Virus record (IMG/VR): IMGVR_UViG_3300025168_000090
Location: 1 to 60,814 of that record
Source of the DNA: a virus
Reading direction: 5' to 3' (one strand)
Length of the DNA: 60,814 nucleotides
Positions 1 through 60,814 of this stretch are shown piece by piece; the first letter of the stretch is position 1, and each line of letters begins with the position of its first letter. The position numbers were made by a program, and so were the translations under genes. The notes below the pieces were generated by a model. The model ran no database searches, was not told the origin of the DNA, and saw only the letters and a list, made by a program, of their open reading frames with translations.

Positions 1-275
1 AAACTAATTCTTACGTGTGATTGAGCAGCTAGATTATAAATCTCATCCGGTACACATTTTTGTATAACACTTATTACCGAGGATAAGTCAGTTAAATCTC
101 CATAAACTAAATTTAATTCTTTAAAAACTTTATCTGGTATTCTAGCAGTTTGATTTTCCGCCACAGAGTTTCGTTTTAGTATGCCCCAAACCTCATAACC
201 TTTATTTAATAAAAATTCTGCTAGATAAGAACCATCCTGTCCGTTAATGCCCGTTATTAAAGCTACTTTACTCAT
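1..275 (-). CDS. gmd: GDP-mannose 4,6-dehydratase, N-terminal part (cut by window edge)
   Basis: The first 91 codons of a gene that runs off the left edge. The N-terminus reads [20 protein letters not shown], the GMD version of the SDR nucleotide-binding loop, followed by a [10 protein letters not shown] block and [12 protein letters not shown], both signatures of GDP-mannose 4,6-dehydratase. The enzyme converts GDP-mannose to GDP-4-keto-6-deoxymannose, the precursor of GDP-fucose and related deoxysugars. The start codon overlaps the stop of the upstream glycosyltransferase by 8 nt, which implies co-translation within the glycan island. Catalytic residues downstream are not visible. Assignment to GMD rather than another SDR is well supported by the loop sequence. 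Confidence 0.9.
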
Positions 276-1053
276 TATGTAGTTTCAGTGTTTTAAAATT
301 ATCCAAATTAGACTTATATAAATCTTTAATTATTCCATGTTGTGAAAAAGGTAACCAACTAGGGTTTTTTTCAGGTGTAAACCACCTAGTAAAATGAAAA
401 ATTCTAGTGGTCTGGTCACACTTCTTCCAAAAACTAACCACTTTTTGTGGAAACTGAACCCAATCGTTAAAATAAATATTTAATATTGGTTGGTCACCGC
501 CACCTTCGATACCAGTATGGTAATTAATTTTTAAGTATTTTTCTCTAAGTTGGTGAAGGTCATTGAAGGTATTAGAGGTAATCAAAGAAGTCTCAAATAA
601 CATACATCCAGAGTTAAAACCAAATTTATCTACATCGTATGTAGAAGACATCTCATCAAATACTGATACGTCTCTATCCCTTTCAAAAAAGTCAGATACT
701 TTATTAGCTTCACCATCACACAATATTTTTCCATCTAAAGACATTAAAAAATTAATATCTTCGGAAAACATAATATCACAATCAACATACAAAACCTTTA
801 CCCAATCCTTAAAATAGTCAGTGAATAAATGGTATTTTATGTGGTAAGAGTGTTCACTAGAATCAACATTTTTAACATAAACCCCCAAATCTGTAAACTC
901 CTTAATTATATTTTCTTCTAAATCATTCGCAATTAAACAGATATCATACATCCATTTACCTTGTCTTATCGCACTACTAATAAGTGCTTTTGCTTCACTA
1001 ACATAATTAGTGTCACATGCTAAGGTTAAAACATAATCCTTTTTTTTCTTCAT
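268..1053 (-). CDS. GT8-like glycosyltransferase
   Basis: 261 residues with a GT-A type fold layout. The N-terminus ([19 protein letters not shown]) is the strand entering the nucleotide-sugar site. [10 protein letters not shown] at about residues 88-97 carries the DxD metal/nucleotide motif, and [10 protein letters not shown] near residue 145 and IFHFTRW near 218 match the conserved NSG and H-x-x-G/W regions of GT8 and related families. It probably transfers a hexose from a nucleotide sugar in the cytoplasm. It lies between gmd and an exostosin-like transferase, all on the minus strand with gaps of a few bases. Donor and acceptor cannot be told from the sequence. Confidence 0.75.
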
Positions 1054-1057
1054 AATT

Positions 1058-1924
1058 TTATATTCTTTTTAAAATATTATCACAAATACCTTCTAAACTA
1101 AAGTATTTTGGGTATAATTCTGTTACTCTGTTACTCATACTTTTAATTTTATCTTCACTAAACCCGGATAAAATCGTGTCTAAACTAGAAACTTCATCGG
1201 GACCAATAACCACACAAAACTCACTCCAATCTAACTCATCATCCCAAGGGAGGCAATGTCTGTCAGATATGTAAATTGGTATCGTACCAAATTGCATAGC
1301 TTCATATAACCTAAAAGAAGTAGCACCAAAACCACGAGGACATAAAGCAAAAATACTTCTACTCATTACATCCATAAATTGGTGTTCTTCATTTTCCGGT
1401 ACCTCAGCCCTCCAAAAACCCCTACCACCTATAACATATTTGTTGGGTTGGGTTGTTAGTGGTTGTAAAAGTACTTGTCTTTTATGGGATAGATAACCAA
1501 TGAATGAAGCAAAAATATCCCTATTTTTAGGTTGTGGATTTTTAATAGGAGAACAACATAGAGGTAACCATTTATCTCCCTTATTACCACCAGCAGAGTA
1601 GTGTAGTAGGTCTAAATTATAATTTTCTTGTATTGCGTTGTCGTGTTGGGTTACTGTAAAATACTTAAGGTCTTTATCTAAAGAATCTAAATATTTTTGT
1701 ATTGTACCATCCTTATGTTTATTACCGATATATAAATCGGTCCACCATATGGGTAAAAAATACCTTTCCCCCTTAGTAAATTTTTCTAAATTTTTAATAA
1801 AAAAGTTAAAAAAGTATTCTTCTATGTACGCACCTTCATGGTACGGTGGGTAGGTTGGGTAATTATGAAGATATCTTAAATTTTTAGTCTCCTCTATAAT
1901 TTTTTTTTGAATTTCTATATTCAT
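1058..1924 (-). CDS. exostosin (GT47)-like glycosyltransferase
   Basis: 288 residues. The C-terminal half has the exostosin-family block FALCPRGFGATSFRLYEAMQ (about residues 195-214) followed by FGTIPIYISD, the nucleotide-sugar binding region of GT47-like GT-B enzymes. DIFASFIGYLSHKRQ near residue 137 is the strand preceding it. Exostosin domains transfer hexoses or uronic acids. Here the protein is a short cytoplasmic version with no signal or membrane anchor. The gene lies in the minus-strand glycan operon. A second, distantly related transferase with the same C-terminal logic sits at 2738-3529. Family call is firm, sugar specificity is unknown. Confidence 0.75.
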   Translation of the reverse strand: MNIEIQKKIIEETKNLRYLHNYPTYPPYHEGAYIEEYFFNFFIKNLEKFTKGERYFLPIWWTDLYIGNKHKDGTIQKYLDSLDKDLKYFTVTQHDNAIQENYNLDLLHYSAGGNKGDKWLPLCCSPIKNPQPKNRDIFASFIGYLSHKRQVLLQPLTTQPNKYVIGGRGFWRAEVPENEEHQFMDVMSRSIFALCPRGFGATSFRLYEAMQFGTIPIYISDRHCLPWDDELDWSEFCVVIGPDEVSSLDTILSGFSEDKIKSMSNRVTELYPKYFSLEGICDNILKRI

Positions 1925-1952
1925 ATTTTATTGTTTGTTTTTGTGTCGTTAA

Positions 1953-2693
1953 TTACCACTTTCCATTATTTATCCCAGTCAACCTAGTTTTGTCCAATTC
2001 TAAATTATTATCGACAACATCAACCAAATATTCTTTCATAGCTTTATGGTAATCTACATGACTTTTATAAAAAGAGTCGTTACTACTAGCGTGTATATAT
2101 TCTAAATCTTTTAGAACATTAATATAGTTACCTTTTTTCATCCATAAGTAAGCAAATACCGCAACCTCTATGTAATTAACATAGCCTACCCAGTCTTTTG
2201 AGATTTCTAGATATTTTTTACGAGGTACCAAATAATTTCCACCATTAAATAGATGACCTTCTCTAGGGATAGATTTTATATCTTCTTTACCCCATATACG
2301 AGGTGTAAATTCCCACCTATTACCATTAACTATACTACAACATGGATTATATATTGTATTTTCTTTTAATTCGGTATTTTTTAAAAGTTCTATATATCTT
2401 CTAGGTAAAAAATTATCTGAATCTAGTAAGATACACCAGTCGTTTGTGGCTTTTTCTAAAGCTAAATGTTTATTGTGGAAAGCACCCACGTTTTTTTCGT
2501 TTCTATATAACTTAACATTTGGGTATTGTTTACACCACTCAGTTAATACATCATGTACATTTTTACCATCGTATAATTCAGTAGACGCATCATCATTTAC
2601 AATAATTTCATCTACCATGTCGTGAACTTCTTGTATCGCACTTGCAATACTTTTAAATCTATTATAATTGGTCAGTACTAAAGAAAACTTCAT
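1953..2693 (-). CDS. family 2 glycosyltransferase
   Basis: 246 residues, single GT2 domain. The N-terminal strand KFSLVLTNYNRFKSIASAIQ, the EIIVNDDAST motif near residue 30 and the CILLDSDNFLP motif near residue 88 (the DxD-like metal site) are typical. Length is about that of a bare GT2 catalytic domain, with no membrane segments, so it should be soluble. It lies 29 nt upstream (in transcription order) of the exostosin-like gene and is probably co-transcribed with it. The acceptor may be a phage structural protein, a host glycan or a lipid carrier; the sequence does not decide. Confidence 0.85.
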   Translation of the reverse strand: MKFSLVLTNYNRFKSIASAIQEVHDMVDEIIVNDDASTELYDGKNVHDVLTEWCKQYPNVKLYRNEKNVGAFHNKHLALEKATNDWCILLDSDNFLPRRYIELLKNTELKENTIYNPCCSIVNGNRWEFTPRIWGKEDIKSIPREGHLFNGGNYLVPRKKYLEISKDWVGYVNYIEVAVFAYLWMKKGNYINVLKDLEYIHASSNDSFYKSHVDYHKAMKEYLVDVVDNNLELDKTRLTGINNGKW

Positions 2694-2737
2694 TTATTTT
2701 TATTTTAAGTTTAGTTATTTTCTTTAATAAAGTAAAT

Positions 2738-3529
2738 TTATAAGGGTAATGTTGTTATTATTTTTTGTGTGGTCCTAAATGAGCCAAGCACCGAACAATT
2801 TTCTTCAAACCACCTAACACAGGACCTAGACATCTCCTCCCACTTATACTGGTCTATCCCATCAAGAGAAGACTTTAATTTTTCTGGTGAATCCACAAAT
2901 ATATAGTGAATACCTTCTACTAAAGGGTTAAAGTAGTTTAAATCTACACCAGGAGTTATGATAGGTACAACACCTAAGGCCATAAGCTCAATCTCACGAT
3001 TACATTTAGGGCCGTAACCTGGTAAACACAAACCAAATTTAGACTTTCTTAACAAATCTAAATATTCTTGTTGAGTGTACTTGTAGGGTGTTATTGGGTA
3101 CCCTTGAGAAATAGGCATTTCAAATAAATCTATACTTGTAGACCAGTCTACGGAGGTTCTTTTTTTTAGTTGTACGGGATTTTCCACCTTACCAACAAAA
3201 ATACTACCAATCGTACGTTTGGGATATGATAAATATTCTTTTTTTCTAAACTCCTCTAACACCCTAGGTCTACGAGCCCAAAAAATCCATGGAGAAGCGG
3301 TAGAAAAATTAGGTACGGTATTACCAAATAAACCAAAATTAAAAGTTTCTGGTAAAAAATCTAATATGGGTCGGTCATACAATAAAATATTACCAGGACC
3401 ATCAACCCAAACATTTCTAATATTTGGTGTTGGGATTACCTCACATAGATTATTTTCACCCCACATATCTAATAACTCTCTAAAAGTATCACCACCGTGA
3501 CCGTCATGTATGGGTTTTAATATTTTCAT
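2738..3529 (-). CDS. exostosin-like / GT-B glycosyltransferase
   Basis: 263 residues. The recognisable segment is KFGLCLPGYGPKCNREIELM at about residues 168-187 followed by ALGVVPIITPGVD, which has the same shape as the donor-site block of exostosin-like enzymes: a G-rich loop, an R-E acidic pair and a VPI strand. The N-terminal half has no clear match. Its start overlaps the stop of the 3526-4179 gene by 4 nt (ATGA), so the two are likely translationally coupled. It resembles 1058-1924 in organisation but is not a close copy, so it is probably a different specificity rather than a recent duplication. Confidence 0.6.
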   Translation of the reverse strand: MKILKPIHDGHGGDTFRELLDMWGENNLCEVIPTPNIRNVWVDGPGNILLYDRPILDFLPETFNFGLFGNTVPNFSTASPWIFWARRPRVLEEFRKKEYLSYPKRTIGSIFVGKVENPVQLKKRTSVDWSTSIDLFEMPISQGYPITPYKYTQQEYLDLLRKSKFGLCLPGYGPKCNREIELMALGVVPIITPGVDLNYFNPLVEGIHYIFVDSPEKLKSSLDGIDQYKWEEMSRSCVRWFEENCSVLGSFRTTQKIITTLPL

Positions 3530-4179
3530 AACTTTAATTTTTCCCTAACCAGTTCCAACAAGTTAATCTTATTTTCTAAACCTACTGTCCAGTTAGAATG
3601 GTGAACTAACACACCCTTAGGTATTGTAAAGTCTTGACCATTCCATTGTCTAGCGTTAGTAGAGGCTGCGACAGTAAAATATTGATTTGTGGGTAATTTT
3701 TTTTCTTTTATATTTAAATTAAACTTATGTTGGTTATTTAATAGGTGATTCATAGCGGTTTGGTCGTGGTCAAATTTGGGGGTGGTCTCCAAAACCAACT
3801 CCATAAATTTCTTAACTTGTTTATTTCTTTTAGCTATAAAAAAACCAGCACATCTACAAACTATGTCGTCCTGAAACGCTATATCGTGGTCACCTAACTC
3901 ACTAAGTAAAGACTCTTTAAAGTCACCAAAAAATTGAATATCACAATCTGCAAATACAAAAGGTTCGTCACTAGAATCAAAGTTTTCTAAAATAAATTTA
4001 ATTTTTTCTAACATTGTTTCGTTAAATCCTGTAGAATCATAATCACCAGTTTTAGATAATTGAGTAATTTCTTTTGATTTTAAAATGAATGAGTTTTTAA
4101 GATGTTTATCGTATGATTCTAAAAAATAATTTTCATACATTGATTTGTGTGAGTCTGAGTAAAAAGTTAGTAAATCCAT
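3526..4179 (-). CDS. nucleotide-diphospho-sugar transferase-like protein
   Basis: 217 residues. EPFVFADCDIQFFGDF at about residues 77-92 has the DxD motif in the setting found in nucleotide-diphospho-sugar transferases (GT77 and similar). The block FFIAKRNKQVKKFMELVLET followed by KFDHDQTAMNHLL (about residues 112-147) carries the conserved D-Q pair of that family, and GVLVHHSNW near 190 supplies the late histidine. This is a complete, soluble GT-A type transferase. It is tightly packed in the minus-strand glycan island (4-nt overlap downstream, 3-nt gap upstream). Sugar and target are unknown. Confidence 0.7.
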   Translation of the reverse strand: MDLLTFYSDSHKSMYENYFLESYDKHLKNSFILKSKEITQLSKTGDYDSTGFNETMLEKIKFILENFDSSDEPFVFADCDIQFFGDFKESLLSELGDHDIAFQDDIVCRCAGFFIAKRNKQVKKFMELVLETTPKFDHDQTAMNHLLNNQHKFNLNIKEKKLPTNQYFTVAASTNARQWNGQDFTIPKGVLVHHSNWTVGLENKINLLELVREKLKL

Positions 4180-4182
4180 AGT

Positions 4183-5037
4183 CTATAATTTAAAAAGTGA
4201 CTTTATATAATGACGGAGTCTATTCTGTGGACTCCAATCCAAACGTTCTATAGTGTCGTTATTTTCTCTTAAAGTCTCTCTGTAATTACCTTCTTGGTTT
4301 GGTAAGTACTCACACTCAACCCCTGTATATTCCTTAAACATTTCGTAAACTTCATTTAATGAATAATTAATACCAGTACCTAACTCCCAAGCATCCTCAT
4401 GAAAACCATTATAATTATTTATTTTTATTAACCCATCCGCTATGTCGTCCACGTGAGTAAAATCCCGTCTTTGTTCACCATCACCAACAATAGTAATAGG
4501 TTCACTATCTCTAATTTGTCTTCTCCATATCCCTATAACAGCCGCCCACTTACCATCTACAATTTCGTTAGGACCATAAACATTATAAAACCTAGCTATA
4601 TCTACATTTAAACCATATGTTCTTCTGTACATTTTACAAACTTCTTCACCTAAATGTTTATACATAGCGTATGGTGATTGGTATGGGTCGTGCCATTTTG
4701 ATGACGACCCAGCATATATTACTTTTATTTTATTTAGTCTTGCCCACTCACAAACAGATTCTGTACCTTTTAGATTAACCCTAAAAGTTTCTGTAGGGTC
4801 ATCAAAAGAAGGTTGTATTCTACTAAGACCAGCCAGATGAAAACAAACATCAAAATCACCACCGACTTTAGATATGTCTACCACATCCATTTTATGGTAA
4901 GTACACCCCATAACCTCATTTAACTTTGTGCCGGTAGAATAATCATCTAAACAACTAACTTGATGACCATAAGAAATTAATTTTTTAATTAGGTTAACAC
5001 CAACAAAACCCACACCTCCTGTTACTAATATTTTCAT
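4183..5037 (-). CDS. NAD-dependent sugar-nucleotide epimerase/dehydratase (extended SDR)
   Basis: 284 residues. N-terminal MKILVTGGVGFVGVNLIKKL contains the GxxGxxG dinucleotide loop. CFHLAGLSRIQPSF is the strand 4 region, YAGSSS supplies the active-site serine region, and SPYAMYKHLGE near residue 143 supplies the catalytic YxxxK. DGEQRRDFTHVDDIADG near residue 205 is typical of UDP-glucose 4-epimerase-like and dTDP-sugar enzymes. It probably makes a modified nucleotide sugar used by the neighbouring transferases, together with gmd and the UGD-like enzyme. Precise reaction (4-epimerase, reductase or dehydratase) is not resolved. It is slightly short of the usual 310-340 residues. Confidence 0.85.
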   Translation of the reverse strand: MKILVTGGVGFVGVNLIKKLISYGHQVSCLDDYSTGTKLNEVMGCTYHKMDVVDISKVGGDFDVCFHLAGLSRIQPSFDDPTETFRVNLKGTESVCEWARLNKIKVIYAGSSSKWHDPYQSPYAMYKHLGEEVCKMYRRTYGLNVDIARFYNVYGPNEIVDGKWAAVIGIWRRQIRDSEPITIVGDGEQRRDFTHVDDIADGLIKINNYNGFHEDAWELGTGINYSLNEVYEMFKEYTGVECEYLPNQEGNYRETLRENNDTIERLDWSPQNRLRHYIKSLFKL

Positions 5038-5058
5038 TTTATTATAATTTATAATTTA

Positions 5059-5697
5059 TTAAGGATAAACATAAAAATAAGGTGGTGGAACCACCTCTTT
5101 ATTCTCATCATGTTCTTTAGTACCAACAAAAGTTTCAGTATAATTTCTTTTTTTGGTTTCATGGACATGTATAGATTGTATTAAATCACAATCATTAGTT
5201 AAATCATAACCAGAGTTTTTAAATTCCCACGCTATCCTATTATCACACCCTAACTTACCCAGATAAAAATCAGTATTATCTAAGTTACCCATCTTACCCA
5301 ACCAAATCCAACTATCTTGACAGTCTCCACGTCTTGTTTGTATAAAGGGTTTCCCACCGTTATATTCCCATCTCAATAATGTAACAACCTTATTTGTTAA
5401 TTTTAAATTGTTTAAATTACTTAAAGTTTCGTTAAAAAATATATCAGTATTCGTCAATATATTAACATCGTTTTCTTCTGTTACATTATTTATTGACTCG
5501 AAAAAATCTTTAAATTTAGGTCTAGAAAACTTTATTTCTTTTATTTTAGAATTCTCTAACGGTAAAGAGTCCGTTTCATTAAGAATTAAAATCTCTTCTA
5601 TTAAAGGGTTGTTAACATTTTGTTCAATACAGAACTCCAGTTCTTTCTGCCTTTTTGGGTCGGAGTCTATATAGTAAGAAGTAATTAATCTAATCAT
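5059..5697 (-). CDS. putative glycosyltransferase, phage-type GT-A-like
   Basis: 212 residues. MIRLITSYYIDSDPKRQKEL opens the protein, then VNILTNTDIFFNETLS near residue 78 places a D-I-F in the position of a GT-A metal motif. QDSWIWLGK near 126 and DNRIAWEFKNSGYDL near 151 look like the acceptor side of a small transferase, and a late SIHVHET segment adds conserved histidines. I do not recognise a named family, and the assignment rests on this motif order plus location among eight other sugar genes. It has no signal peptide or membrane helix. Spacing to neighbours is 21 nt downstream and 2 nt upstream. Confidence 0.5.
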   Translation of the reverse strand: MIRLITSYYIDSDPKRQKELEFCIEQNVNNPLIEEILILNETDSLPLENSKIKEIKFSRPKFKDFFESINNVTEENDVNILTNTDIFFNETLSNLNNLKLTNKVVTLLRWEYNGGKPFIQTRRGDCQDSWIWLGKMGNLDNTDFYLGKLGCDNRIAWEFKNSGYDLTNDCDLIQSIHVHETKKRNYTETFVGTKEHDENKEVVPPPYFYVYP

Positions 5698-5699
5698 AT

Positions 5700-7133
5700 T
5701 TATGTGAAAATATTAAAACCAGAATTATTATTTTTAAGGGGTTGGTATGTTGGTGTCTCTTTAAGTAAATTATTTTTAACTAGTATTTTTTTGTGTAGCT
5801 CCTCCATATTTTGATTTGCTATGGTAGATACCGTACCTTCTTTTTCATGATGAAAGTAAACAAATAATGGCTTAGGTATTCTTTTACCGACATAACCTTT
5901 TTGCATCATCCTTAACCAAAAGTCATAATCCTCCCAACCCTTTAAAGATTCATCAAAACCACCGATAGAATCAAAAGATTCTCTACTAAACATAGAGCAA
6001 TTTACAATAAAAGGACCTTGTACAAGTCTTTCTTTAGACCATTCAGGTCTTTTTTCCATACCTTTCATTTCACCCTCATGAATAGTATCACAATAAACAG
6101 GACTAATGTTTTTATCTCTAAGTATGGTCTTTACACATTCCTCCACATAAGTAGGTAACATTATATCGTCAGAATCCAGAGGTAATATGTAATCACCAGT
6201 AGAAATCTTTATACCTTCATTTCTTGCGTTAGAAGGACCACCATTTTTTTGTCTAATTACTTTGGTATTAGGTATGTCTAGATTATCCAGTTTCAATTTC
6301 GTAAATGGGTCAGTAGAACCATCATCGATAACAATAATTTCTAAATTTTGGTATGTTTGGTCAAACACAGATGTTAGTGCTGTGTCTAAAGTTTTACCGT
6401 AGTTATAAACCGGTATAATTATTGAAATTAAGGGTTTGTTCTTTTTAAATTTTAATTCTTTAAATTTTATACTTTCTAAAAGTGGTAAAGAATCAGTATA
6501 TCTTTCACTAAAATTAATTCTATTTTGTTCCCACTCCTCATTAGTTTGACCAATAGATAAGTGAGTAATATCAATATTAGATATTACACCAATTTTAACA
6601 CCCTCTAAGTAATTTTGTACACAAAAAGCTAGGTCATAAAAGTGAAATCCTAGAACTGTTTCATCGAAAGACTTCTTAATTTTATTTTTATCTATAGCAA
6701 AAAATAAACCATCCACTAAAACAGCTGGTAATATATCAGACCCAAACTTTCTATTGTATGTTGATAACCATCGTTTACCTTCATTTTCGTGATATACCTG
6801 ACCCATCATTTCTGGTGGAAGTTCCCACCATTTAGCCGAACTAGGTAAATACCTACAACCAGCAACACCAATTATACCAAAGTCACTTCTACTAAAATGA
6901 TTTAAAAGTTTTCTTCCCCAGTTCTTGGTATCAAACTTAATATCGTCATGACAAAATAAAACAATATCGTTAGTTGCGTCTTTAAGACCTTTATTATAAA
7001 CTTCAGTTAAAGAGTATTCACCATTATTTTCGTAAGGTAATATTTGTATTTTATATACACCAGAAGTTTTTTCTATTGTAGATATAAAATCTTTATTTAT
7101 TTTTTTGGTACTAATTACTACTGATAATGACAT
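5700..7133 (-). CDS. two-domain family 2 glycosyltransferase
   Basis: 477 residues with two consecutive GT2-type domains. The N-terminal domain (about 1-225) begins MSLSVVISTKKINKDF and has IVLFCHDDIKFDTKNW, the metal-binding acidic cluster. The C-terminal domain (about 232-450) is a canonical GT2 with SIIIPVYNYGKTLDTALTS, EIIVIDDGSTD and YILPLDSDDIM, then GWEDYDFWLRM as the acceptor-side ED motif. A bifunctional enzyme could add two sugars in turn, as in polymerising synthases. Its start overlaps the stop of the UGD-like gene by one base (TAATG). This is the largest enzyme of the glycan island. Confidence 0.85.
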   Translation of the reverse strand: MSLSVVISTKKINKDFISTIEKTSGVYKIQILPYENNGEYSLTEVYNKGLKDATNDIVLFCHDDIKFDTKNWGRKLLNHFSRSDFGIIGVAGCRYLPSSAKWWELPPEMMGQVYHENEGKRWLSTYNRKFGSDILPAVLVDGLFFAIDKNKIKKSFDETVLGFHFYDLAFCVQNYLEGVKIGVISNIDITHLSIGQTNEEWEQNRINFSERYTDSLPLLESIKFKELKFKKNKPLISIIIPVYNYGKTLDTALTSVFDQTYQNLEIIVIDDGSTDPFTKLKLDNLDIPNTKVIRQKNGGPSNARNEGIKISTGDYILPLDSDDIMLPTYVEECVKTILRDKNISPVYCDTIHEGEMKGMEKRPEWSKERLVQGPFIVNCSMFSRESFDSIGGFDESLKGWEDYDFWLRMMQKGYVGKRIPKPLFVYFHHEKEGTVSTIANQNMEELHKKILVKNNLLKETPTYQPLKNNNSGFNIFT

Positions 7134-8008
7134 TATTTTTTATTTTGATTAATTATTGCTCTACCTTCCATATGTTCCCAGTCACGATTATTTCTAACAC
7201 TATTATTCTTTTTGTCGGTCGCTTGGAGCATTATAGGTGTTACGTCAGAATCCAAGCCCATAGCCACCTTTATTAAAGCTTTAACATCTTTAGGGAAACA
7301 ATGACCACCATACCCAAAGTCCCCATCAGGTCCCGGTACATCCCAATGTGAATACCCTAACCTTTCATCATGTTTTGCGTACTCAATTACCTTATCATAA
7401 TCAATATTTAAATGTTTACATATTTCGTACATTTCATTCGCAAATGATACTTTAGTCGCAAGAAATGAATTCGTAACATATTTTACCATTTCCGCATAAC
7501 TAGAGTCGGTTTTTATTATTTTAACTTTTGGAAAAGCTTTAGAAAAAATTGGTTTTACTAAAGCTGTTATATTATTATCCCCACCTAAAATAGTCCTACT
7601 TTGGTTTTTGTAATCTTCTATTGCGTTAGCTTCAGTTAAAAACTCTGGGTTAAAAACAAATTTAATTTGTGGGTAGTTTTTTTGAAGTTTTTTTGTGGTA
7701 CCAGGTGGTACGGTTGACTTTATCACAACAATACGTTGTTCGTTACCATAATAATCCTTTTCAATACAAATAGGTGATATCTGAGATAATACTGATTCTA
7801 TAATCCCTATATGACACGTACCGTCACGTTCCATAGGTGTTGGTAGACATAGAAATATTATTTTACATCTTTCTACCACCTCATCTAAACTATTACTACA
7901 TTTACCGTTTTTATCGTGAGTTAGTACGGTAAAAAAATTTTGTAGACCTTCTTTTACTGCTGTACCCACAAAACCCTGACCTATAATACCTATTTTTTCT
8001 ATTTTCAT
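7133..8008 (-). CDS. UDP-glucose/GDP-mannose dehydrogenase-like protein, short form
   Basis: 291 residues. KIGIIGQGFVGTAVKEGL is the NAD-binding loop, VVIKSTVPPGTTKKLQ and FNPEFLTEANAIEDY are the family signatures, and GYGGHCFPKDVKAL near residue 228 carries the catalytic cysteine. The enzyme oxidises C6 of a nucleotide hexose to a uronic acid. Bacterial members run to 400-450 residues because of a C-terminal UDP-binding domain. This protein stops about 35 residues after the dimerisation helix and lacks that domain. The stop is followed directly by the next gene, so this looks like a genuine short form rather than a frameshift. Confidence 0.85.
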   Translation of the reverse strand: MKIEKIGIIGQGFVGTAVKEGLQNFFTVLTHDKNGKCSNSLDEVVERCKIIFLCLPTPMERDGTCHIGIIESVLSQISPICIEKDYYGNEQRIVVIKSTVPPGTTKKLQKNYPQIKFVFNPEFLTEANAIEDYKNQSRTILGGDNNITALVKPIFSKAFPKVKIIKTDSSYAEMVKYVTNSFLATKVSFANEMYEICKHLNIDYDKVIEYAKHDERLGYSHWDVPGPDGDFGYGGHCFPKDVKALIKVAMGLDSDVTPIMLQATDKKNNSVRNNRDWEHMEGRAIINQNKK

Positions 8009-8014
8009 CTTTAA

Positions 8015-8617
8015 TTATTTTACACCGGTAGAACCAAATCCACCATCTCCTCTTAAGGTGTTATCTAAGTTATTTAACTTAGTTAGTTTTGCCCATCTAC
8101 CAGAAATTACTGGTGATACAACTGCTTGAGCTACTCTGTCACCATTTTTTACGACAAAATCTTCGTTACTTAAATTAATTAGTATAATTTTTATTTCCCC
8201 ACTATAACCCCTATCTACAGTACCTGGGGTGTTTAAAACACTGATACCGTTTTTTGCTGCTAAACCGCTTCTAGGTCTAACTTGGATTTCATAACTTTCT
8301 GGGAGTTCGAAATGAATACCTGTAGGGACCAAACTTCGTTCTAGAGATTTTAAAACTAAATCATTTTCTAAATTAGCTCTAAGGTCAAACCCACTATCAT
8401 CTAGGTACTTATAAGTTGGGTCTGGATTAGAGGACTTATTTAGGAAGTTAATCTTAACCTTAAGTCTCTCCTTAGCAGACTCAATAGCACTTTCTTGTAA
8501 CCCATCTAAAACACCACCATCGATACCTAATTGTTTAAGTACGAGTTCATCACTTAATGATTTCCCCTCATCCAATCCAGTAATCTTATCCCAAGTAGAA
8601 CTATTCTTCTTATCCAT
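8015..8617 (-). CDS. dut: dUTP diphosphatase (dUTPase)
   Basis: 200 residues. All five trimeric dUTPase motifs are present: DDSGFDLRAN (1), RPRSGLA (2), GTVDRGYSGEIKI (3), GDRVAQAVV (4) and the C-terminal RGDGGFGSTG (5). It hydrolyses dUTP to dUMP, keeping uracil out of phage DNA and feeding dTMP synthesis. About 55 residues at the N-terminus precede the core, compared with roughly 145-150 residues for the usual enzyme, and this extension (SSTWDKITGLDEG and a helical stretch) has no recognised function. The start overlaps the preceding gene's stop by 8 nt, so translation is probably coupled. Confidence 0.95.
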   Translation of the reverse strand: MDKKNSSTWDKITGLDEGKSLSDELVLKQLGIDGGVLDGLQESAIESAKERLKVKINFLNKSSNPDPTYKYLDDSGFDLRANLENDLVLKSLERSLVPTGIHFELPESYEIQVRPRSGLAAKNGISVLNTPGTVDRGYSGEIKIILINLSNEDFVVKNGDRVAQAVVSPVISGRWAKLTKLNNLDNTLRGDGGFGSTGVK

Positions 8618-8840
8618 AATACTTAGGGGTTAATTCTGGGTGTAAAAAATCCTCGAAAGGAGCCTTAGCGATAGACACAACTTCCGAATCCCTAGTGTCT
8701 TCCGATAGGTATGTGGCTAATCTTTTATTGACCTCGAAAAGAGATTCAGCTTCTACAACATATTTAAATTTTTTAACTTTGGCTTGTCCTTCGTTATCTA
8801 TAACTCCAGTTTCGAATGCCACGATTGCTTGATAATACAT
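8610..8840 (-). CDS. small DUF4494-like protein
   Basis: 76 residues starting MYYQAIVAFETGVIDNEG. The order of short strands and the central KFKYVVEAESLFEVNKRLA followed by a final strand ending in the HPE region resembles DUF4494 proteins of Bacteroidota phages; this is a similarity of pattern, not a database result. An open frame continues 31 codons upstream, but that stretch is the antisense-phase shadow of the CDGSH gene whose stop lies 4 nt before this ATG. AAAGGA lies just before the ATG. Function is unknown. Confidence 0.7.
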   Translation of the reverse strand: MYYQAIVAFETGVIDNEGQAKVKKFKYVVEAESLFEVNKRLATYLSEDTRDSEVVSIAKAPFEDFLHPELTPKYYG

Positions 8841-8844
8841 ATTT

Positions 8845-9024
8845 TTATCCTTTGAATTTTTCTGATTTATGTGTTCCATCACACATTGGTTGGGTCTTAC
8901 TTTTCCCACATCTACACAATGCATAATTTTCACTTACTACTACTTTTTCACCACCTTTTGTTACTGTGGTTTCTCCTTTGACCAAGATAGGCCCATTTTC
9001 CATAATGTTAATTTCTACTGCCAT
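8845..9024 (-). CDS. CDGSH-type iron-sulfur mini-protein
   Basis: 59 residues, MAVEINIMENGPILVKGE to SEKFKG. Residues 37-52 read CRCGKSKTQPMCDGTH, an exact fit to the CDGSH signature C-x-C-x2-S-x3-P-x-C-D-G-T-H, whose three cysteines and one histidine bind a redox-active [2Fe-2S] cluster. The preceding strand (GPILVKGETTV) is the usual beta lead-in. Short bacterial CDGSH proteins of this size exist. It lies between a one-helix membrane protein (15-nt gap) and the DUF4494-like gene (4-nt gap). Role in a phage is unknown; electron transfer or redox sensing is inference. Confidence 0.85.
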   Translation of the reverse strand: MAVEINIMENGPILVKGETTVTKGGEKVVVSENYALCRCGKSKTQPMCDGTHKSEKFKG

Positions 9025-9038
9025 TTTTTTAATTTTAT

Positions 9039-9176
9039 TTATTTATTCTTTTTATCAAAATTCTCCATGTCCTTCATGAATTTTTTTTGTCGTTCTACTC
9101 TTTGTCCTTCAGCTATAGCATATCTACCTAATAGTGTTGTTATTCCGATAACTGTTAATAATATTAATACCCACAT
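9039..9176 (-). CDS. single-pass membrane mini-protein
   Basis: 45 residues. The first 20 (MWVLILLTVIGITTLLGRYA) form one hydrophobic helix, and the rest is a charged tail rich in K, E and D (EGQRVERQKKFMKD). It starts 1 nt after the stop of the 9177-9608 gene, as expected for coupled translation, and has no overlapping competitor on the same strand. The layout (N-terminal helix, cytoplasmic charged tail) is that of small inner-membrane proteins such as spanin-like or exclusion factors, but no family is recognisable. Reality is supported by tight packing and composition only. Confidence 0.6.
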   Translation of the reverse strand: MWVLILLTVIGITTLLGRYAIAEGQRVERQKKFMKDMENFDKKNK

Positions 9177-9608
9177 TTACATATATTCGTTAACTGCTTC
9201 GTAAATTAACTCTTGTTCTTCTTCATTAAAGTTATCTTCACCTTCTACAAATGTAACATCACCCCCGTGTTCATCACTATACTCCTCAACTATAAACTTA
9301 TGTTCACCATAAGAACCGTAAGCCTCAAATTTAAAAGCAAACCAAGTTTCATAATTATTCTCTATATATACTTTATCAGTGCCAGCCTCTTCTACAGAGT
9401 CTACGTAAGTCATATCATCCAACTGCTCAAAAATATTATCTTTATCTTCATCAGTGAAATTTTTTTCACCTTCCATGTAAACAAGTTCTCTATCATCATT
9501 CATGTCTTGCATACTTGCTTTAAAATCTTTTCCCTTATATTTCCCAATATAAGTGTGTTTGCCCTCTTCGTGGGTCTTTATTTTGTCATTAATTACTACT
9601 TCTGCCAT
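9177..9608 (-). CDS. acidic protein with internal tandem repeat
   Basis: 143 residues, unrecognised family. Two similar halves can be aligned: residues 20-66 (YIGKYKGKDFKA ... VYMEGEKNFTDEDKDNIFEQ) and residues 89-143 (AFKFEAYGSYGE ... TFVEGEDNFNEEEQELIYEA). Each has two or three beta strands, then an (M/V)EGE-x-NF-(T/N)-(D/E)E turn and an acidic helix. This suggests a duplicated alpha/beta domain. Net charge is strongly negative. It is the first of a run of small genes ahead of dut and shares their strand. No membrane segment or catalytic motif is evident. Confidence 0.75.
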   Translation of the reverse strand: MAEVVINDKIKTHEEGKHTYIGKYKGKDFKASMQDMNDDRELVYMEGEKNFTDEDKDNIFEQLDDMTYVDSVEEAGTDKVYIENNYETWFAFKFEAYGSYGEHKFIVEEYSDEHGGDVTFVEGEDNFNEEEQELIYEAVNEYM

Positions 9609-9619
9609 TTTTTAATTTT

Positions 9620-10858
9620 TTATGATTTTTTTATTAATTCTCTATACCACTCCGCTCTTTCTTTGGTGATATACTCTAGTGTGTAATATGGAAAGACCGT
9701 CTCATATAACTTTTCCCCCAAATCAGTAACTAGATTAGGGTTATCAATTAGTCTTTTCATATGCTGATACCATAATTTATGGTTTTTAGCTTTTGGTACC
9801 ATTAAAGCGTTTCCTTTAGGGTTAATACCACCCCCTTTTTCTAAAGCATTTATACAGTCTATACTATATGGGCCATAATCTTGAACGATTAAAGCCTTTT
9901 TATGTATACCAGCCTCAATTACCTTTAGTTGTGACTTAACCCTATTAAAAATATGTTCTTTTAATGGAGCAATACTAATATCAAAATTATTGTAGTTAGA
10001 AGCGTAAGTGGTTATAGGTTTAGTCCAAACCCTACGATAATTAGAATCTTCTGTACCAGAAATTTGTTTTTTCTTAAAACTTAACAATTCTGATTTATAT
10101 GAGTCATCACCAATAATCCTATAATTGTCGGTAAAAAGTTGTTCGTATTTGTACCACACAGACTCTTTAGGTGTTATAGGTCTTTGTCTTTGTTTACCAG
10201 TACTTTGGTCAATTTCTGTCATAGTACCACGTAAATCGTAACCACATAAAATAGTTTGGAATTTATCTTTCCTATCATTATATAATCTCCCAAATACACC
10301 ATTAAGAATTTGTAAATCAGCAATGTGTGAAGAGCCACCCAACCAACCTATTCTAACCTTATTAGATTTAGTGGGGTTTGGTACGTATTGTTTTTCTTTA
10401 TGGTCTACTCCGTTAGGGTAAACAAACACATTTTTATTTAGTTTAGTAATTTCTTGAGCAAACTCCTTTGTTGTGGTTGTTACACAATGAGCAAATCTGA
10501 TATTATCTTTTATTTTTTCATCTATTTTTTGTTGTTTAACAATTTGGTGTGCTGGATGGTCAGATGTTGGTAACCAATAGTCGTCTAAATCCATAATGTG
10601 AGGTATTCCCCACTTAGTTAGTCTTTGAGCTAGAGCTTTCGATGCCTCATAGTCAGGACCAATTGCACGATGATAGTGAATTAAGTCATAACCCTTCCAG
10701 AACGCATCATCATAATATGGTGGTTCATAAACGATATCAACCCAAAATTCATCTGGGTACATTTCTTGTAGATAAGTGTGGGGGTCAACTGACCTAAATT
10801 TTGAAACCCCTGTTCGGTCAGAAGGGATTACACATATTTTATATTTAGTATTTGTCAT
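9620..10858 (-). CDS. GT-B (GT4-like) glycosyltransferase
   Basis: 412 residues starting MTNTKYKICVIPSD. The N-terminal Rossmann domain includes YDLIHYHRAIG and PHIMDLDDYW; the C-terminal domain has KVRIGWLGGSSHIADL and SIAPLKEHIFNRVKSQLKVI, followed by ALIVQDYGPY. The last two blocks match the donor-site KS-x-LK-x-(I/V)E element seen in phage GT4-like proteins. A start six codons upstream (10876) is possible, but a TATTTATA promoter-like motif at 10880-10887 leaves 21 nt to 10858 and only 3 nt to 10876, so I chose 10858. Separated from the main glycan island by dut and small genes. Confidence 0.85.
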   Translation of the reverse strand: MTNTKYKICVIPSDRTGVSKFRSVDPHTYLQEMYPDEFWVDIVYEPPYYDDAFWKGYDLIHYHRAIGPDYEASKALAQRLTKWGIPHIMDLDDYWLPTSDHPAHQIVKQQKIDEKIKDNIRFAHCVTTTTKEFAQEITKLNKNVFVYPNGVDHKEKQYVPNPTKSNKVRIGWLGGSSHIADLQILNGVFGRLYNDRKDKFQTILCGYDLRGTMTEIDQSTGKQRQRPITPKESVWYKYEQLFTDNYRIIGDDSYKSELLSFKKKQISGTEDSNYRRVWTKPITTYASNYNNFDISIAPLKEHIFNRVKSQLKVIEAGIHKKALIVQDYGPYSIDCINALEKGGGINPKGNALMVPKAKNHKLWYQHMKRLIDNPNLVTDLGEKLYETVFPYYTLEYITKERAEWYRELIKKS

Positions 10859-10879
10859 GACAAAATAATAAAACAAAAA

Positions 10880-10887
10880 TATAAATA
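10880..10887 (-). promoter_or_regulatory. TATTTATA promoter motif upstream of 9620-10858
   Basis: Reads TATTTATA on the minus strand, 21 nt before the chosen start at 10858. It supports that start over the ATG at 10876. Confidence 0.45.
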
Positions 10888-10912
10888 TGTCAAAGGGTTG
10901 TTGGGATAAAAA

Positions 10913-11536
10913 TTACTTTACAGATTTACTAGAAGTAATTTTACCATAAAAAATCCTATCACCGACACGAAATTGAAAATTTTCATCAGATTCTTTTTTT
11001 AAACCAATAGTTTCGTCTAATAATTCTTTAACCGATTCTTTAATAATAGATTTAAGGTTGGATGAAGTAATTTTTTTGGTTTTAGGTTGTGACATCTGTG
11101 TAGATGTTGAAGGTTGAGCTTGTTGTTGTGTATTAGGGCTTGATGTTGGTATGTTTTGTTTGTCCATCTGTTCTTTTACACCAGCAACAAAATCATTATT
11201 TAAGGTGAGACCACCTTGGAAAGGTATTTCCGGTATTGGGTTATCTATCATGGCCTGTTTAATGGCGTCTGGTAGTCTAGAACTCCTGATTCTTTCTTCT
11301 GTCATATTTTTTTTAGGTGACAAGTCCTGTCTTGCACTATCGTCTGCTTGTGGGATTTGTGGTAGTGGTTGCACTGGTGGTAACCTGTGTTCATTAATAC
11401 CCGGTACTGATGAGTGTGATGTAAGTTCTGATATAGTCTGGTTACCTTTAGTAGCGATAAAATCTCCAGATTCTACTTTACCCATAACTTTTTTCGCGTT
11501 GATTAGTGATTGTTGTAATGTTGTAATATTTGCCAT
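10913..11536 (-). CDS. uncharacterised Pro/Gln-rich protein
   Basis: 207 residues. The middle (about 55-150) is low complexity, rich in P, Q, S and T (PPVQPLPQIPQADD, SSPNTQQQAQPSTSTQMSQP), likely disordered. An amphipathic segment KKITSSNLKSIIKESVKELL at about 153-172 matches a short helix motif found at the ends of several other proteins in this window. The C-terminus (FQFRVGDRIFYGKITSS) looks like a small beta hairpin. It lies second-last in a row of five minus-strand genes preceding the sugar region; their gaps are 2-7 nt. Function unknown; a minor virion or scaffold role is inference. Confidence 0.6.
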   Translation of the reverse strand: MANITTLQQSLINAKKVMGKVESGDFIATKGNQTISELTSHSSVPGINEHRLPPVQPLPQIPQADDSARQDLSPKKNMTEERIRSSRLPDAIKQAMIDNPIPEIPFQGGLTLNNDFVAGVKEQMDKQNIPTSSPNTQQQAQPSTSTQMSQPKTKKITSSNLKSIIKESVKELLDETIGLKKESDENFQFRVGDRIFYGKITSSKSVK

Positions 11537-11538
11537 TT

Positions 11539-11940
11539 TTAAAATTTTGAATTGTATATCATTCGTGTCATAGAATTATCTCCCATAGGATTATATAGTG
11601 GTGGTTCGTTAAAAGTCAAGAATAAACTACCATCACCTTTTTTAGGAATCATACTTTTAACCCTATCTACCCTAAATAATCTCCAATCTGGTAAAGGAAC
11701 TCCTTTTTCGTTAACTTTTAATGACGGACCTGATGTTTGGTACGCTCTTATAACCGGGTTACCTTTTTTGGAGTATCCATACGCTACCGGTTCAATCGTA
11801 CGTACTTGTCCACCATTTGGTAGTTTCTCATCGTCTAAATAACGTAAATCACAAGTATGTTTATTTGTGATAGCATCCTTTATTACACTATTAGAAACAC
11901 CTTCAGTTATTAAAGATATTAAAGAGTTAATTAGGTTCAT
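11539..11940 (-). CDS. small WYL-like domain protein
   Basis: 133 residues. After an N-terminal helix (MNLINSLISLITEGVSNSVI) the protein has CDLRYLDDE, RTIEPVAYGYSKKGNPVIRA and DWRLFRVDRVKSM, in the order found in WYL-type SH3-like beta barrels: a Y near strand 1, R-x-(I/V)-EP, YG, and a late W-RLFR-(V/L)-D-R. No DNA-binding helix-turn-helix is attached, unlike host WYL regulators. The barrel may bind nucleic acid or a nucleotide ligand. Assignment is by pattern only and needs a profile search; the gene is 2 nt from both neighbours and probably co-translated. Confidence 0.5.
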   Translation of the reverse strand: MNLINSLISLITEGVSNSVIKDAITNKHTCDLRYLDDEKLPNGGQVRTIEPVAYGYSKKGNPVIRAYQTSGPSLKVNEKGVPLPDWRLFRVDRVKSMIPKKGDGSLFLTFNEPPLYNPMGDNSMTRMIYNSKF

Positions 11941-11942
11941 AT

Positions 11943-12299
11943 CTATGCTGGTGGTGTACTGGTAGTGGTTTCAAATCCAGGCCCTGAATCTATGTTACCT
12001 GCACTATATTCATTTTCTCTACCGTATAAATTAGTTTTTAAATTGTTAATTCTTCCTGTATTAACTTCACCATTACCCATAATATCAGTCCTAGTACCTA
12101 TGTCCTCACCGAAAACATCTAAAAATACACTATTACCCCTACCTTTATCGTCACCATTAGCCAACGCGTTTGGGTGATTTGGACTATACCCATCACTATC
12201 GGATACTGGATAAACATTTTTAACTAAGTTTTGTTTTCTAAATTGTTCACTCATTTGAGTTAATGATTCTCCTGGTTTGTTTTGATTAAAATCTGCCAT
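11943..12299 (-). CDS. uncharacterised protein, possibly virion-associated
   Basis: 118 residues, MADFNQNKPGESLTQMSEQF at the N-terminus. Rich in G, N, D and S with few hydrophobics, consistent with a mostly extended protein. No domain recognised. Position between the WYL-like protein and the 12306-12761 gene in one tight minus-strand run suggests shared expression. A structural role would fit the composition but is not shown. Confidence 0.55.
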   Translation of the reverse strand: MADFNQNKPGESLTQMSEQFRKQNLVKNVYPVSDSDGYSPNHPNALANGDDKGRGNSVFLDVFGEDIGTRTDIMGNGEVNTGRINNLKTNLYGRENEYSAGNIDSGPGFETTTSTPPA

Positions 12300-12305
12300 A
12301 ATTTT

Positions 12306-12761
12306 TTATTTTAATAATTGTTTTATTCTATCTATCTCTTCATAAATAGCTCTGTTATTGTTAATATCTTCCGATTTACTAGAAATTTTTATTTTTCTAA
12401 CTTTTGTCGGATTTTTACTTTTATCTTTTGTGTGTGTTTTTTTAAATACGTTTTCTTGTCCAGCGTCCTGCCTAATTTTTTTAGAGTGGTGAATACTATC
12501 GCGTCTACCATCTAAAGAATTATTTATAAAGTCCAACATATCATCACCACCCACCACTTCATAGTCCCTATCCTCTAAATCATTCTCCAATTCATGTTTA
12601 AACTTCTTAGCTTGGGAATACGTCAATTCCGGATTGTCTACTAAATTTTTACACCTTTTATACCCTTTTTGATTAGGACTAAGACTATTAAACATACTGC
12701 TTAATTTTTCTTTTAACTCTTCAGGTAAAGAGTACCTATCGTTTTTTAAATCTTTATTCAT
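12306..12761 (-). CDS. uncharacterised basic/acidic helical protein
   Basis: 151 residues. N-terminal half is helical (LPEELKEKLSSMFNSL, ELTYSQAKKFKHELENDLED), then a G-rich turn (VVGGDDMLDFINNSLDGRRD) and a strongly basic stretch (SKKIRQDAGQENVFKKTH) that could contact nucleic acid. The C-terminus AIYEEIDRIKQLLK is a short amphipathic helix. Its start overlaps the stop of 12754-13602 by 8 nt, so the two are probably made together. Not recognised. Confidence 0.6.
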   Translation of the reverse strand: MNKDLKNDRYSLPEELKEKLSSMFNSLSPNQKGYKRCKNLVDNPELTYSQAKKFKHELENDLEDRDYEVVGGDDMLDFINNSLDGRRDSIHHSKKIRQDAGQENVFKKTHTKDKSKNPTKVRKIKISSKSEDINNNRAIYEEIDRIKQLLK

Positions 12762-13602
12762 TATCCCAAGTTTCCCTTACCTTAGAAATTAAATCATCTA
12801 AACTTTTATCTCTTTTATAGTAATCTACAAGTTTTTTTAACTTACCATCCATTATATCAATAGGGTCTTTTGTTATCTCACCAGACGAGGACCGCTTAGA
12901 CAGAATAACCTCAATCATGTCACGAGCCCTATCTTCCGCAATTTTTTTTAGTTTTTCTTTTTCAGTAATTCTTTGTCTAGTAAAAGAACCGTTAACTTTT
13001 TCAGTTTCTAATTTTTTAGGACCTCTTTCACGTTCAACTCTCTCTACAGCTTCATCTTTTTCCATATCTAGGTCGTCTTCATAATAATCAACAGCATCAT
13101 CAAAAGATAGTTGGTCGGTTTCCTCAAACCCTAAAATAGAACTTTTATCACCTTCTATAACTTCTTCTACAGATTCACCCCAATATCTTCTAAAGTAATG
13201 TCCAGCACCACTCCACGTACCTGATTGTCTAGTTGCTGGAACTACTTGGTCTGTAGTTTTTTTAGAACTCATTGTTTTATTGTCCGTAGTGCCCATCGGT
13301 ATCTTACTACTCATAATAGAACCATCATAGTCCACCAACTCCTCAATCTCTTCCTCAGTTTCTTCTTCTTCCTCATCTAAAATCTCATCAATCATTTTTA
13401 AATAATCCTCATCTGTATTCATTTTAGCTATTTCATTTAAACACACAGCGTTAAAACGTTCAGAAACAGGCTCAATCTTAAACTTAAAAATTTCCGAAAG
13501 TTCTAAAAACTCAGTTGGTGAAACCGACTTATTTTCTAAAATACTTTTTTTAATCGTCTTTAATTTCTCGACAACATATGTAAGTGCTTCATTTCTTTTC
13601 AT
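12754..13602 (-). CDS. uncharacterised acidic protein heading the minus-strand run
   Basis: 282 residues. Residues 1-75 are helical, followed by a run of glutamates (DEEEEETEEEIEELVDYDG), an S/T-rich linker (SSKIPMGTTDNKTMSSKK), an aromatic patch (SGAGHYFRRYWGESVEEV) and a charged helical C-terminus. No family recognised. It is the first gene of the minus-strand series: 13602 is preceded by TATTTATTTATA (13611-13621 read on minus) and AAGGA, and the divergent gene at 13653 begins 50 bases away. This promoter could serve all the genes from here to the left edge, since no gap longer than about 45 nt occurs. Confidence 0.65.
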   Translation of the reverse strand: MKRNEALTYVVEKLKTIKKSILENKSVSPTEFLELSEIFKFKIEPVSERFNAVCLNEIAKMNTDEDYLKMIDEILDEEEEETEEEIEELVDYDGSIMSSKIPMGTTDNKTMSSKKTTDQVVPATRQSGTWSGAGHYFRRYWGESVEEVIEGDKSSILGFEETDQLSFDDAVDYYEDDLDMEKDEAVERVERERGPKKLETEKVNGSFTRQRITEKEKLKKIAEDRARDMIEVILSKRSSSGEITKDPIDIMDGKLKKLVDYYKRDKSLDDLISKVRETWDNE

Positions 13603-13610
13603 ATTCCTTT

Positions 13611-13621
13611 TATAAATAAAT
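13611..13621 (-). promoter_or_regulatory. TATTTAT-type promoter motif upstream of 12754-13602
   Basis: On the minus strand this reads TATTTATTTATA, 8 nt from the ATG at 13602 with AAGGA in between. Same motif and orientation as at the other proposed late promoters. Confidence 0.5.
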
Positions 13622-13640
13622 ATCTAAACCAATCAAATAG

Positions 13641-13652
13641 TATTTATTAATA
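13641..13652 (+). promoter_or_regulatory. TATTTATT motif directly before 13653 gene
   Basis: TATTTATTAATA abuts the ATG at 13653, leaving no room for a leader. Either the transcript is leaderless, translation starts later, or this copy is not functional. Confidence 0.35.
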
Positions 13653-16220
13653 ATGGGAACACAAAATTTAAATAACTTTTACTTTAATAGATTAGACGCT
13701 AAAATAAATTATAGTTCGTATTATGATTTATTTTTAGCTTCGGATGAGAAAGACTTTAATCAACAAGTAGTTTATTCTACGAACATCATTGACTATAATG
13801 ATGGTGATAAATTACCGGTGTGGATTGACTTAAATTCAACAGAGAGCAGTGACCAACCAACAACTGATTGTTTTTTTCAGTACCCCACAGCTAGTACATC
13901 TACTTATTATGCAGATAATAGGTTTAGACCATTTGTTGTTTTAAGTAAAAATCAGTGGTCAAAAGCAAAATCACAATGTGATTGTCCTGTTGGTCTTTCT
14001 AAATTTAGAATATGTGACGGAGCATGGACTAATACTGACAACGGATTGAATAATGTTACTGATGTTGATAATAGTTGTATTACTTTATGGGATAATTTAC
14101 CTCCCGTTAACACATTTGATATTTTTGCGTACGACAAAAGATTCAAAATGCACCAGGTAAAAGCTTTTGGTTTAGTTCCATTCATATGGGGTGCTAATAC
14201 TTGGTGGACCGATACTACCATACTAAATAAGTCGGATTCTTCTGGTTATTACCAGGAACTTTGTGGTGGATTTTACCAAGGGTTTTATAAATTGTACGGA
14301 TATCCTTATGAGGTATTACCTACTAGACCTAATAAAGGTTGGTCTTTTGAGGGTTATTTAAAATTAAAAACTATTGGGGACACTTTGGTTGGGCCTATCA
14401 GTAATCAACAACAAAGTGGTGGTGTCTACGGTAATTGTTACAATACTAGTGGGTTTAATCTATTTGGTCCTTATGTCTATAGTAGAAGCGGTGCCACTTG
14501 CTGTTCACCAATCGTAGCTGGGTGGCCAAGATACCAACTAAATTATAGCAGTAGAGGTATAGGGACTATAACTCCAGGAAAAACTGATAAGTACGGTTAT
14601 TTCTTTTATAAAGGTGTACGAGCAGAAGATAAATATTTTCACGGAACGGATACCCCACCACTAACCGGTTGTACCACTTTGAGTGGGCAAACAGATTGTT
14701 GTGATAAAATTGCAGAACCGGTAAAAGTAACAGGACAAAACAAATCACCAAGTGCAGAATATGATGTATATAGTAATGCTATAGGTTTTAGAATTACTGA
14801 TGATATGAGAATTGGGTATAAAACTATTAGATATACTGGTAGTTGTATAACCACAGGAGAAACCTGTAATACTGGTTTAACATTTGATTGTGGGTATACC
14901 ATAGAAGAAAGTTATTCAGACCCTATATGTGCTTACATAACTAAAAGTGGTACATGTGCAGACACATGGATTCAAGTAGACGTAGTGTTTAATCGTTATC
15001 ACAATCTAGAAGATTGTGAAATTTTTAATAACGGGGGCATAAACGACCTAGTTAAAGTAAGGATAGATAAGTTTGAAAGATACGGAACACATAAAAATAG
15101 TAATAGTGGACCTTTCGGGTGTCACCCCACCCACACTACAGAAACAAAACCATGTAAAGATGAGTACCCTAGATTTATTGAGGACGCTTATTTTAATTGG
15201 GATTGTCGTGGTGCACAAGTACAAAAATGGTTTGATGAGGGGGAATATCGACTAGGTACTCTAACATTCTACATTAACGGTAGAAGAGTCCACAAAGTAA
15301 AAGACTACGAAGAAATAATACCAAGACAACTAAATACAAATAAACAAACCCAAGTTGGTGTCGCGTATAATATGTCTTGGGGTGGTGGAGCTTTAGGATT
15401 ACGAGAAGTCCTATATCCAAAAAGTTGTGACGTACAAAACCCAAACACTGTTTGGAAAACTCAATCCCAAAACGCAGACCAAAAATTAATAATGAACAAT
15501 TTTGCTGGTTCATTTATTGGGGGTATATCACAGATGATGTATTATATTAAACCTTTAACACCAGATGAAATTTATCATAATTTTTTAATTAATAGGGATA
15601 GGTATTCCTTGGTTGATTGTGAGGAATGTAAGAATTGTGATGATGGGTGTATTGATTGTGAACTACCAACACCACCAGCTCAACCACCCACAGAACCACC
15701 AACCCCAACAGCGTTATCCTGTCCTGTAACAGATATAACAACATCATCCACATGTAATAATAAATCTTACGCGGGGGTATTTGATGTTGACCCAGTTACA
15801 TTGGATTTTTATATTAACCCATTGACTCTATATACTGGAGAGAATAATGGTCCTGTAAACTTTTGGCAGAACGCACCTTTTGGAAATTGGTTTTTTGAAT
15901 TCACTAACGACGACCTCCTCCCAGATTATCCGGGACAGGACCTACAAGACGCTTGTTACGATGGAAATGGTTCTAAATATTGTACTGGAATTGAAAACGG
16001 GGGTACGCATTGGATGTGGTACCCAACTGTTATTAGGGTCTCGTTCAATGGTACTATCAAAACTTTTAGTGAGGATAATACGTGGACCGATATTATAAAC
16101 TACCTAGATTTACAAGGGGCTCCAGTATCTAATACGATGACTTTAGAAGAAGTTAACACACTGGCCCCGGATGATTTAACTGTTGTTCTAAACGGGATGG
16201 AACCGTGCCTTTGTGATTAA
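13653..16220 (+). CDS. large virion protein with LamG-like domain and Cys-rich linker
   Basis: 855 residues. The region around residues 530-640 has LTFYINGRRVHKVKDYEEI, VGVAYNMSWGGGALGL and NFAGSFIGGISQMMYYI, the strand and turn pattern of a LamG/concanavalin-like beta sandwich used for glycan binding. At about 656-672 there is a cysteine cluster (C-x2-C-x2-C-x3-C-x2-C, from VDCEECKNCDDGCIDC), then a proline-rich linker (PPTEPPTPT) and a C-terminal domain of about 160 residues. The protein is probably a tail fibre or baseplate decoration. It is divergent from 13602 and followed by a small structural gene and the DNA polymerase. Confidence 0.7.
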   Translation: MGTQNLNNFYFNRLDAKINYSSYYDLFLASDEKDFNQQVVYSTNIIDYNDGDKLPVWIDLNSTESSDQPTTDCFFQYPTASTSTYYADNRFRPFVVLSKNQWSKAKSQCDCPVGLSKFRICDGAWTNTDNGLNNVTDVDNSCITLWDNLPPVNTFDIFAYDKRFKMHQVKAFGLVPFIWGANTWWTDTTILNKSDSSGYYQELCGGFYQGFYKLYGYPYEVLPTRPNKGWSFEGYLKLKTIGDTLVGPISNQQQSGGVYGNCYNTSGFNLFGPYVYSRSGATCCSPIVAGWPRYQLNYSSRGIGTITPGKTDKYGYFFYKGVRAEDKYFHGTDTPPLTGCTTLSGQTDCCDKIAEPVKVTGQNKSPSAEYDVYSNAIGFRITDDMRIGYKTIRYTGSCITTGETCNTGLTFDCGYTIEESYSDPICAYITKSGTCADTWIQVDVVFNRYHNLEDCEIFNNGGINDLVKVRIDKFERYGTHKNSNSGPFGCHPTHTTETKPCKDEYPRFIEDAYFNWDCRGAQVQKWFDEGEYRLGTLTFYINGRRVHKVKDYEEIIPRQLNTNKQTQVGVAYNMSWGGGALGLREVLYPKSCDVQNPNTVWKTQSQNADQKLIMNNFAGSFIGGISQMMYYIKPLTPDEIYHNFLINRDRYSLVDCEECKNCDDGCIDCELPTPPAQPPTEPPTPTALSCPVTDITTSSTCNNKSYAGVFDVDPVTLDFYINPLTLYTGENNGPVNFWQNAPFGNWFFEFTNDDLLPDYPGQDLQDACYDGNGSKYCTGIENGGTHWMWYPTVIRVSFNGTIKTFSEDNTWTDIINYLDLQGAPVSNTMTLEEVNTLAPDDLTVVLNGMEPCLCD

Positions 16221-16232
16221 TAATATATATGA

Positions 16233-16240
16233 TATTTATA
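16233..16240 (+). promoter_or_regulatory. TATTTATA promoter motif upstream of 16255 gene
   Basis: TATTTATA followed by ATAAAA, 14 nt before the ATG, in the 34-nt gap after the large virion gene. An AGGA lies 4 nt before the ATG. Confidence 0.5.
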
Positions 16241-16254
16241 ATAAAATAGGATAA

Positions 16255-16635
16255 ATGGAATTTTTCATCAGACAACACTCAATAGAACCAGTACTTAAAA
16301 TGCAGTTGGTACAAGACGGTAGAAACGACTTTAAGGATTTTCACGATAAGTTAAGTAACTCATCAATATACTTTTCTATGAAAGACATTTCTACAGGTGT
16401 ACCCAAAGTCCTTAATAGACCAGCTGGAATCGTATCAAAAACCCCAACATCAGTAAATTCACCGGTAGAATATTATGTTTTTTATAAATGGAGTGCAAAA
16501 GACGTTAAAAAAACTGGAAGATTCGAAGGACAATTCGTAATATATTTTCATGACGATAACACAGAACTAATAGTCCCTATAAGAGAAGATTTATACATTA
16601 ACATTACCGAATCCTTTGTTAAATCTCCTTGTTAA
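16255..16635 (+). CDS. small phage structural protein
   Basis: 126 residues, MEFFIRQHSIEPVLKMQLVQ at the start. The sequence alternates beta strands with a VEYYVFYKWSAKDVKKTGRF block and ends with ELIVPIREDLYINITESF, a pattern I associate with small conserved structural proteins of large marine phages that sit by the fibre genes, possibly an adaptor N-domain that holds a fibre on the virion. Not a recognised Pfam family. It is preceded by a TATTTATA motif and followed by the DNA polymerase gene after a 56-nt gap. Confidence 0.6.
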   Translation: MEFFIRQHSIEPVLKMQLVQDGRNDFKDFHDKLSNSSIYFSMKDISTGVPKVLNRPAGIVSKTPTSVNSPVEYYVFYKWSAKDVKKTGRFEGQFVIYFHDDNTELIVPIREDLYINITESFVKSPC

Positions 16636-16691
16636 ATTTATTTGATTAACCCCACATTATTATCTATATTTAGACATAAACTTATTACTAT

Positions 16692-19424
16692 ATGTCAACA
16701 AACCCATTAGATAACGCAACTACAGAAGAAATAGAAGAATTTTTACACGGAAACGACCCAGAGGAATTTATTGTTTCATTGGAGTATGGTTGGCGTTCTG
16801 GTAGGATTTACAAAATTAAAGAATATCCAGATAGGGGTAAAGTTATAGAGTCAGATACATTTATTCCTTTTTGTTGGGTCGGTGACCTAAGTAAAAAAAA
16901 TTTTTATAGTGGTAGTAAGGAACAACAAAAAGCAGCCATATCTAAACATGGAATTTTAATAGAAAAATTAGAATCTGGTGACGATGAAAGGTTACAAAAT
17001 GGATTAACATACCTCATAAAAACAACTAAAAGTTATAGAGACCTAGTTTCTTTTTTTAGGAATGGTGGGATAAATCCTTGGGATGCGGATAATAGGGACG
17101 CCATAATGATTTTACCCCCGATAGAACAATACCTAATACAAAAAAAGAAAAGACTTTTTAAAGGTTTTGAGGAGTATGACGATTTACATAGATTTGTTTT
17201 TGACTTGGAAACAACATCTTTAAATCCAGAAGATGGTAGAATTTTTATGGTTGGGATGAAAGACAATAGAGGTTTTGAAGAAGTTATTGAGATTGGTGAG
17301 TCTGAGGTTGAGGAGTCCGATGCGATATATAAATTTTTTGAAACAATCGATAGGTTAAAACCTACCATAATTGGTGGATATAATTCGTCTAACTTTGACT
17401 GGAATTGGCTTTTTAAAAGAGCAGAAATATTAAAAATGGACACCACAAAGTTTAAAACACTAAATCCTAATGAAGGGTATAAAATTAAAGAGGGTGTTCT
17501 TAAATTAGGTGCGGAAGTTGAAGAGTATAGTCAAATAAAGATTTGGGGTTATAATTCCCTGGATATAGCACATGCGGTTAGAAGAGCACAAACAATTAAT
17601 TCTGAAATAAAAAGTTGGGGACTAAAGTATATAACACAATTCTCTAAATCAGAAAAACCTAATCGAGTGTATGTTCCTGGTGATAAAATTGCTTCTACAT
17701 ATAGAGAAAATAAAGATTTCTATTTAAATGTTGAGAATGGAAAATATAAACTAGTGGGGTCGGAAGGTTTATTTGATATAGATAAAAAGTTTCCTGATGT
17801 TTATAAAAAAGTTGGGGGTGCTGAGATTGTAGAACAGTACTTAATGGATGACTTGTGGGAAACCATGGAAGTGGATGGACAATTTAATCAAGCATCATTC
17901 CTGTTAGCCAGTATGGTACCAACATCCTATGAAAGAGTGTCTACTATGGGAACAGCAACTTTATGGAAAATGTTAATGCTGGCCTGGTCATATCATAGAG
18001 GTTTGTCGGTACCAGCAAAAGACTCTAAAAGACCCTTTGTCGGAGGGCTGTCAAGACTGGTAAAAACCGGATACTCTACAAACGTACTTAAATTAGACTT
18101 TAGTTCACTATACCCATCAATACAATTAGTCCATAACGTCTTTCCAGAATGTGACGTAACTCACGCTATGAAAGGTATGTTAAAATATTTTAGGGATACT
18201 AGAATTAGGTATAAAAATCTAGCTTCAGAATACTATAGCACCGACAAAAAGAAATCAGAATCTTTCGGGAGAAAACAATTACCTATTAAAATTTTTATAA
18301 ATTCTATGTTTGGTTCTCTTTCAGCCCCACAAGTTTTTCCTTGGGGTGATATGGACATGGGAGAAAAGGTTACTTGTACAGCGAGACAATATCTTAGACA
18401 AATGGTTAGGTTTTTTATGAAAAAAGGTTACGACCCTTTAGTTATGGATACTGACGGTGTTAACTTTTCATGCCCTTCTGATGTTGAGGACCGTTCTTAC
18501 GTTGGTTTAGGTGACAATGGTCTTGTAGACAAGGGAAAACATTATCAAGGAAGTGAAGCTGACGTTGCTGAGTATAACGATTTATTTATGAGGGGAGAAA
18601 TGGGGTTAGATACGGACGGACAATGGCCTTCCTGTATTAATGTAGCTAGAAAAAATTACGCATTATTAATGCCAAGTGGGGTTGTCAAATTAACAGGTAA
18701 TTCCATCAAATCTAAAAAAATTCAAGGGTATCTAGAAACTTTTATAGATAAGGGTTTAAGAATGTTATTAGAAGGTAATGGTGCAAATTTTGTGGAGTAC
18801 TACTATGAGTATCTACAGAAAATATACGATAGAGATATCTTACTAGCAAAAATAGCTAATAAATCTAGGATAAAACAAACAATCGAGTCCTACAAAAAAA
18901 GGTGTACAAAAAGAACTAAGTCTGGTAGTTTAATGGCTAGACAAGCACATATGGAATTAGTTATAGCTAATAATGTACAGGTTTCTTTAGGTGATACCAT
19001 TTATTATGTTAATAATGGTAAAGCTATGTCTCATGGTGATGTACAAAGAAAAAAGAAAAAAGATGGGACAGAAGAGATAGTATTAAACTCTTATTTAATA
19101 TCAGAAAATGATTTAGAAAACGGGATGAAAGGTGAATATAACGTACCAAGGTATATAAACACATTTAATAAAAGAGTCGAACCTTTATTGGTGTGTTTCC
19201 AACCAGAGGTTAGGGAGTCACTAATTAAGAAAAACCCTGAAGATAGGGAGTATTATACTAAGAGTCAGTGTGAGTTAATAAATGGAATACCTAGAAAAAA
19301 AGGTGACCAGGACGAATTAGAAGATATTTTAACACTTTCTCCTGAAGAAGAGTTATATTGGAAAAAAACACAAGTGAGTGAAAATTATTTTATGGAAGAG
19401 TTAAACATCCTTGAGACCATCTGA
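16692..19424 (+). CDS. gp43: DNA polymerase, family B (T4 gp43-like)
   Basis: 910 residues, close to the 898 of T4 gp43. 3'-5' exonuclease motifs: FDLETTSL (D171, E173; Exo I), GGYNSSNFDWNWLF (Exo II) and YLMDD (Exo III). Polymerase motifs: motif A KLDFSSLYPSIQL near 468, motif B KIFINSMFGSL near 531, motif C VMDTDGVNFS near 586. It replicates the phage genome with gp32 and gp41 encoded 30-36 kb downstream. Motif C has DTDG in place of the common DTDS; both aspartates are kept. The gene is isolated among structural genes and its last 24 nt overlap, in convergent orientation, the 3' end of the fibre gene at 19401. Confidence 0.97.
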   Translation: MSTNPLDNATTEEIEEFLHGNDPEEFIVSLEYGWRSGRIYKIKEYPDRGKVIESDTFIPFCWVGDLSKKNFYSGSKEQQKAAISKHGILIEKLESGDDERLQNGLTYLIKTTKSYRDLVSFFRNGGINPWDADNRDAIMILPPIEQYLIQKKKRLFKGFEEYDDLHRFVFDLETTSLNPEDGRIFMVGMKDNRGFEEVIEIGESEVEESDAIYKFFETIDRLKPTIIGGYNSSNFDWNWLFKRAEILKMDTTKFKTLNPNEGYKIKEGVLKLGAEVEEYSQIKIWGYNSLDIAHAVRRAQTINSEIKSWGLKYITQFSKSEKPNRVYVPGDKIASTYRENKDFYLNVENGKYKLVGSEGLFDIDKKFPDVYKKVGGAEIVEQYLMDDLWETMEVDGQFNQASFLLASMVPTSYERVSTMGTATLWKMLMLAWSYHRGLSVPAKDSKRPFVGGLSRLVKTGYSTNVLKLDFSSLYPSIQLVHNVFPECDVTHAMKGMLKYFRDTRIRYKNLASEYYSTDKKKSESFGRKQLPIKIFINSMFGSLSAPQVFPWGDMDMGEKVTCTARQYLRQMVRFFMKKGYDPLVMDTDGVNFSCPSDVEDRSYVGLGDNGLVDKGKHYQGSEADVAEYNDLFMRGEMGLDTDGQWPSCINVARKNYALLMPSGVVKLTGNSIKSKKIQGYLETFIDKGLRMLLEGNGANFVEYYYEYLQKIYDRDILLAKIANKSRIKQTIESYKKRCTKRTKSGSLMARQAHMELVIANNVQVSLGDTIYYVNNGKAMSHGDVQRKKKKDGTEEIVLNSYLISENDLENGMKGEYNVPRYINTFNKRVEPLLVCFQPEVRESLIKKNPEDREYYTKSQCELINGIPRKKGDQDELEDILTLSPEEELYWKKTQVSENYFMEELNILETI

Positions 19425-20420
19425 ACTAGTTATAATCCAATAACCTAGTTCACCAACAAAAACAAACTCCACACAACTATCACCACCCAATTCTATAGAT
19501 TCCCATTTACCGTCTATTTTTCCTTTATCAGGTATAACTTCGCAAGAAGATAATGATTTAATTTTTATTTTAGTGTCATTATTTGAGTTTAGTGTTATAG
19601 TTGATTTTTGTGAAGCCACTATCAAATATTCACCATTTGTTGTGTAATTACCGTTAACTACCTTTGTTTTTGTATCAGTTTCTTTAGTTTCACCATATAA
19701 AAAGTTATCCCTAACATGTAAGTCCTGTATTAATTTAAGTAGAGCTACCGACAACATCTTATACTCGATATTGTCAGGTCTATTTTTCTGGTCATATATA
19801 ACCAACTCTTTAAATCCAGCTTCATGTAACATCTCTGCTATTAAACCATACCCACTACCCCCACCACCAATATAATCAAAAAAGTAAGCTGGAATTTCTA
19901 ATAACTTATTATACCTGTAATCTTTTACTCTAACTAGGTTAGTTTTATATCTTAATGAAGATGGTAAAGCTCTAACAACATTACCAGAAGTATCTATTGA
20001 TAAATCATAATGACTATTACCTAACTGACCGGCATATAACAAATCTCTATAATTAATTTGTAGTGTACTTGCACTAATACCTGGGTTTACAGTTCCTCCA
20101 GTATGAGGACTCATTGGTACTTGTCCTATGGACATAACTCCTGTTATTCCACTTGTACCAGAAAAAGCTGTTATAGCAACTGCTGAGGTACCAGAAGTTT
20201 GGTCAAAACCACCCACCATAAATGTATATCCTGTAGACAAAGGTCTACATTGTGGACATCCACCAGCACTAAGAGCCTTTGTCCAACTAGGTGTGTGAGC
20301 ACTAAACACACCACCAACCGACAAATGTTGTGAAAATTCAGATGAACCTGAAAACTTCCCAACAGTATCCTTTTTTTGATTTAATTGTCTACTATAATCT
20401 ACTTTAGTGAAAAATCCCAT
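19401..20420 (-). CDS. tail fibre protein with S74 intramolecular-chaperone-like domain
   Basis: 339 residues. The N-terminal half is G/S/T rich (GGFDQTSGTSAVAITAFSGT) like a fibre shaft. Residues of about 152-240 contain SSLRYKTNLVRVKDY, PAYFFDYIGGG, GYGLIAEMLHEAGFKELVIY and YKMLSVALLKLIQDL, the pattern of the Peptidase_S74/endosialidase intramolecular chaperone that trims itself from fibres. Usually that domain is C-terminal. Here about 100 residues of beta-rich sequence (TITLNSNNDTKIKIKSL, CVEFVFVGELGYWII) follow it. 3 nt separate it from the upstream neck-type gene, with which it is probably co-transcribed. Confidence 0.7.
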   Translation of the reverse strand: MGFFTKVDYSRQLNQKKDTVGKFSGSSEFSQHLSVGGVFSAHTPSWTKALSAGGCPQCRPLSTGYTFMVGGFDQTSGTSAVAITAFSGTSGITGVMSIGQVPMSPHTGGTVNPGISASTLQINYRDLLYAGQLGNSHYDLSIDTSGNVVRALPSSLRYKTNLVRVKDYRYNKLLEIPAYFFDYIGGGGSGYGLIAEMLHEAGFKELVIYDQKNRPDNIEYKMLSVALLKLIQDLHVRDNFLYGETKETDTKTKVVNGNYTTNGEYLIVASQKSTITLNSNNDTKIKIKSLSSCEVIPDKGKIDGKWESIELGGDSCVEFVFVGELGYWIITSSDGLKDV

Positions 20421-20423
20421 ATC

Positions 20424-21560
20424 TTATATTACATACATTGTTCCCGGATTCATAGGTCTAAACCCTAAAGATTTATTTAAGTTTTCAGCTTCTAAAGCTT
20501 TTCGTTCTAACATTTTATCATTTCTTAACCTCTCTAATCTCGCCATTAATTCTTCTATTAATTTAGATACTTCATCTTTGGATTCGGTTAGTAAGTCGGT
20601 ATATTCCATAGTTAATTCCGAATCTGGTGTCTTAAGATTACCACTAAACTTACCCCTAACTCTTCCTAACATTTCTTTAGCTTTAGCAAAAAAATACCTT
20701 CGGACCCAAGCCTGTGCTGGGGTATTAAGTTCAGTATATGTCATTTCTTCGAAGTCAACATCACTAGGTAATAAAATTATATCTTTATTTGCGTCTAAAC
20801 AATCATCCCTATTTTCCGGACCAGCATCATAATACCAATACCAAACCCTATGTCTGTTTACTGCCACATTACCAAAATCAAACCTACCTCCTGGTACATT
20901 ATATAAATGTAAGTACTTTACACCATGAACCCCACCAGCACCAGCAGTAATTCTGTAAGTCATGTCACCACCTATAATTCTATTTTTTAAATTTCTATCT
21001 TGCATTCTTAGTAGAACATCGAAAGCGGGCATTAAGAAATAGGAACCTTGTATCCCCATTTGAGCAAACCCACCTGGTCCACCCATACCCATACCACCAC
21101 CCATACCACCAAAAGCACCTAAAAATGGGTCAATAAAAGCTTCGTTTAGTTCAGCTCTTTGGTACCACATTATTTCATTAATTTCTCTTCCCGCTGGTAT
21201 TTGATAAATTTGTGTGTTAGCAGTTAATGTTATATAATCTTGTTTGAGTTGGTATGGTCCACCTGCTTGTAAACCAACTATTTTAGAATAAGCGTAGGTA
21301 AAAGAAGTTTCAAAATCCAAATCTCTTGTTAAAAACGCGTTAGTCAGTGATATGACATCCATGTCTTGTCCGTACAATGAAGACCACTGATTCTCGATTA
21401 ACCAGTCCTGTACGTATTGACCATAATCTAATATGGCTATTTCTAATGCCGTATCCAACATTTCGTCTTCTAACTCAACACCCCTAATAGGTGCACCTAA
21501 TAAGTGTTTTACTTGAGTAAATAACTTTTCTCTTTTTGCTGGGTCTATTGTTGTCGACAT
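20424..21560 (-). CDS. virion structural protein, neck/head-completion candidate (gp13-like)
   Basis: 378 residues. N-terminal helices (LFTQVKHLLGAPIRGVELED, MLDTALEIAILDYGQYVQDW) are followed by a beta region, a G/M/F-rich loop (FGGMGGGMGMGGPGG) near 150, and a helical C-terminus with ERLRNDKMLERKALEAENLN. The layout resembles neck or head-completion proteins of large myoviruses, but I cannot prove homology to T4 gp13. It is on the minus strand with TATTTATA upstream (21576-21583) and AAGGA before the ATG. It could be the most upstream gene of a two-gene unit with the fibre protein. Confidence 0.55.
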   Translation of the reverse strand: MSTTIDPAKREKLFTQVKHLLGAPIRGVELEDEMLDTALEIAILDYGQYVQDWLIENQWSSLYGQDMDVISLTNAFLTRDLDFETSFTYAYSKIVGLQAGGPYQLKQDYITLTANTQIYQIPAGREINEIMWYQRAELNEAFIDPFLGAFGGMGGGMGMGGPGGFAQMGIQGSYFLMPAFDVLLRMQDRNLKNRIIGGDMTYRITAGAGGVHGVKYLHLYNVPGGRFDFGNVAVNRHRVWYWYYDAGPENRDDCLDANKDIILLPSDVDFEEMTYTELNTPAQAWVRRYFFAKAKEMLGRVRGKFSGNLKTPDSELTMEYTDLLTESKDEVSKLIEELMARLERLRNDKMLERKALEAENLNKSLGFRPMNPGTMYVI

Positions 21561-21575
21561 AGTATATCCTTTTTA

Positions 21576-21583
21576 TATAAATA
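21576..21583 (-). promoter_or_regulatory. TATTTATA promoter motif upstream of 20424-21560
   Basis: Reads TATTTATA on the minus strand, 15 nt before the ATG. AAAAAGGAT lies between motif and start. Confidence 0.55.
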
Positions 21584-21599
21584 CTTAGAAGTTGGCATT

Positions 21600-21624
21600 A
21601 AAAAAAGGTCCCATAAGGACCTTT
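21600..21624 (-). terminator. Rho-independent terminator after 21646-22056
   Basis: On the minus strand: AAAGGTCC, 5-nt loop, GGACCTTT, running into a T run (complement of the A stretch at 21600-21606). The stem is 8 bp. It lies 22 nt after the stop of the minus-strand gene at 21646 and shares its stem with the one at 31122. Confidence 0.8.
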
Positions 21625-21645
21625 AGTAAAATATGTTATAAATAA

Positions 21646-22056
21646 TTATTTTTTTTCTTTAACAACTCGTTCCACAATCCTTTTTAAAGTAGATTCAGTT
21701 ATCTTAACAACCTTACTCTCTTTTAATCCCTCGAATGCGTTATACATTTTTCCGTGACCCTCAGACTGTTCGTTTTTCTTCTCAACCTCTTTCTCCTGTT
21801 CCCTATCTTTTTCAGTCATTTCGGTATCAACCATGTCTTCATATATATCCTCTATATGTCTAGCGGCAGTCTTAATTTTTTTTAAATCACTAAAACTTAA
21901 TGTGTCTTCTCCAGATTTGTGACCTACTAGTAAAGATTTAAGGGATTTTAAAGCTTTATAAGCTTTTTTTAACTCGGATTTGATGTCAGCCTTAGATTCT
22001 GTTAGGGTAGTAAGCCCTTTTCTAAGTTGTTTTTTTGTGAATTCTTTTTTATTCAT
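21646..22056 (-). CDS. uncharacterised charged helical protein with C-terminal TES-L motif
   Basis: 136 residues, mostly helical and highly charged (DREQEKEVEKKNEQSEGHG). It ends with VVKITESTLKRIVERVVKEK, the same amphipathic motif seen at both ends of the 30213-30620 protein. This may be a prohead-core or assembly protein; the TES-x-L peptide contains I-x-E, the type of site cut by T4 gp21 protease (inference). It forms a monocistronic unit with its own TATTTATA at 22073-22080 and a strong terminator at 21600-21624. Confidence 0.65.
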   Translation of the reverse strand: MNKKEFTKKQLRKGLTTLTESKADIKSELKKAYKALKSLKSLLVGHKSGEDTLSFSDLKKIKTAARHIEDIYEDMVDTEMTEKDREQEKEVEKKNEQSEGHGKMYNAFEGLKESKVVKITESTLKRIVERVVKEKK

Positions 22057-22072
22057 AACAATTGTTTTTTTA

Positions 22073-22080
22073 TATAAATA
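22073..22080 (-). promoter_or_regulatory. TATTTATA promoter motif upstream of 21646-22056
   Basis: Reads TATTTATA on the minus strand, 16 nt before the ATG at 22056, within the 41-nt gap to the helicase gene. Confidence 0.55.
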
Positions 22081-22097
22081 TACGTAAAAGTCGCTTT

Positions 22098-23831
22098 TTA
22101 CAAACCTAATAGAATTTCTCCTAAAATATCCTCTTCATTAATATTGTCACCCATAACAGTATCTATTACTGATTTCTTTTTATTAACTAATTCATATATG
22201 GTTCTTTCTATGGTATTATCGTATATTGGGTAGATACAGGAAACTTTTTTGTCTTGCCCTATTCTAAAAGCTCTATCCTCACATTGGGACATGTCGGAAG
22301 GAACAAATGATAAGTCATTAAAAATCACAACTTCAGCCGCGGTTAAAGTAATTCCCACCCCAGCCGCTTTAACATTGCCAATAAAAACCCTAACTTTATC
22401 GTCATTTTGAAATCGGTCAACACTCTTCTGTCTATCTTCTTTTTTCATAGCACCATTAAGAATTACAGATTCTTTTTTATATTTTTCATGTAGTGTCATT
22501 AACGGTTCTGTAAAATTAGTAAAAACAATAACTTTTTTGTCTTGTTGTAGGCACTGTTCTATTAACTGTGTTGTTTCCTTTACCTTTTCTAAAGCTATAA
22601 TTTGTCTAACCTTCATTAGTTTTGATAATTGTATGGATAATCCCTTGCCTTTATTTTGTCTTCTCCAATCAAGATACTCACCCATCTCATCCTCATAAGT
22701 CTTTGATTTTAGTTCCATGTGGATGGGGGTTATGATTTTATCTGGTAGGTCCAAAACATCCTCCTTCAACCTACGTAAAACTTTATCGTTTGTTTTATCA
22801 CGTAATTCCTCAAGATTAGTAGCTCCAAAAGTTAACCAAATTTTTCTATATCCCCTAAAAATTTGTTTACCATCACAATATCTCCTAACGTAACTAATCC
22901 AATTATTAGCAACTCGTGAACCAACAATCTTTAATAAATTATAATAATTCATGGGTCTAGATGTCATAGGGGTGCCGGATAATAACCATAACCTATCTAT
23001 TCTAGAGGTTAAATTATTAACTAATTTAGTTCTTTGAGCTTTTCCATTTGACACGTAATGTGCTTCATCTATTATGACCAAATCAAACTTAGAATCCATA
23101 ATTTGTTTTTTCTTGTCTTTATCCTTAGGTAGTGAATGGAAATTTTTAAGTATATCGTAGTTAATTATTACGTATTTACCATCTACCCATTTTTTACCTT
23201 CCACTATACCCACAGAGTCGTTAGTGTAATTTTCTATTTCTCTTTGCCAGTTTACCTTTAAAGAGGCGGGACAAATAATTAAAACTTTTTTTACCCCACA
23301 ACTTATACTCGCCATAATAGCAGAGCTAGTTTTACCTAAACCCATATCATCTGCTAGGATATATTTTTTATTTGAAACTAACTTAGTTATAGCTGTTTTT
23401 TGGTGCTCGAACGGTGGACGATGAGAAAACTCAGTAAAATCTACCACCACATCAGGATTAGCTCTGGGTATAATTTGATTCTTAGGGACCCAAAAAGAAC
23501 TAAGGGTGTCCGACTCAATTACTTTACCCCAAACATGGTAAGCTTTCTCCGTATCACTTAACAACTTTTCAATCCAAATAGATGTTGGGGGTTTTTGTAA
23601 AAATTTTGTAGACATGTATTCTTTAGATAGGTAATCATCTATATCCATCCATAATCGTACAACCTTAGGTTTTTCACTGTAATTTTTAATTATGTAATCG
23701 GATTGTGACCTTGTTAGTGTAAAAGTTTTACTATTAAGCATACTATTTCTAAAGCCTATAATATAGTTATTGGCTCCACTATAATCAGCTAATAAATTCT
23801 TAGCTTTAATTTCAGGTGGGAAATTTTCCAT
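22098..23831 (-). CDS. SNF2-family ATP-dependent helicase/translocase
   Basis: 577 residues with the seven SF2/SNF2 motifs in order: I ILADDMGLGKTSSAIM near 158, II LVIIDEAHYV, III LWLLSGTPMTSR, IV KVIVFTNFTE, V AGVGITLTAAEVVIF, and VI QCEDRAFRIGQ, the SNF2 arginine fingers. About 130 residues precede the first motif. SNF2 proteins translocate on dsDNA and remodel or anneal forks; short SMARCAL1/RapA-like members without chromatin domains are common in phages. Likely functions are fork reversal or recombination, replacing T4 UvsW. It is not in the replication operon but next to structural genes, on the opposite strand from 23897. Confidence 0.9.
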   Translation of the reverse strand: MENFPPEIKAKNLLADYSGANNYIIGFRNSMLNSKTFTLTRSQSDYIIKNYSEKPKVVRLWMDIDDYLSKEYMSTKFLQKPPTSIWIEKLLSDTEKAYHVWGKVIESDTLSSFWVPKNQIIPRANPDVVVDFTEFSHRPPFEHQKTAITKLVSNKKYILADDMGLGKTSSAIMASISCGVKKVLIICPASLKVNWQREIENYTNDSVGIVEGKKWVDGKYVIINYDILKNFHSLPKDKDKKKQIMDSKFDLVIIDEAHYVSNGKAQRTKLVNNLTSRIDRLWLLSGTPMTSRPMNYYNLLKIVGSRVANNWISYVRRYCDGKQIFRGYRKIWLTFGATNLEELRDKTNDKVLRRLKEDVLDLPDKIITPIHMELKSKTYEDEMGEYLDWRRQNKGKGLSIQLSKLMKVRQIIALEKVKETTQLIEQCLQQDKKVIVFTNFTEPLMTLHEKYKKESVILNGAMKKEDRQKSVDRFQNDDKVRVFIGNVKAAGVGITLTAAEVVIFNDLSFVPSDMSQCEDRAFRIGQDKKVSCIYPIYDNTIERTIYELVNKKKSVIDTVMGDNINEEDILGEILLGL

Positions 23832-23870
23832 ATTAAAAATATAATAAAAAGAAAAAAGAAAGACAAATTG

Positions 23871-23878
23871 TATTTATA
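23871..23878 (+). promoter_or_regulatory. TATTTATA promoter motif upstream of 23897 gene
   Basis: TATTTATAATAAAA, 18 nt before the ATG, in the divergent gap between the helicase and the structural gene. Confidence 0.55.
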
Positions 23879-23896
23879 ATAAAAGTACATATTAAT

Positions 23897-24412
23897 ATGG
23901 CAAATAAAAAAATACCGATTACCAGGATATCAAAATTTTTTGGGTCAGAGGATTTCCAACTAGAACAGGACATAGGTATGGAATGGTTACATGGAGACCT
24001 ACACTTTAATTTAGTTCTATTCAGGGTGGACCAAAAACTTTCTGATGTGGACGACGTGTATGGAGAGTCCGGACCAGAAGAGATAAGATATAAACCACCA
24101 GTAGAATTTAAAGCATATGTAAAAATAGACCAACCCAAAATGGATACCTACGCTGGTGGTTTGGTTAAAGACTTAGAGCCGGGTAATATGACTTTAGGTG
24201 TGTATATGAAACATTTGGTTGAGTTAAATGTTGATATTAATTATGGGGATTATATTGGCTACGCGGAAACAGAAGATAAGATGAGATACTATACTGTGAC
24301 TAATGACGGTAGGGTAACCTCAGATAATGCACACACAATAGGTGGGTACAAGGCTTTCTATAGGACTATAATATGTGCTTATGTTAGTCCAAACGAATTT
24401 AAAGGAATATAA
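23897..24412 (+). CDS. virion structural protein, neck/tail-adaptor candidate
   Basis: 171 residues. Strand-rich protein with the block LELNVD-like YMKHLVELNVDINYGDY near 112-128 and RYYTVTNDGRVTSDN near 138-152, then GYKAFYRTIICAYVSP near 155. I have seen this arrangement in head-tail connector or neck proteins of marine myoviruses, but cannot give a named family. Its stop overlaps the start of the next gene (24412) by one base, so the two are translationally linked. These two genes sit immediately before the tail sheath. Confidence 0.55.
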   Translation: MANKKIPITRISKFFGSEDFQLEQDIGMEWLHGDLHFNLVLFRVDQKLSDVDDVYGESGPEEIRYKPPVEFKAYVKIDQPKMDTYAGGLVKDLEPGNMTLGVYMKHLVELNVDINYGDYIGYAETEDKMRYYTVTNDGRVTSDNAHTIGGYKAFYRTIICAYVSPNEFKGI

Positions 24413-25494
24413 TGTCATTACCTAAAAAAATAAAAAAGAATCTGAATATTGCTCCCGGACCAGTACAACCACACTACCCTGATGGGTACAACGGTATTAC
24501 AACACCGAACAGAAGAAGAGAACTTGCGGATTTAATAAATGATGACGGAACGTACTTACCAAAATCTATATTACACGCGGACCTGGACAGAGGGATGTTA
24601 GACTTTGTAGAAGAACAACTCAAAACCACAACTAACGGTAAAAAAATAAACGTAATAGATAGGATTTTAACATTACAAAGATGGGCTGAATTTTCACAAA
24701 CCTGGAAATTTAGTACTTCAGATAAAAACGTAGACCTACCTTTTATAGTTGTTGTCCGTAAACCAGACGTTCAATACGGAACTAACCCTGCCTTACAATA
24801 TACTATACCAGATAGAAAACAGTTTCATTATGCCAAAGTTCCTACTTGGGACGGTAATAGAAAAGGTTATGACATATACACGATACCCCAACCAGTACCA
24901 GTAGACATTACATATGATGTAAAAATAATATGTAATAGGATGAGAGAATTAAACCAATTTAATAGAGTCACACTACAAAAATTTACGTCAAAACAAGCTT
25001 ATACATTTGTAAAAGGACACTACATTCCAATAGTTATGAACTCTATAGGTGATGAAAGTAAAATAGATACTGAAGAGAGAAGGTACTACCAACAAAACTA
25101 CCAGTTCCAATTACAGGGGTTTTTACTAGATGAGGAGGAGTTTGAAGTTAAACCAGCAATTAGTAGAAGTTTAGTTATGTTTGGGTTTGACACAAAAAAT
25201 CCAATGAGAGACCCTAGAAATCTAGGACCAAAAAACCCAGACACTGTTAGACGGGTTGTAACCTTTGACACCCAAGGTGTAATTAACGACAGTGAAACTA
25301 TAATTTATGAATATAAAAATGACATAAGTGTTTTAAGAGTAACTAATATGGTTAGCTTTAGTTTTAAGATAAATGGGGTAGTTGCTGACCTACCAATACT
25401 AGTGAACCCTACAGATGTTTTAACTATAGCAATCGTTAAACAAAGTATAGGTGTACCATCTACTATGACATTACAAGAAAAAATAGTTAGATAA
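24412..25494 (+). CDS. virion structural protein, tail-terminator/neck candidate
   Basis: 360 residues, MSLPKKIKKNLNIAPGPVQP at the start. The central region has FIVVVRKPDVQYGTNPALQY, TYDVKIICNRMRELNQFNRV and QAYTFVKGHYIPIVMN, a conserved set that precedes a Y-Q rich stretch (YYQQNYQFQLQGFLLD). C-terminal residues form a small beta domain. Location between the neck candidate and the tail sheath gene fits T4 gp3/gp15-type tail completion or terminator proteins, but homology is not proven. Confidence 0.5.
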   Translation: MSLPKKIKKNLNIAPGPVQPHYPDGYNGITTPNRRRELADLINDDGTYLPKSILHADLDRGMLDFVEEQLKTTTNGKKINVIDRILTLQRWAEFSQTWKFSTSDKNVDLPFIVVVRKPDVQYGTNPALQYTIPDRKQFHYAKVPTWDGNRKGYDIYTIPQPVPVDITYDVKIICNRMRELNQFNRVTLQKFTSKQAYTFVKGHYIPIVMNSIGDESKIDTEERRYYQQNYQFQLQGFLLDEEEFEVKPAISRSLVMFGFDTKNPMRDPRNLGPKNPDTVRRVVTFDTQGVINDSETIIYEYKNDISVLRVTNMVSFSFKINGVVADLPILVNPTDVLTIAIVKQSIGVPSTMTLQEKIVR

Positions 25495-25495
25495 G

Positions 25496-25666
25496 TTATT
25501 CTTCACCATAAATATCTTTTTTAATTTTACACTTTTCTTTTATAATTTTTTCTACAAAAGCAAACATTTTTAATCCATGTTCACTACAGTACGCCTTTAA
25601 TAAAGAATGGACATCTACACTAATTTTTAAATTTTTAATTTTTTGTTTTTTATATTCTGAGGACAT
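25496..25666 (-). CDS. ribbon-helix-helix (CopG/Arc-like) DNA-binding protein
   Basis: 56 residues starting MSSEYKKQKIKNLKISVDVH. KNLKISVDVHSLLKAYCSEH then GLKMFAFVEKIIKEK has the RHH pattern: a short strand, helix 1, a G-x turn and helix 2. A frame extends to 25726, but 25667-25740 holds an operator-like repeat array, so the shorter form is preferred. RHH proteins are small dimeric repressors that often bind their own promoter. It sits divergent to the tail sheath gene and could control the late tail region or itself. The ATG has no strong Shine-Dalgarno sequence. Confidence 0.65.
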   Translation of the reverse strand: MSSEYKKQKIKNLKISVDVHSLLKAYCSEHGLKMFAFVEKIIKEKCKIKKDIYGEE

Positions 25667-25698
25667 TATAAAGGATATTTTTATAATAATTAGGTTAG

Positions 25699-25729
25699 AG
25701 TGTGAAAAAAGTGTGAAAATTTTCATACT
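25699..25729. promoter_or_regulatory. operator-like repeat array upstream of RHH gene
   Basis: Plus strand: AGTGTGAAAA at 25699-25708, again at 25710-25719 (11-bp period, one DNA turn), and inverted near-copy TTTTCATACT at 25720-25729. The last two make a 20-bp palindrome with one mismatched pair. It lies 33 bp before the RHH start and in the divergent gap before the sheath gene, as expected for a repressor binding site. Confidence 0.6.
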
Positions 25730-25778
25730 CTTTACTAAATAACCACTTTTAACTAATAACTTTTGTCAATAGCCCAGG

Positions 25779-25786
25779 TATTTATA
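25779..25786 (+). promoter_or_regulatory. TATTTATA promoter motif upstream of the sheath gene
   Basis: TATTTATA, 40 nt before the ATG at 25827; TTGTAAAG follows 0 nt later. This gives the sheath gene a longer leader than most others here. Confidence 0.5.
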
Positions 25787-25826
25787 TTGTAAAGAAATAA
25801 TAATTTTTTAAAAAATTTAATACAAT

Positions 25827-28800
25827 ATGGCAAATAGTGGAAATAGAGTTTTTGTATCACCAGGAGTGTATACATCTGAAAAAGATTTAAGTTTTGTAGC
25901 ACAAAGTGTGGGTGTTACAACATTAGGGTTAGTTGGTGAAGCCCTTAAGGGTCCAGCTTTCGAACCGATATTCATCAAAAACTACGATGATTTTATAACT
26001 AGGTTTGGTGGGACATCCCCAACAACATATGTAGACTCTCAATTACCTAAGTACGAATTGGGGTATATAGCTAAATCCTATCTTAGTCAATCAAATCAAT
26101 TGTTTGTTACTAGGGTACTTGGTATTAGTGGTTACGATGCGGGACCTTCTTGGTCAGTACAAACTATAGGTGCTATAGATGCTACAACATTTAATCCAGG
26201 AATTACAGCTACCACATCTATTCCTTTCTTTATTCCAATGACAGGAGCAGGTTCAACAATAGGTGAAGCAATATATAGTAATCTTGCCGGTTCAACGGAC
26301 TTTGCAAGTTCTCTTCCATGGGAAATAGCCACACATTTTAACGACACATTAACTTTAAATAATGGTACAACATTACCAACACTAACCAATAGTTTATCCA
26401 CTTGGTTTAGTTCTACCTTAAATACAGGTAACGTACCAAACACTTGTACATTAGGTTCAGCTGGTACAGAATGTACTGTTACGGCAGGTACATCAAATGG
26501 TAGTATTTACCAATACGGACCAATTCCAAATGGTAACATGTTAATAGCTACGGCTACAACATTAAGTGCTTTACACGCTTCTGGAAGTACGGTTCCTACA
26601 CAAAATAATGTTGGGGGTACTTCTATTATATCTAACGTTTTAGGTACAAATGATACAGCTTTAACCACCGGAGGATATCCAAATGAATCTTGGTACTATG
26701 GATTATTTGATTACACAGGGTCTACCGCTTGTTGTAGTGGTACAACCTATTCAGGTGCATCGTACCAACTATATCTTTCAGCTTATACAGAAGGTTCTGG
26801 TATTTCTAGATATATTGGTAGTCCAGCTACTGGTAGAGTACCTTTAGCTACTGGAACAACAACTATGTTAGGTGCTACTGGGGTTACAGTTTATTCTGGT
26901 GTTGCTGTAGTAGATTATGTATCTTATTATGGTGTTAAAGCTTTAGCTGACTATGATAATATGGTGGTATTAACTTTAAGGTCAAGAGGTATAAGTGATT
27001 TAAATAGTGGTGGACCAAATTATGACGTAAGTGCCAACACTATGGTGTTTGATTGTTCGGGAACTTATAGTAAAGTATTAGAAGACCCATTTGCATCATT
27101 CGGACTTAGTGCTAGAACAAACGCTGGTAACAACTACGCGTTTAAAGTGGATATGACATCCACATCTAAAGAATACGCACCAAGAGTGTTAGGTACAAGT
27201 CCTTTTGATAAAAAGAGAGAAGAGGTTCCAGTATTCGTAGAGGAGGCATACCCTAATTTATTATTAGATGGTTATAGAAGAGGTAAAATTAGAGGGTTAC
27301 AATGTTGTTTAACTTATTTACCTGGAGCTAGAACTGGAAATTCAGCTTTAACGTCTATCGGTTGGAATATGACACAATGGCAAACTCCATCGACACCTTG
27401 GGTAGTTAGTGAACTACAAGGTACTGATGTATTTAGATTATTTAAGTTTATCTCCATATCAGATGGTAGTAACGCTAATAGAGAGTATAAAGTTTCTATC
27501 GCTAACCTTTCTTTTGAGAGGGGAGAGTTTGATATTTTAGTGAGAGACTTTAACGATACAGACGCAAGACCAAACGTATTAGAAAAATTTACTAGATGTA
27601 GTATGGACCCAACAAGGGTATCATTTGTGGGTAGAAAAATTGGTACATCAACAGGAGAATTTGCTTTAAACTCTAACTATATTATGTTACAGTTAGGTGA
27701 TGGTGTACTTGATGGTACATATACTGGTTCGTTACCTTGTGGGTTTGAAGGTTACAGATTTAGAAAATATAGTACATGTGCTATAAATCCATTTATACAA
27801 TATAAAACTAAGTACTACAACCCAGGTGAGGTTGTTTATGACCCACCATTTGGTACTGGTACAGTAAATAACCAAATAAGAAGTGGAGGTGATAATATAT
27901 CTAGAACTTACTTAGGTATTTCCGATACCCAAGGTGCTGCTTACGATAACGACTTCTTTGATTTTAAAGGTAGAGTTACACCTTCTAGTGTTTGTACTGG
28001 TACTGAAGGAGCTTACTGGGATGTCATTACTCAAGGATTCCACATGGATTCTGGAGCGACAGTTGTCATTGGTGGTGTAGCGGGTTACTTACCATGGGCA
28101 AACACAACACTTAACGGAAAACCAGTATTCCAGGTTGGAGCTGGTAAGTTTAGAAGTGAACCAAAATTAAGCACTAACCCATATAAAAAACTTAGGTCTC
28201 GTAAATTTACATTAGCCCCACATGATGGTTTTGATGGTTGGGACATATACAGAAAAACTAGGTCTAACACGGATGATTATAGATTAGGTTTAACCGGTTA
28301 CCTTAATGGGGCTTGTGTAACAACAGACTTCCCAACAGCAAAAGGAGCTGGGACATTTAAAGCTTTAAGTTCAACGGAAGGAAATACTGATTATTACGCT
28401 TATCTAAGAGGTATAGCGGAATTTAGTAATCCAGAAGCTGTAGACATTAATGTGTTCGCTACACCAGGAATTGATTATGTAGATAATTTAGGGTTGGTTA
28501 ATGAAGCAATAGATATGGTAGAACAGGATAGAGCTGATTCACTATATGTAGCGACAACACCTGATTATAACATGTTTGTTAAAAACACTAATACACCTAC
28601 AGACCAAGTTACACCTACAGAAGCTGTAAATAATTTAGAGGACTCACTGATAGACTCTAACTATACTACAACTTATTATCCTTGGATACAGGTAAGAGAC
28701 ACAGCTAACAATAAACAATTATATATACCACCAACAGCGGAGGTTATGAGAAATATAGCTTTAACAGATAATATAGCGTTCCCATGGTTTGCATCTGCTG

Positions 28801-29276
28801 GATATACTAGAGGTTTAGTACAAGCAGTAAGAGCTAGAAAGAAATTAACTTTAGACGAAAGAGACACCCTTTATGTGGGTAGACTTAACCCAATCGCGAC
28901 ATTTAGTGATACGGGACCAATTATCTGGGGTAATAAAACCTTACAAATTGCAGAATCGGCATTAGATAGGGTAAATGTTAGAAGACTGTTACTACAAACA
29001 AGAAAATTAATTTCAGCTGTCGCGGTAAGATTAATATTTGAGCAAAATGATGAAATAGTTAGACAACAATTCCTAGACCTAGTGAATCCAATACTAGATT
29101 CTATTAGAAGAGATAGAGGTTTAACAGACTTTAGAGTCGTTCTTTCAAACGACCCACAAGAAATAGATAGAAATGAAATGAACGGTAAGATATACATCAA
29201 ACCAACCAGAGCTTTAGAATATATCTTTGTTGAGTTCTTGATAACACCTACGGGGGCATCTTTTGAGGATGTATAG
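25827..29276 (+). CDS. gp18: tail sheath protein (gp18-like), oversized
   Basis: 1149 residues. The N-terminus NRVFVSPGVYTSEKDLSFV and the C-terminal half (NIAFPWFASAGYTRGLVQ, KLTLDERDTLYVGRLNPI, SALDRVNVRRLLLQTRKLI, IYIKPTRALEYIFVEF) match the tail sheath family that contracts to inject DNA. T4 gp18 is 659 residues. About 450 extra residues lie mainly between about 110 and 500, rich in G, S, T and N (e.g. TTLPTLTNSLSTWFSSTLNT), probably surface domains on the sheath ring. It is likely one of the most highly expressed late proteins. Confidence 0.95.
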   Translation: MANSGNRVFVSPGVYTSEKDLSFVAQSVGVTTLGLVGEALKGPAFEPIFIKNYDDFITRFGGTSPTTYVDSQLPKYELGYIAKSYLSQSNQLFVTRVLGISGYDAGPSWSVQTIGAIDATTFNPGITATTSIPFFIPMTGAGSTIGEAIYSNLAGSTDFASSLPWEIATHFNDTLTLNNGTTLPTLTNSLSTWFSSTLNTGNVPNTCTLGSAGTECTVTAGTSNGSIYQYGPIPNGNMLIATATTLSALHASGSTVPTQNNVGGTSIISNVLGTNDTALTTGGYPNESWYYGLFDYTGSTACCSGTTYSGASYQLYLSAYTEGSGISRYIGSPATGRVPLATGTTTMLGATGVTVYSGVAVVDYVSYYGVKALADYDNMVVLTLRSRGISDLNSGGPNYDVSANTMVFDCSGTYSKVLEDPFASFGLSARTNAGNNYAFKVDMTSTSKEYAPRVLGTSPFDKKREEVPVFVEEAYPNLLLDGYRRGKIRGLQCCLTYLPGARTGNSALTSIGWNMTQWQTPSTPWVVSELQGTDVFRLFKFISISDGSNANREYKVSIANLSFERGEFDILVRDFNDTDARPNVLEKFTRCSMDPTRVSFVGRKIGTSTGEFALNSNYIMLQLGDGVLDGTYTGSLPCGFEGYRFRKYSTCAINPFIQYKTKYYNPGEVVYDPPFGTGTVNNQIRSGGDNISRTYLGISDTQGAAYDNDFFDFKGRVTPSSVCTGTEGAYWDVITQGFHMDSGATVVIGGVAGYLPWANTTLNGKPVFQVGAGKFRSEPKLSTNPYKKLRSRKFTLAPHDGFDGWDIYRKTRSNTDDYRLGLTGYLNGACVTTDFPTAKGAGTFKALSSTEGNTDYYAYLRGIAEFSNPEAVDINVFATPGIDYVDNLGLVNEAIDMVEQDRADSLYVATTPDYNMFVKNTNTPTDQVTPTEAVNNLEDSLIDSNYTTTYYPWIQVRDTANNKQLYIPPTAEVMRNIALTDNIAFPWFASAGYTRGLVQAVRARKKLTLDERDTLYVGRLNPIATFSDTGPIIWGNKTLQIAESALDRVNVRRLLLQTRKLISAVAVRLIFEQNDEIVRQQFLDLVNPILDSIRRDRGLTDFRVVLSNDPQEIDRNEMNGKIYIKPTRALEYIFVEFLITPTGASFEDV

Positions 29277-29284
29277 TATTTATA
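29277..29284 (+). promoter_or_regulatory. TATTTATA promoter motif upstream of 29299 gene
   Basis: TATTTATAAATA, 14 nt before the ATG, overlapping the end of the sheath gene's 3' flank. The 12-mer is self-complementary. Confidence 0.5.
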
Positions 29285-29298
29285 AATAAAAAATTAAT

Positions 29299-30210
29299 AT
29301 GAGATTTAATAAAAAAGTAATAAGTGAGGGTTTAAATAACCCACTCAGTAAAAAGAAAGTTTTTACGGAAGGAAAAAAACAAAATGTTATCCTTAGTGAA
29401 GACCAACTAGATAGGTTATTGTCTCATTTAAATGAGTCTAAGAAAAAATCTATAGGGTTAATTATTAAAAATAGTTACAGTATAATACGTGAATCTATTA
29501 AAAACGAAGGTTTAGATTTAAACATAGAAGATTACTCTGATAGTTTAATTGAGGAGGGTTTTAATACTGGTGGGTATAATCGTGGAGTTGCGGCTGGTGA
29601 AGGGATAGAAAATGTTATTAATGGCGTAAAGAAAGCCTATGACATGATTAAAGATAGTGATACTAGAAAAAAATTAGCTAATTCTATAACTAAACTAGGT
29701 AATTTTATGACTATCACAGCTGACGCAATCGCTTCAGGAAGAGACCAAAGAAGTATGTCTAACCCAGATTCATTAAGAGACCCACTTCCATACCCAGAAT
29801 TGGATGAAGAAATGGAAGAACAAACTACAGCAGCATCATCAGGAGCTTATTCCGCACCTTTAGAGTTTACCGAAGGGAAAAAGAAAGACCATGATGGTGA
29901 TGGGGATATAGATTCGGATGATTATTTAGCAGCAAAGGATAAAGCTATTAAAAAATCTATGAAAGAAGATTCTGGTCATGATGAAGCAATGAATTACGGT
30001 AGGGATGAGGGTCATGATGATAAAGAACTTTATGATTTAAAACATGATGGTGGTGGTGAAGACCATATAGAAGATTTAGAAGATGATATGGAATACGACC
30101 ATATTCATGACTCAGAAAACTTAGAAGAATCTAAAAAAGAAAAAGAAAAATTAATCCAAGAGGATATTAAAAGAATGAAAGAAATAATAAAACCAATATC
30201 AAAAATATAA
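29299..30210 (+). CDS. acidic structural/assembly protein with EF-hand-like loop
   Basis: 303 residues. An N-terminal helix (KQNVILSEDQLDRLLSHLNE) precedes a helical core; the C-terminal half is very acidic with many His (GHDEAMNYGRDEGHDD). Residues 197-208 read D-H-D-G-D-G-D-I-D-S-D-D, a canonical EF-hand/dockerin calcium loop (D1, D3, D5, G6, I8, D12). The end (EDIKRMKEIIKPISK) is a short helix. The three genes 29299, 30213 and 30624 lie between sheath and tube and are candidates for prohead-core proteins like T4 gp67/gp68/gp22; this is inference from acidity and L-x-E sites. Confidence 0.6.
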   Translation: MRFNKKVISEGLNNPLSKKKVFTEGKKQNVILSEDQLDRLLSHLNESKKKSIGLIIKNSYSIIRESIKNEGLDLNIEDYSDSLIEEGFNTGGYNRGVAAGEGIENVINGVKKAYDMIKDSDTRKKLANSITKLGNFMTITADAIASGRDQRSMSNPDSLRDPLPYPELDEEMEEQTTAASSGAYSAPLEFTEGKKKDHDGDGDIDSDDYLAAKDKAIKKSMKEDSGHDEAMNYGRDEGHDDKELYDLKHDGGGEDHIEDLEDDMEYDHIHDSENLEESKKEKEKLIQEDIKRMKEIIKPISKI

Positions 30211-30212
30211 AA

Positions 30213-30620
30213 ATGAAAAAAATAAAATTAAAAGAATCAGATTTAATTAACCTTATTGAAAAATTGGTTAAAGAAAATTTTGCGATGGGAGCCACGAAAG
30301 GAAATGGGCAAAACTTAGGTATGTTTGGAACACCAACTTCAAAGTATAAAGACCTTCTAGAAAAAGAAGATATGGAAGAAACTGAAGATATGGATGAGAT
30401 GGAAATGGATGAAATGGAAACCAAAGAGGGACATAAAGGTTATAAAAAAATGGACCATGAAGATAGAAATGAGTTTGGTGGTAGGAAATCCAGAGTAGTT
30501 GGTGTAGATTCAGATATAAACAAACAAAGAATGGGTGAATCAAAAAAGAAGACTCTTAAACTTACAGAAAGTCAACTTATTAATATGATAGAAAAGGTTA
30601 TCAAACAAAAAAATAAATAA
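30213..30620 (+). CDS. acidic protein flanked by TES-L motifs
   Basis: 135 residues. Both ends carry the same amphipathic motif: MKKIKLKESDLINLIEKLVK at the start and LKLTESQLINMIEKVIKQK at the end, with a very acidic middle (EDMEETEDMDEMEMDEME) between. L-K-E and L-T-E inside the motifs fit the (L/I)-x-E sites cut by T4 gp21 prohead protease. This may be a scaffold/prohead-core or targeted internal protein. Starts 2 nt after the preceding stop, so co-translated. Confidence 0.65.
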   Translation: MKKIKLKESDLINLIEKLVKENFAMGATKGNGQNLGMFGTPTSKYKDLLEKEDMEETEDMDEMEMDEMETKEGHKGYKKMDHEDRNEFGGRKSRVVGVDSDINKQRMGESKKKTLKLTESQLINMIEKVIKQKNK

Positions 30621-30623
30621 ATT

Positions 30624-31097
30624 TTGAAAAATATATTTAACTTAAACGAAGAAGAAAAGAATATAATAAGAGGCTTGCATAATATTAATGAACAAGAGCT
30701 TCCCTTCCCAGACCCCACTTCTAAAGTATCTATATCCACTCAAATTGAAGAGACAAGTAAAGATGAACTACTAGAAAATATGTTAGTACAATCCCAAAGA
30801 TTAACAAGATATATAGAGGGTTCAAAAAGCGGAAGAGGTAATTGGTCAGTTGAAGACTTAAAAAGTATACAAACATCTTTGAATGAGAATATAGGAGAGT
30901 TACTAACTTTTTTAGAATCTAAAACAAGAAAATTTCCAGATAAAGTTAATGAATCGAAACAGTCACTTAATGAATCAGGAGATAGAATAACCCAAAGTTC
31001 GATGGAAAGATATATGGACAAGAAATTTCAAGATGTATTCAATATGATTTCAAAGTATAGTTCTAAGACTACTGGTGGAGGTATGAATGTAAAATAA
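30624..31097 (+). CDS. helical assembly protein with TTG start
   Basis: 157 residues counted from a TTG start at 30624 (no ATG upstream in frame after the previous stop 3 nt earlier). N-terminal KNIFNLNEEEKNIIRGLHNI has an L-N-E site like the neighbours. The rest is helical and charged. It closes a three-gene group following the sheath gene, and its transcript ends at the hairpin at 31122-31146. Family not recognised. Confidence 0.6.
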   Translation: MKNIFNLNEEEKNIIRGLHNINEQELPFPDPTSKVSISTQIEETSKDELLENMLVQSQRLTRYIEGSKSGRGNWSVEDLKSIQTSLNENIGELLTFLESKTRKFPDKVNESKQSLNESGDRITQSSMERYMDKKFQDVFNMISKYSSKTTGGGMNVK

Positions 31098-31121
31098 TTA
31101 TTATTTATAGATATATAATTT

Positions 31122-31146
31122 AAGGTCCTTTTATAGGACCTTTTTT
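31122..31146. terminator. bidirectional hairpin terminator between convergent units
   Basis: AAGGTCCT, 5-nt loop, AGGACCTT then TTTTATT on plus. It ends plus-strand transcription from the 29299-31097 group and, overlapping the stop of the minus-strand gene at 31145, ends the secreted-protein cassette as well. Same stem sequence as the terminator at 21600. Confidence 0.8.
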
Positions 31147-31381
31147 ATTCTACTAATTTACCCCCATTTAACAATATTAAAATTAATATCATTGGTGCTA
31201 ATAAGGGAGCTTTGATAATGTGTGAGATAATATAAAGTACAAACCATTTAGTACTTGGGTTATCACCACGTCTAGACTCAAATGATAAATAACCATCTCG
31301 TATATTATCTTCATTTATTATTAAGAAAATAAACATTAGTATTTGTGAAACTATAAGATAAGATAAGATATATTCTAACAT
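31145..31381 (-). CDS. small two-helix membrane protein
   Basis: 78 residues. Two hydrophobic stretches: residues 3-20 (EYILSYLIVSQILMFIFL) and about 47-71 (FVLYIISHIIKAPLLAPMIL), separated by a charged loop (NEDNIRDGYLSFESRRG). It lies at the distal end of the reverse-strand cassette with its own host-type promoter at 31434-31464. Likely an inner-membrane protein made from host RNA polymerase. An exclusion or envelope-modifying role is inference. Family unrecognised. Confidence 0.65.
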   Translation of the reverse strand: MLEYILSYLIVSQILMFIFLIINEDNIRDGYLSFESRRGDNPSTKWFVLYIISHIIKAPLLAPMILILILLNGGKLVE

Positions 31382-31433
31382 AATTTTTTTTTTAAAGGTT
31401 AAACATCTATTAATATATACGAGTTTTATACTA

Positions 31434-31464
31434 CAAAGTTACAATAATTAATTGACATATCCAA
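31434..31464 (-). promoter_or_regulatory. Bacteroidota-type promoter for the membrane-protein gene
   Basis: On the minus strand, TTG (complement of 31462-31464), 20 nt, then TAACTTTG (31434-31441), an exact TAnnTTTG -7 box. The start codon at 31381 is 52 nt downstream. TAACTTTG is followed by TAGTAT, also seen after the -7 box of the lipoprotein promoter. Confidence 0.7.
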
Positions 31465-31867
31465 GAATTCCTCGATAAATTCCATATTCCATCTCCACAC
31501 CAAACACCACAGTCATACCATTAAAGTACAAAAAAGAGTAAGAACCGTCAAACCCACCCAACTTATATACTTGGCCATACTCAGTACTAACTAAGTCCAA
31601 GATTATATATTCATTACTGTATTCATCATAACTTAATAACTCTACCCTGGTAACATTAACCTGATTATTAATAGTGTCTATCACAATTGTGTGGGTATAC
31701 TCATCACCCCAAGAAGTAACATTAACAAAATTAGGATTAAAATTTTGATTTAACTGGTTACTGTCTATAGTGTTTATAGTGACGTAATAATTATCGTTTT
31801 TTAAGTTTATTGTCTGAGAGAATAAAGTTAGTGGTAATAGTAGTAATATTAGTAATAGATTTTTCAT
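31448..31867 (-). CDS. secreted protein with flavobacterial-style signal peptide
   Basis: 139 residues. MKNLLLILLLLPLTLFSQ is a signal peptide ending with FSQ, typical of Bacteroidota periplasmic or secreted proteins; the mature part (TINLKNDNYYVTINTID) is strand rich with no recognised domain. Its start overlaps the stop of the lipoprotein gene by 4 nt (ATGA), so the two are co-translated. Together they form a reverse-strand secreted pair between tail genes. Confidence 0.75.
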   Translation of the reverse strand: MKNLLLILLLLPLTLFSQTINLKNDNYYVTINTIDSNQLNQNFNPNFVNVTSWGDEYTHTIVIDTINNQVNVTRVELLSYDEYSNEYIILDLVSTEYGQVYKLGGFDGSYSFLYFNGMTVVFGVEMEYGIYRGILGYVN

Positions 31868-32436
31868 TGTTTTTTAAATTTTAATTTAGTGTAGTAGTAA
31901 GAGTTGTAACCATTTATGTTTTCGTAAGTGTGTTGCACTTCAACAGACACCAACGTATTATGTGGATTAATCATTTTATAATGTATCGGTCTAGACGAGC
32001 CACCAATTTGTTGTGGGCCAACCATATTCTCCAATACAGTTATATTGTTGGTGGTGACATTTAAACCATATGGGGTAATACTATCACCATCTAATATAAA
32101 TAAACCTATGCCTGGGGTGTTTTCGGGGTAGTTAAATGACCAAGTAGTCTCATTCAATACAATATCTTCAAATTCGTAATAAGAACCCCCATAACGTAAA
32201 CTGTTTGTGTTTGTATAACTGAAAAGAAATAAACTATCTGTTAGGTTAAAATCTAAATTAGTTACATACATTACAGCGTCTTTAAGTACCCACACCCCCT
32301 CCAATTCACCTAAAGTTATAAATGTAGTTGTATCTTGGGTTGTTGGGTATGTGTTGGTACACTCTATTTGGAAATTTTCTTTTTCACAAGAAGTTAGTGT
32401 TAAAAGTACTATAAATAAGTTTATTAATTTTTTCAT
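31864..32436 (-). CDS. outer-membrane lipoprotein with lipocalin-like fold
   Basis: 190 residues. MKKLINLFIVLLTLTSC ends in a lipobox LTSC (Cys17), followed by EKEN, an acidic-rich stretch like a surface-export signal. Mature residues contain LGELEGVWVLKDAV near 42, the L-x-G-x-W start of lipocalin-like domains common in Bacteroidota. Many T and N strands follow. It is a host-type protein within a phage tail gene block and has its own host-like promoter 4 nt before the start codon. Likely changes the host surface or competes for a receptor (inference). Confidence 0.8.
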   Translation of the reverse strand: MKKLINLFIVLLTLTSCEKENFQIECTNTYPTTQDTTTFITLGELEGVWVLKDAVMYVTNLDFNLTDSLFLFSYTNTNSLRYGGSYYEFEDIVLNETTWSFNYPENTPGIGLFILDGDSITPYGLNVTTNNITVLENMVGPQQIGGSSRPIHYKMINPHNTLVSVEVQHTYENINGYNSYYYTKLKFKKQ

Positions 32437-32440
32437 ACTA

Positions 32441-32472
32441 CAAAGATAAACAAAATAAACGAATAAACAAAA
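32441..32472 (-). promoter_or_regulatory. Bacteroidota-type promoter for the lipoprotein operon
   Basis: On the minus strand, TTTTG (complement of 32468-32472), 19 nt, then TATCTTTG (32441-32448), a perfect TAnnTTTG box. Only 4 nt separate it from the ATG at 32436, so a transcript starting here would be essentially leaderless. Confidence 0.75.
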
Positions 32473-32480
32473 TTAATTCA

Positions 32481-32488
32481 TATTTATT
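32481..32488 (+). promoter_or_regulatory. TATTTATT motif upstream of 32493 gene
   Basis: TATTTATT, 4 nt before the ATG at 32493, in the divergent gap that also holds the lipoprotein promoter. Confidence 0.35.
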
Positions 32489-32492
32489 ATAG

Positions 32493-33353
32493 ATGAAGAA
32501 CATTATTATAACAAAAGAACAATTTTTAAGTGTTAGTAAAATACTTAAAGAAAATATGACCAACCCAAATACTATGAGAGCTTATTCTTTTGATTGGGAT
32601 GATAATATTATTATGATGCCCACAACTATAAAAATGTTGAAACGGGTTGGTGATGGTTGGGATAATGTAGAGGTGGGCACTGACGAGTTTGCTTCTATAA
32701 GAAATGATGATAACTATAAATTGGATGATGACGCATTTAGTAATTTTATAAATGATGAGTCTTTTATGACAGACTTAGAAAAAGCTTTAACAACAAAATC
32801 TTTTGCCCCATCATTTAATAAGTTTAAAGAAGCTCTTATTTACGGTAACCCAATATCAATTATAACAGCCAGAGGACATAAACCAGAAACCTTAAGAAAG
32901 GGTATGGATTTGGTAATTTCATATACGTTTAGTGAAGATGAATTAGCTGATATGATTGATAACATTCAACAACAAATACCTGAATTAGATGGTGAAAATG
33001 CTGAAACCATAATAAAATCTTACTTAGACAGTCATGATTATCACCCAGTAACATCATCCTCTTTTACTGATAGGTTTGGTTTAGAAAGTGGGTCTGCCGC
33101 TAATCCAGAAGAAAATAAAAAAGTAGCCTTAAGGGACTACGTTACAAAAATAGTAGCTAAAGCTGGTGAAATGGTAAATACCGAATATAATAAATTGTCA
33201 GTTGGGTTTAGTGACGATGACTTAGGCAATATCAATGCTATAGTACCCTTCATCCAAAATGTATTACAATCAGAATTTCCGGAAGTAGATTTTGTGGTGT
33301 ATGATACTTCCGAAGGTGGAATGAATAAAATAATATTAAAACAGGTAAATTAA
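32493..33353 (+). CDS. HAD-superfamily hydrolase-like protein
   Basis: 286 residues. Residues 30-45 contain AYSFDWDDNIIMMPTT, matching HAD motif I (D-x-D then T), and near 123 there is PISIITARGHKP, matching motif II (hh(T/S)). SVGFSDDDLGNI near 238 may be motif IV. HAD enzymes are phosphatases or phosphotransferases. The first 20 residues (NIIITKEQFLSVSKILKENM) carry the TES-L-like peptide found in other proteins here. Substrate not known. It sits between the moron cassette and the tail tube gene. Confidence 0.65.
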   Translation: MKNIIITKEQFLSVSKILKENMTNPNTMRAYSFDWDDNIIMMPTTIKMLKRVGDGWDNVEVGTDEFASIRNDDNYKLDDDAFSNFINDESFMTDLEKALTTKSFAPSFNKFKEALIYGNPISIITARGHKPETLRKGMDLVISYTFSEDELADMIDNIQQQIPELDGENAETIIKSYLDSHDYHPVTSSSFTDRFGLESGSAANPEENKKVALRDYVTKIVAKAGEMVNTEYNKLSVGFSDDDLGNINAIVPFIQNVLQSEFPEVDFVVYDTSEGGMNKIILKQVN

Positions 33354-33374
33354 ACATTTTTTTAATTACCTATA

Positions 33375-33382
33375 TATTTATA
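33375..33382 (+). promoter_or_regulatory. TATTTATA promoter motif upstream of tail tube
   Basis: TATTTATA, 38 nt before the ATG at 33421, followed by GTATATAATAAAA. Confidence 0.45.
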
Positions 33383-33420
33383 GTATATAATAAAAAAGTA
33401 AAAACAAAAATTAAAAAGAT

Positions 33421-33909
33421 ATGGCTGACTTATTAATGAAAATGCCTATTCCTTATGAACCAAAGAAAAAGAATAGATTTATTCTTAGATTCGACTCTTC
33501 CTTGGGAATTAATGAATGGTACGTAGAAAGTACTTCTAGACCACAGGTAACAATTAACTCTGTAGAAGTACCGTTCCTTAACACCTCTACTTATGTAGCT
33601 GGGAGATTTACATGGAACACAATAAATGTAACATTTAGAGACCCGATAGGACCATCAGCGTCACAAGCTCTTATGGAGTGGGTTAGATTACACGCGGAAT
33701 CAGTAACTGGTAGAATGGGTTATGCTGCGGGGTATAAGAAAAACATAGACTTAGAGATGTTAGACCCTACAGGTGTTGTTGTTGAGAAATGGATAATGCA
33801 AGGAACGTTCCTTACTGATGTTAATTTCGATAGTTTGGGGTATAGTGATGACGGTTTAGCGACAATTTCAGCCACGTTGCGTCCGGATAGATGTATTCTA
33901 GTCTACTAA
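33421..33909 (+). CDS. gp19: tail tube protein (gp19-like)
   Basis: 162 residues, against 163 for T4 gp19. KKKNRFILRFDSSLGINEWY, YVAGRFTWNTINVTFRDPIG and VVEKWIMQGTFLTDVNFDSL follow the order of the T4-type tube protein that forms the inner tail channel. It sits 4.1 kb downstream of the sheath, with the prohead-core-like trio, the moron cassette and the HAD gene in between, instead of next to it as in T4. It is followed by a strong terminator at 33932. Probably highly expressed. Confidence 0.9.
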   Translation: MADLLMKMPIPYEPKKKNRFILRFDSSLGINEWYVESTSRPQVTINSVEVPFLNTSTYVAGRFTWNTINVTFRDPIGPSASQALMEWVRLHAESVTGRMGYAAGYKKNIDLEMLDPTGVVVEKWIMQGTFLTDVNFDSLGYSDDGLATISATLRPDRCILVY

Positions 33910-34005
33910 TTTAAATTTAAAATATCAATATAAAAGTCCTCTTACGGGGACTTTTTTTGTTAATAAAAAGTAAGTAAAAAGACTATTTACTTTAAATTTA
34001 AAATA
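33910..34005 (+). repeat. 15-bp direct repeat flanking the terminator
   Basis: TTTAAATTTAAAATA at 33910-33924 and 33991-34005, 81 bp apart in the 184-nt gap after the tail tube gene. AT-rich, so chance identity is possible. Beyond the terminator, this gap shows no gene. Confidence 0.4.
33932..33958 (+). terminator. Rho-independent terminator after tail tube gene
   Basis: AAAAGTCC, 8-nt loop TCTTACGG, GGACTTTT then a T run. The stem is 8 bp. Lies 22 nt after the stop of the tail tube gene. Confidence 0.85.
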
Positions 34006-34093
34006 ACCATATTATATAGTAAGCAAATATAAAAGCTTTAAAATAATATGTTTATATATTTACAATTATAATATAATAATTAATTTATAACTA

Positions 34094-34846
34094 ATGCAAG
34101 AGCAATTTAAACCACAAGAGTCGATTTTACCTTATGATGTAGTAACACTACCATCCGAAGGAATCTACTACCCAAACAAAAAGAAGTCAGTAAAAGTAAC
34201 CTACTTAAACGCGTCCGATGAAAACTTATTAGCTTCAGTAGCAGCTAGAGAGAACGATTTGGTGGATACCCTATTACAGAGAAAAATTTTAGATAAAGAT
34301 ATTTTAGTTGCTGATATGGCAGAATGTGATAAAGAAGCTGTATTGGTTTTTTTAAGGAATACCGCTTTTGGTCCTGAATATAAGATTAAACTTAAAGATT
34401 CTACTACAAATAAAGAATTTGAACATACAATAGATTTATCGGTTTTAAAAACTAAAGACCTAAAGGTAACTTTGGATGAAAACAACGAGTTTGAGTTCCA
34501 CCTCCAAAAATGTAATAAAAAATGTAGACTAACTTTTTTAAAACCAGCACAGAGTAAACTTTTAAAGGAGATTGACGAACAAAACAAAGACAATATAAAC
34601 AACCCTTACATGACTAAACAATTAGAAATGATAATTAAGGAGATAGATGGTAACAGAGACGGTATGACGATAGCACAGTTCATCCAGACAATGCCAATAA
34701 TGGATTCACAATCAATCCGAAAAGTAATCAGAGAGAACACACCCGAAATAGATTTAACAATACCGGTAACTACACCTTCAGGTACCGAAATGAATGTTAG
34801 AATCGTTTTTGGTGTTGAGTTTTTTCGTCCTTTCTACGGCATATAG
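34094..34846 (+). CDS. T4 gp26-like baseplate hub/tail-assembly chaperone
   Basis: 250 residues. VVTLPSEGIYYPNKKKSVKV then VTYLNASDENLLAS near residue 35 and VLVFLRNTAFGPEYKIK near 92 match the gp26/T4 baseplate protein pattern (PF12322-like). In tailed phages genes at this position are tail-assembly chaperones, often made as a short form and a frameshifted fusion. The last 53 nt overlap the next ORF in the +1 frame, and TTTTTTC lies at 34820-34826, a possible +1 slip site. Starts in a gap with AT-rich sequence but no clear TATTTATA. Confidence 0.65.
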   Translation: MQEQFKPQESILPYDVVTLPSEGIYYPNKKKSVKVTYLNASDENLLASVAARENDLVDTLLQRKILDKDILVADMAECDKEAVLVFLRNTAFGPEYKIKLKDSTTNKEFEHTIDLSVLKTKDLKVTLDENNEFEFHLQKCNKKCRLTFLKPAQSKLLKEIDEQNKDNINNPYMTKQLEMIIKEIDGNRDGMTIAQFIQTMPIMDSQSIRKVIRENTPEIDLTIPVTTPSGTEMNVRIVFGVEFFRPFYGI

Positions 34847-35021
34847 GAATGCCCTATTACAAGAGTTTTACTACCTAATGAGACACCTTAACGTTGGTTG
34901 GGGTGATTTATTAACGATGCCAACCTTTGAAAGAAGATTTTACATCACCACACTATCTAATGAATTTACAAAAAAGAATGAACTTATAGAACAAGCTAAA
35001 AACAAGAGTAAAATGAGGTAA
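34794..35021 (+). CDS. tail-assembly partner (gp51-like) reached by re-initiation or +1 frameshift
   Basis: Up to 75 residues in the +1 frame relative to 34094-34846. Its conserved-looking part is NALLQEFYYLMRHLNVGWGD then MPTFERRFYITTLSNEF; the preceding MLESFLVLSFFVLS is merely the out-of-frame reading of the upstream gene and is unlikely to be natural. Whether ribosomes shift frame near 34820 or start anew at an internal ATG (34884) is open. The protein resembles the helical partner of the tape-measure chaperone. It is immediately upstream of the tape-measure candidate, as expected for this pair. Confidence 0.6.
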   Translation: MLESFLVLSFFVLSTAYRNALLQEFYYLMRHLNVGWGDLLTMPTFERRFYITTLSNEFTKKNELIEQAKNKSKMR

Positions 35022-35025
35022 TAAC

Positions 35026-35033
35026 TATTTATA
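35026..35033 (+). promoter_or_regulatory. TATTTATA promoter motif upstream of 35049 gene
   Basis: TATTTATAATAAAA, 15 nt before the ATG, immediately after the preceding stop. Confidence 0.5.
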
Positions 35034-35048
35034 ATAAAATGGTTAATT

Positions 35049-37211
35049 ATGTCTAACTTCTTAAAACAATTACTTGTTGAAAAAATCTTGTCGGGTTCTA
35101 AACCCTACATAGCCTTTCATCCGGAATCAGGAGTACCGATAGGTATCTTTAATACCAAAGATGAACCCAACAAAAAAGCCAGAGTAAAATCCATAAAACT
35201 TTATGGAAAAAAAGGTAATCCTATTTCTTACCTAATTGCAAAATTATTAGGTGTAGAAAACCCAATCCCATCATACATTGTATTACAGGACCAAAATGGT
35301 AACCCAGTTAGTATGAATGACTTATTTGCTGATTCTGACTTTCAAAGACAGTTAAGAAGAAGTGGGTATTCACAGGATACGGGACCACAAGCTACAACGA
35401 CTAATTTCCAAATGTTTGAAACCTTAGCTAAAGATAGAATACCAAAAGACAGAATAGGTGTTGGTGAGTTAGAAAAAATGATACAACTAACTAAGGACCT
35501 AATCAAACCAAACGTCACTATAGCACAAAAAACTAAGTTAATGGTGGATAATATGGATACCGTACTAGATATTCTAGCCTTAGAAGATACCTTAAGGAGT
35601 GATATTTCCAGAAGTATTGGAATGTCAAACGAACAACTTTTAGATACTGTAGAGATGATAACCGAAGCTTCTCTTGAAACAGCAGAATTTAATGTTGGTG
35701 CCAATCAACTATTTGAAACATTCAAATCCATAACTAACGAAGTAGGTAGAAATTTAACAATCCAACCTTCAGTATTACAAAAAGCCTCAGTTTTAACTAA
35801 AACTTTAGAGGGTTTTGACTCAGGAGCGTTTGCAGATGCATTTGATAGAATTGGTGTGAATCTTACTGACGCTATGGGTGAAATTGATGATACAAATAGC
35901 ACTATGCAAGAAATTACTGACACAGGAAGACAGTTCGGTGTTGTGATGAAAGACTTTTTAGGTGATGTAAGTGGTGAATTAAAAATGATTAATACATTTG
36001 GATTCCAGGATGGTGTTGAGGGATTATCTAGAATGGTAGCTAGAGGACAAGTCCTTGGTTTAGAAATGGGTAAAGTTAGGTCTATGGCTTTAGATTTCTT
36101 AGAACCAGAAAAAGCTATTGATTTTGCAGCACAAATGCAGGTAATTGGTGGGGCAGTAGGTGATTTAACTGACCCATTCAAATTAATGTATATGGCTACT
36201 AACGATATGGAAGGTTTAGAACTGGCAGTTATAAAGACTGCAGAAGCCGCAGTTCATTTTGATAAAGAAAAAGGTAAATTCTCCATTTCACCTGACCAAA
36301 GAAGACAATTAAAAGCACAAGCGGAACTAATGGGTATGGACTACCAGGAACTTGCAGATACTGCAATTAAAGCCGCAAAGAGAGCTAGTATATCTGACCA
36401 GTTTATGTTTGATGCTACCGATGAAGATAAAAATTTAATCGCGTCAATGGCGGAAATCACTAAAGGTGGTGTAGCTGAGGTAAGAATACCTAGTTTAGAT
36501 GAAATGGTTGCTGTTGAAGATTTAACTGCAAAAGAAATGGAAGAGTTAAGAAGAGAAGGTATGACCGATTCAGACACCTATAAACAACAACTTACGGTAG
36601 CTGAAAAAGCAAATCAATATCTAGCATCTATGGACGCTATGATAAGAGTACAGCTAGCTGACCAGATGAAAGATGTTAATGTGGATAACGTAATAGAACG
36701 AGAAACACTAACCCAACAAGTAGCAGGACTTATGCCTGACATAACACAGGAGGATATGCAAACTTTAAGGGGTGGTGATATGGGTGAAATAGAAGCGTTA
36801 TTAACCGATAAACTACCAGACAGTAATGACATGCAAAAATTTACAGAAATGTTTGGGAACGTACTAAATGTTTCAGATTTTATACTTTCAGACCAGGGAG
36901 TTATACAATTCCAAGAAGACGACCTATTAATTGGTGGTACTAAATTAGGTGAAACATTAGCTAATTTAGGTATGGGGGGTGCTGCAGGTGCTGACAGTTC
37001 GTCATTAGACATACTAAGTAGTATGTCAAGCCCAACACCAGGAGGTATGTCAGGTGGTAAAGGTATGGTAGAATTAACTGGGACTATAAAATTAGAAGGG
37101 GGTGGTACAGCTAGTGATGTAGACGTAAAAAGATTTATACAAAAATTAAGTGACAACTCAAATAACGTACAAGCATTGAATAATGTAATAATGAGAGCAT
37201 CTAACACATAA
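35049..37211 (+). CDS. tail tape-measure candidate
   Basis: 720 residues, helical nearly throughout after residue 110 (VSGELKMINTFGFQDGVEGL, MVARGQVLGLEMGKVRSMAL, FAAQMQVIGGAVGDLTDPFK). The first 100 residues form a small ordered domain (KKARVKSIKLYGKKGNPISY). No transmembrane helix. Its position just after the gp26/gp51-like pair and just before baseplate genes is where tape-measure/hub (T4 gp29, 590 residues) genes lie, and its helical content fits a length ruler. The call is by position and composition rather than a recognised family. Confidence 0.55.
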   Translation: MSNFLKQLLVEKILSGSKPYIAFHPESGVPIGIFNTKDEPNKKARVKSIKLYGKKGNPISYLIAKLLGVENPIPSYIVLQDQNGNPVSMNDLFADSDFQRQLRRSGYSQDTGPQATTTNFQMFETLAKDRIPKDRIGVGELEKMIQLTKDLIKPNVTIAQKTKLMVDNMDTVLDILALEDTLRSDISRSIGMSNEQLLDTVEMITEASLETAEFNVGANQLFETFKSITNEVGRNLTIQPSVLQKASVLTKTLEGFDSGAFADAFDRIGVNLTDAMGEIDDTNSTMQEITDTGRQFGVVMKDFLGDVSGELKMINTFGFQDGVEGLSRMVARGQVLGLEMGKVRSMALDFLEPEKAIDFAAQMQVIGGAVGDLTDPFKLMYMATNDMEGLELAVIKTAEAAVHFDKEKGKFSISPDQRRQLKAQAELMGMDYQELADTAIKAAKRASISDQFMFDATDEDKNLIASMAEITKGGVAEVRIPSLDEMVAVEDLTAKEMEELRREGMTDSDTYKQQLTVAEKANQYLASMDAMIRVQLADQMKDVNVDNVIERETLTQQVAGLMPDITQEDMQTLRGGDMGEIEALLTDKLPDSNDMQKFTEMFGNVLNVSDFILSDQGVIQFQEDDLLIGGTKLGETLANLGMGGAAGADSSSLDILSSMSSPTPGGMSGGKGMVELTGTIKLEGGGTASDVDVKRFIQKLSDNSNNVQALNNVIMRASNT

Positions 37212-37213
37212 AA

Positions 37214-40200
37214 ATGGCAATAGGAACAAATACAGGAGTACAAAACCCATACGGGCAAGGAGAGTATAAAATTACTTTATCCAGTACAGAAACACTTAGA
37301 AAATTCTTGTTAGGTAAGAATTTACAAAGTTCTTATTTGGCAGATGGTAACCCATTACCACCACCATTTGGGGTACAAGCACCTGGTGAATTTAGTTACC
37401 AAGGACTGTCAGATAATTTTGTTATCGACCAAAAAACTGTTTTAGAAATAGGAGCTCAACAACAAACAAATTTATTTTTAGATAATAGTTATGGTCCAGA
37501 TGGTGGGTATAGGGATGTAAGGTTAATAGATGTAAAAAAAGTATTACCTAGAGCACAATCAGATTATATCTCACCCAACACACTACAACCAAAAAGTTTT
37601 GTTGCTTCTGTTTACACCCCACAAGAAATTTTAGATACGGTAAACATAACCAACGGTATTGTTAACACTGTAAATGAAAAAGTATTAAACGATAGTAAAT
37701 TAGTACAGGATTCTAGTGGTTACTTAAGACAAAATTTAGGTGCCTTACAAGCACAATACCTTTACGAAATAAGTGAAGATGGTTCAGCGGACGCTAACAT
37801 TAGTACCGACCCAAGGTCAAATCAAATACAAGGTACCGATTTTATTTCAAGAATTTCTAATATGTATTATGGGTATTCAGATATTCCAGGAAACTACTTT
37901 CAGGAAACATTCGTACCAGATATAAACGACTTACAGTTGGATGGATTTACAGAAGGAGCCACATTCCAAAATATACAAGCAACAGCATCTGCGATAGGGG
38001 ATGTTTTAGGTGGAGGACAAGGAATACCAACTAACCCATTCTCAGTACCAAACCCAAGTGATACTTTTATTAATTATATGGGTGAGGAACAACAAACCTC
38101 TCTATTTGGTTCATTAACATTTAACACGTATAGGCCCGATTATAGTAGAGTGTTTTTACAACCTGGAGTAGATAACGTAGTTCCTTTTTATTATGTAGGG
38201 TCTAAAGAAAGTGAACCAGGTAAAATACAAAGCCCAATGGGAGCTGTACCATCAGATAAATTTGGTAGGAGCACTGGAGCTTTAGTGTATGGACCATCTA
38301 CACTGGCTAAAGAATTAGAAACAGTAAATGGTAGAGCACTATGGGAGTATTACAATTTTGGTTTAAGGGGTCATTCGTATATGGATGGTGGTGGTTTAGA
38401 TGGTGGTTGGACTTGGTTTGGTAACTATTCTTTTGCTAGTACAAATGCACCACCAGGATATCTGTCCTCCCGTTCCCTAACAAAACCTAAAAGAAAAGGT
38501 GGGATATTAGACGAAACACAAAAATTAATAGACTCTGCTCCTTTAATGGGTGGAGCAAGAAGAAAACACGCTGGACACGCGATTGACCAAACATCCAAAA
38601 TATTTAATGACGGTTATAAAGATATATCTAAAGGGTCTGGTGTTAGATTTGTAGATGAGAGTAGTGGTGTATTTGGTATTGGTGCTGGATTAAAAGTTAG
38701 AGAATTTTGTAGAACGTGGACAAAAGATAATCCGTATTATACGATGAATAATTTAGTTAGAAGTGGTGGAGTCTCAAGAGCACCAACCTCCTCAGTTATG
38801 AGTAATACGTTTAATTTAAATATCGCACCTACAACTGACGCGGCTGGAGAACCAGTTAATTTTGGACTAAAGGATGGGGAAAGTATAACAAAATATATGT
38901 TCTCTATTGAAAATTTAGCTTGGAGAGGTACCCCAGAACTCCTAGCTTTGCCACAATCTGAACAAGGACCTAACGGTGGAAGGGTTATGTGGTTTCCACC
39001 ATATGATATTAATGTGGGTGACACCAACTCGGTACAATGGAACTCGGTAAACTTTTTAGGTAGACCTGACCCAGTGTATACGTACAATTATACCGAAAGA
39101 ATTGGTACATTATCTTTTAAAATAGTGGTGGACCATTCATCTATAATGAACGTAATAGCACAAAAAGAATTAGACGGTGTCCCAGACTATGTTGCTGACC
39201 AAGCTCTAGAATCTTTTATAGCTGGCTGTAAAAAATATGACGTGTATGAATTGGCAAGTATATACAGTAACCTATCAATAGACAACATAAATCAATATGT
39301 TAATGAAGTTACTGCTGAATATAATAATGACCCTTTTTCATTATTTTACGATAGTACACCAAACATGCCTATTAATCCATCGGGATTAACGGAGTCTGGT
39401 GGTGGAGAAGATGCGTTTGTTAGTCAAACAGGTGGTGGGGGTGAAGATGTGATAAATGGACAGTCAGCTAGTGATGGTACCCCACTAACAGAAGAACAAC
39501 AAAGTTTACAAAACAACACAAACACTGAGTCAACAGAAAGAACCCTAAACACAAATAAAATACTATCTGAATTATTAGGTGAACAAAGTTACTTTAAACA
39601 TTTAGAACAAGAAGATGAGTTTGTCTATGACTCATTAAAAAGAAAATTAAAATACTTTTCCCCAGCATTTCATTCTATGACACCAGAAGGATTGAATAGT
39701 AGACTTACATTCCTACTACAATGTACTAGACCAGGAAGGACAATACCAACTAAAACAGAAGGAGGTATTGAAAATGTGGACGCTGAAAATACAGCTTTTG
39801 GTGCACCACCAATATGTGTATTAAGAATAGGTGATTTTTACCACACTAAAATCGCTATTGATTCTGTGAGTTTTAGTTATGACCCACTTCTATATGACAT
39901 GAATCCAGAAGGTATTGGAATGCAACCAATGATAGCTAACGTACAAATGAACTTTAAATACATAGGTGGTCAAGGTTTAGAAAAACCGGTAAGTGAATTA
40001 CAAAATGCATTATCATTTAATTTCTTTGGTAATACAGAAGTGTATGATTCTAGGTCTACCACTACCCAAGCAAAACAATCATTAACTGACGAACAAGAAA
40101 TATTAAATGAGTTAGCTCCACTAGAAAATGGGTTTAACATAAACCAAACCGACCTAAATACCACTGAGGGTGGTGAAAGTGGTGGGGAAGGGTTTAACAT

Positions 40201-40219
40201 CTCATCAACTGACATATAA
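37214..40219 (+). CDS. large baseplate-type structural protein
   Basis: 1001 residues. The C-terminal third has a clear set: YNYTERIGTLSFKIVVDHSS near 625, RLTFLLQCTRPGRTIPT near 840, GDFYHTKIAIDSVSFSYDPL near 870 and GMQPMIANVQMNFKYIGGQG near 905. I associate this pattern with baseplate/hub proteins of marine myoviruses. The N-terminal two-thirds is novel, with a QFxN rich and P/G rich character. Starts 2 nt after the tape-measure stop, and the next gene starts 5 nt after its stop. This implies an assembly-ordered tail operon. Confidence 0.55.
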   Translation: MAIGTNTGVQNPYGQGEYKITLSSTETLRKFLLGKNLQSSYLADGNPLPPPFGVQAPGEFSYQGLSDNFVIDQKTVLEIGAQQQTNLFLDNSYGPDGGYRDVRLIDVKKVLPRAQSDYISPNTLQPKSFVASVYTPQEILDTVNITNGIVNTVNEKVLNDSKLVQDSSGYLRQNLGALQAQYLYEISEDGSADANISTDPRSNQIQGTDFISRISNMYYGYSDIPGNYFQETFVPDINDLQLDGFTEGATFQNIQATASAIGDVLGGGQGIPTNPFSVPNPSDTFINYMGEEQQTSLFGSLTFNTYRPDYSRVFLQPGVDNVVPFYYVGSKESEPGKIQSPMGAVPSDKFGRSTGALVYGPSTLAKELETVNGRALWEYYNFGLRGHSYMDGGGLDGGWTWFGNYSFASTNAPPGYLSSRSLTKPKRKGGILDETQKLIDSAPLMGGARRKHAGHAIDQTSKIFNDGYKDISKGSGVRFVDESSGVFGIGAGLKVREFCRTWTKDNPYYTMNNLVRSGGVSRAPTSSVMSNTFNLNIAPTTDAAGEPVNFGLKDGESITKYMFSIENLAWRGTPELLALPQSEQGPNGGRVMWFPPYDINVGDTNSVQWNSVNFLGRPDPVYTYNYTERIGTLSFKIVVDHSSIMNVIAQKELDGVPDYVADQALESFIAGCKKYDVYELASIYSNLSIDNINQYVNEVTAEYNNDPFSLFYDSTPNMPINPSGLTESGGGEDAFVSQTGGGGEDVINGQSASDGTPLTEEQQSLQNNTNTESTERTLNTNKILSELLGEQSYFKHLEQEDEFVYDSLKRKLKYFSPAFHSMTPEGLNSRLTFLLQCTRPGRTIPTKTEGGIENVDAENTAFGAPPICVLRIGDFYHTKIAIDSVSFSYDPLLYDMNPEGIGMQPMIANVQMNFKYIGGQGLEKPVSELQNALSFNFFGNTEVYDSRSTTTQAKQSLTDEQEILNELAPLENGFNINQTDLNTTEGGESGGEGFNISSTDI

Positions 40220-40224
40220 TAAAA

Positions 40225-41316
40225 ATGGCAAAACAACTTAACTATAAAAATATTTTAAATTCTTTTGTGGATAGAACCAAATCATACAGCCTAGATGTTA
40301 AAAATAGACTAAGCACACTAACTTTAAATTATAATATGGGTATAACAGAAGAGTTTATGTATGATAGAAATTTTAAAAATGGAACCATAGGGTCCTATAC
40401 TGGTGAATACTTAGTAGGTGTACCTAGTGGAATTTTTGAAAAAGTAGTAAATGATTACAACAAACTTAAAAGTAAAATTACTGGAGAAACCACCACAATA
40501 CAAAAACAACTTAACACACTAAATCCAACAGTTAGTGAAAAAAATTACATAACCAAAGTATTACTTACACACCTAGAAAATCAATTTAGTGAGATTACTA
40601 ACGAAGTTAATATGACAATTAATAGTTTAAGAGAGCAACAAAATAATTTAAGTAAAACAATAGATATTTTAAATTTTGTAACAAAAGTTAGACACGACGG
40701 CCAATTTTTAAATAGGAGTGGAGGTAGGGTGGCCGCTTTGATACTTACAGCAACAACAGAAGCTACAACATTAACAACAAATTACACAATTGCGAACGAA
40801 TACTTAAGAAATTACATAAATGGATACGTAACCAATAAATTCCCACGTAACTACAGTTACGGTGAAGAATACCTATTTTTCACCAACTTAATATATACAA
40901 AAGACTTACTAACACTTAGTTTTAGTGGTAATTTCAATACCGAACTAACAAGATTAATTGATAATAGAAAAAACACTTTGTATGTGGATTTATTAAAAGT
41001 AGATAACAATAGAATCAATGGGTTAGATAAAACATTGTCAGTCGGATTTAAGGTATTATTATTGAAGTTAGTTAAATCCTGGGTTAGGTACGACATCAGT
41101 CTAATTAATGATAGAATATATAGTGGTTTGGAGGAAGGGTATAAAATATTAAATACAAATATAAAAAACTACCCGATTGATTTTAAGGTTGGGTATAGTT
41201 ATAATACCGGTACAACAGCAGAAAATATAGTAAGAAATTACTTAGTAGATAGAAATAGAGGTACAGAAGATAATAAATTTAACTATAAGTTAATAACCCA
41301 ACTTTACGTAGGATAA
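40225..41316 (+). CDS. uncharacterised helical virion protein
   Basis: 363 residues, mostly helical and N/T rich (KLKSKITGETTTIQKQLNTL, LREQQNNLSKTIDILNFV). No recognised domain. It sits between two baseplate-type genes and is separated by one nucleotide from the LysM-like gene, so it is likely part of the same tail operon. A baseplate or tail-tip role is inferred from location. Confidence 0.5.
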   Translation: MAKQLNYKNILNSFVDRTKSYSLDVKNRLSTLTLNYNMGITEEFMYDRNFKNGTIGSYTGEYLVGVPSGIFEKVVNDYNKLKSKITGETTTIQKQLNTLNPTVSEKNYITKVLLTHLENQFSEITNEVNMTINSLREQQNNLSKTIDILNFVTKVRHDGQFLNRSGGRVAALILTATTEATTLTTNYTIANEYLRNYINGYVTNKFPRNYSYGEEYLFFTNLIYTKDLLTLSFSGNFNTELTRLIDNRKNTLYVDLLKVDNNRINGLDKTLSVGFKVLLLKLVKSWVRYDISLINDRIYSGLEEGYKILNTNIKNYPIDFKVGYSYNTGTTAENIVRNYLVDRNRGTEDNKFNYKLITQLYVG

Positions 41317-41317
41317 A

Positions 41318-41635
41318 ATGGCATACTATAATCGATATAATGAATTTGTTGTTAATGGGGACTATATAATAGTACCACACATTAAAATACCCACAAAATC
41401 TACCGATAGAAAAATAGCTTACAAAGTAGGTCAAAGTAGATTAGATAAACTATCCCAACAATTTTATGGTAGCCCATATTACGGATGGTTAATATTGCAA
41501 GCGAACCCATCGTACGGGGGACAAGAATGGAATATTCCTGATAATAGTCTTATAACATTACCGTTTCCATTAATGCAATCACTACAAGATTATAAATCAA
41601 GACTGGACGAATATTTCTTATATTATGGCAGATAA
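41318..41635 (+). CDS. LysM/tail-protein-X-like baseplate protein (gp53-like)
   Basis: 105 residues. AYKVGQSRLDKLSQQFYGSP then YYGWLILQANPSYG and NSLITLPFP form the LysM-like pattern: V-x-x-x-x-x-L-(D/E)-x-(I/L)-(S/A)-x-x-(Y/F)-Y-G, W-x-I-(L)-x-x-A-N, (I)-x-(L)-P. P2 tail protein X and T4 gp53 use this fold to hold the baseplate on the tail tube. Its last 11 nt overlap the hub gene's start (41625). Named family uncertain; domain class is fairly clear. Confidence 0.65.
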   Translation: MAYYNRYNEFVVNGDYIIVPHIKIPTKSTDRKIAYKVGQSRLDKLSQQFYGSPYYGWLILQANPSYGGQEWNIPDNSLITLPFPLMQSLQDYKSRLDEYFLYYGR

Positions 41636-44600
41636 ACTAATAAATTCTGGAGACGTATATACAAATCCTGTAGGTGATAATGTTGTAGTCATCGACCCAA
41701 ACAAAATACTTGTAAATGGTGAGGTAAAAGATAGGTTGGTTGACCAAGAAGACTTGGTTATGTACGCTAATTTATCCGCGAGAATTTTTCCCAGAAGTAA
41801 AATTTTAGCTGGTGGTGGTGCGGGTGATGAAGTTGTTATAGATGTGTTTGATGGAGAATTAAACTTCTTAAAACCAAAAGGTAAAGATTTTCTAGATTCA
41901 GATTGGACAGAGGCCTTTACAAATCCAGATATAAATAAACAAGTTAGAAAACTAAATAAAGAGGGGTTGGAGGTTTCTAGAGAAATAGAAAACCAGAACG
42001 ACTTTCAAGGATTTGGGATTACCTCAATAAATGTAAAATTAAATAGTTCTTACATACCACAAGTTACTATAAATTTTACTGACATTAGGGGAAAAACACT
42101 TTTTGAACAAGCAAGGGTCAACACACCATACACAGCATTTTTTCACTTACCATACCCAACATTTTTTCTAACACTAAAAGGATTTTACGGTAAAGCGGTA
42201 AAGTATCAACTAACCTTAGAAAAATTTACCTCAAGGTTTGACCCGTCATCCGGTGACTATTTGGTAACTTGTGACTTTAAAGGAAATCATATTGCCATGC
42301 TAAGGGATATTAACATGCATGAAGCTATAACCGCACCTTACATGTACCCAAACCAAACTAACACGTTAGGTGGAATAACATCCACCAAAGGTAGAGAGGT
42401 AATGTCAGAAGTTTATAGTAGGTACAAACAAAAAAATCTATTGGATAAAGATTTTCCCGAATATACACTAGTTGAATTAATAGAAATTGTCAAAAATTTA
42501 GATAATGATTTGGGTAAACTTTACGGTAAATCTGATTTAACACAAACATCTGATAAAGTAGAGTACGATGAAACTTTAAAGAAGTTTAAGGAAGCTATAA
42601 CGGGAAAAAATAGTTGGGAACAAGAGTATCTAGATAAAAGCAAAGGAATAAAAACTAAAATAAGTGTGCAAAGTAATGACGGTAGTACCGGTAACACAAA
42701 AACACTTATGGTATACCCACTTAAATTCTCTTCCCAAGCTAACAATGATGAAGACAAGCAAGCGGAAAAAGAAATATTAATACAAGGAGCCACCGAAAAA
42801 CTAAACGAACTAGTGGCCAAATATGTATACCTACTAGATAAAAATCCGACATTCAGGGAAGATGGGACTTACCCAGTACAAACAGTACTTAACGATGGTA
42901 ATTTTAATTTATTTGATAAGTCTTCGGTAAATAGTACGGGTGGGATATCAGTAACCCTGGTAAATGTGGATGACCAATCTAAGTTCGATGAAAACAAACC
43001 TTATTTTTTATTTAACACACATGAAAAAAGTTTTGAAAATATTATAAAAACAACCAGAAAACTATTTGAAAAACAAGCAGAAAAATTATCTGATGATATA
43101 ACAACAAAACTAAATACCAAACTAGAAAAAGAAATTGGTTTCAGACCTACCATTAGAAATGTGTTTGCTATTATTTTAGCAGGAGCGGACACATTCTTAA
43201 AACTTTTAGACCAAACCCACACAGACGCTTTTAATCAACGATTTAACGAATCAAGACTTGCTATAGCAGAGAGTTCTGATGATGTAAAAGAAAATCAGAT
43301 GGTTTTTCCATGGCCCCAATATTATGTGACAACTCAGGAAAATAAATGTACCACATCTTCAGTTTTAACATATCCTGGAGCAAAAGATGTGGTAGATATA
43401 ACTAAAGGAGATAATAAAGTAGTGTGGCCAGAGATACACTTTGTTGAAGAATACACCAAAACAACAGCGTATAAATTTTCAGACTTCCAATTCCCAACCA
43501 GTAATGCGGCGTTAGAAAAAAACTTTACACCTATTCTTATTGGTGAATGGCCATTTATGGGTGCACCATATGAGTCGTTAGAAACTATAGACATTTGTTT
43601 TGGTATTTTAGATAGGGCTGATATGTTAACAAGGTATGGTTGGTATAACACTAGGCTACCACAAAATAATACTAAAACTGGACAAGCTCTGGAAGAACTT
43701 AGTGATTATGAATCACAAAATATATATAATTTAATTAAAGACTACCCAGACTTACTTGGTGAGATGGGCAGAATAGGAAATTATAATGAATTGGGGGCTT
43801 ATTTATTGGGGTATAACAAAACCATATTCCAAACCTACATACTAAATGACGGGATATATGACCCCCAGATTTTAAGTTATGTAAAAAATAATGTGGGTAC
43901 TATTAAATACGAGTCAACTAATGTATCTGTAATACCACAAGATTTTGCAAAAAATTATGAGGCCCTTAAAGAGGTAAAACACCTAAGTGGTTTTTATGAC
44001 TTAGTACCAGCAGTTATTAATTCGGTTAATACAAACTACTCTAACGCTGGGTCATATTACACCGCTCCAACAACTTTAGGGGGTCCAGGTACAGTAACAT
44101 TTTATAGTGTCCACGAAAGCTTATATTATGATAATACCGATACTAATATACTAAGAGATAACAATGTGTGCTATTTTACTGGAATGATACCCCAACTATG
44201 TGGTAATCGTGAAAGGAATTTTTTCTTTAATCATGGTCTAAAACCAAGAAATGAAGAGTTAAAAGACCTATCAGAACCTTATGGACAAAGTGTTTTCTAC
44301 ACACCACCAATAGATAATATGTATTTTGGAAATTTACTAATAACAGAAGGTCCGATAAGAATGGCAGGTAACCCAACACAAGGTAATGTTGTTAACTCTG
44401 CGGGTGGACCAAATATCAATATTAATATTGAGGATAGTGAGGAAAGAATAACTTCTATGTTAAACACCCCTTATTTTATAAATTCTATTATTGAGGGTGT
44501 TGGTGACGATAGGGTAGGTACAGCAAATGCTTATAGAAAATCAGCTTATCTTTTTTTAAATTCTTTACCACTTCCTACATTTAGAGAAAAAGTGGGAAAA

Positions 44601-47600
44601 AATGGCAGTCCGACCAATCCGGATGACTTACCTACATATATATCGTCATTATTTAATCAATTACCAGCAGTACACCAACTACCACTAGCTTTATTATTGA
44701 GAATTGGTTCTGTGTGGTGGAGATATAAAACAGATGTCCAAACAACTACAGACCCACTACAAAGTATGTGGGGTAATTTAGGTCGTAATAATAATTCTGG
44801 TTCACCAGCCCAAGCCTATGACACAAACACATCTAGTTTAAGTTTAGATTATACTTTTATAGAACCAGCTGTTGGTGGTTTATCCTGGGTTTACCAATCA
44901 CAATCAGCAACTAATATGATGGTTGGGGTATACCCACAAGTAATTGACTGTATTCATTTTATAGCCACTGGTCAAAATGGGTATACAAATATGGGGTCCG
45001 GTCAAGTACTTAATAATATACTAGGACCTACAGCAAATTTAAACATTAGCACTAATGTAGAAATGGGTAGAAAATTAACAGATGGAACAGATATTAGTTT
45101 TCACGACGTATACCTAGACTCAAATAACATCACCAACCCAAATAATGGAGCTAGTTTTAATAACCAAGTACCACCAGAACGTTATTATATACTATATCCT
45201 TCTTCTGGTGGATTACTAAATACTGATGCCTCACTAGAAGCTATAGGTCTAAATGATGTTAATTTACATAATGGAGCCTGTAAATTATTTTGGAAAGGAG
45301 CTCACTACGGGTACTTCGCACATAGAGCTTCATTTATAGGAACACCTGGGCAATATCTTAAAAACGTAAACCCAACCACACAACATCAACCAGCTTGGAA
45401 TTTTAATGATGTAGAAGTACCAAATTATAGTACTATAGAAGAATTATTTGCTGTATTTAGTAAATCACAATTAGATGAGTTTGAAAGTTTATTTTTAAGT
45501 TTTTCAGAATCTGGTGGTAGTGTAGAAGGACCACTAAGTTCCATGAAAGAATTTATAAAAGAAATTACTATAATACCAGAATCTTTTATTAGAGACAGTG
45601 CTGGAAATACTAACACTAATATAAATGATGTGATTAGTGATTATGAACCACACAATTTAGCGAACGCTCAATACAATAAACTAGTAACGGTATTAAATGC
45701 GTTTTTACTTTACCATGTAGAATACGCCCACCAAACAACAAATAACCTAGATAGTTTCCAACACGGAATGACTAGCTTTGAAGCTACTATGGGTCTAATA
45801 GGTAACAATATTAGTATTGACGATACTGAGGATAAATATAATTTTGGTAGGTATATAGATAGTGCAGTCACCATACCCCCAATAGGTTCATTCTTTGTTG
45901 GTAATCCACAAGTTTGGCAAGATGTTAGATTAAATGTTGGTAGATTCTACTCAACACCATCAGGTTCTGAACCATCAGACTTATTAGCACCCCAAGACGA
46001 ATCCAACCCAATATATAAATTTTTTACAACTTGTAGAGGTGCAGAAGGGGGGATTGAGTTTACTAGTAAAAATGTGGAAATTTTCGCACCTGTAATTAGA
46101 ATGTATGCTAGTTATTGTGCGACAGTATCTAACATAACAGCGGATAAATATTTAAAGATATTTGGCACTACAACTGATACCTTAGAGGTGGTTGACTATG
46201 TAGATGGGATTACTTCTAAATTACAAAAATTAATATCTACAAACATAGAAGAAAATGAGACTAGAACAGCAGACGTTACTGATGATAGACCTTCTATTGA
46301 AGCAGACAATTTAAAGTTGGAGTTGTATACAACATTTAAAACACTTAATGATAGGTGGGTAGCGGGTACAGACTTAACACAACAAACATTATTTGAAAGA
46401 TTTTTATTTTTTGATAGGGCAAATAGAGATATTGGTGACGAGGCAATTATTAACATATGGGATATAATACAGTTAGATTCACCATTTGGTGGAAGTAATA
46501 CCAATACACTAACACAAAGTGTCGCTAGTTACCTATCTACTATTTTAGCTAATAACTATTTTAATTTTATTCCTTTACCAGCTTACATAAACTTTTTTAA
46601 TGTGGCAAACGACAACTCACAATTACAAGGAAACGCAATGTTTGGAACATTTAAAACAGTAGATTATTTAGAATCACAACCAGCGTTTTTATGTCAGTAT
46701 GTTGGACCACCGTCTAGCCAACTTAAGGTGGATACACCTAATAATGGTTATAAGAATGATAGTTTTACGATGAATAGAACTGCTAACAACCCACTACTAT
46801 CGGAAAATTGTGGTGACAAACAGCTCTCAAATAAAGTAATGGGATTTAATGTAGACTTCGGAATACCAAATCAAAACATATTTGAGTCTATTACTTTAGA
46901 CCAATCTCAATTTCAAGACACTTCTGAAAGTTTTAAAATATTACAGGATATGGCTGATTCTGGTGGTGGGGGAGCAACATCTACCGCATCACTTTCACTA
47001 TTTAACATATACTCCAATAGGTCGTATAAAGCAAGTGTGACATGTATAGGTAATGTAGCAATCCAACCAACACAATACTTCCAATTAAGATACTTACCTA
47101 TGTTTAATGGACCTTATTTGATTTTAAATGTAGAACATAATATAACACCAAATAATATTGAAACCAGTTTTGAGGGTGTGAGGGTACCAATACCAACACT
47201 ACCTAAAATAGATAAATTAGTACAAAGAGTTAATAAAAAGATTTACCAAAAGGCTGAACAAAGGTTTAAGGATAACTCACTAGATTTGTATTTAGATAAT
47301 TTAAGTGCTACAAAAAACCAACTAAACAAAACACCACTAAATAATGGGTATGTGAATACAGAGATATTTTTTGGCAGTGACATTTTAGTGGATGACCAAG
47401 TACAATTCAATACCCCAATACCTACAAGTTATTTAAATTCACCAATAGTGGACCCAGAAGTTGTTCATTTAGGTTATGATTTTGTTCTAAATGCGGATTA
47501 CGAACTACAAGCCTCTACAACTCCAGGTGTTAATGTAACCGCTTCTATAGGTGGTATAGTTATAGACATAAAGGATGGTTGTAATCCACTACAAAATTCA

Positions 47601-47918
47601 GATGGTTGTGGAGAATATGGAAATTACGTAGTTGTAAAAACACTAATTAATGAAAATCCAACGACCGATGATGACACATCTTATTATATTACTAGATATG
47701 CTTTTTTAAGAAAAATTATTGGGGTTAAAAAAGGAGATACTATTAGTAAACTAACACCGGAACAAACAGTAATTGGACAAATTGGTAATAGTGGATTATC
47801 CGAAGATATTCACCTACATTTTGAAATATTAAGGTATGTAAAAAAGGGACAAAAAATTATAAAACATTACTTGCAACCACAACAGATAGTGAGGGAATTT
47901 AATCAAGTAGGTCCATAA
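41625..47918 (+). CDS. giant tail hub protein fused to M23 peptidase
   Basis: 2097 residues. Residues of about 125-220 hold a small ordered block (FGITSINVKLNSSYIPQVTI ... PYTAFFHLPYPTFFLTLKGF) and residues of about 1805-1860 contain VTCIGNVAIQPTQYFQLRYL then PYLILNVEHNITP, a pattern of gp27/late control-D-type hub proteins. The C-terminus has HLGYDF near 1948 and HLHFEI near 2062, the H-x3-D and H-x-H zinc ligands of an M23 peptidase, with DGCGEYGNYVVV in between. This is probably the tail spike that digests the cell wall during infection. T4 splits the task between gp27 and gp5. Confidence 0.8.
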   Translation: MADKLINSGDVYTNPVGDNVVVIDPNKILVNGEVKDRLVDQEDLVMYANLSARIFPRSKILAGGGAGDEVVIDVFDGELNFLKPKGKDFLDSDWTEAFTNPDINKQVRKLNKEGLEVSREIENQNDFQGFGITSINVKLNSSYIPQVTINFTDIRGKTLFEQARVNTPYTAFFHLPYPTFFLTLKGFYGKAVKYQLTLEKFTSRFDPSSGDYLVTCDFKGNHIAMLRDINMHEAITAPYMYPNQTNTLGGITSTKGREVMSEVYSRYKQKNLLDKDFPEYTLVELIEIVKNLDNDLGKLYGKSDLTQTSDKVEYDETLKKFKEAITGKNSWEQEYLDKSKGIKTKISVQSNDGSTGNTKTLMVYPLKFSSQANNDEDKQAEKEILIQGATEKLNELVAKYVYLLDKNPTFREDGTYPVQTVLNDGNFNLFDKSSVNSTGGISVTLVNVDDQSKFDENKPYFLFNTHEKSFENIIKTTRKLFEKQAEKLSDDITTKLNTKLEKEIGFRPTIRNVFAIILAGADTFLKLLDQTHTDAFNQRFNESRLAIAESSDDVKENQMVFPWPQYYVTTQENKCTTSSVLTYPGAKDVVDITKGDNKVVWPEIHFVEEYTKTTAYKFSDFQFPTSNAALEKNFTPILIGEWPFMGAPYESLETIDICFGILDRADMLTRYGWYNTRLPQNNTKTGQALEELSDYESQNIYNLIKDYPDLLGEMGRIGNYNELGAYLLGYNKTIFQTYILNDGIYDPQILSYVKNNVGTIKYESTNVSVIPQDFAKNYEALKEVKHLSGFYDLVPAVINSVNTNYSNAGSYYTAPTTLGGPGTVTFYSVHESLYYDNTDTNILRDNNVCYFTGMIPQLCGNRERNFFFNHGLKPRNEELKDLSEPYGQSVFYTPPIDNMYFGNLLITEGPIRMAGNPTQGNVVNSAGGPNININIEDSEERITSMLNTPYFINSIIEGVGDDRVGTANAYRKSAYLFLNSLPLPTFREKVGKNGSPTNPDDLPTYISSLFNQLPAVHQLPLALLLRIGSVWWRYKTDVQTTTDPLQSMWGNLGRNNNSGSPAQAYDTNTSSLSLDYTFIEPAVGGLSWVYQSQSATNMMVGVYPQVIDCIHFIATGQNGYTNMGSGQVLNNILGPTANLNISTNVEMGRKLTDGTDISFHDVYLDSNNITNPNNGASFNNQVPPERYYILYPSSGGLLNTDASLEAIGLNDVNLHNGACKLFWKGAHYGYFAHRASFIGTPGQYLKNVNPTTQHQPAWNFNDVEVPNYSTIEELFAVFSKSQLDEFESLFLSFSESGGSVEGPLSSMKEFIKEITIIPESFIRDSAGNTNTNINDVISDYEPHNLANAQYNKLVTVLNAFLLYHVEYAHQTTNNLDSFQHGMTSFEATMGLIGNNISIDDTEDKYNFGRYIDSAVTIPPIGSFFVGNPQVWQDVRLNVGRFYSTPSGSEPSDLLAPQDESNPIYKFFTTCRGAEGGIEFTSKNVEIFAPVIRMYASYCATVSNITADKYLKIFGTTTDTLEVVDYVDGITSKLQKLISTNIEENETRTADVTDDRPSIEADNLKLELYTTFKTLNDRWVAGTDLTQQTLFERFLFFDRANRDIGDEAIINIWDIIQLDSPFGGSNTNTLTQSVASYLSTILANNYFNFIPLPAYINFFNVANDNSQLQGNAMFGTFKTVDYLESQPAFLCQYVGPPSSQLKVDTPNNGYKNDSFTMNRTANNPLLSENCGDKQLSNKVMGFNVDFGIPNQNIFESITLDQSQFQDTSESFKILQDMADSGGGGATSTASLSLFNIYSNRSYKASVTCIGNVAIQPTQYFQLRYLPMFNGPYLILNVEHNITPNNIETSFEGVRVPIPTLPKIDKLVQRVNKKIYQKAEQRFKDNSLDLYLDNLSATKNQLNKTPLNNGYVNTEIFFGSDILVDDQVQFNTPIPTSYLNSPIVDPEVVHLGYDFVLNADYELQASTTPGVNVTASIGGIVIDIKDGCNPLQNSDGCGEYGNYVVVKTLINENPTTDDDTSYYITRYAFLRKIIGVKKGDTISKLTPEQTVIGQIGNSGLSEDIHLHFEILRYVKKGQKIIKHYLQPQQIVREFNQVGP

Positions 47919-47952
47919 TTTAATTTAAATTGACTATTATTAACTTTAGTTA

Positions 47953-47960
47953 TATTTATT
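47953..47960 (+). promoter_or_regulatory. TATTTATT motif upstream of 47985 gene
   Basis: TATTTATT, 24 nt before the ATG at 47985, with TTGACT about 17 nt earlier that could be a -33/-35 box. Confidence 0.4.
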
Positions 47961-47984
47961 AGTATAAAGAAAAAATTTATTATT

Positions 47985-48224
47985 ATGGTTAACGAAACAT
48001 TAAAACAAAAATTAGGTAATTTTATCGGTAAAAAAACTGATAATGTTGTAGATAACGGTAACACACCACAAGGACAACAAGTTTGTGATTTAGACACTGG
48101 AATTTGTTATACTATTAGAAGTAGAGATGGGTTAATAGAAAGAGTAGAAAATTCTATCAGAGTAAACCGTAAAGTACAAGTAGAATCACCTTCAGGTGAT
48201 GTAAAACAATTATTAAATGGATAA
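47985..48224 (+). CDS. small uncharacterised protein
   Basis: 79 residues. The middle VCDLDTGICYTIRSRDGLIE forms a short beta hairpin with two cysteines. It overlaps the following coiled-coil gene by 8 nt (48217), so they are translationally coupled. No recognised domain. It follows the tail hub and precedes the replication operon. Confidence 0.6.
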   Translation: MVNETLKQKLGNFIGKKTDNVVDNGNTPQGQQVCDLDTGICYTIRSRDGLIERVENSIRVNRKVQVESPSGDVKQLLNG

Positions 48225-48972
48225 TAACGTCAAAGAAGAACTACTAAGAGAATTAAATCGATTTAAAGAAATTGGACACAATTCAGACAATCTTACAGAA
48301 CAAAACATGGCTGTTAACAACGGTTCAGGATTCCTAGATTCCCAAGGAGAATCAGATAGGTTAAAAGAATACACGAGTCGACAAAAAGAAATGGCTGAAC
48401 AAGAAGCTGATGATGAATTAGAGTTAGGAGATGAGGGAGAAACTGAAGAGTTGGATATTCCATTAGACCCAGAAGGAGAAACCGAAGAGGATGAAATAGA
48501 TACTGATATTGATACTGAAGTTGTTGATGATGAAGTGGAAATGGACACGGTTAATGATAACGAAAAAGAATTAGACGTTACTGACTTAGTTACTAAACAA
48601 GATGAAGTTAATACAGAACTTTCAGACCAGAAAGACATATTACAAAAAAATACAGAAAGTCTAGACGATTTAATGAACAAATTAAGTTCCCTAGAAACAC
48701 ACCTAACCTCTATGGACGATATGGTTAACAAAATATCAAACTTAGAAAAAAAGATAGAAGAATATAGACCTAGGACACCAGAAGAGAAGGTAGGTCTAAG
48801 AAAATACGATAGTGGTCCATTTAATAAAACCTTAACTGATTTTTTTACTGACAAAGAAGAAGTTTTTGACGAAACAGGTAAAAAACAATACATCTTAAAA
48901 AAAGATGATGTAGAAAATTATAGTGAAGACGACATTAAAAAAAGCTTTGACCCAACCCAAGAAGAAAACTAA
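48217..48972 (+). CDS. acidic coiled-coil protein
   Basis: 251 residues. Very acidic between about 65 and 130 (EADDELELGDEGETEELDIP, EEDEIDTDIDTEVVDDEVEM), then a coiled-coil helix (LMNKLSSLETHLTSMDDMVN, NLEKKIEEYRPRTPEEK). C-terminal segment is D/E/K rich. Such proteins can be scaffolds or prohead-core components; here it precedes gp32 with an inverted repeat and promoter between, so a replication-linked role is equally possible. Function unknown. Confidence 0.55.
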   Translation: MDNNVKEELLRELNRFKEIGHNSDNLTEQNMAVNNGSGFLDSQGESDRLKEYTSRQKEMAEQEADDELELGDEGETEELDIPLDPEGETEEDEIDTDIDTEVVDDEVEMDTVNDNEKELDVTDLVTKQDEVNTELSDQKDILQKNTESLDDLMNKLSSLETHLTSMDDMVNKISNLEKKIEEYRPRTPEEKVGLRKYDSGPFNKTLTDFFTDKEEVFDETGKKQYILKKDDVENYSEDDIKKSFDPTQEEN

Positions 48973-48993
48973 AAACTAAATTAGTTTTAGTTT
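48966..48993 (+). repeat. imperfect inverted repeat before gp32 promoter
   Basis: AAACTAAAAACTAA pairs with TTAGTTTTAGTTT (one bulged A). It overlaps the end of the acidic coiled-coil gene and abuts the promoter -33 box. A palindrome GTTTGACAAAC at 48990-49000 covers the box. Could be a weak terminator or an operator; the T run is poor. Confidence 0.4.
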
Positions 48994-49022
48994 GACAAAC
49001 CCATTTAACTTTATTATCTTTA
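48992..49022 (+). promoter_or_regulatory. Bacteroidota-type promoter upstream of gp32 operon
   Basis: TTGACA at 48992-48997, and TATCTTTA at 49015-49022; the gap TTG to TA is 20 nt. The -7 box matches TAnnTTTG at 7 of 8 positions. The leader to the ATG at 49061 is about 30 nt. No TATTTATA motif is present here, so this unit is probably read early or middle by host-type RNA polymerase. Confidence 0.6.
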
Positions 49023-49060
49023 CTTATATATTGATTAATTAATTATTAAAAAAAAAATTT

Positions 49061-49930
49061 ATGAGTAATAGTTTAGACGCGGTTTTAGCCCAATACGAAA
49101 AAAACAAACAAAGTGGTGGTTCCACAAAACCACAAATGACATCAGAAGAAAGAATGAAACAATATCTTTCGATAATGTTACCAAAAGGAACCAAACAAGG
49201 AGAAAAAAGAATTAGAATAGTACCGACAACTGACGGTTCATCACCATTTAAAGAAGTATTTTTTCACAATGTCCAAGTACAAGGAAGGTGGCAAAAACTT
49301 TATGACCCAGGAAAAGATGAAACTGGAAAACCATCCGGTGAAAGAAGCCCATTAAATGAAGTTGAAGAAGCTTTAAGATTGGCGGGTGATGCACAATCAA
49401 AAGAATTAGCACGTTCTTATCGTTCACAAAAATTTTACATCGTAAAAGTTGTAGATAGAGATAATGAAGAAGATGGTGTTAAATTTTGGAGATTTAAACA
49501 TAATTGGAAAGGTGACGGACCAATCGACAAGATTATACCAATATGGAGAAATAAAGGTGACGTAACCGATATTAATGAAGGTAGAGATTTAATATTAATC
49601 TTACAAGCTGTACCATTACCAGGTGGTAGAGGTGAATATACAACAGTATCTTCAGTTATGTACGAAGACCCAGGAGTATTATCTACAGACCCAGCTCAAG
49701 CAAAAGAATGGTCAGGAGATGAAAGAACCTGGAGAGACGTATACTCACAAAAACCAGTAGAATATTTAGAAGCTATTTCTAAAGGTTTAGACCCAATATG
49801 GGACTCAGAACAAAAAAAGTATGTTTATGACGACCCTAATGGTGTACAAAATACAACACAGACAACTACTTTAGGTTCTACAAACGACCCACAAGCAAAT
49901 GACCCACAATCAGAAGATTTACCATTTTAA
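49061..49930 (+). CDS. gp32: ssDNA-binding protein (gp32-like)
   Basis: 289 residues, near the 301 of T4 gp32. KRIRIVPTTDGSSPFKEVFF, VQVQGRWQKLYDPGKDETGK and FYIVKVVDRDNEEDGVKFWR follow the gp32 OB-fold order, with acidic, disordered tail. There is no cysteine, so the zinc site of T4 gp32 is missing. The last five residues are EDLPF, like the tip of Bacteroidota SSB (DDLPF) used to recruit partner enzymes. It coats ssDNA during replication and recombination with UvsX (next gene, 9-nt gap). Confidence 0.85.
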   Translation: MSNSLDAVLAQYEKNKQSGGSTKPQMTSEERMKQYLSIMLPKGTKQGEKRIRIVPTTDGSSPFKEVFFHNVQVQGRWQKLYDPGKDETGKPSGERSPLNEVEEALRLAGDAQSKELARSYRSQKFYIVKVVDRDNEEDGVKFWRFKHNWKGDGPIDKIIPIWRNKGDVTDINEGRDLILILQAVPLPGGRGEYTTVSSVMYEDPGVLSTDPAQAKEWSGDERTWRDVYSQKPVEYLEAISKGLDPIWDSEQKKYVYDDPNGVQNTTQTTTLGSTNDPQANDPQSEDLPF

Positions 49931-49939
49931 TAAGTAGAT

Positions 49940-50944
49940 ATGGCATTAAAAAAGAAAACATTTTCAGAACTGAAAAATAAATTCTCAAAGAAAGCTAACT
50001 TTAAACCAGAAAGATTTTTTGATTTAGGGAAAGCTTTCCTTGATGCTACTGGTTTACCCGGTCCAGCGATGGGACACTTACAGATGTTTTTAGGTCATTC
50101 TGATACTGGAAAAACCACAGCTTTAATAAAAGCAGCGGTTGATGCTCAAAATAAAGGGATACTACCTGTGTTGATTATTACCGAACAAAAGTGGGGTTTT
50201 GAGCACGCAAAACTTTTAGGTTTTGATTGTGAAGAAGTTGTAGATAAAACTACAGGTGAAATAGACTGGGACGGATTCTTCTTATTTAATAACGACTTCC
50301 AATACATAGAAGAAATCACCGACTACATTAACACTTTATTAGACGCACAAGATAAAGGTGAACTGGAGTACGATTTATTGTTTTTATGGGATTCTGTTGG
50401 TTCAGTACCCTGTAAAATGACGTTTGATGGAAAGGGTGGTAAAATGCACAATGCAGCTACCCTAGCTGATAAAATAGGTATGGGGTTAAACCAAAGAATA
50501 GGAAAGTCTAGAAGACAAGATTCTAAATATACAAATACATTGGTTGTGGTAAACCAACCATGGGTAGAATTGCCGGATAACCCATTTGGCCAACCTAAAA
50601 TTAAAGCCAAAGGAGGAGAGTCACTATGGTTAAACTCAACACTAGTATTCAGATTTGGTAATCAAAAAAATGCTGGAACAACGAATATTTCAGCTGTAAA
50701 AGAAAAAAGAAAAGTAAAGTTTGCTACTAGAACTAAAATAACAATTATGAAAAATCATGTTAATGGTTTGGGGTATGAAGATGGGAAAATACTTATAACC
50801 CCACATGGATTTATAGCTGGTAGAGAAGTCACAGAAGAAAAAAAATCAATAGAAAATTATAAACAAGAACACGCTACCTTTTGGTCTGAACAATTAGGTG
50901 TTGGTGGTGAATTCGACTTAAAAATAGAAAAAGAAAATGACTAA
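49940..50944 (+). CDS. uvsX: RecA-like recombinase (UvsX-like)
   Basis: 334 residues. Walker A GHSDTGKTT at 52-60; Walker B LLFLWDSVGS near 144; L2-type loop and K-rich segment KAKGGESLWLNSTLVFRF near 222. Residues following, VKEKRKVKFATRTKITIMKN, are typical of phage UvsX C-terminal strands. T4 UvsX is 391 residues; this one is shorter at the C-terminus. It catalyses strand exchange for recombination-dependent replication on gp32-coated DNA. The stop overlaps the FKBP start by 8 nt. Confidence 0.9.
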   Translation: MALKKKTFSELKNKFSKKANFKPERFFDLGKAFLDATGLPGPAMGHLQMFLGHSDTGKTTALIKAAVDAQNKGILPVLIITEQKWGFEHAKLLGFDCEEVVDKTTGEIDWDGFFLFNNDFQYIEEITDYINTLLDAQDKGELEYDLLFLWDSVGSVPCKMTFDGKGGKMHNAATLADKIGMGLNQRIGKSRRQDSKYTNTLVVVNQPWVELPDNPFGQPKIKAKGGESLWLNSTLVFRFGNQKNAGTTNISAVKEKRKVKFATRTKITIMKNHVNGLGYEDGKILITPHGFIAGREVTEEKKSIENYKQEHATFWSEQLGVGGEFDLKIEKEND

Positions 50945-51371
50945 ATTAAAAAAAGGAAGTAAAGTAAAGGTACACTATGTTGGAACACTAAAAGATGGTA
51001 CAGAATTTGACAACTCAAGAACAAGAGACCAACTATTAGAAGTTACTATAGATGATGGAAATTTATTAAAAGGGTTTAATGATACAGTTAAAAACTTACA
51101 GGTTGGTGAAAGTACTGAGGTTAGTTTAAAAGCCAAAGAAGCATATGGGGAATATGTGGATGAAGCGGTTATAAGTGTTAAAAAAGAAGAATTCCCTAAA
51201 GACTTTAAATTTGAGATAAATGGGTTCATTCAAGGGCAAGATGAAATGGGGAGACCGGTACAGGGTCAAATTGTTAAGATAGAAGAAAATACGATAAATC
51301 TAGACTTAAACCACCCCCTTGCAGGAGAAGACCTAAATTTCAACATAGAGTTAGTAGAAGTAGTACAGTAA
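50937..51371 (+). CDS. FKBP-type peptidyl-prolyl isomerase (SlyD-like)
   Basis: 144 residues. GSKVKVHYVGTLKDGTEFDN is the FKBP N-terminal strand pair; GNLLKGFNDTVKNLQVGES is the central hairpin; and NHPLAGEDLNFNIELVEV near the C-terminus is a SlyD/FKBP signature. An insert of about 40 residues (GQDEMGRPVQGQI region) matches the flap domain of SlyD-type chaperones. It isomerises proline bonds and helps fold proteins. Its 8-nt overlap with uvsX places it in the replication operon. Phage-encoded isomerases of this type are uncommon. Confidence 0.9.
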   Translation: MTKLKKGSKVKVHYVGTLKDGTEFDNSRTRDQLLEVTIDDGNLLKGFNDTVKNLQVGESTEVSLKAKEAYGEYVDEAVISVKKEEFPKDFKFEINGFIQGQDEMGRPVQGQIVKIEENTINLDLNHPLAGEDLNFNIELVEVVQ

Positions 51372-51402
51372 AAAAAATTGTTTAACCTTTTAATTAAATG
51401 TC

Positions 51403-52413
51403 TTGATAAGAACATTAGTAGTTGACGGAAATTCTTTATTAAATACAGGCTTTCACGGTATTAAAAATATGTATAATGGAGAAAACCATATAGGTGGTTT
51501 GTACCATTTTTTAAATACATTAAGAAAACTAATTGATACCTACTTAATAACTAAGGTTGTTGTTTTTTGGGATGGAAAAGATAATACAAAACCAAGAACA
51601 CAACTATATCCACAGTATAAATTAAATAGAAGACTCAAACCCAAACCGGTAGACGAGTTAAATTCCTACGCAACACAAAAACTACGTACCCAAGAATATC
51701 TAGAAGAACTATACGTCAGACAAGCTACCTTTGAATATTGTGAAGCTGACGATTGTATGGCGTATTATTGTGAAAAATCCACAAAAGAAGATATAATAGT
51801 ATTAACTTCAGATAGGGACTTATTACAACTAATTTCTAAGGATGTGTCGTTACATATCATTTCTTTAAATAAATTGTTTAAATTTGGTGATAAAGTACCT
51901 TTAGATGGTATGTATATACCACCAGACAATGTTAGATTAGTAAAAACTATATGTGGTGATTCTTCAGACAATATAAAAGGGATTAAAATGGTTGGGATAA
52001 AATCGTTAGCCAAAATAAATCCAGATATATTGGAGAAAAAAATAACTTTAGACGACATAATAAAAAAAATAAAAACAAAAAATAAAGTTAGTGTTAAGGA
52101 AAACAACATACTTAACGGGATAACACAAAAAAATTTAGAACCAAAAAATAATATTTTAGAAATTAACTATAATATTATAGGTGTCGGTAAACAATTCCTA
52201 ACCGAAAATGCTATAAATGGTATACAAGACTTATCAAAAGAAGCTATAGACCCAGAAGGTAGACACTGGAAAAACGCTTTGGACTTGATGATGTCAGATG
52301 GAATTCTTAATATTTTACCTAAGACAGATGATGCCTGGGTAGATTTTGTAAGACCTTTTTTAAGGTTAACTAGAATAGAAAAAGATTTTTATATTAAAAA
52401 AAACAAAAATTAA
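51403..52413 (+). CDS. 5'-3' exonuclease / RNase H (T4 rnh-FEN family)
   Basis: 336 residues from a TTG start at 51403 (stop upstream at 51391, no ATG in frame between). Metal-ligand motifs are in order: LVVDGNSLLN, VVFWDGKDN, EYCEADDCMAYY, VLTSDRDLLQL, and ICGDSSDNIKG with a helix-hairpin-helix-like follow-on. T4 RNase H is 305 residues; it removes RNA primers from lagging-strand fragments. It is followed after 1 nt by an uncharacterised small gene and then the helicase. Confidence 0.85.
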   Translation: MIRTLVVDGNSLLNTGFHGIKNMYNGENHIGGLYHFLNTLRKLIDTYLITKVVVFWDGKDNTKPRTQLYPQYKLNRRLKPKPVDELNSYATQKLRTQEYLEELYVRQATFEYCEADDCMAYYCEKSTKEDIIVLTSDRDLLQLISKDVSLHIISLNKLFKFGDKVPLDGMYIPPDNVRLVKTICGDSSDNIKGIKMVGIKSLAKINPDILEKKITLDDIIKKIKTKNKVSVKENNILNGITQKNLEPKNNILEINYNIIGVGKQFLTENAINGIQDLSKEAIDPEGRHWKNALDLMMSDGILNILPKTDDAWVDFVRPFLRLTRIEKDFYIKKNKN

Positions 52414-52414
52414 A

Positions 52415-52858
52415 ATGAAAGAAAAATTTGAAAACACACAAAAATGCGAATTCTTACTGGAATTGGGTAAAAATATAATTTGCCAAAGATATTTTACAGT
52501 AAGGAATTTTAACCCTAAAGCTATGAATTCTTTAGACTTATACCATACAGTTAGTTATGTTGTAGACAAAATTGAAGGTAGTTTAGTACTAAAAACACTA
52601 CATTTTTTAGATAGTTCCTACCGAGAAAATAGTAATGATGTGGTTAATAAAGGTGAGACCTTTACGATAACAATTAAGGTTGGAAATAAGAAAATATTAT
52701 CAACAATCTTTCCCTCGAGCGTCTACCCCCCGAAAATTAGATACACGGTAGATATAAGACCACAAATATCTTATATACTAAGAGAGTTAACTGAGACACT
52801 GTCCAGAAAAAAACTTACTACGCACTACCAAGATTATAGCTTAATTGTGAGCAAATAA
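52415..52858 (+). CDS. uncharacterised protein in replication operon
   Basis: 147 residues, strand and helix mix with CEFLLELGKNIICQRYFTVR early and RYTVDIRPQISYILRELTET near the end. No recognised domain. Lies between the 5' nuclease (1-nt gap) and the gp41 helicase (25-nt gap). A helicase-loading role (T4 gp59-like) is conceivable by position, but no similarity to gp59 is visible. Confidence 0.55.
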   Translation: MKEKFENTQKCEFLLELGKNIICQRYFTVRNFNPKAMNSLDLYHTVSYVVDKIEGSLVLKTLHFLDSSYRENSNDVVNKGETFTITIKVGNKKILSTIFPSSVYPPKIRYTVDIRPQISYILRELTETLSRKKLTTHYQDYSLIVSK

Positions 52859-52860
52859 CG

Positions 52861-52868
52861 TATTTATT
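52861..52868 (+). promoter_or_regulatory. TATTTATT motif upstream of helicase gene
   Basis: TATTTATT, 15 nt before the ATG at 52884, directly after the preceding stop. Confidence 0.45.
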
Positions 52869-52883
52869 AATAAAGAATTTTAG

Positions 52884-54263
52884 ATGAGTGATAAACAAAA
52901 TTTTGGATATCTAGGATATTCATTCCAACTTAAATTATTAAACTTAATTATTACGGATAATAAATTTTTCCAGGTAATAATCGACGCGATAATCCCAAAA
53001 TATTTCGACAACCAGTACTTTAGACTGATAATGCAGTTAATTAAGGAATACTATGAAAAATATGATACTTCTCCCTCATTAGATGCTTTAGACCAGTTGA
53101 CAAGAATTGAAATTTCTTCAGAAATGGCAAGAAAGTATATTGTTGATATGTTAAAAGAAATTAAAGATTCTTCATTTGAAGACCATCTTTTTATTAAAGA
53201 AAAATCTTTAAACTTTTGTAAACAACAGGAACTTAAAAAAGCTATTAGAAAAGTTGAAAGTATAATGGAAAAAGGTGAATTTGAAAATTACGATAAGTGT
53301 GAAGAGTTAATTAGGGACGCTATTAAAATAGGGGATGGTGATGAGGGAAGTTTTGAAATTTTTACAGAACTAGATAAATTGTTGGATGAAGACTATAGAC
53401 ACCCAATCCCAACCGGGATTGATGGTTTAGATAACATACTTAATGGTGGTCTAGCTAAAGGTGAAATTGGGGTTGTTTTAGCTCCTACTGGGGTGGGGAA
53501 AACCACTATGTTAACCAGATTTGCCAATACAGCTTTTAATATGGGGTACAACGTACTACAAATATTTTTTGAGGATAACCCAAAAATAATACAAAGAAAA
53601 CATTTTACATGTTGGACGGGAATCCCAAATAATGAGTTAAGTGACCATAAAGAAACAGTACTTGATAAAGCAGATGAAATGAAAAAAACTGGTGGTAAGC
53701 TAATACTAAAAAAATTACCGTCAGACGAAATGAGTATGTTACAGATTAAAAATCAGGTTAGAAAAATAATATCTGAAGGAACTAAAATAGATATTATTTT
53801 GATAGACTACATAGACTGTATATTACCAGACCGTGCATTTAATGATGAATGGAAAGGTGAGGGTTCTGTTATGAGAAAATTTGAAGGTATGTGTCATGAA
53901 CTGGATATTGCTGGGTGGACCGCCACACAAGGAAATAGAAGTTCTATATCTTCAGATGTGGTCACTACAGACCAAATGGGTGGTTCCATCAAAAAAGCTC
54001 AAGTGGGTCATGTTATTATATCAGTAGCAAAGACTTTACAACAAAAAGAAATGGGTTTAGCGACAATAGCTATTGTTAAATCTAGGTTAGGTAGAGATGG
54101 TGTTATATTTGAAAATTGTAAATTTGATAATGGAACATTGGAAATAGATACCGAAACAACACAAACATTCTTAGGTTTCGAAGAAGAAAAAACTAACAGA
54201 AACAGGGAGAGAGTTGCACAAGCTCTACAAAGAAGACAACAAGTAATAAATAAAAGTAATTAA
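52884..54263 (+). CDS. gp41: replicative DNA helicase (gp41/DnaB-like)
   Basis: 459 residues; T4 gp41 is 475. An N-terminal helical domain is followed by PTGIDGLDNILNGGLAKGE and Walker A APTGVGKTT at 200-208, LQIFFEDNPKIIQRKHFTC, Walker B-like IDIILIDYIDCILPD near 302-316 and GGSIKKAQVGHVIISVAK near 370, matching DnaB-type ATPase motifs. It unwinds DNA at the replication fork as a hexamer. A primase gene is not in this window. Confidence 0.92.
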   Translation: MSDKQNFGYLGYSFQLKLLNLIITDNKFFQVIIDAIIPKYFDNQYFRLIMQLIKEYYEKYDTSPSLDALDQLTRIEISSEMARKYIVDMLKEIKDSSFEDHLFIKEKSLNFCKQQELKKAIRKVESIMEKGEFENYDKCEELIRDAIKIGDGDEGSFEIFTELDKLLDEDYRHPIPTGIDGLDNILNGGLAKGEIGVVLAPTGVGKTTMLTRFANTAFNMGYNVLQIFFEDNPKIIQRKHFTCWTGIPNNELSDHKETVLDKADEMKKTGGKLILKKLPSDEMSMLQIKNQVRKIISEGTKIDIILIDYIDCILPDRAFNDEWKGEGSVMRKFEGMCHELDIAGWTATQGNRSSISSDVVTTDQMGGSIKKAQVGHVIISVAKTLQQKEMGLATIAIVKSRLGRDGVIFENCKFDNGTLEIDTETTQTFLGFEEEKTNRNRERVAQALQRRQQVINKSN

Positions 54264-54276
54264 TAAAATAAAAAAT

Positions 54277-56181
54277 ATGGAAGTATCAAATAAGATTCTG
54301 TCGGATATTACTGTCTACATGAAGTACGCAAAATACCTACCAGAACTGAATAGAAGAGAAACGTGGGACGAATTGGTAACACGTAATAAGGAAATGCATC
54401 AAAAAAAGTATCCTAGTTTAAAAGAAGAAATAGAACAAAAATACAAATTAGTGTATGATAAAAAAGTACTACCTTCTATGAGAAGTATGCAGTTTGGTGG
54501 TAAACCAATAGAAATTTCACCTAATAGAATCTATAACTGTGCGTACCTACCTATAGAACATATTGATTCATTTAGTGAAACAATGTTTTTATTGTTAGGT
54601 GGTACCGGTGTTGGATATTCAGTACAAAGACACCATGTAGACAAATTACCTGTAATACAAAAACCATATCAGAAAAGGAAAAAAAGATTTTTAATAGGAG
54701 ACTCTATTGAAGGATGGGCTGATTCTATAAAAGTTCTTATGAAAACATATATGAATGGTGGTGGAAGTAGAGTAGAGTTTGACTATTCAGATATTAGACC
54801 AAAAGGCGCTAGATTAATAACATCAGGTGGAAAAGCACCAGGACCTCAACCACTAAAAGAATGTTTAGTAAAAATTGAAGGTCTATTAAACCAAAAAGAA
54901 AATGGAGAACAACTCACAACTATTGAAGTACATGATATCGTATGTCATATCGCTGACGCCGTATTGGCCGGTGGTATTCGCCGTGCAGCACTTATATCGT
55001 TATTTAGTGCTGATGATGAACAAATGATTGGTTGTAAATCAGGTAATTGGTGGGAATTAAACCCACAAAGAGGTAGAGCAAATAATTCCGCTTGTTTGAT
55101 GAGACATAAGATTACAAAAGAATTTTTTATGGACCTTTGGAAAAGGGTTGAGTTATCGGGAGCTGGAGAACCAGGAATTTATTTAAATAATGATAAAGAC
55201 TGGGGAACAAATCCTTGTTGTGAAATCGCACTAAGACCAAACCAATTCTGTAATTTATGTGAGGTAAACGTATCAAACATAGAATCACAAGAAGACCTAA
55301 ATGAGAGAGTTAAGGTTGCGTCATTTATAGGTACACTACAAGCGGGATACACCTCATTCCACTATCTAAGAGAAATATGGCAACAAACAACCGAAAGAGA
55401 CGCTTTAATAGGGGTCTCAATGACCGGAATTGGTTCTGGAAAAGTATTAAACTATGACATGCCAAAGGCTGCCAGTCTAGTAAAAAGAGAAAATACAAGA
55501 GTTGCAAAGTTAATAGGGATAAACCAATCAGCAAGATGTACAACAGTTAAACCAGCAGGAACAACTTCATTAACATTAGGAACATCATCAGGTATTCACG
55601 CTTGGCATAATGATTTTTATGTTAGAAGAGTTAGGGTTGGTAAGAATGAAGCTATTTATACTTACTTATTAAATAACCACCCAGAATTAGTAGAAGATGA
55701 ATACTTTAGACCACACGATACAGCGGTAATTAGTATACCACAAAAAGCACCAGAAGGTTCTATAATGAGAACAGAGTCACCTTTCCAATTACTAGAACGA
55801 GTTAAAAAAGTTGCTACAGAATGGGTAAAAGCAGGTCATAGAAACGGTTCAAACTCACACAACGTGTCCGCAACAATTTCTTTAAGAGAACATGAATGGG
55901 ACCCAGCTGGTGAATGGATGTGGGAAAATAGAAAATCTTATAATGGTCTTTCTGTTTTACCTTATAATGGTGGGACATATACACAAGCACCTTTTGAAGA
56001 TATTACAGAAGAAAAGTATGAAGAAATGATGGAGTCTCTAAAAGATGTTAATTTAAGTATGGTTGTTGAATTAGACGATAATACAAATTTAACTGGTGAA
56101 TTAGCGTGTGCTGGAGGGACTTGTGAAATAGATGTTGACTTAAAATCTATAGAAAAAGAAAAAGCTCTAGATGAAGCATAA
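54277..56181 (+). CDS. nrdJ: adenosylcobalamin-dependent (class II) ribonucleotide reductase
   Basis: 634 residues, monomeric RTPR type. By spacing with the Lactobacillus enzyme (C119, C408, E410, C419, C731, C736), YNCAY supplies C88, TNPCCE supplies thiyl C314 and E316, FCNLCEV supplies C325, and ACAGGTCE supplies the C-terminal pair five residues apart. PAGTTSLTLGTSSGIHAWH is a diagnostic phosphate-binding region. The enzyme makes deoxynucleotides with B12 and thus works with or without oxygen but needs cobalamin from host or surroundings. It ends the replication operon and overlaps the next gene by 11 nt. Confidence 0.92.
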   Translation: MEVSNKILSDITVYMKYAKYLPELNRRETWDELVTRNKEMHQKKYPSLKEEIEQKYKLVYDKKVLPSMRSMQFGGKPIEISPNRIYNCAYLPIEHIDSFSETMFLLLGGTGVGYSVQRHHVDKLPVIQKPYQKRKKRFLIGDSIEGWADSIKVLMKTYMNGGGSRVEFDYSDIRPKGARLITSGGKAPGPQPLKECLVKIEGLLNQKENGEQLTTIEVHDIVCHIADAVLAGGIRRAALISLFSADDEQMIGCKSGNWWELNPQRGRANNSACLMRHKITKEFFMDLWKRVELSGAGEPGIYLNNDKDWGTNPCCEIALRPNQFCNLCEVNVSNIESQEDLNERVKVASFIGTLQAGYTSFHYLREIWQQTTERDALIGVSMTGIGSGKVLNYDMPKAASLVKRENTRVAKLIGINQSARCTTVKPAGTTSLTLGTSSGIHAWHNDFYVRRVRVGKNEAIYTYLLNNHPELVEDEYFRPHDTAVISIPQKAPEGSIMRTESPFQLLERVKKVATEWVKAGHRNGSNSHNVSATISLREHEWDPAGEWMWENRKSYNGLSVLPYNGGTYTQAPFEDITEEKYEEMMESLKDVNLSMVVELDDNTNLTGELACAGGTCEIDVDLKSIEKEKALDEA

Positions 56182-56368
56182 GTTTAGTAAAGAAATATTA
56201 TACCATTTTAATTGTGGTAAATGTAACAAATGGTGGTCAATTGCTGACTACCATTTGTTTTCTAATAATGTACCAGAAAATGAAAAAAAGGTACCTATTT
56301 TAATAATATGTCCCCACTGTGGACATAATGAAGAAATAAAAGAAATAACAGCTAATGAGAAAAGATGA
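56171..56368 (+). CDS. zinc-ribbon mini-protein
   Basis: 65 residues. NCGKCNKWW (C-x2-C) and ICPHCGHNE (C-x2-C) about 35 residues apart form a zinc ribbon. It overlaps both nrdJ (11 nt) and the DUF5522-like gene (14 nt), which implies coupled translation. Possible role in nucleic-acid binding or as an enzyme accessory. No specific family recognised. Confidence 0.7.
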   Translation: MKHKFSKEILYHFNCGKCNKWWSIADYHLFSNNVPENEKKVPILIICPHCGHNEEIKEITANEKR

Positions 56369-56561
56369 TTGGATTAGTAGACTACACTATAGAGAGTTCG
56401 TACAACCAAAACTACAACCTAAAGATTTTTACTGGGATGAAGGTAAAATGGTTATGACAGAAGAATACCATAAAAAACGAGGGCATTGCTGTGGTAATAG
56501 GTGTAAACACTGTCCATTTTCCCCGAAATATATCAAAACTAATAAAAAACTCAAAGAGTAA
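56355..56561 (+). CDS. DUF5522-like Cys-rich mini-protein
   Basis: 68 residues. DFYWDEGKMVMTEEYHKKRG then HCCGNRCKHCPFSP resembles DUF5522 proteins of Bacteroidota, which have a Y-H-x-K-R-G-x-C-C-G-x-x-C-(R/K)-H-C-P signature. Four cysteines (C-C-x3-C-x2-C) suggest a metal site. Function unknown. Its presence in the nrdJ-zinc-ribbon tail of the operon is odd and may reflect gene capture from the host. Confidence 0.7.
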   Translation: MRKDDWISRLHYREFVQPKLQPKDFYWDEGKMVMTEEYHKKRGHCCGNRCKHCPFSPKYIKTNKKLKE

Positions 56562-56589
56562 TAAACCAAGACCAAACCAATGTTCCAAG

Positions 56590-56597
56590 TATTTATT
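56590..56597 (+). promoter_or_regulatory. TATTTATT motif upstream of gp25-like gene
   Basis: TATTTATTATAAAA, 11 nt before the ATG at 56609; marks the start of the late baseplate-wedge unit after the replication operon. Confidence 0.5.
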
Positions 56598-56608
56598 ATA
56601 AAAAAAGA

Positions 56609-57076
56609 ATGCCAAATCAAAGATACGGAATAACATTTCCTTTTGAGGATAGTTCACAAGGATTTTTTCTTGGGTTAAATAAAAGTACTGAAAGTGAAGT
56701 ACGTTCTAATTTAATACACCTTATTCTTACCTTAAAAGGTTCACGTTACTTCTTGCCGGATTTTGGTACTAATCTTTTAAAGTATATTTATGAACCATTA
56801 GATGGGGCAACAAAAACTAACATAGATAAAGAAATAAGAAATGCGGTAAAAAAATTTATGCCTGGATTAATTATTAATGAGGTTAGTGTAAAATCCGCAG
56901 AAGATATTAGGGAGGAAGAAAAAACACAAAGTGAACCTAACGACCCTAGTTTAGTAGATAATAGTTTTGGGTTTGTTGGTGACGCGGAAAGAGAATATAC
57001 CCTAAGAATTAGAATAGACTACAATAATGGAGATACCTTGTTCTCTACTAAAGATTTTGTGATAATTAATTTATAA
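56609..57076 (+). CDS. gp25: baseplate wedge protein (gp25-like)
   Basis: 155 residues. NLIHLILTLKGSRYFLPDFG and NLLKYIYEPLDGATKTNIDK match the GPW/gp25 family: the L-x-x-(R/S)-x-x-x-P-x-(F/Y)-G core and the (E/D)-x-L-x-x-(D/A)-x-x-x-x-x-x-x-(D/E)-(I/V)-x-x-A helix. T4 gp25 is 132 residues. It initiates sheath polymerisation on the baseplate. It is followed after one base by the gp6-like gene. Confidence 0.9.
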   Translation: MPNQRYGITFPFEDSSQGFFLGLNKSTESEVRSNLIHLILTLKGSRYFLPDFGTNLLKYIYEPLDGATKTNIDKEIRNAVKKFMPGLIINEVSVKSAEDIREEEKTQSEPNDPSLVDNSFGFVGDAEREYTLRIRIDYNNGDTLFSTKDFVIINL

Positions 57077-57077
57077 A

Positions 57078-58898
57078 ATGGCAGAAAAGAAAATAGCATA
57101 CACAGAAAGAGATTTTTTAGGGGTTAGAAATGAATTACTAAGAATTACAAATACATACTACCCTAACTTAATACAAAACGCTAATGACGCGTCAATATAT
57201 TCAGTATTTTTAGACTTAAATGCGGCAGTAAGTGACAATTTAAATTTCCAAATAGATAGGACATTCCAGGAAACAGTATTACAATTTGCACAAGAAAGGA
57301 GCTCTCTATATAATTTAGCAAGAACTTATGGTTTAAAAATACCAGGTAATCGACCTTCAGTTACAGTTTGTGATATATCAATTACAGTACCGGTATTCGG
57401 GGATAAAGAAGATTTCAGGTATTTGGGGGTTTTACGTACTGGTTCACAATTTAGAGGTGGTGGACAAATATTCGAATTGGTAGATGAATGTAGTTTTTCG
57501 TCACCATACAGTGTAGACGGTGTCCCAAACAGAACCAAAATACCAAACTTTGACGCTAATGGAATCTTAACAAATTATACAATAACTAAAAGAGAAGTAG
57601 TTGTTAATGGAGTCACTAGGGTATTCAAAAAAGAAATAACAGACGCTGATAATAAACCATTTTTTAAATTATTTTTACCAGAAAAAAATGTAATAGGTGT
57701 AACATCCGTGATACAAAAAGACGGAGTTGGGTACCAGACACTACCAACTAACGACGAATTCTTATCGGTAAATAATAATAGATGGTATGAGGTTGATGCG
57801 TTAGCAGAAAGTGAAGTTTTTGTAGAAGACCCATCGTCACCACCTGACGAATCTGGAATTAAAGTTGGTAAGTATATGTATACTGAGGATAGGTTTATAA
57901 CAGAGTTTACACCAGAAAGCTTTTTCTTTTTAAATTTTGGTAGTGGTAATCAAACGTCCCAAGACACCCTAGATGAATTTGCTTCTAAAGGTGTTAAATT
58001 AAATATGGCTAAATTTATGGATAACGTATCTTTAGGTAACATGGTTAAAGGAAATACTACATTGTTTGTGCAATATAGAGTAGGTGGTGGTCAATCCTCT
58101 AATATAGGTGCGGGAAGTATAAATACGGTAGGTACGGTCAATTTCAATGTTGTAGGGCCTAGCCCCCAAATTAATCAAGCTGTGATGAATAGTTTGTCTG
58201 TTACGAATGTTACAGCTGCTATTGGTGGAGCAAACCAAATGACACAAGAAGAGATAAGAAATTATATTTCTTTTAATTTTGCCGCACAAAACAGGTCTGT
58301 AACAATCACTGATTACATATCTAAACTTAGAACAATGCCCGCAACATTTGGTGCAGCTGCAAAAGTTGGTGTGAATGAGGTAGAAAATAAAGTAAATTTA
58401 AATATATTATCATATACTCCAGAAGGAAAACTTACGTCAGAAATAACACAAACATTAAAACAAAACATCTCAAACTACCTATCTAACTATAGAATGTTAA
58501 ATGATTATATAGTTGTCGGCTCTGCAAAAGTGATTGATTTAGCTTTTCACCTAGACTTACTTTTGGAGTCCTCATCCAACCAAGGAGATATAATAACTGC
58601 TGTAATTACAACCGTAAGTGATTATTTTGATGTAGCAAAAATAGAAATGGGACAAGATTTAAATATGGGGCAACTTAGAGGTCAAATAATGAGAGTACCC
58701 GGTGTACTAAATATAATAAATCTAAAAGCATTCAACAAGGTTGGTGGAAATTACTCACAGGCTATAACATCCCAACCATATCTAGATTTAAATAGTAGAG
58801 AAATAGGTTTTATAGATGATACTATATACGCAAAACCAGATGAAATATTACAAATTAAATTCCCACAAAAAGATATAGCTATTAGGGTTAAAAAATAA
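57078..58898 (+). CDS. gp6: baseplate wedge protein (gp6/baseplate J-like)
   Basis: 606 residues; T4 gp6 is 660. YTERDFLGVRNELLRITNTY then YSVFLDLNAAVSDNLNFQID form the N-terminal baseplate-J/gp6 helices. MTQEEIRNYISFNFAAQNRS then VTITDYISKLRTMPATFGAA near 393-430 is the central J-type signature (T-x-x-D-Y). It forms the inner wedge ring of the baseplate that expands when the sheath contracts. Strongly supported by its position next to gp25. Confidence 0.92.
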   Translation: MAEKKIAYTERDFLGVRNELLRITNTYYPNLIQNANDASIYSVFLDLNAAVSDNLNFQIDRTFQETVLQFAQERSSLYNLARTYGLKIPGNRPSVTVCDISITVPVFGDKEDFRYLGVLRTGSQFRGGGQIFELVDECSFSSPYSVDGVPNRTKIPNFDANGILTNYTITKREVVVNGVTRVFKKEITDADNKPFFKLFLPEKNVIGVTSVIQKDGVGYQTLPTNDEFLSVNNNRWYEVDALAESEVFVEDPSSPPDESGIKVGKYMYTEDRFITEFTPESFFFLNFGSGNQTSQDTLDEFASKGVKLNMAKFMDNVSLGNMVKGNTTLFVQYRVGGGQSSNIGAGSINTVGTVNFNVVGPSPQINQAVMNSLSVTNVTAAIGGANQMTQEEIRNYISFNFAAQNRSVTITDYISKLRTMPATFGAAAKVGVNEVENKVNLNILSYTPEGKLTSEITQTLKQNISNYLSNYRMLNDYIVVGSAKVIDLAFHLDLLLESSSNQGDIITAVITTVSDYFDVAKIEMGQDLNMGQLRGQIMRVPGVLNIINLKAFNKVGGNYSQAITSQPYLDLNSREIGFIDDTIYAKPDEILQIKFPQKDIAIRVKK

Positions 58899-58966
58899 AA
58901 AAACCCACAAAGTAACCTACTTTACATAAAATCGCTCTAAACTATCTTTAGTTTTAATAACATAAA

Positions 58967-58974
58967 TATTTATT
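58967..58974 (+). promoter_or_regulatory. TATTTATT motif upstream of 58988 gene
   Basis: TATTTATTTACTAA, 13 nt before the ATG; the 89-nt gap after gp6 shows no other gene. Confidence 0.45.
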
Positions 58975-58987
58975 TACTAAAGAACAT

Positions 58988-60814
58988 ATGTCTAAATCAT
59001 TTAGAGTAAGAACAGAAGTAGGTAAGGATAAAAACGTAACTTTTGAGTTAAAACAAGATTTTGACTTATTAGAAATACTAAGCTTATCCCTATCCCAAAA
59101 AGACGTATACACAAGAATGTGTGCCGATTTTGGTGTACTATGTGGTAGGGTACTCGTAAATGGTGGATATGGATTACCTAACGCTAAAGTATCTGTTTTT
59201 GTACCTTTAGATGATGAAGACGCGACCAAACCTCTAGTAACAGAATTATACCCATATACTCACATCTCGGATAGTAACCCTGATGGTGTACGATATAATT
59301 TATTAAGTAGTGAAAAAAACTTTGATTGTCATGTCCCAGTCGGAACCTTTCCAATATTAGGTGACGTACTAACAAGACAAGAAGTAGAGTATGTTTATAA
59401 AAAATATTATAAGTACACCGTAAAAACAAATGAGGCTGGTGATTTTATGATTTATGGTGCACCAGTAGGTACTCACGACATTTTAATGGATGTAGATGTG
59501 AGTGATATAGGGTGTTTTTCTCTTTTACCACAAGACTTTAAAGAACAAGGATTTGCGGACAATGAATTTAATGGAGCCAGATTTAAATCCAATACCTCTA
59601 TAGACTCTTTACCACAAATAATGAGTCAAACAAAATCAGTAGATATTAGACCTTTCTGGGGTGATGAAGAATTTTGTAGAGCAGCTATAACTAGAGTAGA
59701 TTTTGATTTATCAGATAATGGTTTTAAAATAGCACCTAGTGCTATTTTTATGGGTAGTACCGCAACTGACACCGATAAAGACTCGGTAACTAAAAGTTGT
59801 AGACCAAGAAAACATCAAGGAGACCTTTGTAGTTTGGTAAGTGAACCTGGTATTATTGATTGTGTTAGGTATACCCCATTCCTTAAAGACGACCCTAACG
59901 CTTATGGGTTTGGTACAATACCACTTGGTGGGACAGTTCCAGTATTAGAACGTTACTATTTTGAAAATAATGGTAGGGTTATCGACCGTTCCGGTTCGTT
60001 TTTGGTACACGTACCTATGAATTTAGACCATATGACGACCAACGAATTCGGTGAGTTAGTAGAGTCTGGTAATCCAGATGTTGGGGTACCTACTAGAGCT
60101 AGGACAAGGTTTAGGGTTAGACCAGAACAATCTGCGGGGTCAGCAAGACTCAGAAGAAAAGGTAGTTTCTTAGTACCTAATATACGAGAGTACCCTAATA
60201 AAGATAGGAGTTATACTTTTAGTATAAATTATAGTGACTATCCTAGACACGCTCAAACCTATTTAATACCCGCGGCCAAAGATTATTTTTACGATATGGA
60301 ATTTAATAGGGTCTATAGTCCAGCACAATTTCACGACCACGTAAAACATAATGGAAGAAGAGAATTCATAGGTATAAAAGAAATATTACCAGAAGAAGAC
60401 CAACAATGTTCAACAACCGCCGTACACTTCCCAATCAATAGTGCTGTAAGAAAATTAACTTTTATGCTTATCATAGCTCAATTCATAAATGAATTTTTGG
60501 GTATGATATATGCTATGTTAATAACTTTTGTTTCTCTAATAGCTTTCATATTAGGTATTGTTATGGGTATTGTATTTGCTATAATTACAGTTATATGTGC
60601 CCTACTACAAGCACTGTGTGACTTATTAAACGCTGTACCAAGTATTTTCGGGATTACAATTATTTCATGTCCAGGTTGGTTACAGGATTTAATATGTGAC
60701 ATGGGTTGTGGAGACTTCTGTATGACCAGTGGTTGTTTTGGTTGTCAAGGACCAGACCCAAATGATGATTGTTTATATTTTGGTATACCTATGAGTTTTG
60801 TGTTATTTACACTA
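58988..60814 (+). CDS. large virion protein, cut by window edge
   Basis: First 609 residues of a gene that has no stop before the right edge; MSKSFRVRTEVGKDKNVTFE at the start. Residues 40-170 have RVLVNGGYGLPNAKVSVFVP and TNEAGDFMIYGAPVGTHDIL, an Ig/carboxypeptidase-regulatory-like strand pattern. Then SVDIRPFWGDEEFCRAAITR and FLVHVPMNLDHMTTNEFGEL, and from about 490 to 545 a hydrophobic stretch (FMLIIAQFINEFLGMIYAML, VSLIAFILGIVMGIVFAIIT) that would cross a membrane. Cysteine-rich loop (DMGCGDFCMTSGCFGCQG) follows. It resembles large marine-phage baseplate proteins and may be a membrane-inserting tail tip. Confidence 0.7.
   Translation, partial: MSKSFRVRTEVGKDKNVTFELKQDFDLLEILSLSLSQKDVYTRMCADFGVLCGRVLVNGGYGLPNAKVSVFVPLDDEDATKPLVTELYPYTHISDSNPDGVRYNLLSSEKNFDCHVPVGTFPILGDVLTRQEVEYVYKKYYKYTVKTNEAGDFMIYGAPVGTHDILMDVDVSDIGCFSLLPQDFKEQGFADNEFNGARFKSNTSIDSLPQIMSQTKSVDIRPFWGDEEFCRAAITRVDFDLSDNGFKIAPSAIFMGSTATDTDKDSVTKSCRPRKHQGDLCSLVSEPGIIDCVRYTPFLKDDPNAYGFGTIPLGGTVPVLERYYFENNGRVIDRSGSFLVHVPMNLDHMTTNEFGELVESGNPDVGVPTRARTRFRVRPEQSAGSARLRRKGSFLVPNIREYPNKDRSYTFSINYSDYPRHAQTYLIPAAKDYFYDMEFNRVYSPAQFHDHVKHNGRREFIGIKEILPEEDQQCSTTAVHFPINSAVRKLTFMLIIAQFINEFLGMIYAMLITFVSLIAFILGIVMGIVFAIITVICALLQALCDLLNAVPSIFGITIISCPGWLQDLICDMGCGDFCMTSGCFGCQGPDPNDDCLYFGIPMSFVLFTL

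Follow-up and report, generated by a model that had tools for sequence, protein, structure and literature searches.

A large phage that carries, inside its tail module and against the direction of the neighboring genes, a group of genes for apparently exported proteins raises the question of what those proteins do and when they are made. Such a group is found in IMG/VR record IMGVR_UViG_3300025168_000090, of which the whole stretch of 60,814 nucleotides was analysed (hereafter, the window). The features of the locus are given in Table 1.

Three genes for predicted exported proteins

The open reading frames of the window include three minus-strand genes (A, B and C) flanked by plus-strand genes within the tail module; the frames of A and B share 4 nt. 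A first-pass annotation, made from the letters alone, had placed a lipoprotein, a secreted protein and a two-helix membrane protein between the tail genes, and all three are found where it put them: the lipobox of A continues as LTSC-EKEN, the signal peptide of B ends in FSQ (...LFSQ-TI), and C has two hydrophobic segments (residues ~5-22 and ~55-71). The bidirectional terminator that was said to close the cassette is borne out for one direction, a hairpin having been found for the plus strand, whereas the tail on the minus strand (TTAAATT) lends no support to the other. Just past g157 lies a late-type motif (TATTTATA, 31102-31120) that faces the terminator at 31122 and would transcribe almost nothing; it is perhaps the remnant of a lost gene.

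Table 1. Features of the reverse-strand cassette and its surroundings, in window coordinates
Feature	Position	Strand	Description
g157	30624-31097	+	flanking 157-aa gene, convergent with the cassette
Terminator	31122-31142 (stem)	+	intrinsic hairpin in the g157/C gap; T-tail on the plus strand only (terminator scan)
Gene C	31145-31381	-	78-aa two-helix inner-membrane protein (predicted); usual core of the cassette
ECF-type promoter	31416-31442	-	GTAAC-N16-CGTATA, 34 nt before the ATG of C
Second promoter of the first-pass annotation	31434-31464	-	TTG-N20-TAACTTTG; present, not conserved; overlaps the ECF-type -35 box
Gene B	31448-31867	-	139-aa Sec/SPI-secreted protein, Q-rule cleavage before Gln18; predicted lipocalin-like barrel
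Gene A	31864-32436	-	190-aa lipoprotein, lipobox LTSC, Cys17; predicted lipocalin-like beta-barrel
Front promoter	32441-32472	-	Bacteroidota sigma-A type, TTTTG-N19-TATCTTTG, 4 nt before the ATG of A
HAD-like gene	32493-33353	+	flanking 286-aa gene, divergent from A; has a TATTTAT motif of late type
Tail tube gene	33421-33909	+	landmark for finding relatives

The export signals are conserved among homologs. Cys17 is invariant in an alignment of 26 A proteins, with lysine at +3 in 25 of them, followed directly by at most one acidic residue (E; N in some). The optimal surface-export signal of Capnocytophaga is C-X-K-(D/E)2-X (PMC5080379); by this Bacteroidota LES rule, half of the signal is present in A (K at +3, one acidic residue versus two), and surface exposure of A is uncertain. 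Glutamine directly follows the signal peptide in all 16 B proteins (Gln18) and in several other proteins encoded in the same slot, in agreement with the Q-rule of Bacteroidetes, by which Gln directly follows the site of SPI signal peptide cleavage (PMC5837995). This residue also supports a Bacteroidota host, and by several sequence signs the hosts of the clade would be Bacteroidota. C has invariant residues at H54, K57-A-P59, P63, N72 and G74-K75 in the alignment. Thus, a location in the host envelope is predicted for all three products from conserved features (the lipobox of A, the SPI signal and Q-rule residue of B, and the two helices of C), and A, B and C are very probably host-envelope proteins rather than parts of the virion.

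Family searches were less informative. No family of Pfam, NCBIfam, PADLOC or PHROG covers the whole of any of the three proteins, and A and B are without a match in isolated phages. One short-peptide pattern scan each over 84,980 genomes, which distant kin can escape, found no host homologs of A and C. Among viruses, a scan with a single A sequence found nothing, and the A alignment as query found relatives. A PHROG match of A to "Cor" (E 0.0014) was set aside because it spans residues 1-37 only, mostly signal peptide; a PADLOC match of B to Csx19 (E 0.007) is at chance level; and C matches a single, unrelated PHROG (E 0.31) and not the family of T4 Imm.

The AlphaFold2 models of A (pLDDT 81) and B (pLDDT 82) were compared with known structures by VIA-align. 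The lists for A are full of lipocalins and other calycins (best Z 7.2) and include two lipocalin-like lipoproteins of Bacteroides (PDB 4i95 and 4gzv, Z about 7, a range reachable by common arrangement alone). The best match of B is Tp0751 of Treponema (5jk2, Z 10.0 over 87 residues), followed by lipocalins and fatty-acid-binding proteins. Foldseek alone gave no E below 0.001 for either protein, and in the fold-library lists the absence of other families carries no evidential weight. On these models, A and B are probably small lipocalin-like barrels, a shared fold that shows no function; their sequence identity to 4i95, 4gzv and 5jk2 is only ~6-11%.

Two promoters of different types

The front promoter had been proposed because it matches the Bacteroidota consensus exactly. 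Matches of this kind occur in the window at chance level (TAnnTTTG, 95 found versus 96 expected; TTTG-N17-22-TAnnTTTG, 4 found versus 4.5 expected), so that an exact match is in itself no evidence, and position and conservation decide. On both counts the promoter stands: all 38 non-redundant loci have a TAHHTTTGTA box before the first gene of the cassette, with ~0.02 expected per region by composition, and the box lies exactly 4 nt from the ATG in 31 of the 38, whether the first gene is A or B. Sequence kinship inflates the count of 38, yet the box persists while the gene behind it is exchanged. The sigma-A consensus of Bacteroidota consists of TTTG at -33 and TAHHTTTG at -7, with transcription starting 4-5 nt after the latter box (PMC6847099); the front promoter has both boxes at the right spacing, and with a start 4-5 nt past the box the mRNA of the cassette is expected to be nearly leaderless. 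The comparison across loci shows a conserved front promoter of sigma-A type, the housekeeping kind, that would drive a nearly leaderless operon with interchangeable exported proteins in its first slots. Boxes of the same type precede other small genes in larger relatives.

The cassette was further said to be read by the host polymerase. The promoter is indeed of host type, but the host is not its only candidate reader, as the clade encodes a sigma-A-like factor of its own: a protein of about 266 aa was detected in seven of ten relatives by a strong region-2 match, and the five sequences that were read (L199, L200, L202, L204 and L205; 264-266 aa) contain regions 1.2, 2 and 4. Thus, either a host or a phage sigma factor may read the front promoter, and expression may be under phage control. 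A second sigma-like protein with a weak region 2, perhaps like T4 gp55, is also encoded in the clade (L206).

A different element is conserved before C. The second promoter of the first-pass annotation is in the sequence, but its TAACTTTG (31434-31441) is common to few relatives, and the TAAC within it belongs to a conserved -35 box of ECF type. The continuation of both promoters into CTTTGTAGTAT, also pointed out earlier, does exist in the window; at the second site, however, it is a coincidence almost confined to this sequence. GTAAC-N16/17-CGTATA precedes C in 31 of 35 non-redundant loci, counting one with N18; the 30 loci with N16/17 compare with 0.11% of dinucleotide shuffles. ECF-sigma promoters generally carry AAC at -35 and CGT at -10 (PMC4153023), and a CGT-box motif (SM6) of Flavobacterium psychrophilum has been ascribed to ECF sigmas (PMC9723704). 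The element before C shares both boxes and the standard spacing (about 16-17) with these promoters; what sets it apart is that it belongs to a phage and stands before the gene of a membrane protein. By its sequence, C is shown to follow a second conserved promoter, of ECF-sigma type, a class that commonly serves envelope stress.

Both cassette promoters differ from the late TATTTAT type. CGTATATATTAATA before C was initially read as a variant of the late motif, but its motif model score was unconvincing and the conserved GTAAC partner shows a promoter of another type; the late reading was therefore dropped. Elsewhere in the window, a late-promoter-like motif (TATTTATAATAAA) is found ~20-25 nt before the start codons of about 12 genes on both strands (for example at 16233, 21576, 29277, 33375, 35026 and 52859).

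A count of GTAAC-N15-18-CGTAT over ten clade records (1.37 Mb) gives 16 sites: ten precede C, two are inside reading frames, and four precede either genes of exported proteins or an operon that includes an A-like lipoprotein (at one of the four, near a contig end, the gene behind is cut off). The genes that the element precedes elsewhere in the clade thus include those of secreted CAP proteins and of an A-like lipoprotein. Each record (49-298 kb) has one to four sites, nearly all before envelope genes, and ECF-type region 4 (PF08281) gave no match over the cut-off in ten clade records, which are fragments. The few sites before envelope genes, together with the lack of a detected ECF sigma, point to a host ECF sigma as the likeliest reader of the element in this clade.

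Unrelated jumbo phages provide independent support for the promoter class, since four of them contain 34, 59, 19 and 9 copies of the GTAAC/CGTATA element (none in a reversed-pattern control) and encode ECF-type sigmas. In L222, L225, L248 and L219 (G012-G015) the 9-59 copies constitute a strongly clustered, genome-wide promoter, that is, a phage-borne ECF regulon; examples of jumbo-phage ECF sigma genes are L294:1447-2013 and L295:1483-2010. The rule that every such site marks an exported gene, true in the clade, is not general, as the element precedes ordinary genes in other jumbo phages. By analogy, a phage factor that was not recognised here might read GTAAC-N16-CGTATA in the window as well and place C in a private phage regulon, a reading that concerns the promoter only and is compatible with any of the functions considered below. 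The genome-wide element of the jumbo phages that carry ECF sigmas and the two sigma-like proteins of the window's clade speak for such a regulon, but one of those proteins is sigma-A-like, the other has a weak region 2 and neither is of ECF type, and so small a number of sites per record, nearly all at envelope genes, does not fit it well. We consider it somewhat unlikely and retain a host ECF sigma as the preferred reader.

An old cassette with changing contents

The tail tube protein, used as a query, retrieved at least 598 relatives from IMG/VR, and 80 loci were retained; the comparison set consisted of about 70 IMG/VR relatives, which are incomplete contigs. C was detected in 53 loci and A in 18 (several contigs being common to both searches). 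The cassette is located in the same place, on the reverse strand, in about 50 contigs that span deep divergence, but its contents vary: A+C, A+B+C, B+C, C alone, A+B, A alone, or A with another secreted protein. C is absent from some relatives (e.g. L003, L137 and L146), and in the more distant L050 and its relatives it is accompanied by a secreted protein of 335 aa. Secreted proteins with a CAP domain are encoded in or beside the slot in L120 and L089.

Gains and losses were counted on a tree made from the 286-aa protein and the tail tube in 40 distinct rows (a quick method, which left three long branches and some open forks); the minimum number of changes is four for A, eight for B and five for C. 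Identity among relatives is 45-53% for A and 22-32% for B, versus mostly 85-98% for the neighboring tail tube. To judge from these contigs, the cassette is an old, fixed resident of the clade in which single genes turn over around C, the usual core, though C is missing in some lineages. The cassette had been said to look like a moron, which might come and go between related phages as a three-gene unit. It does have promoters of its own, of sigma-A type and ECF type, on the strand opposite to the late genes, but its constant place and the turnover of individual genes do not agree with a recent arrival that moves as a unit. The alternative suggestion of a surface-conversion unit loses ground because no integrase was found among ten relatives, which makes lysogenic surface conversion less likely.

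Several other genes of the clade and the window may be mentioned. The 335-aa slot protein (L050:6144-7151 and relatives) has a weak match to the SprB repeat; its C-terminal tail resembles a type IX secretion (T9SS) sorting signal by eye, but matches no NCBIfam or Pfam model and is not claimed as one. Larger relatives (L171, L180, L195, L217, L232 and L236) encode secreted CAP-domain or CAP-like proteins, some in tandem, behind promoters of sigma-A or ECF type. On the minus strand of the window, 1953-8008 contains sugar-modification genes, with matches to GtrB-like/glycosyltransferase, nucleotide-sugar epimerase and UDP-glucose dehydrogenase.

Possible functions of the cassette

Superinfection exclusion, which the first-pass annotation had raised as a possibility, is the likeliest of the functions considered, with about an even chance of being the main one. 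In Pfam, NCBIfam, PADLOC and PHROG, no known exclusion protein is homologous to A, B or C over its whole length, and the comparison is by analogy. T4 Imm (83 aa; PHROG 1039, PMC9409062) is near C in size and keeps a second phage's DNA from entering; the same action is proposed for C, whose clade looks virulent. C differs in having no detectable sequence relation to Imm, in its place in the tail module, and in its ECF-type promoter and exported partners. SieA of P22 (PMC10883804) has 162-164 aa and three helices and is expressed from a prophage, whereas C has 78 aa and two helices and belongs to a clade with no detected integrase. Ltp of TP-J34 (PMC3952083) and, as cited in PMC9409062, Llp of T5 (77 aa) are, like A, phage-encoded lipoproteins anchored in the host envelope, but Ltp belongs to a prophage of a Gram-positive host and is produced in that state, and A, at 190 aa, is lipocalin-like by prediction, with signals of Bacteroidota type and no sequence relation found to either.

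If exclusion is the function, the products of the cassette would remodel the envelope of the infected cell. A and B would be made early in infection by the RNA polymerase of the host, perhaps aided by the sigma-A-like factor of the phage. These would pass to the outer membrane or cell surface and to the periplasm, where the barrels might bind the incoming tail, a receptor or some component of the envelope, and C in the inner membrane would keep out the DNA of a second phage in the manner of T4 Imm or P22 SieA. A host sigma factor for envelope stress or envelope signalling might raise the level of C through the ECF-type promoter when the envelope is disturbed, for example by the tail of another phage, and through linkage to the tail genes, exclusion would stay matched to the phage's own machinery for entry.

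The same export signals and promoters also speak for a general cassette for the host envelope or for host takeover, without exclusion, in which the products might scavenge ligands, inhibit host surface enzymes, alter the cell surface or guard the cell against stress or premature lysis, with C stabilising the inner membrane. Control of ECF type suits envelope maintenance, and the diversity of the slot proteins (lipocalin-like, CAP-domain and 335-aa secreted) is broader than that of known exclusion proteins; by itself, however, such a role leaves the fixed place in the tail module and the rapid turnover of A and B unexplained. We regard it as a tentative alternative of appreciable weight. It is improbable that the genes form a lysis cassette, in which A would be an outer-membrane component such as a spanin and C a holin or antiholin, small and with two helices. 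C has two helices and the size of a class II holin and shares an operon with a lipoprotein, but no endolysin was recognised adjoining C in any locus whose gene order was compared, and the conservation of C is high, with invariant residues of polar type (H54, K57, N72 and K75) in or near its second helix, which are unusual for holins. Moreover, A is a predicted lipocalin-like beta protein of 190 aa, not a short coiled-coil or proline-rich o-spanin, and the promoters are not of the late TATTTAT type. Less probable still is that virion or tail-assembly genes have merely been inverted: throughout the clade the cassette keeps its place beside the tail tube and sheath genes, which would suit such genes, but tails are assembled in the cytoplasm, out of which A and B would be carried by their conserved signal peptides, and the genes are on the opposite strand with their own promoters, A or B often being absent.

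The surprise of the cassette is the ECF-type promoter that precedes C. A limited literature search yielded no description of an envelope-stress-linked phage cassette or of a multi-copy ECF-type promoter in jumbo phages. That virulent phages of Bacteroidota have wired host ECF sigmas to inner-membrane and other exported proteins, so that the host's response to envelope stress or envelope signals, for example under attack by a second phage, turns on the exclusion protein of the resident phage and the host's own alarm serves as an inducible superinfection-exclusion sensor, is offered as a speculation that is unlikely to hold. If true, it would mean that a cassette of phage envelope proteins is tied to the bacterial envelope-stress network, and it would provide a first handle on how superinfection is controlled in this clade of large phages of Bacteroidota, which is widespread.
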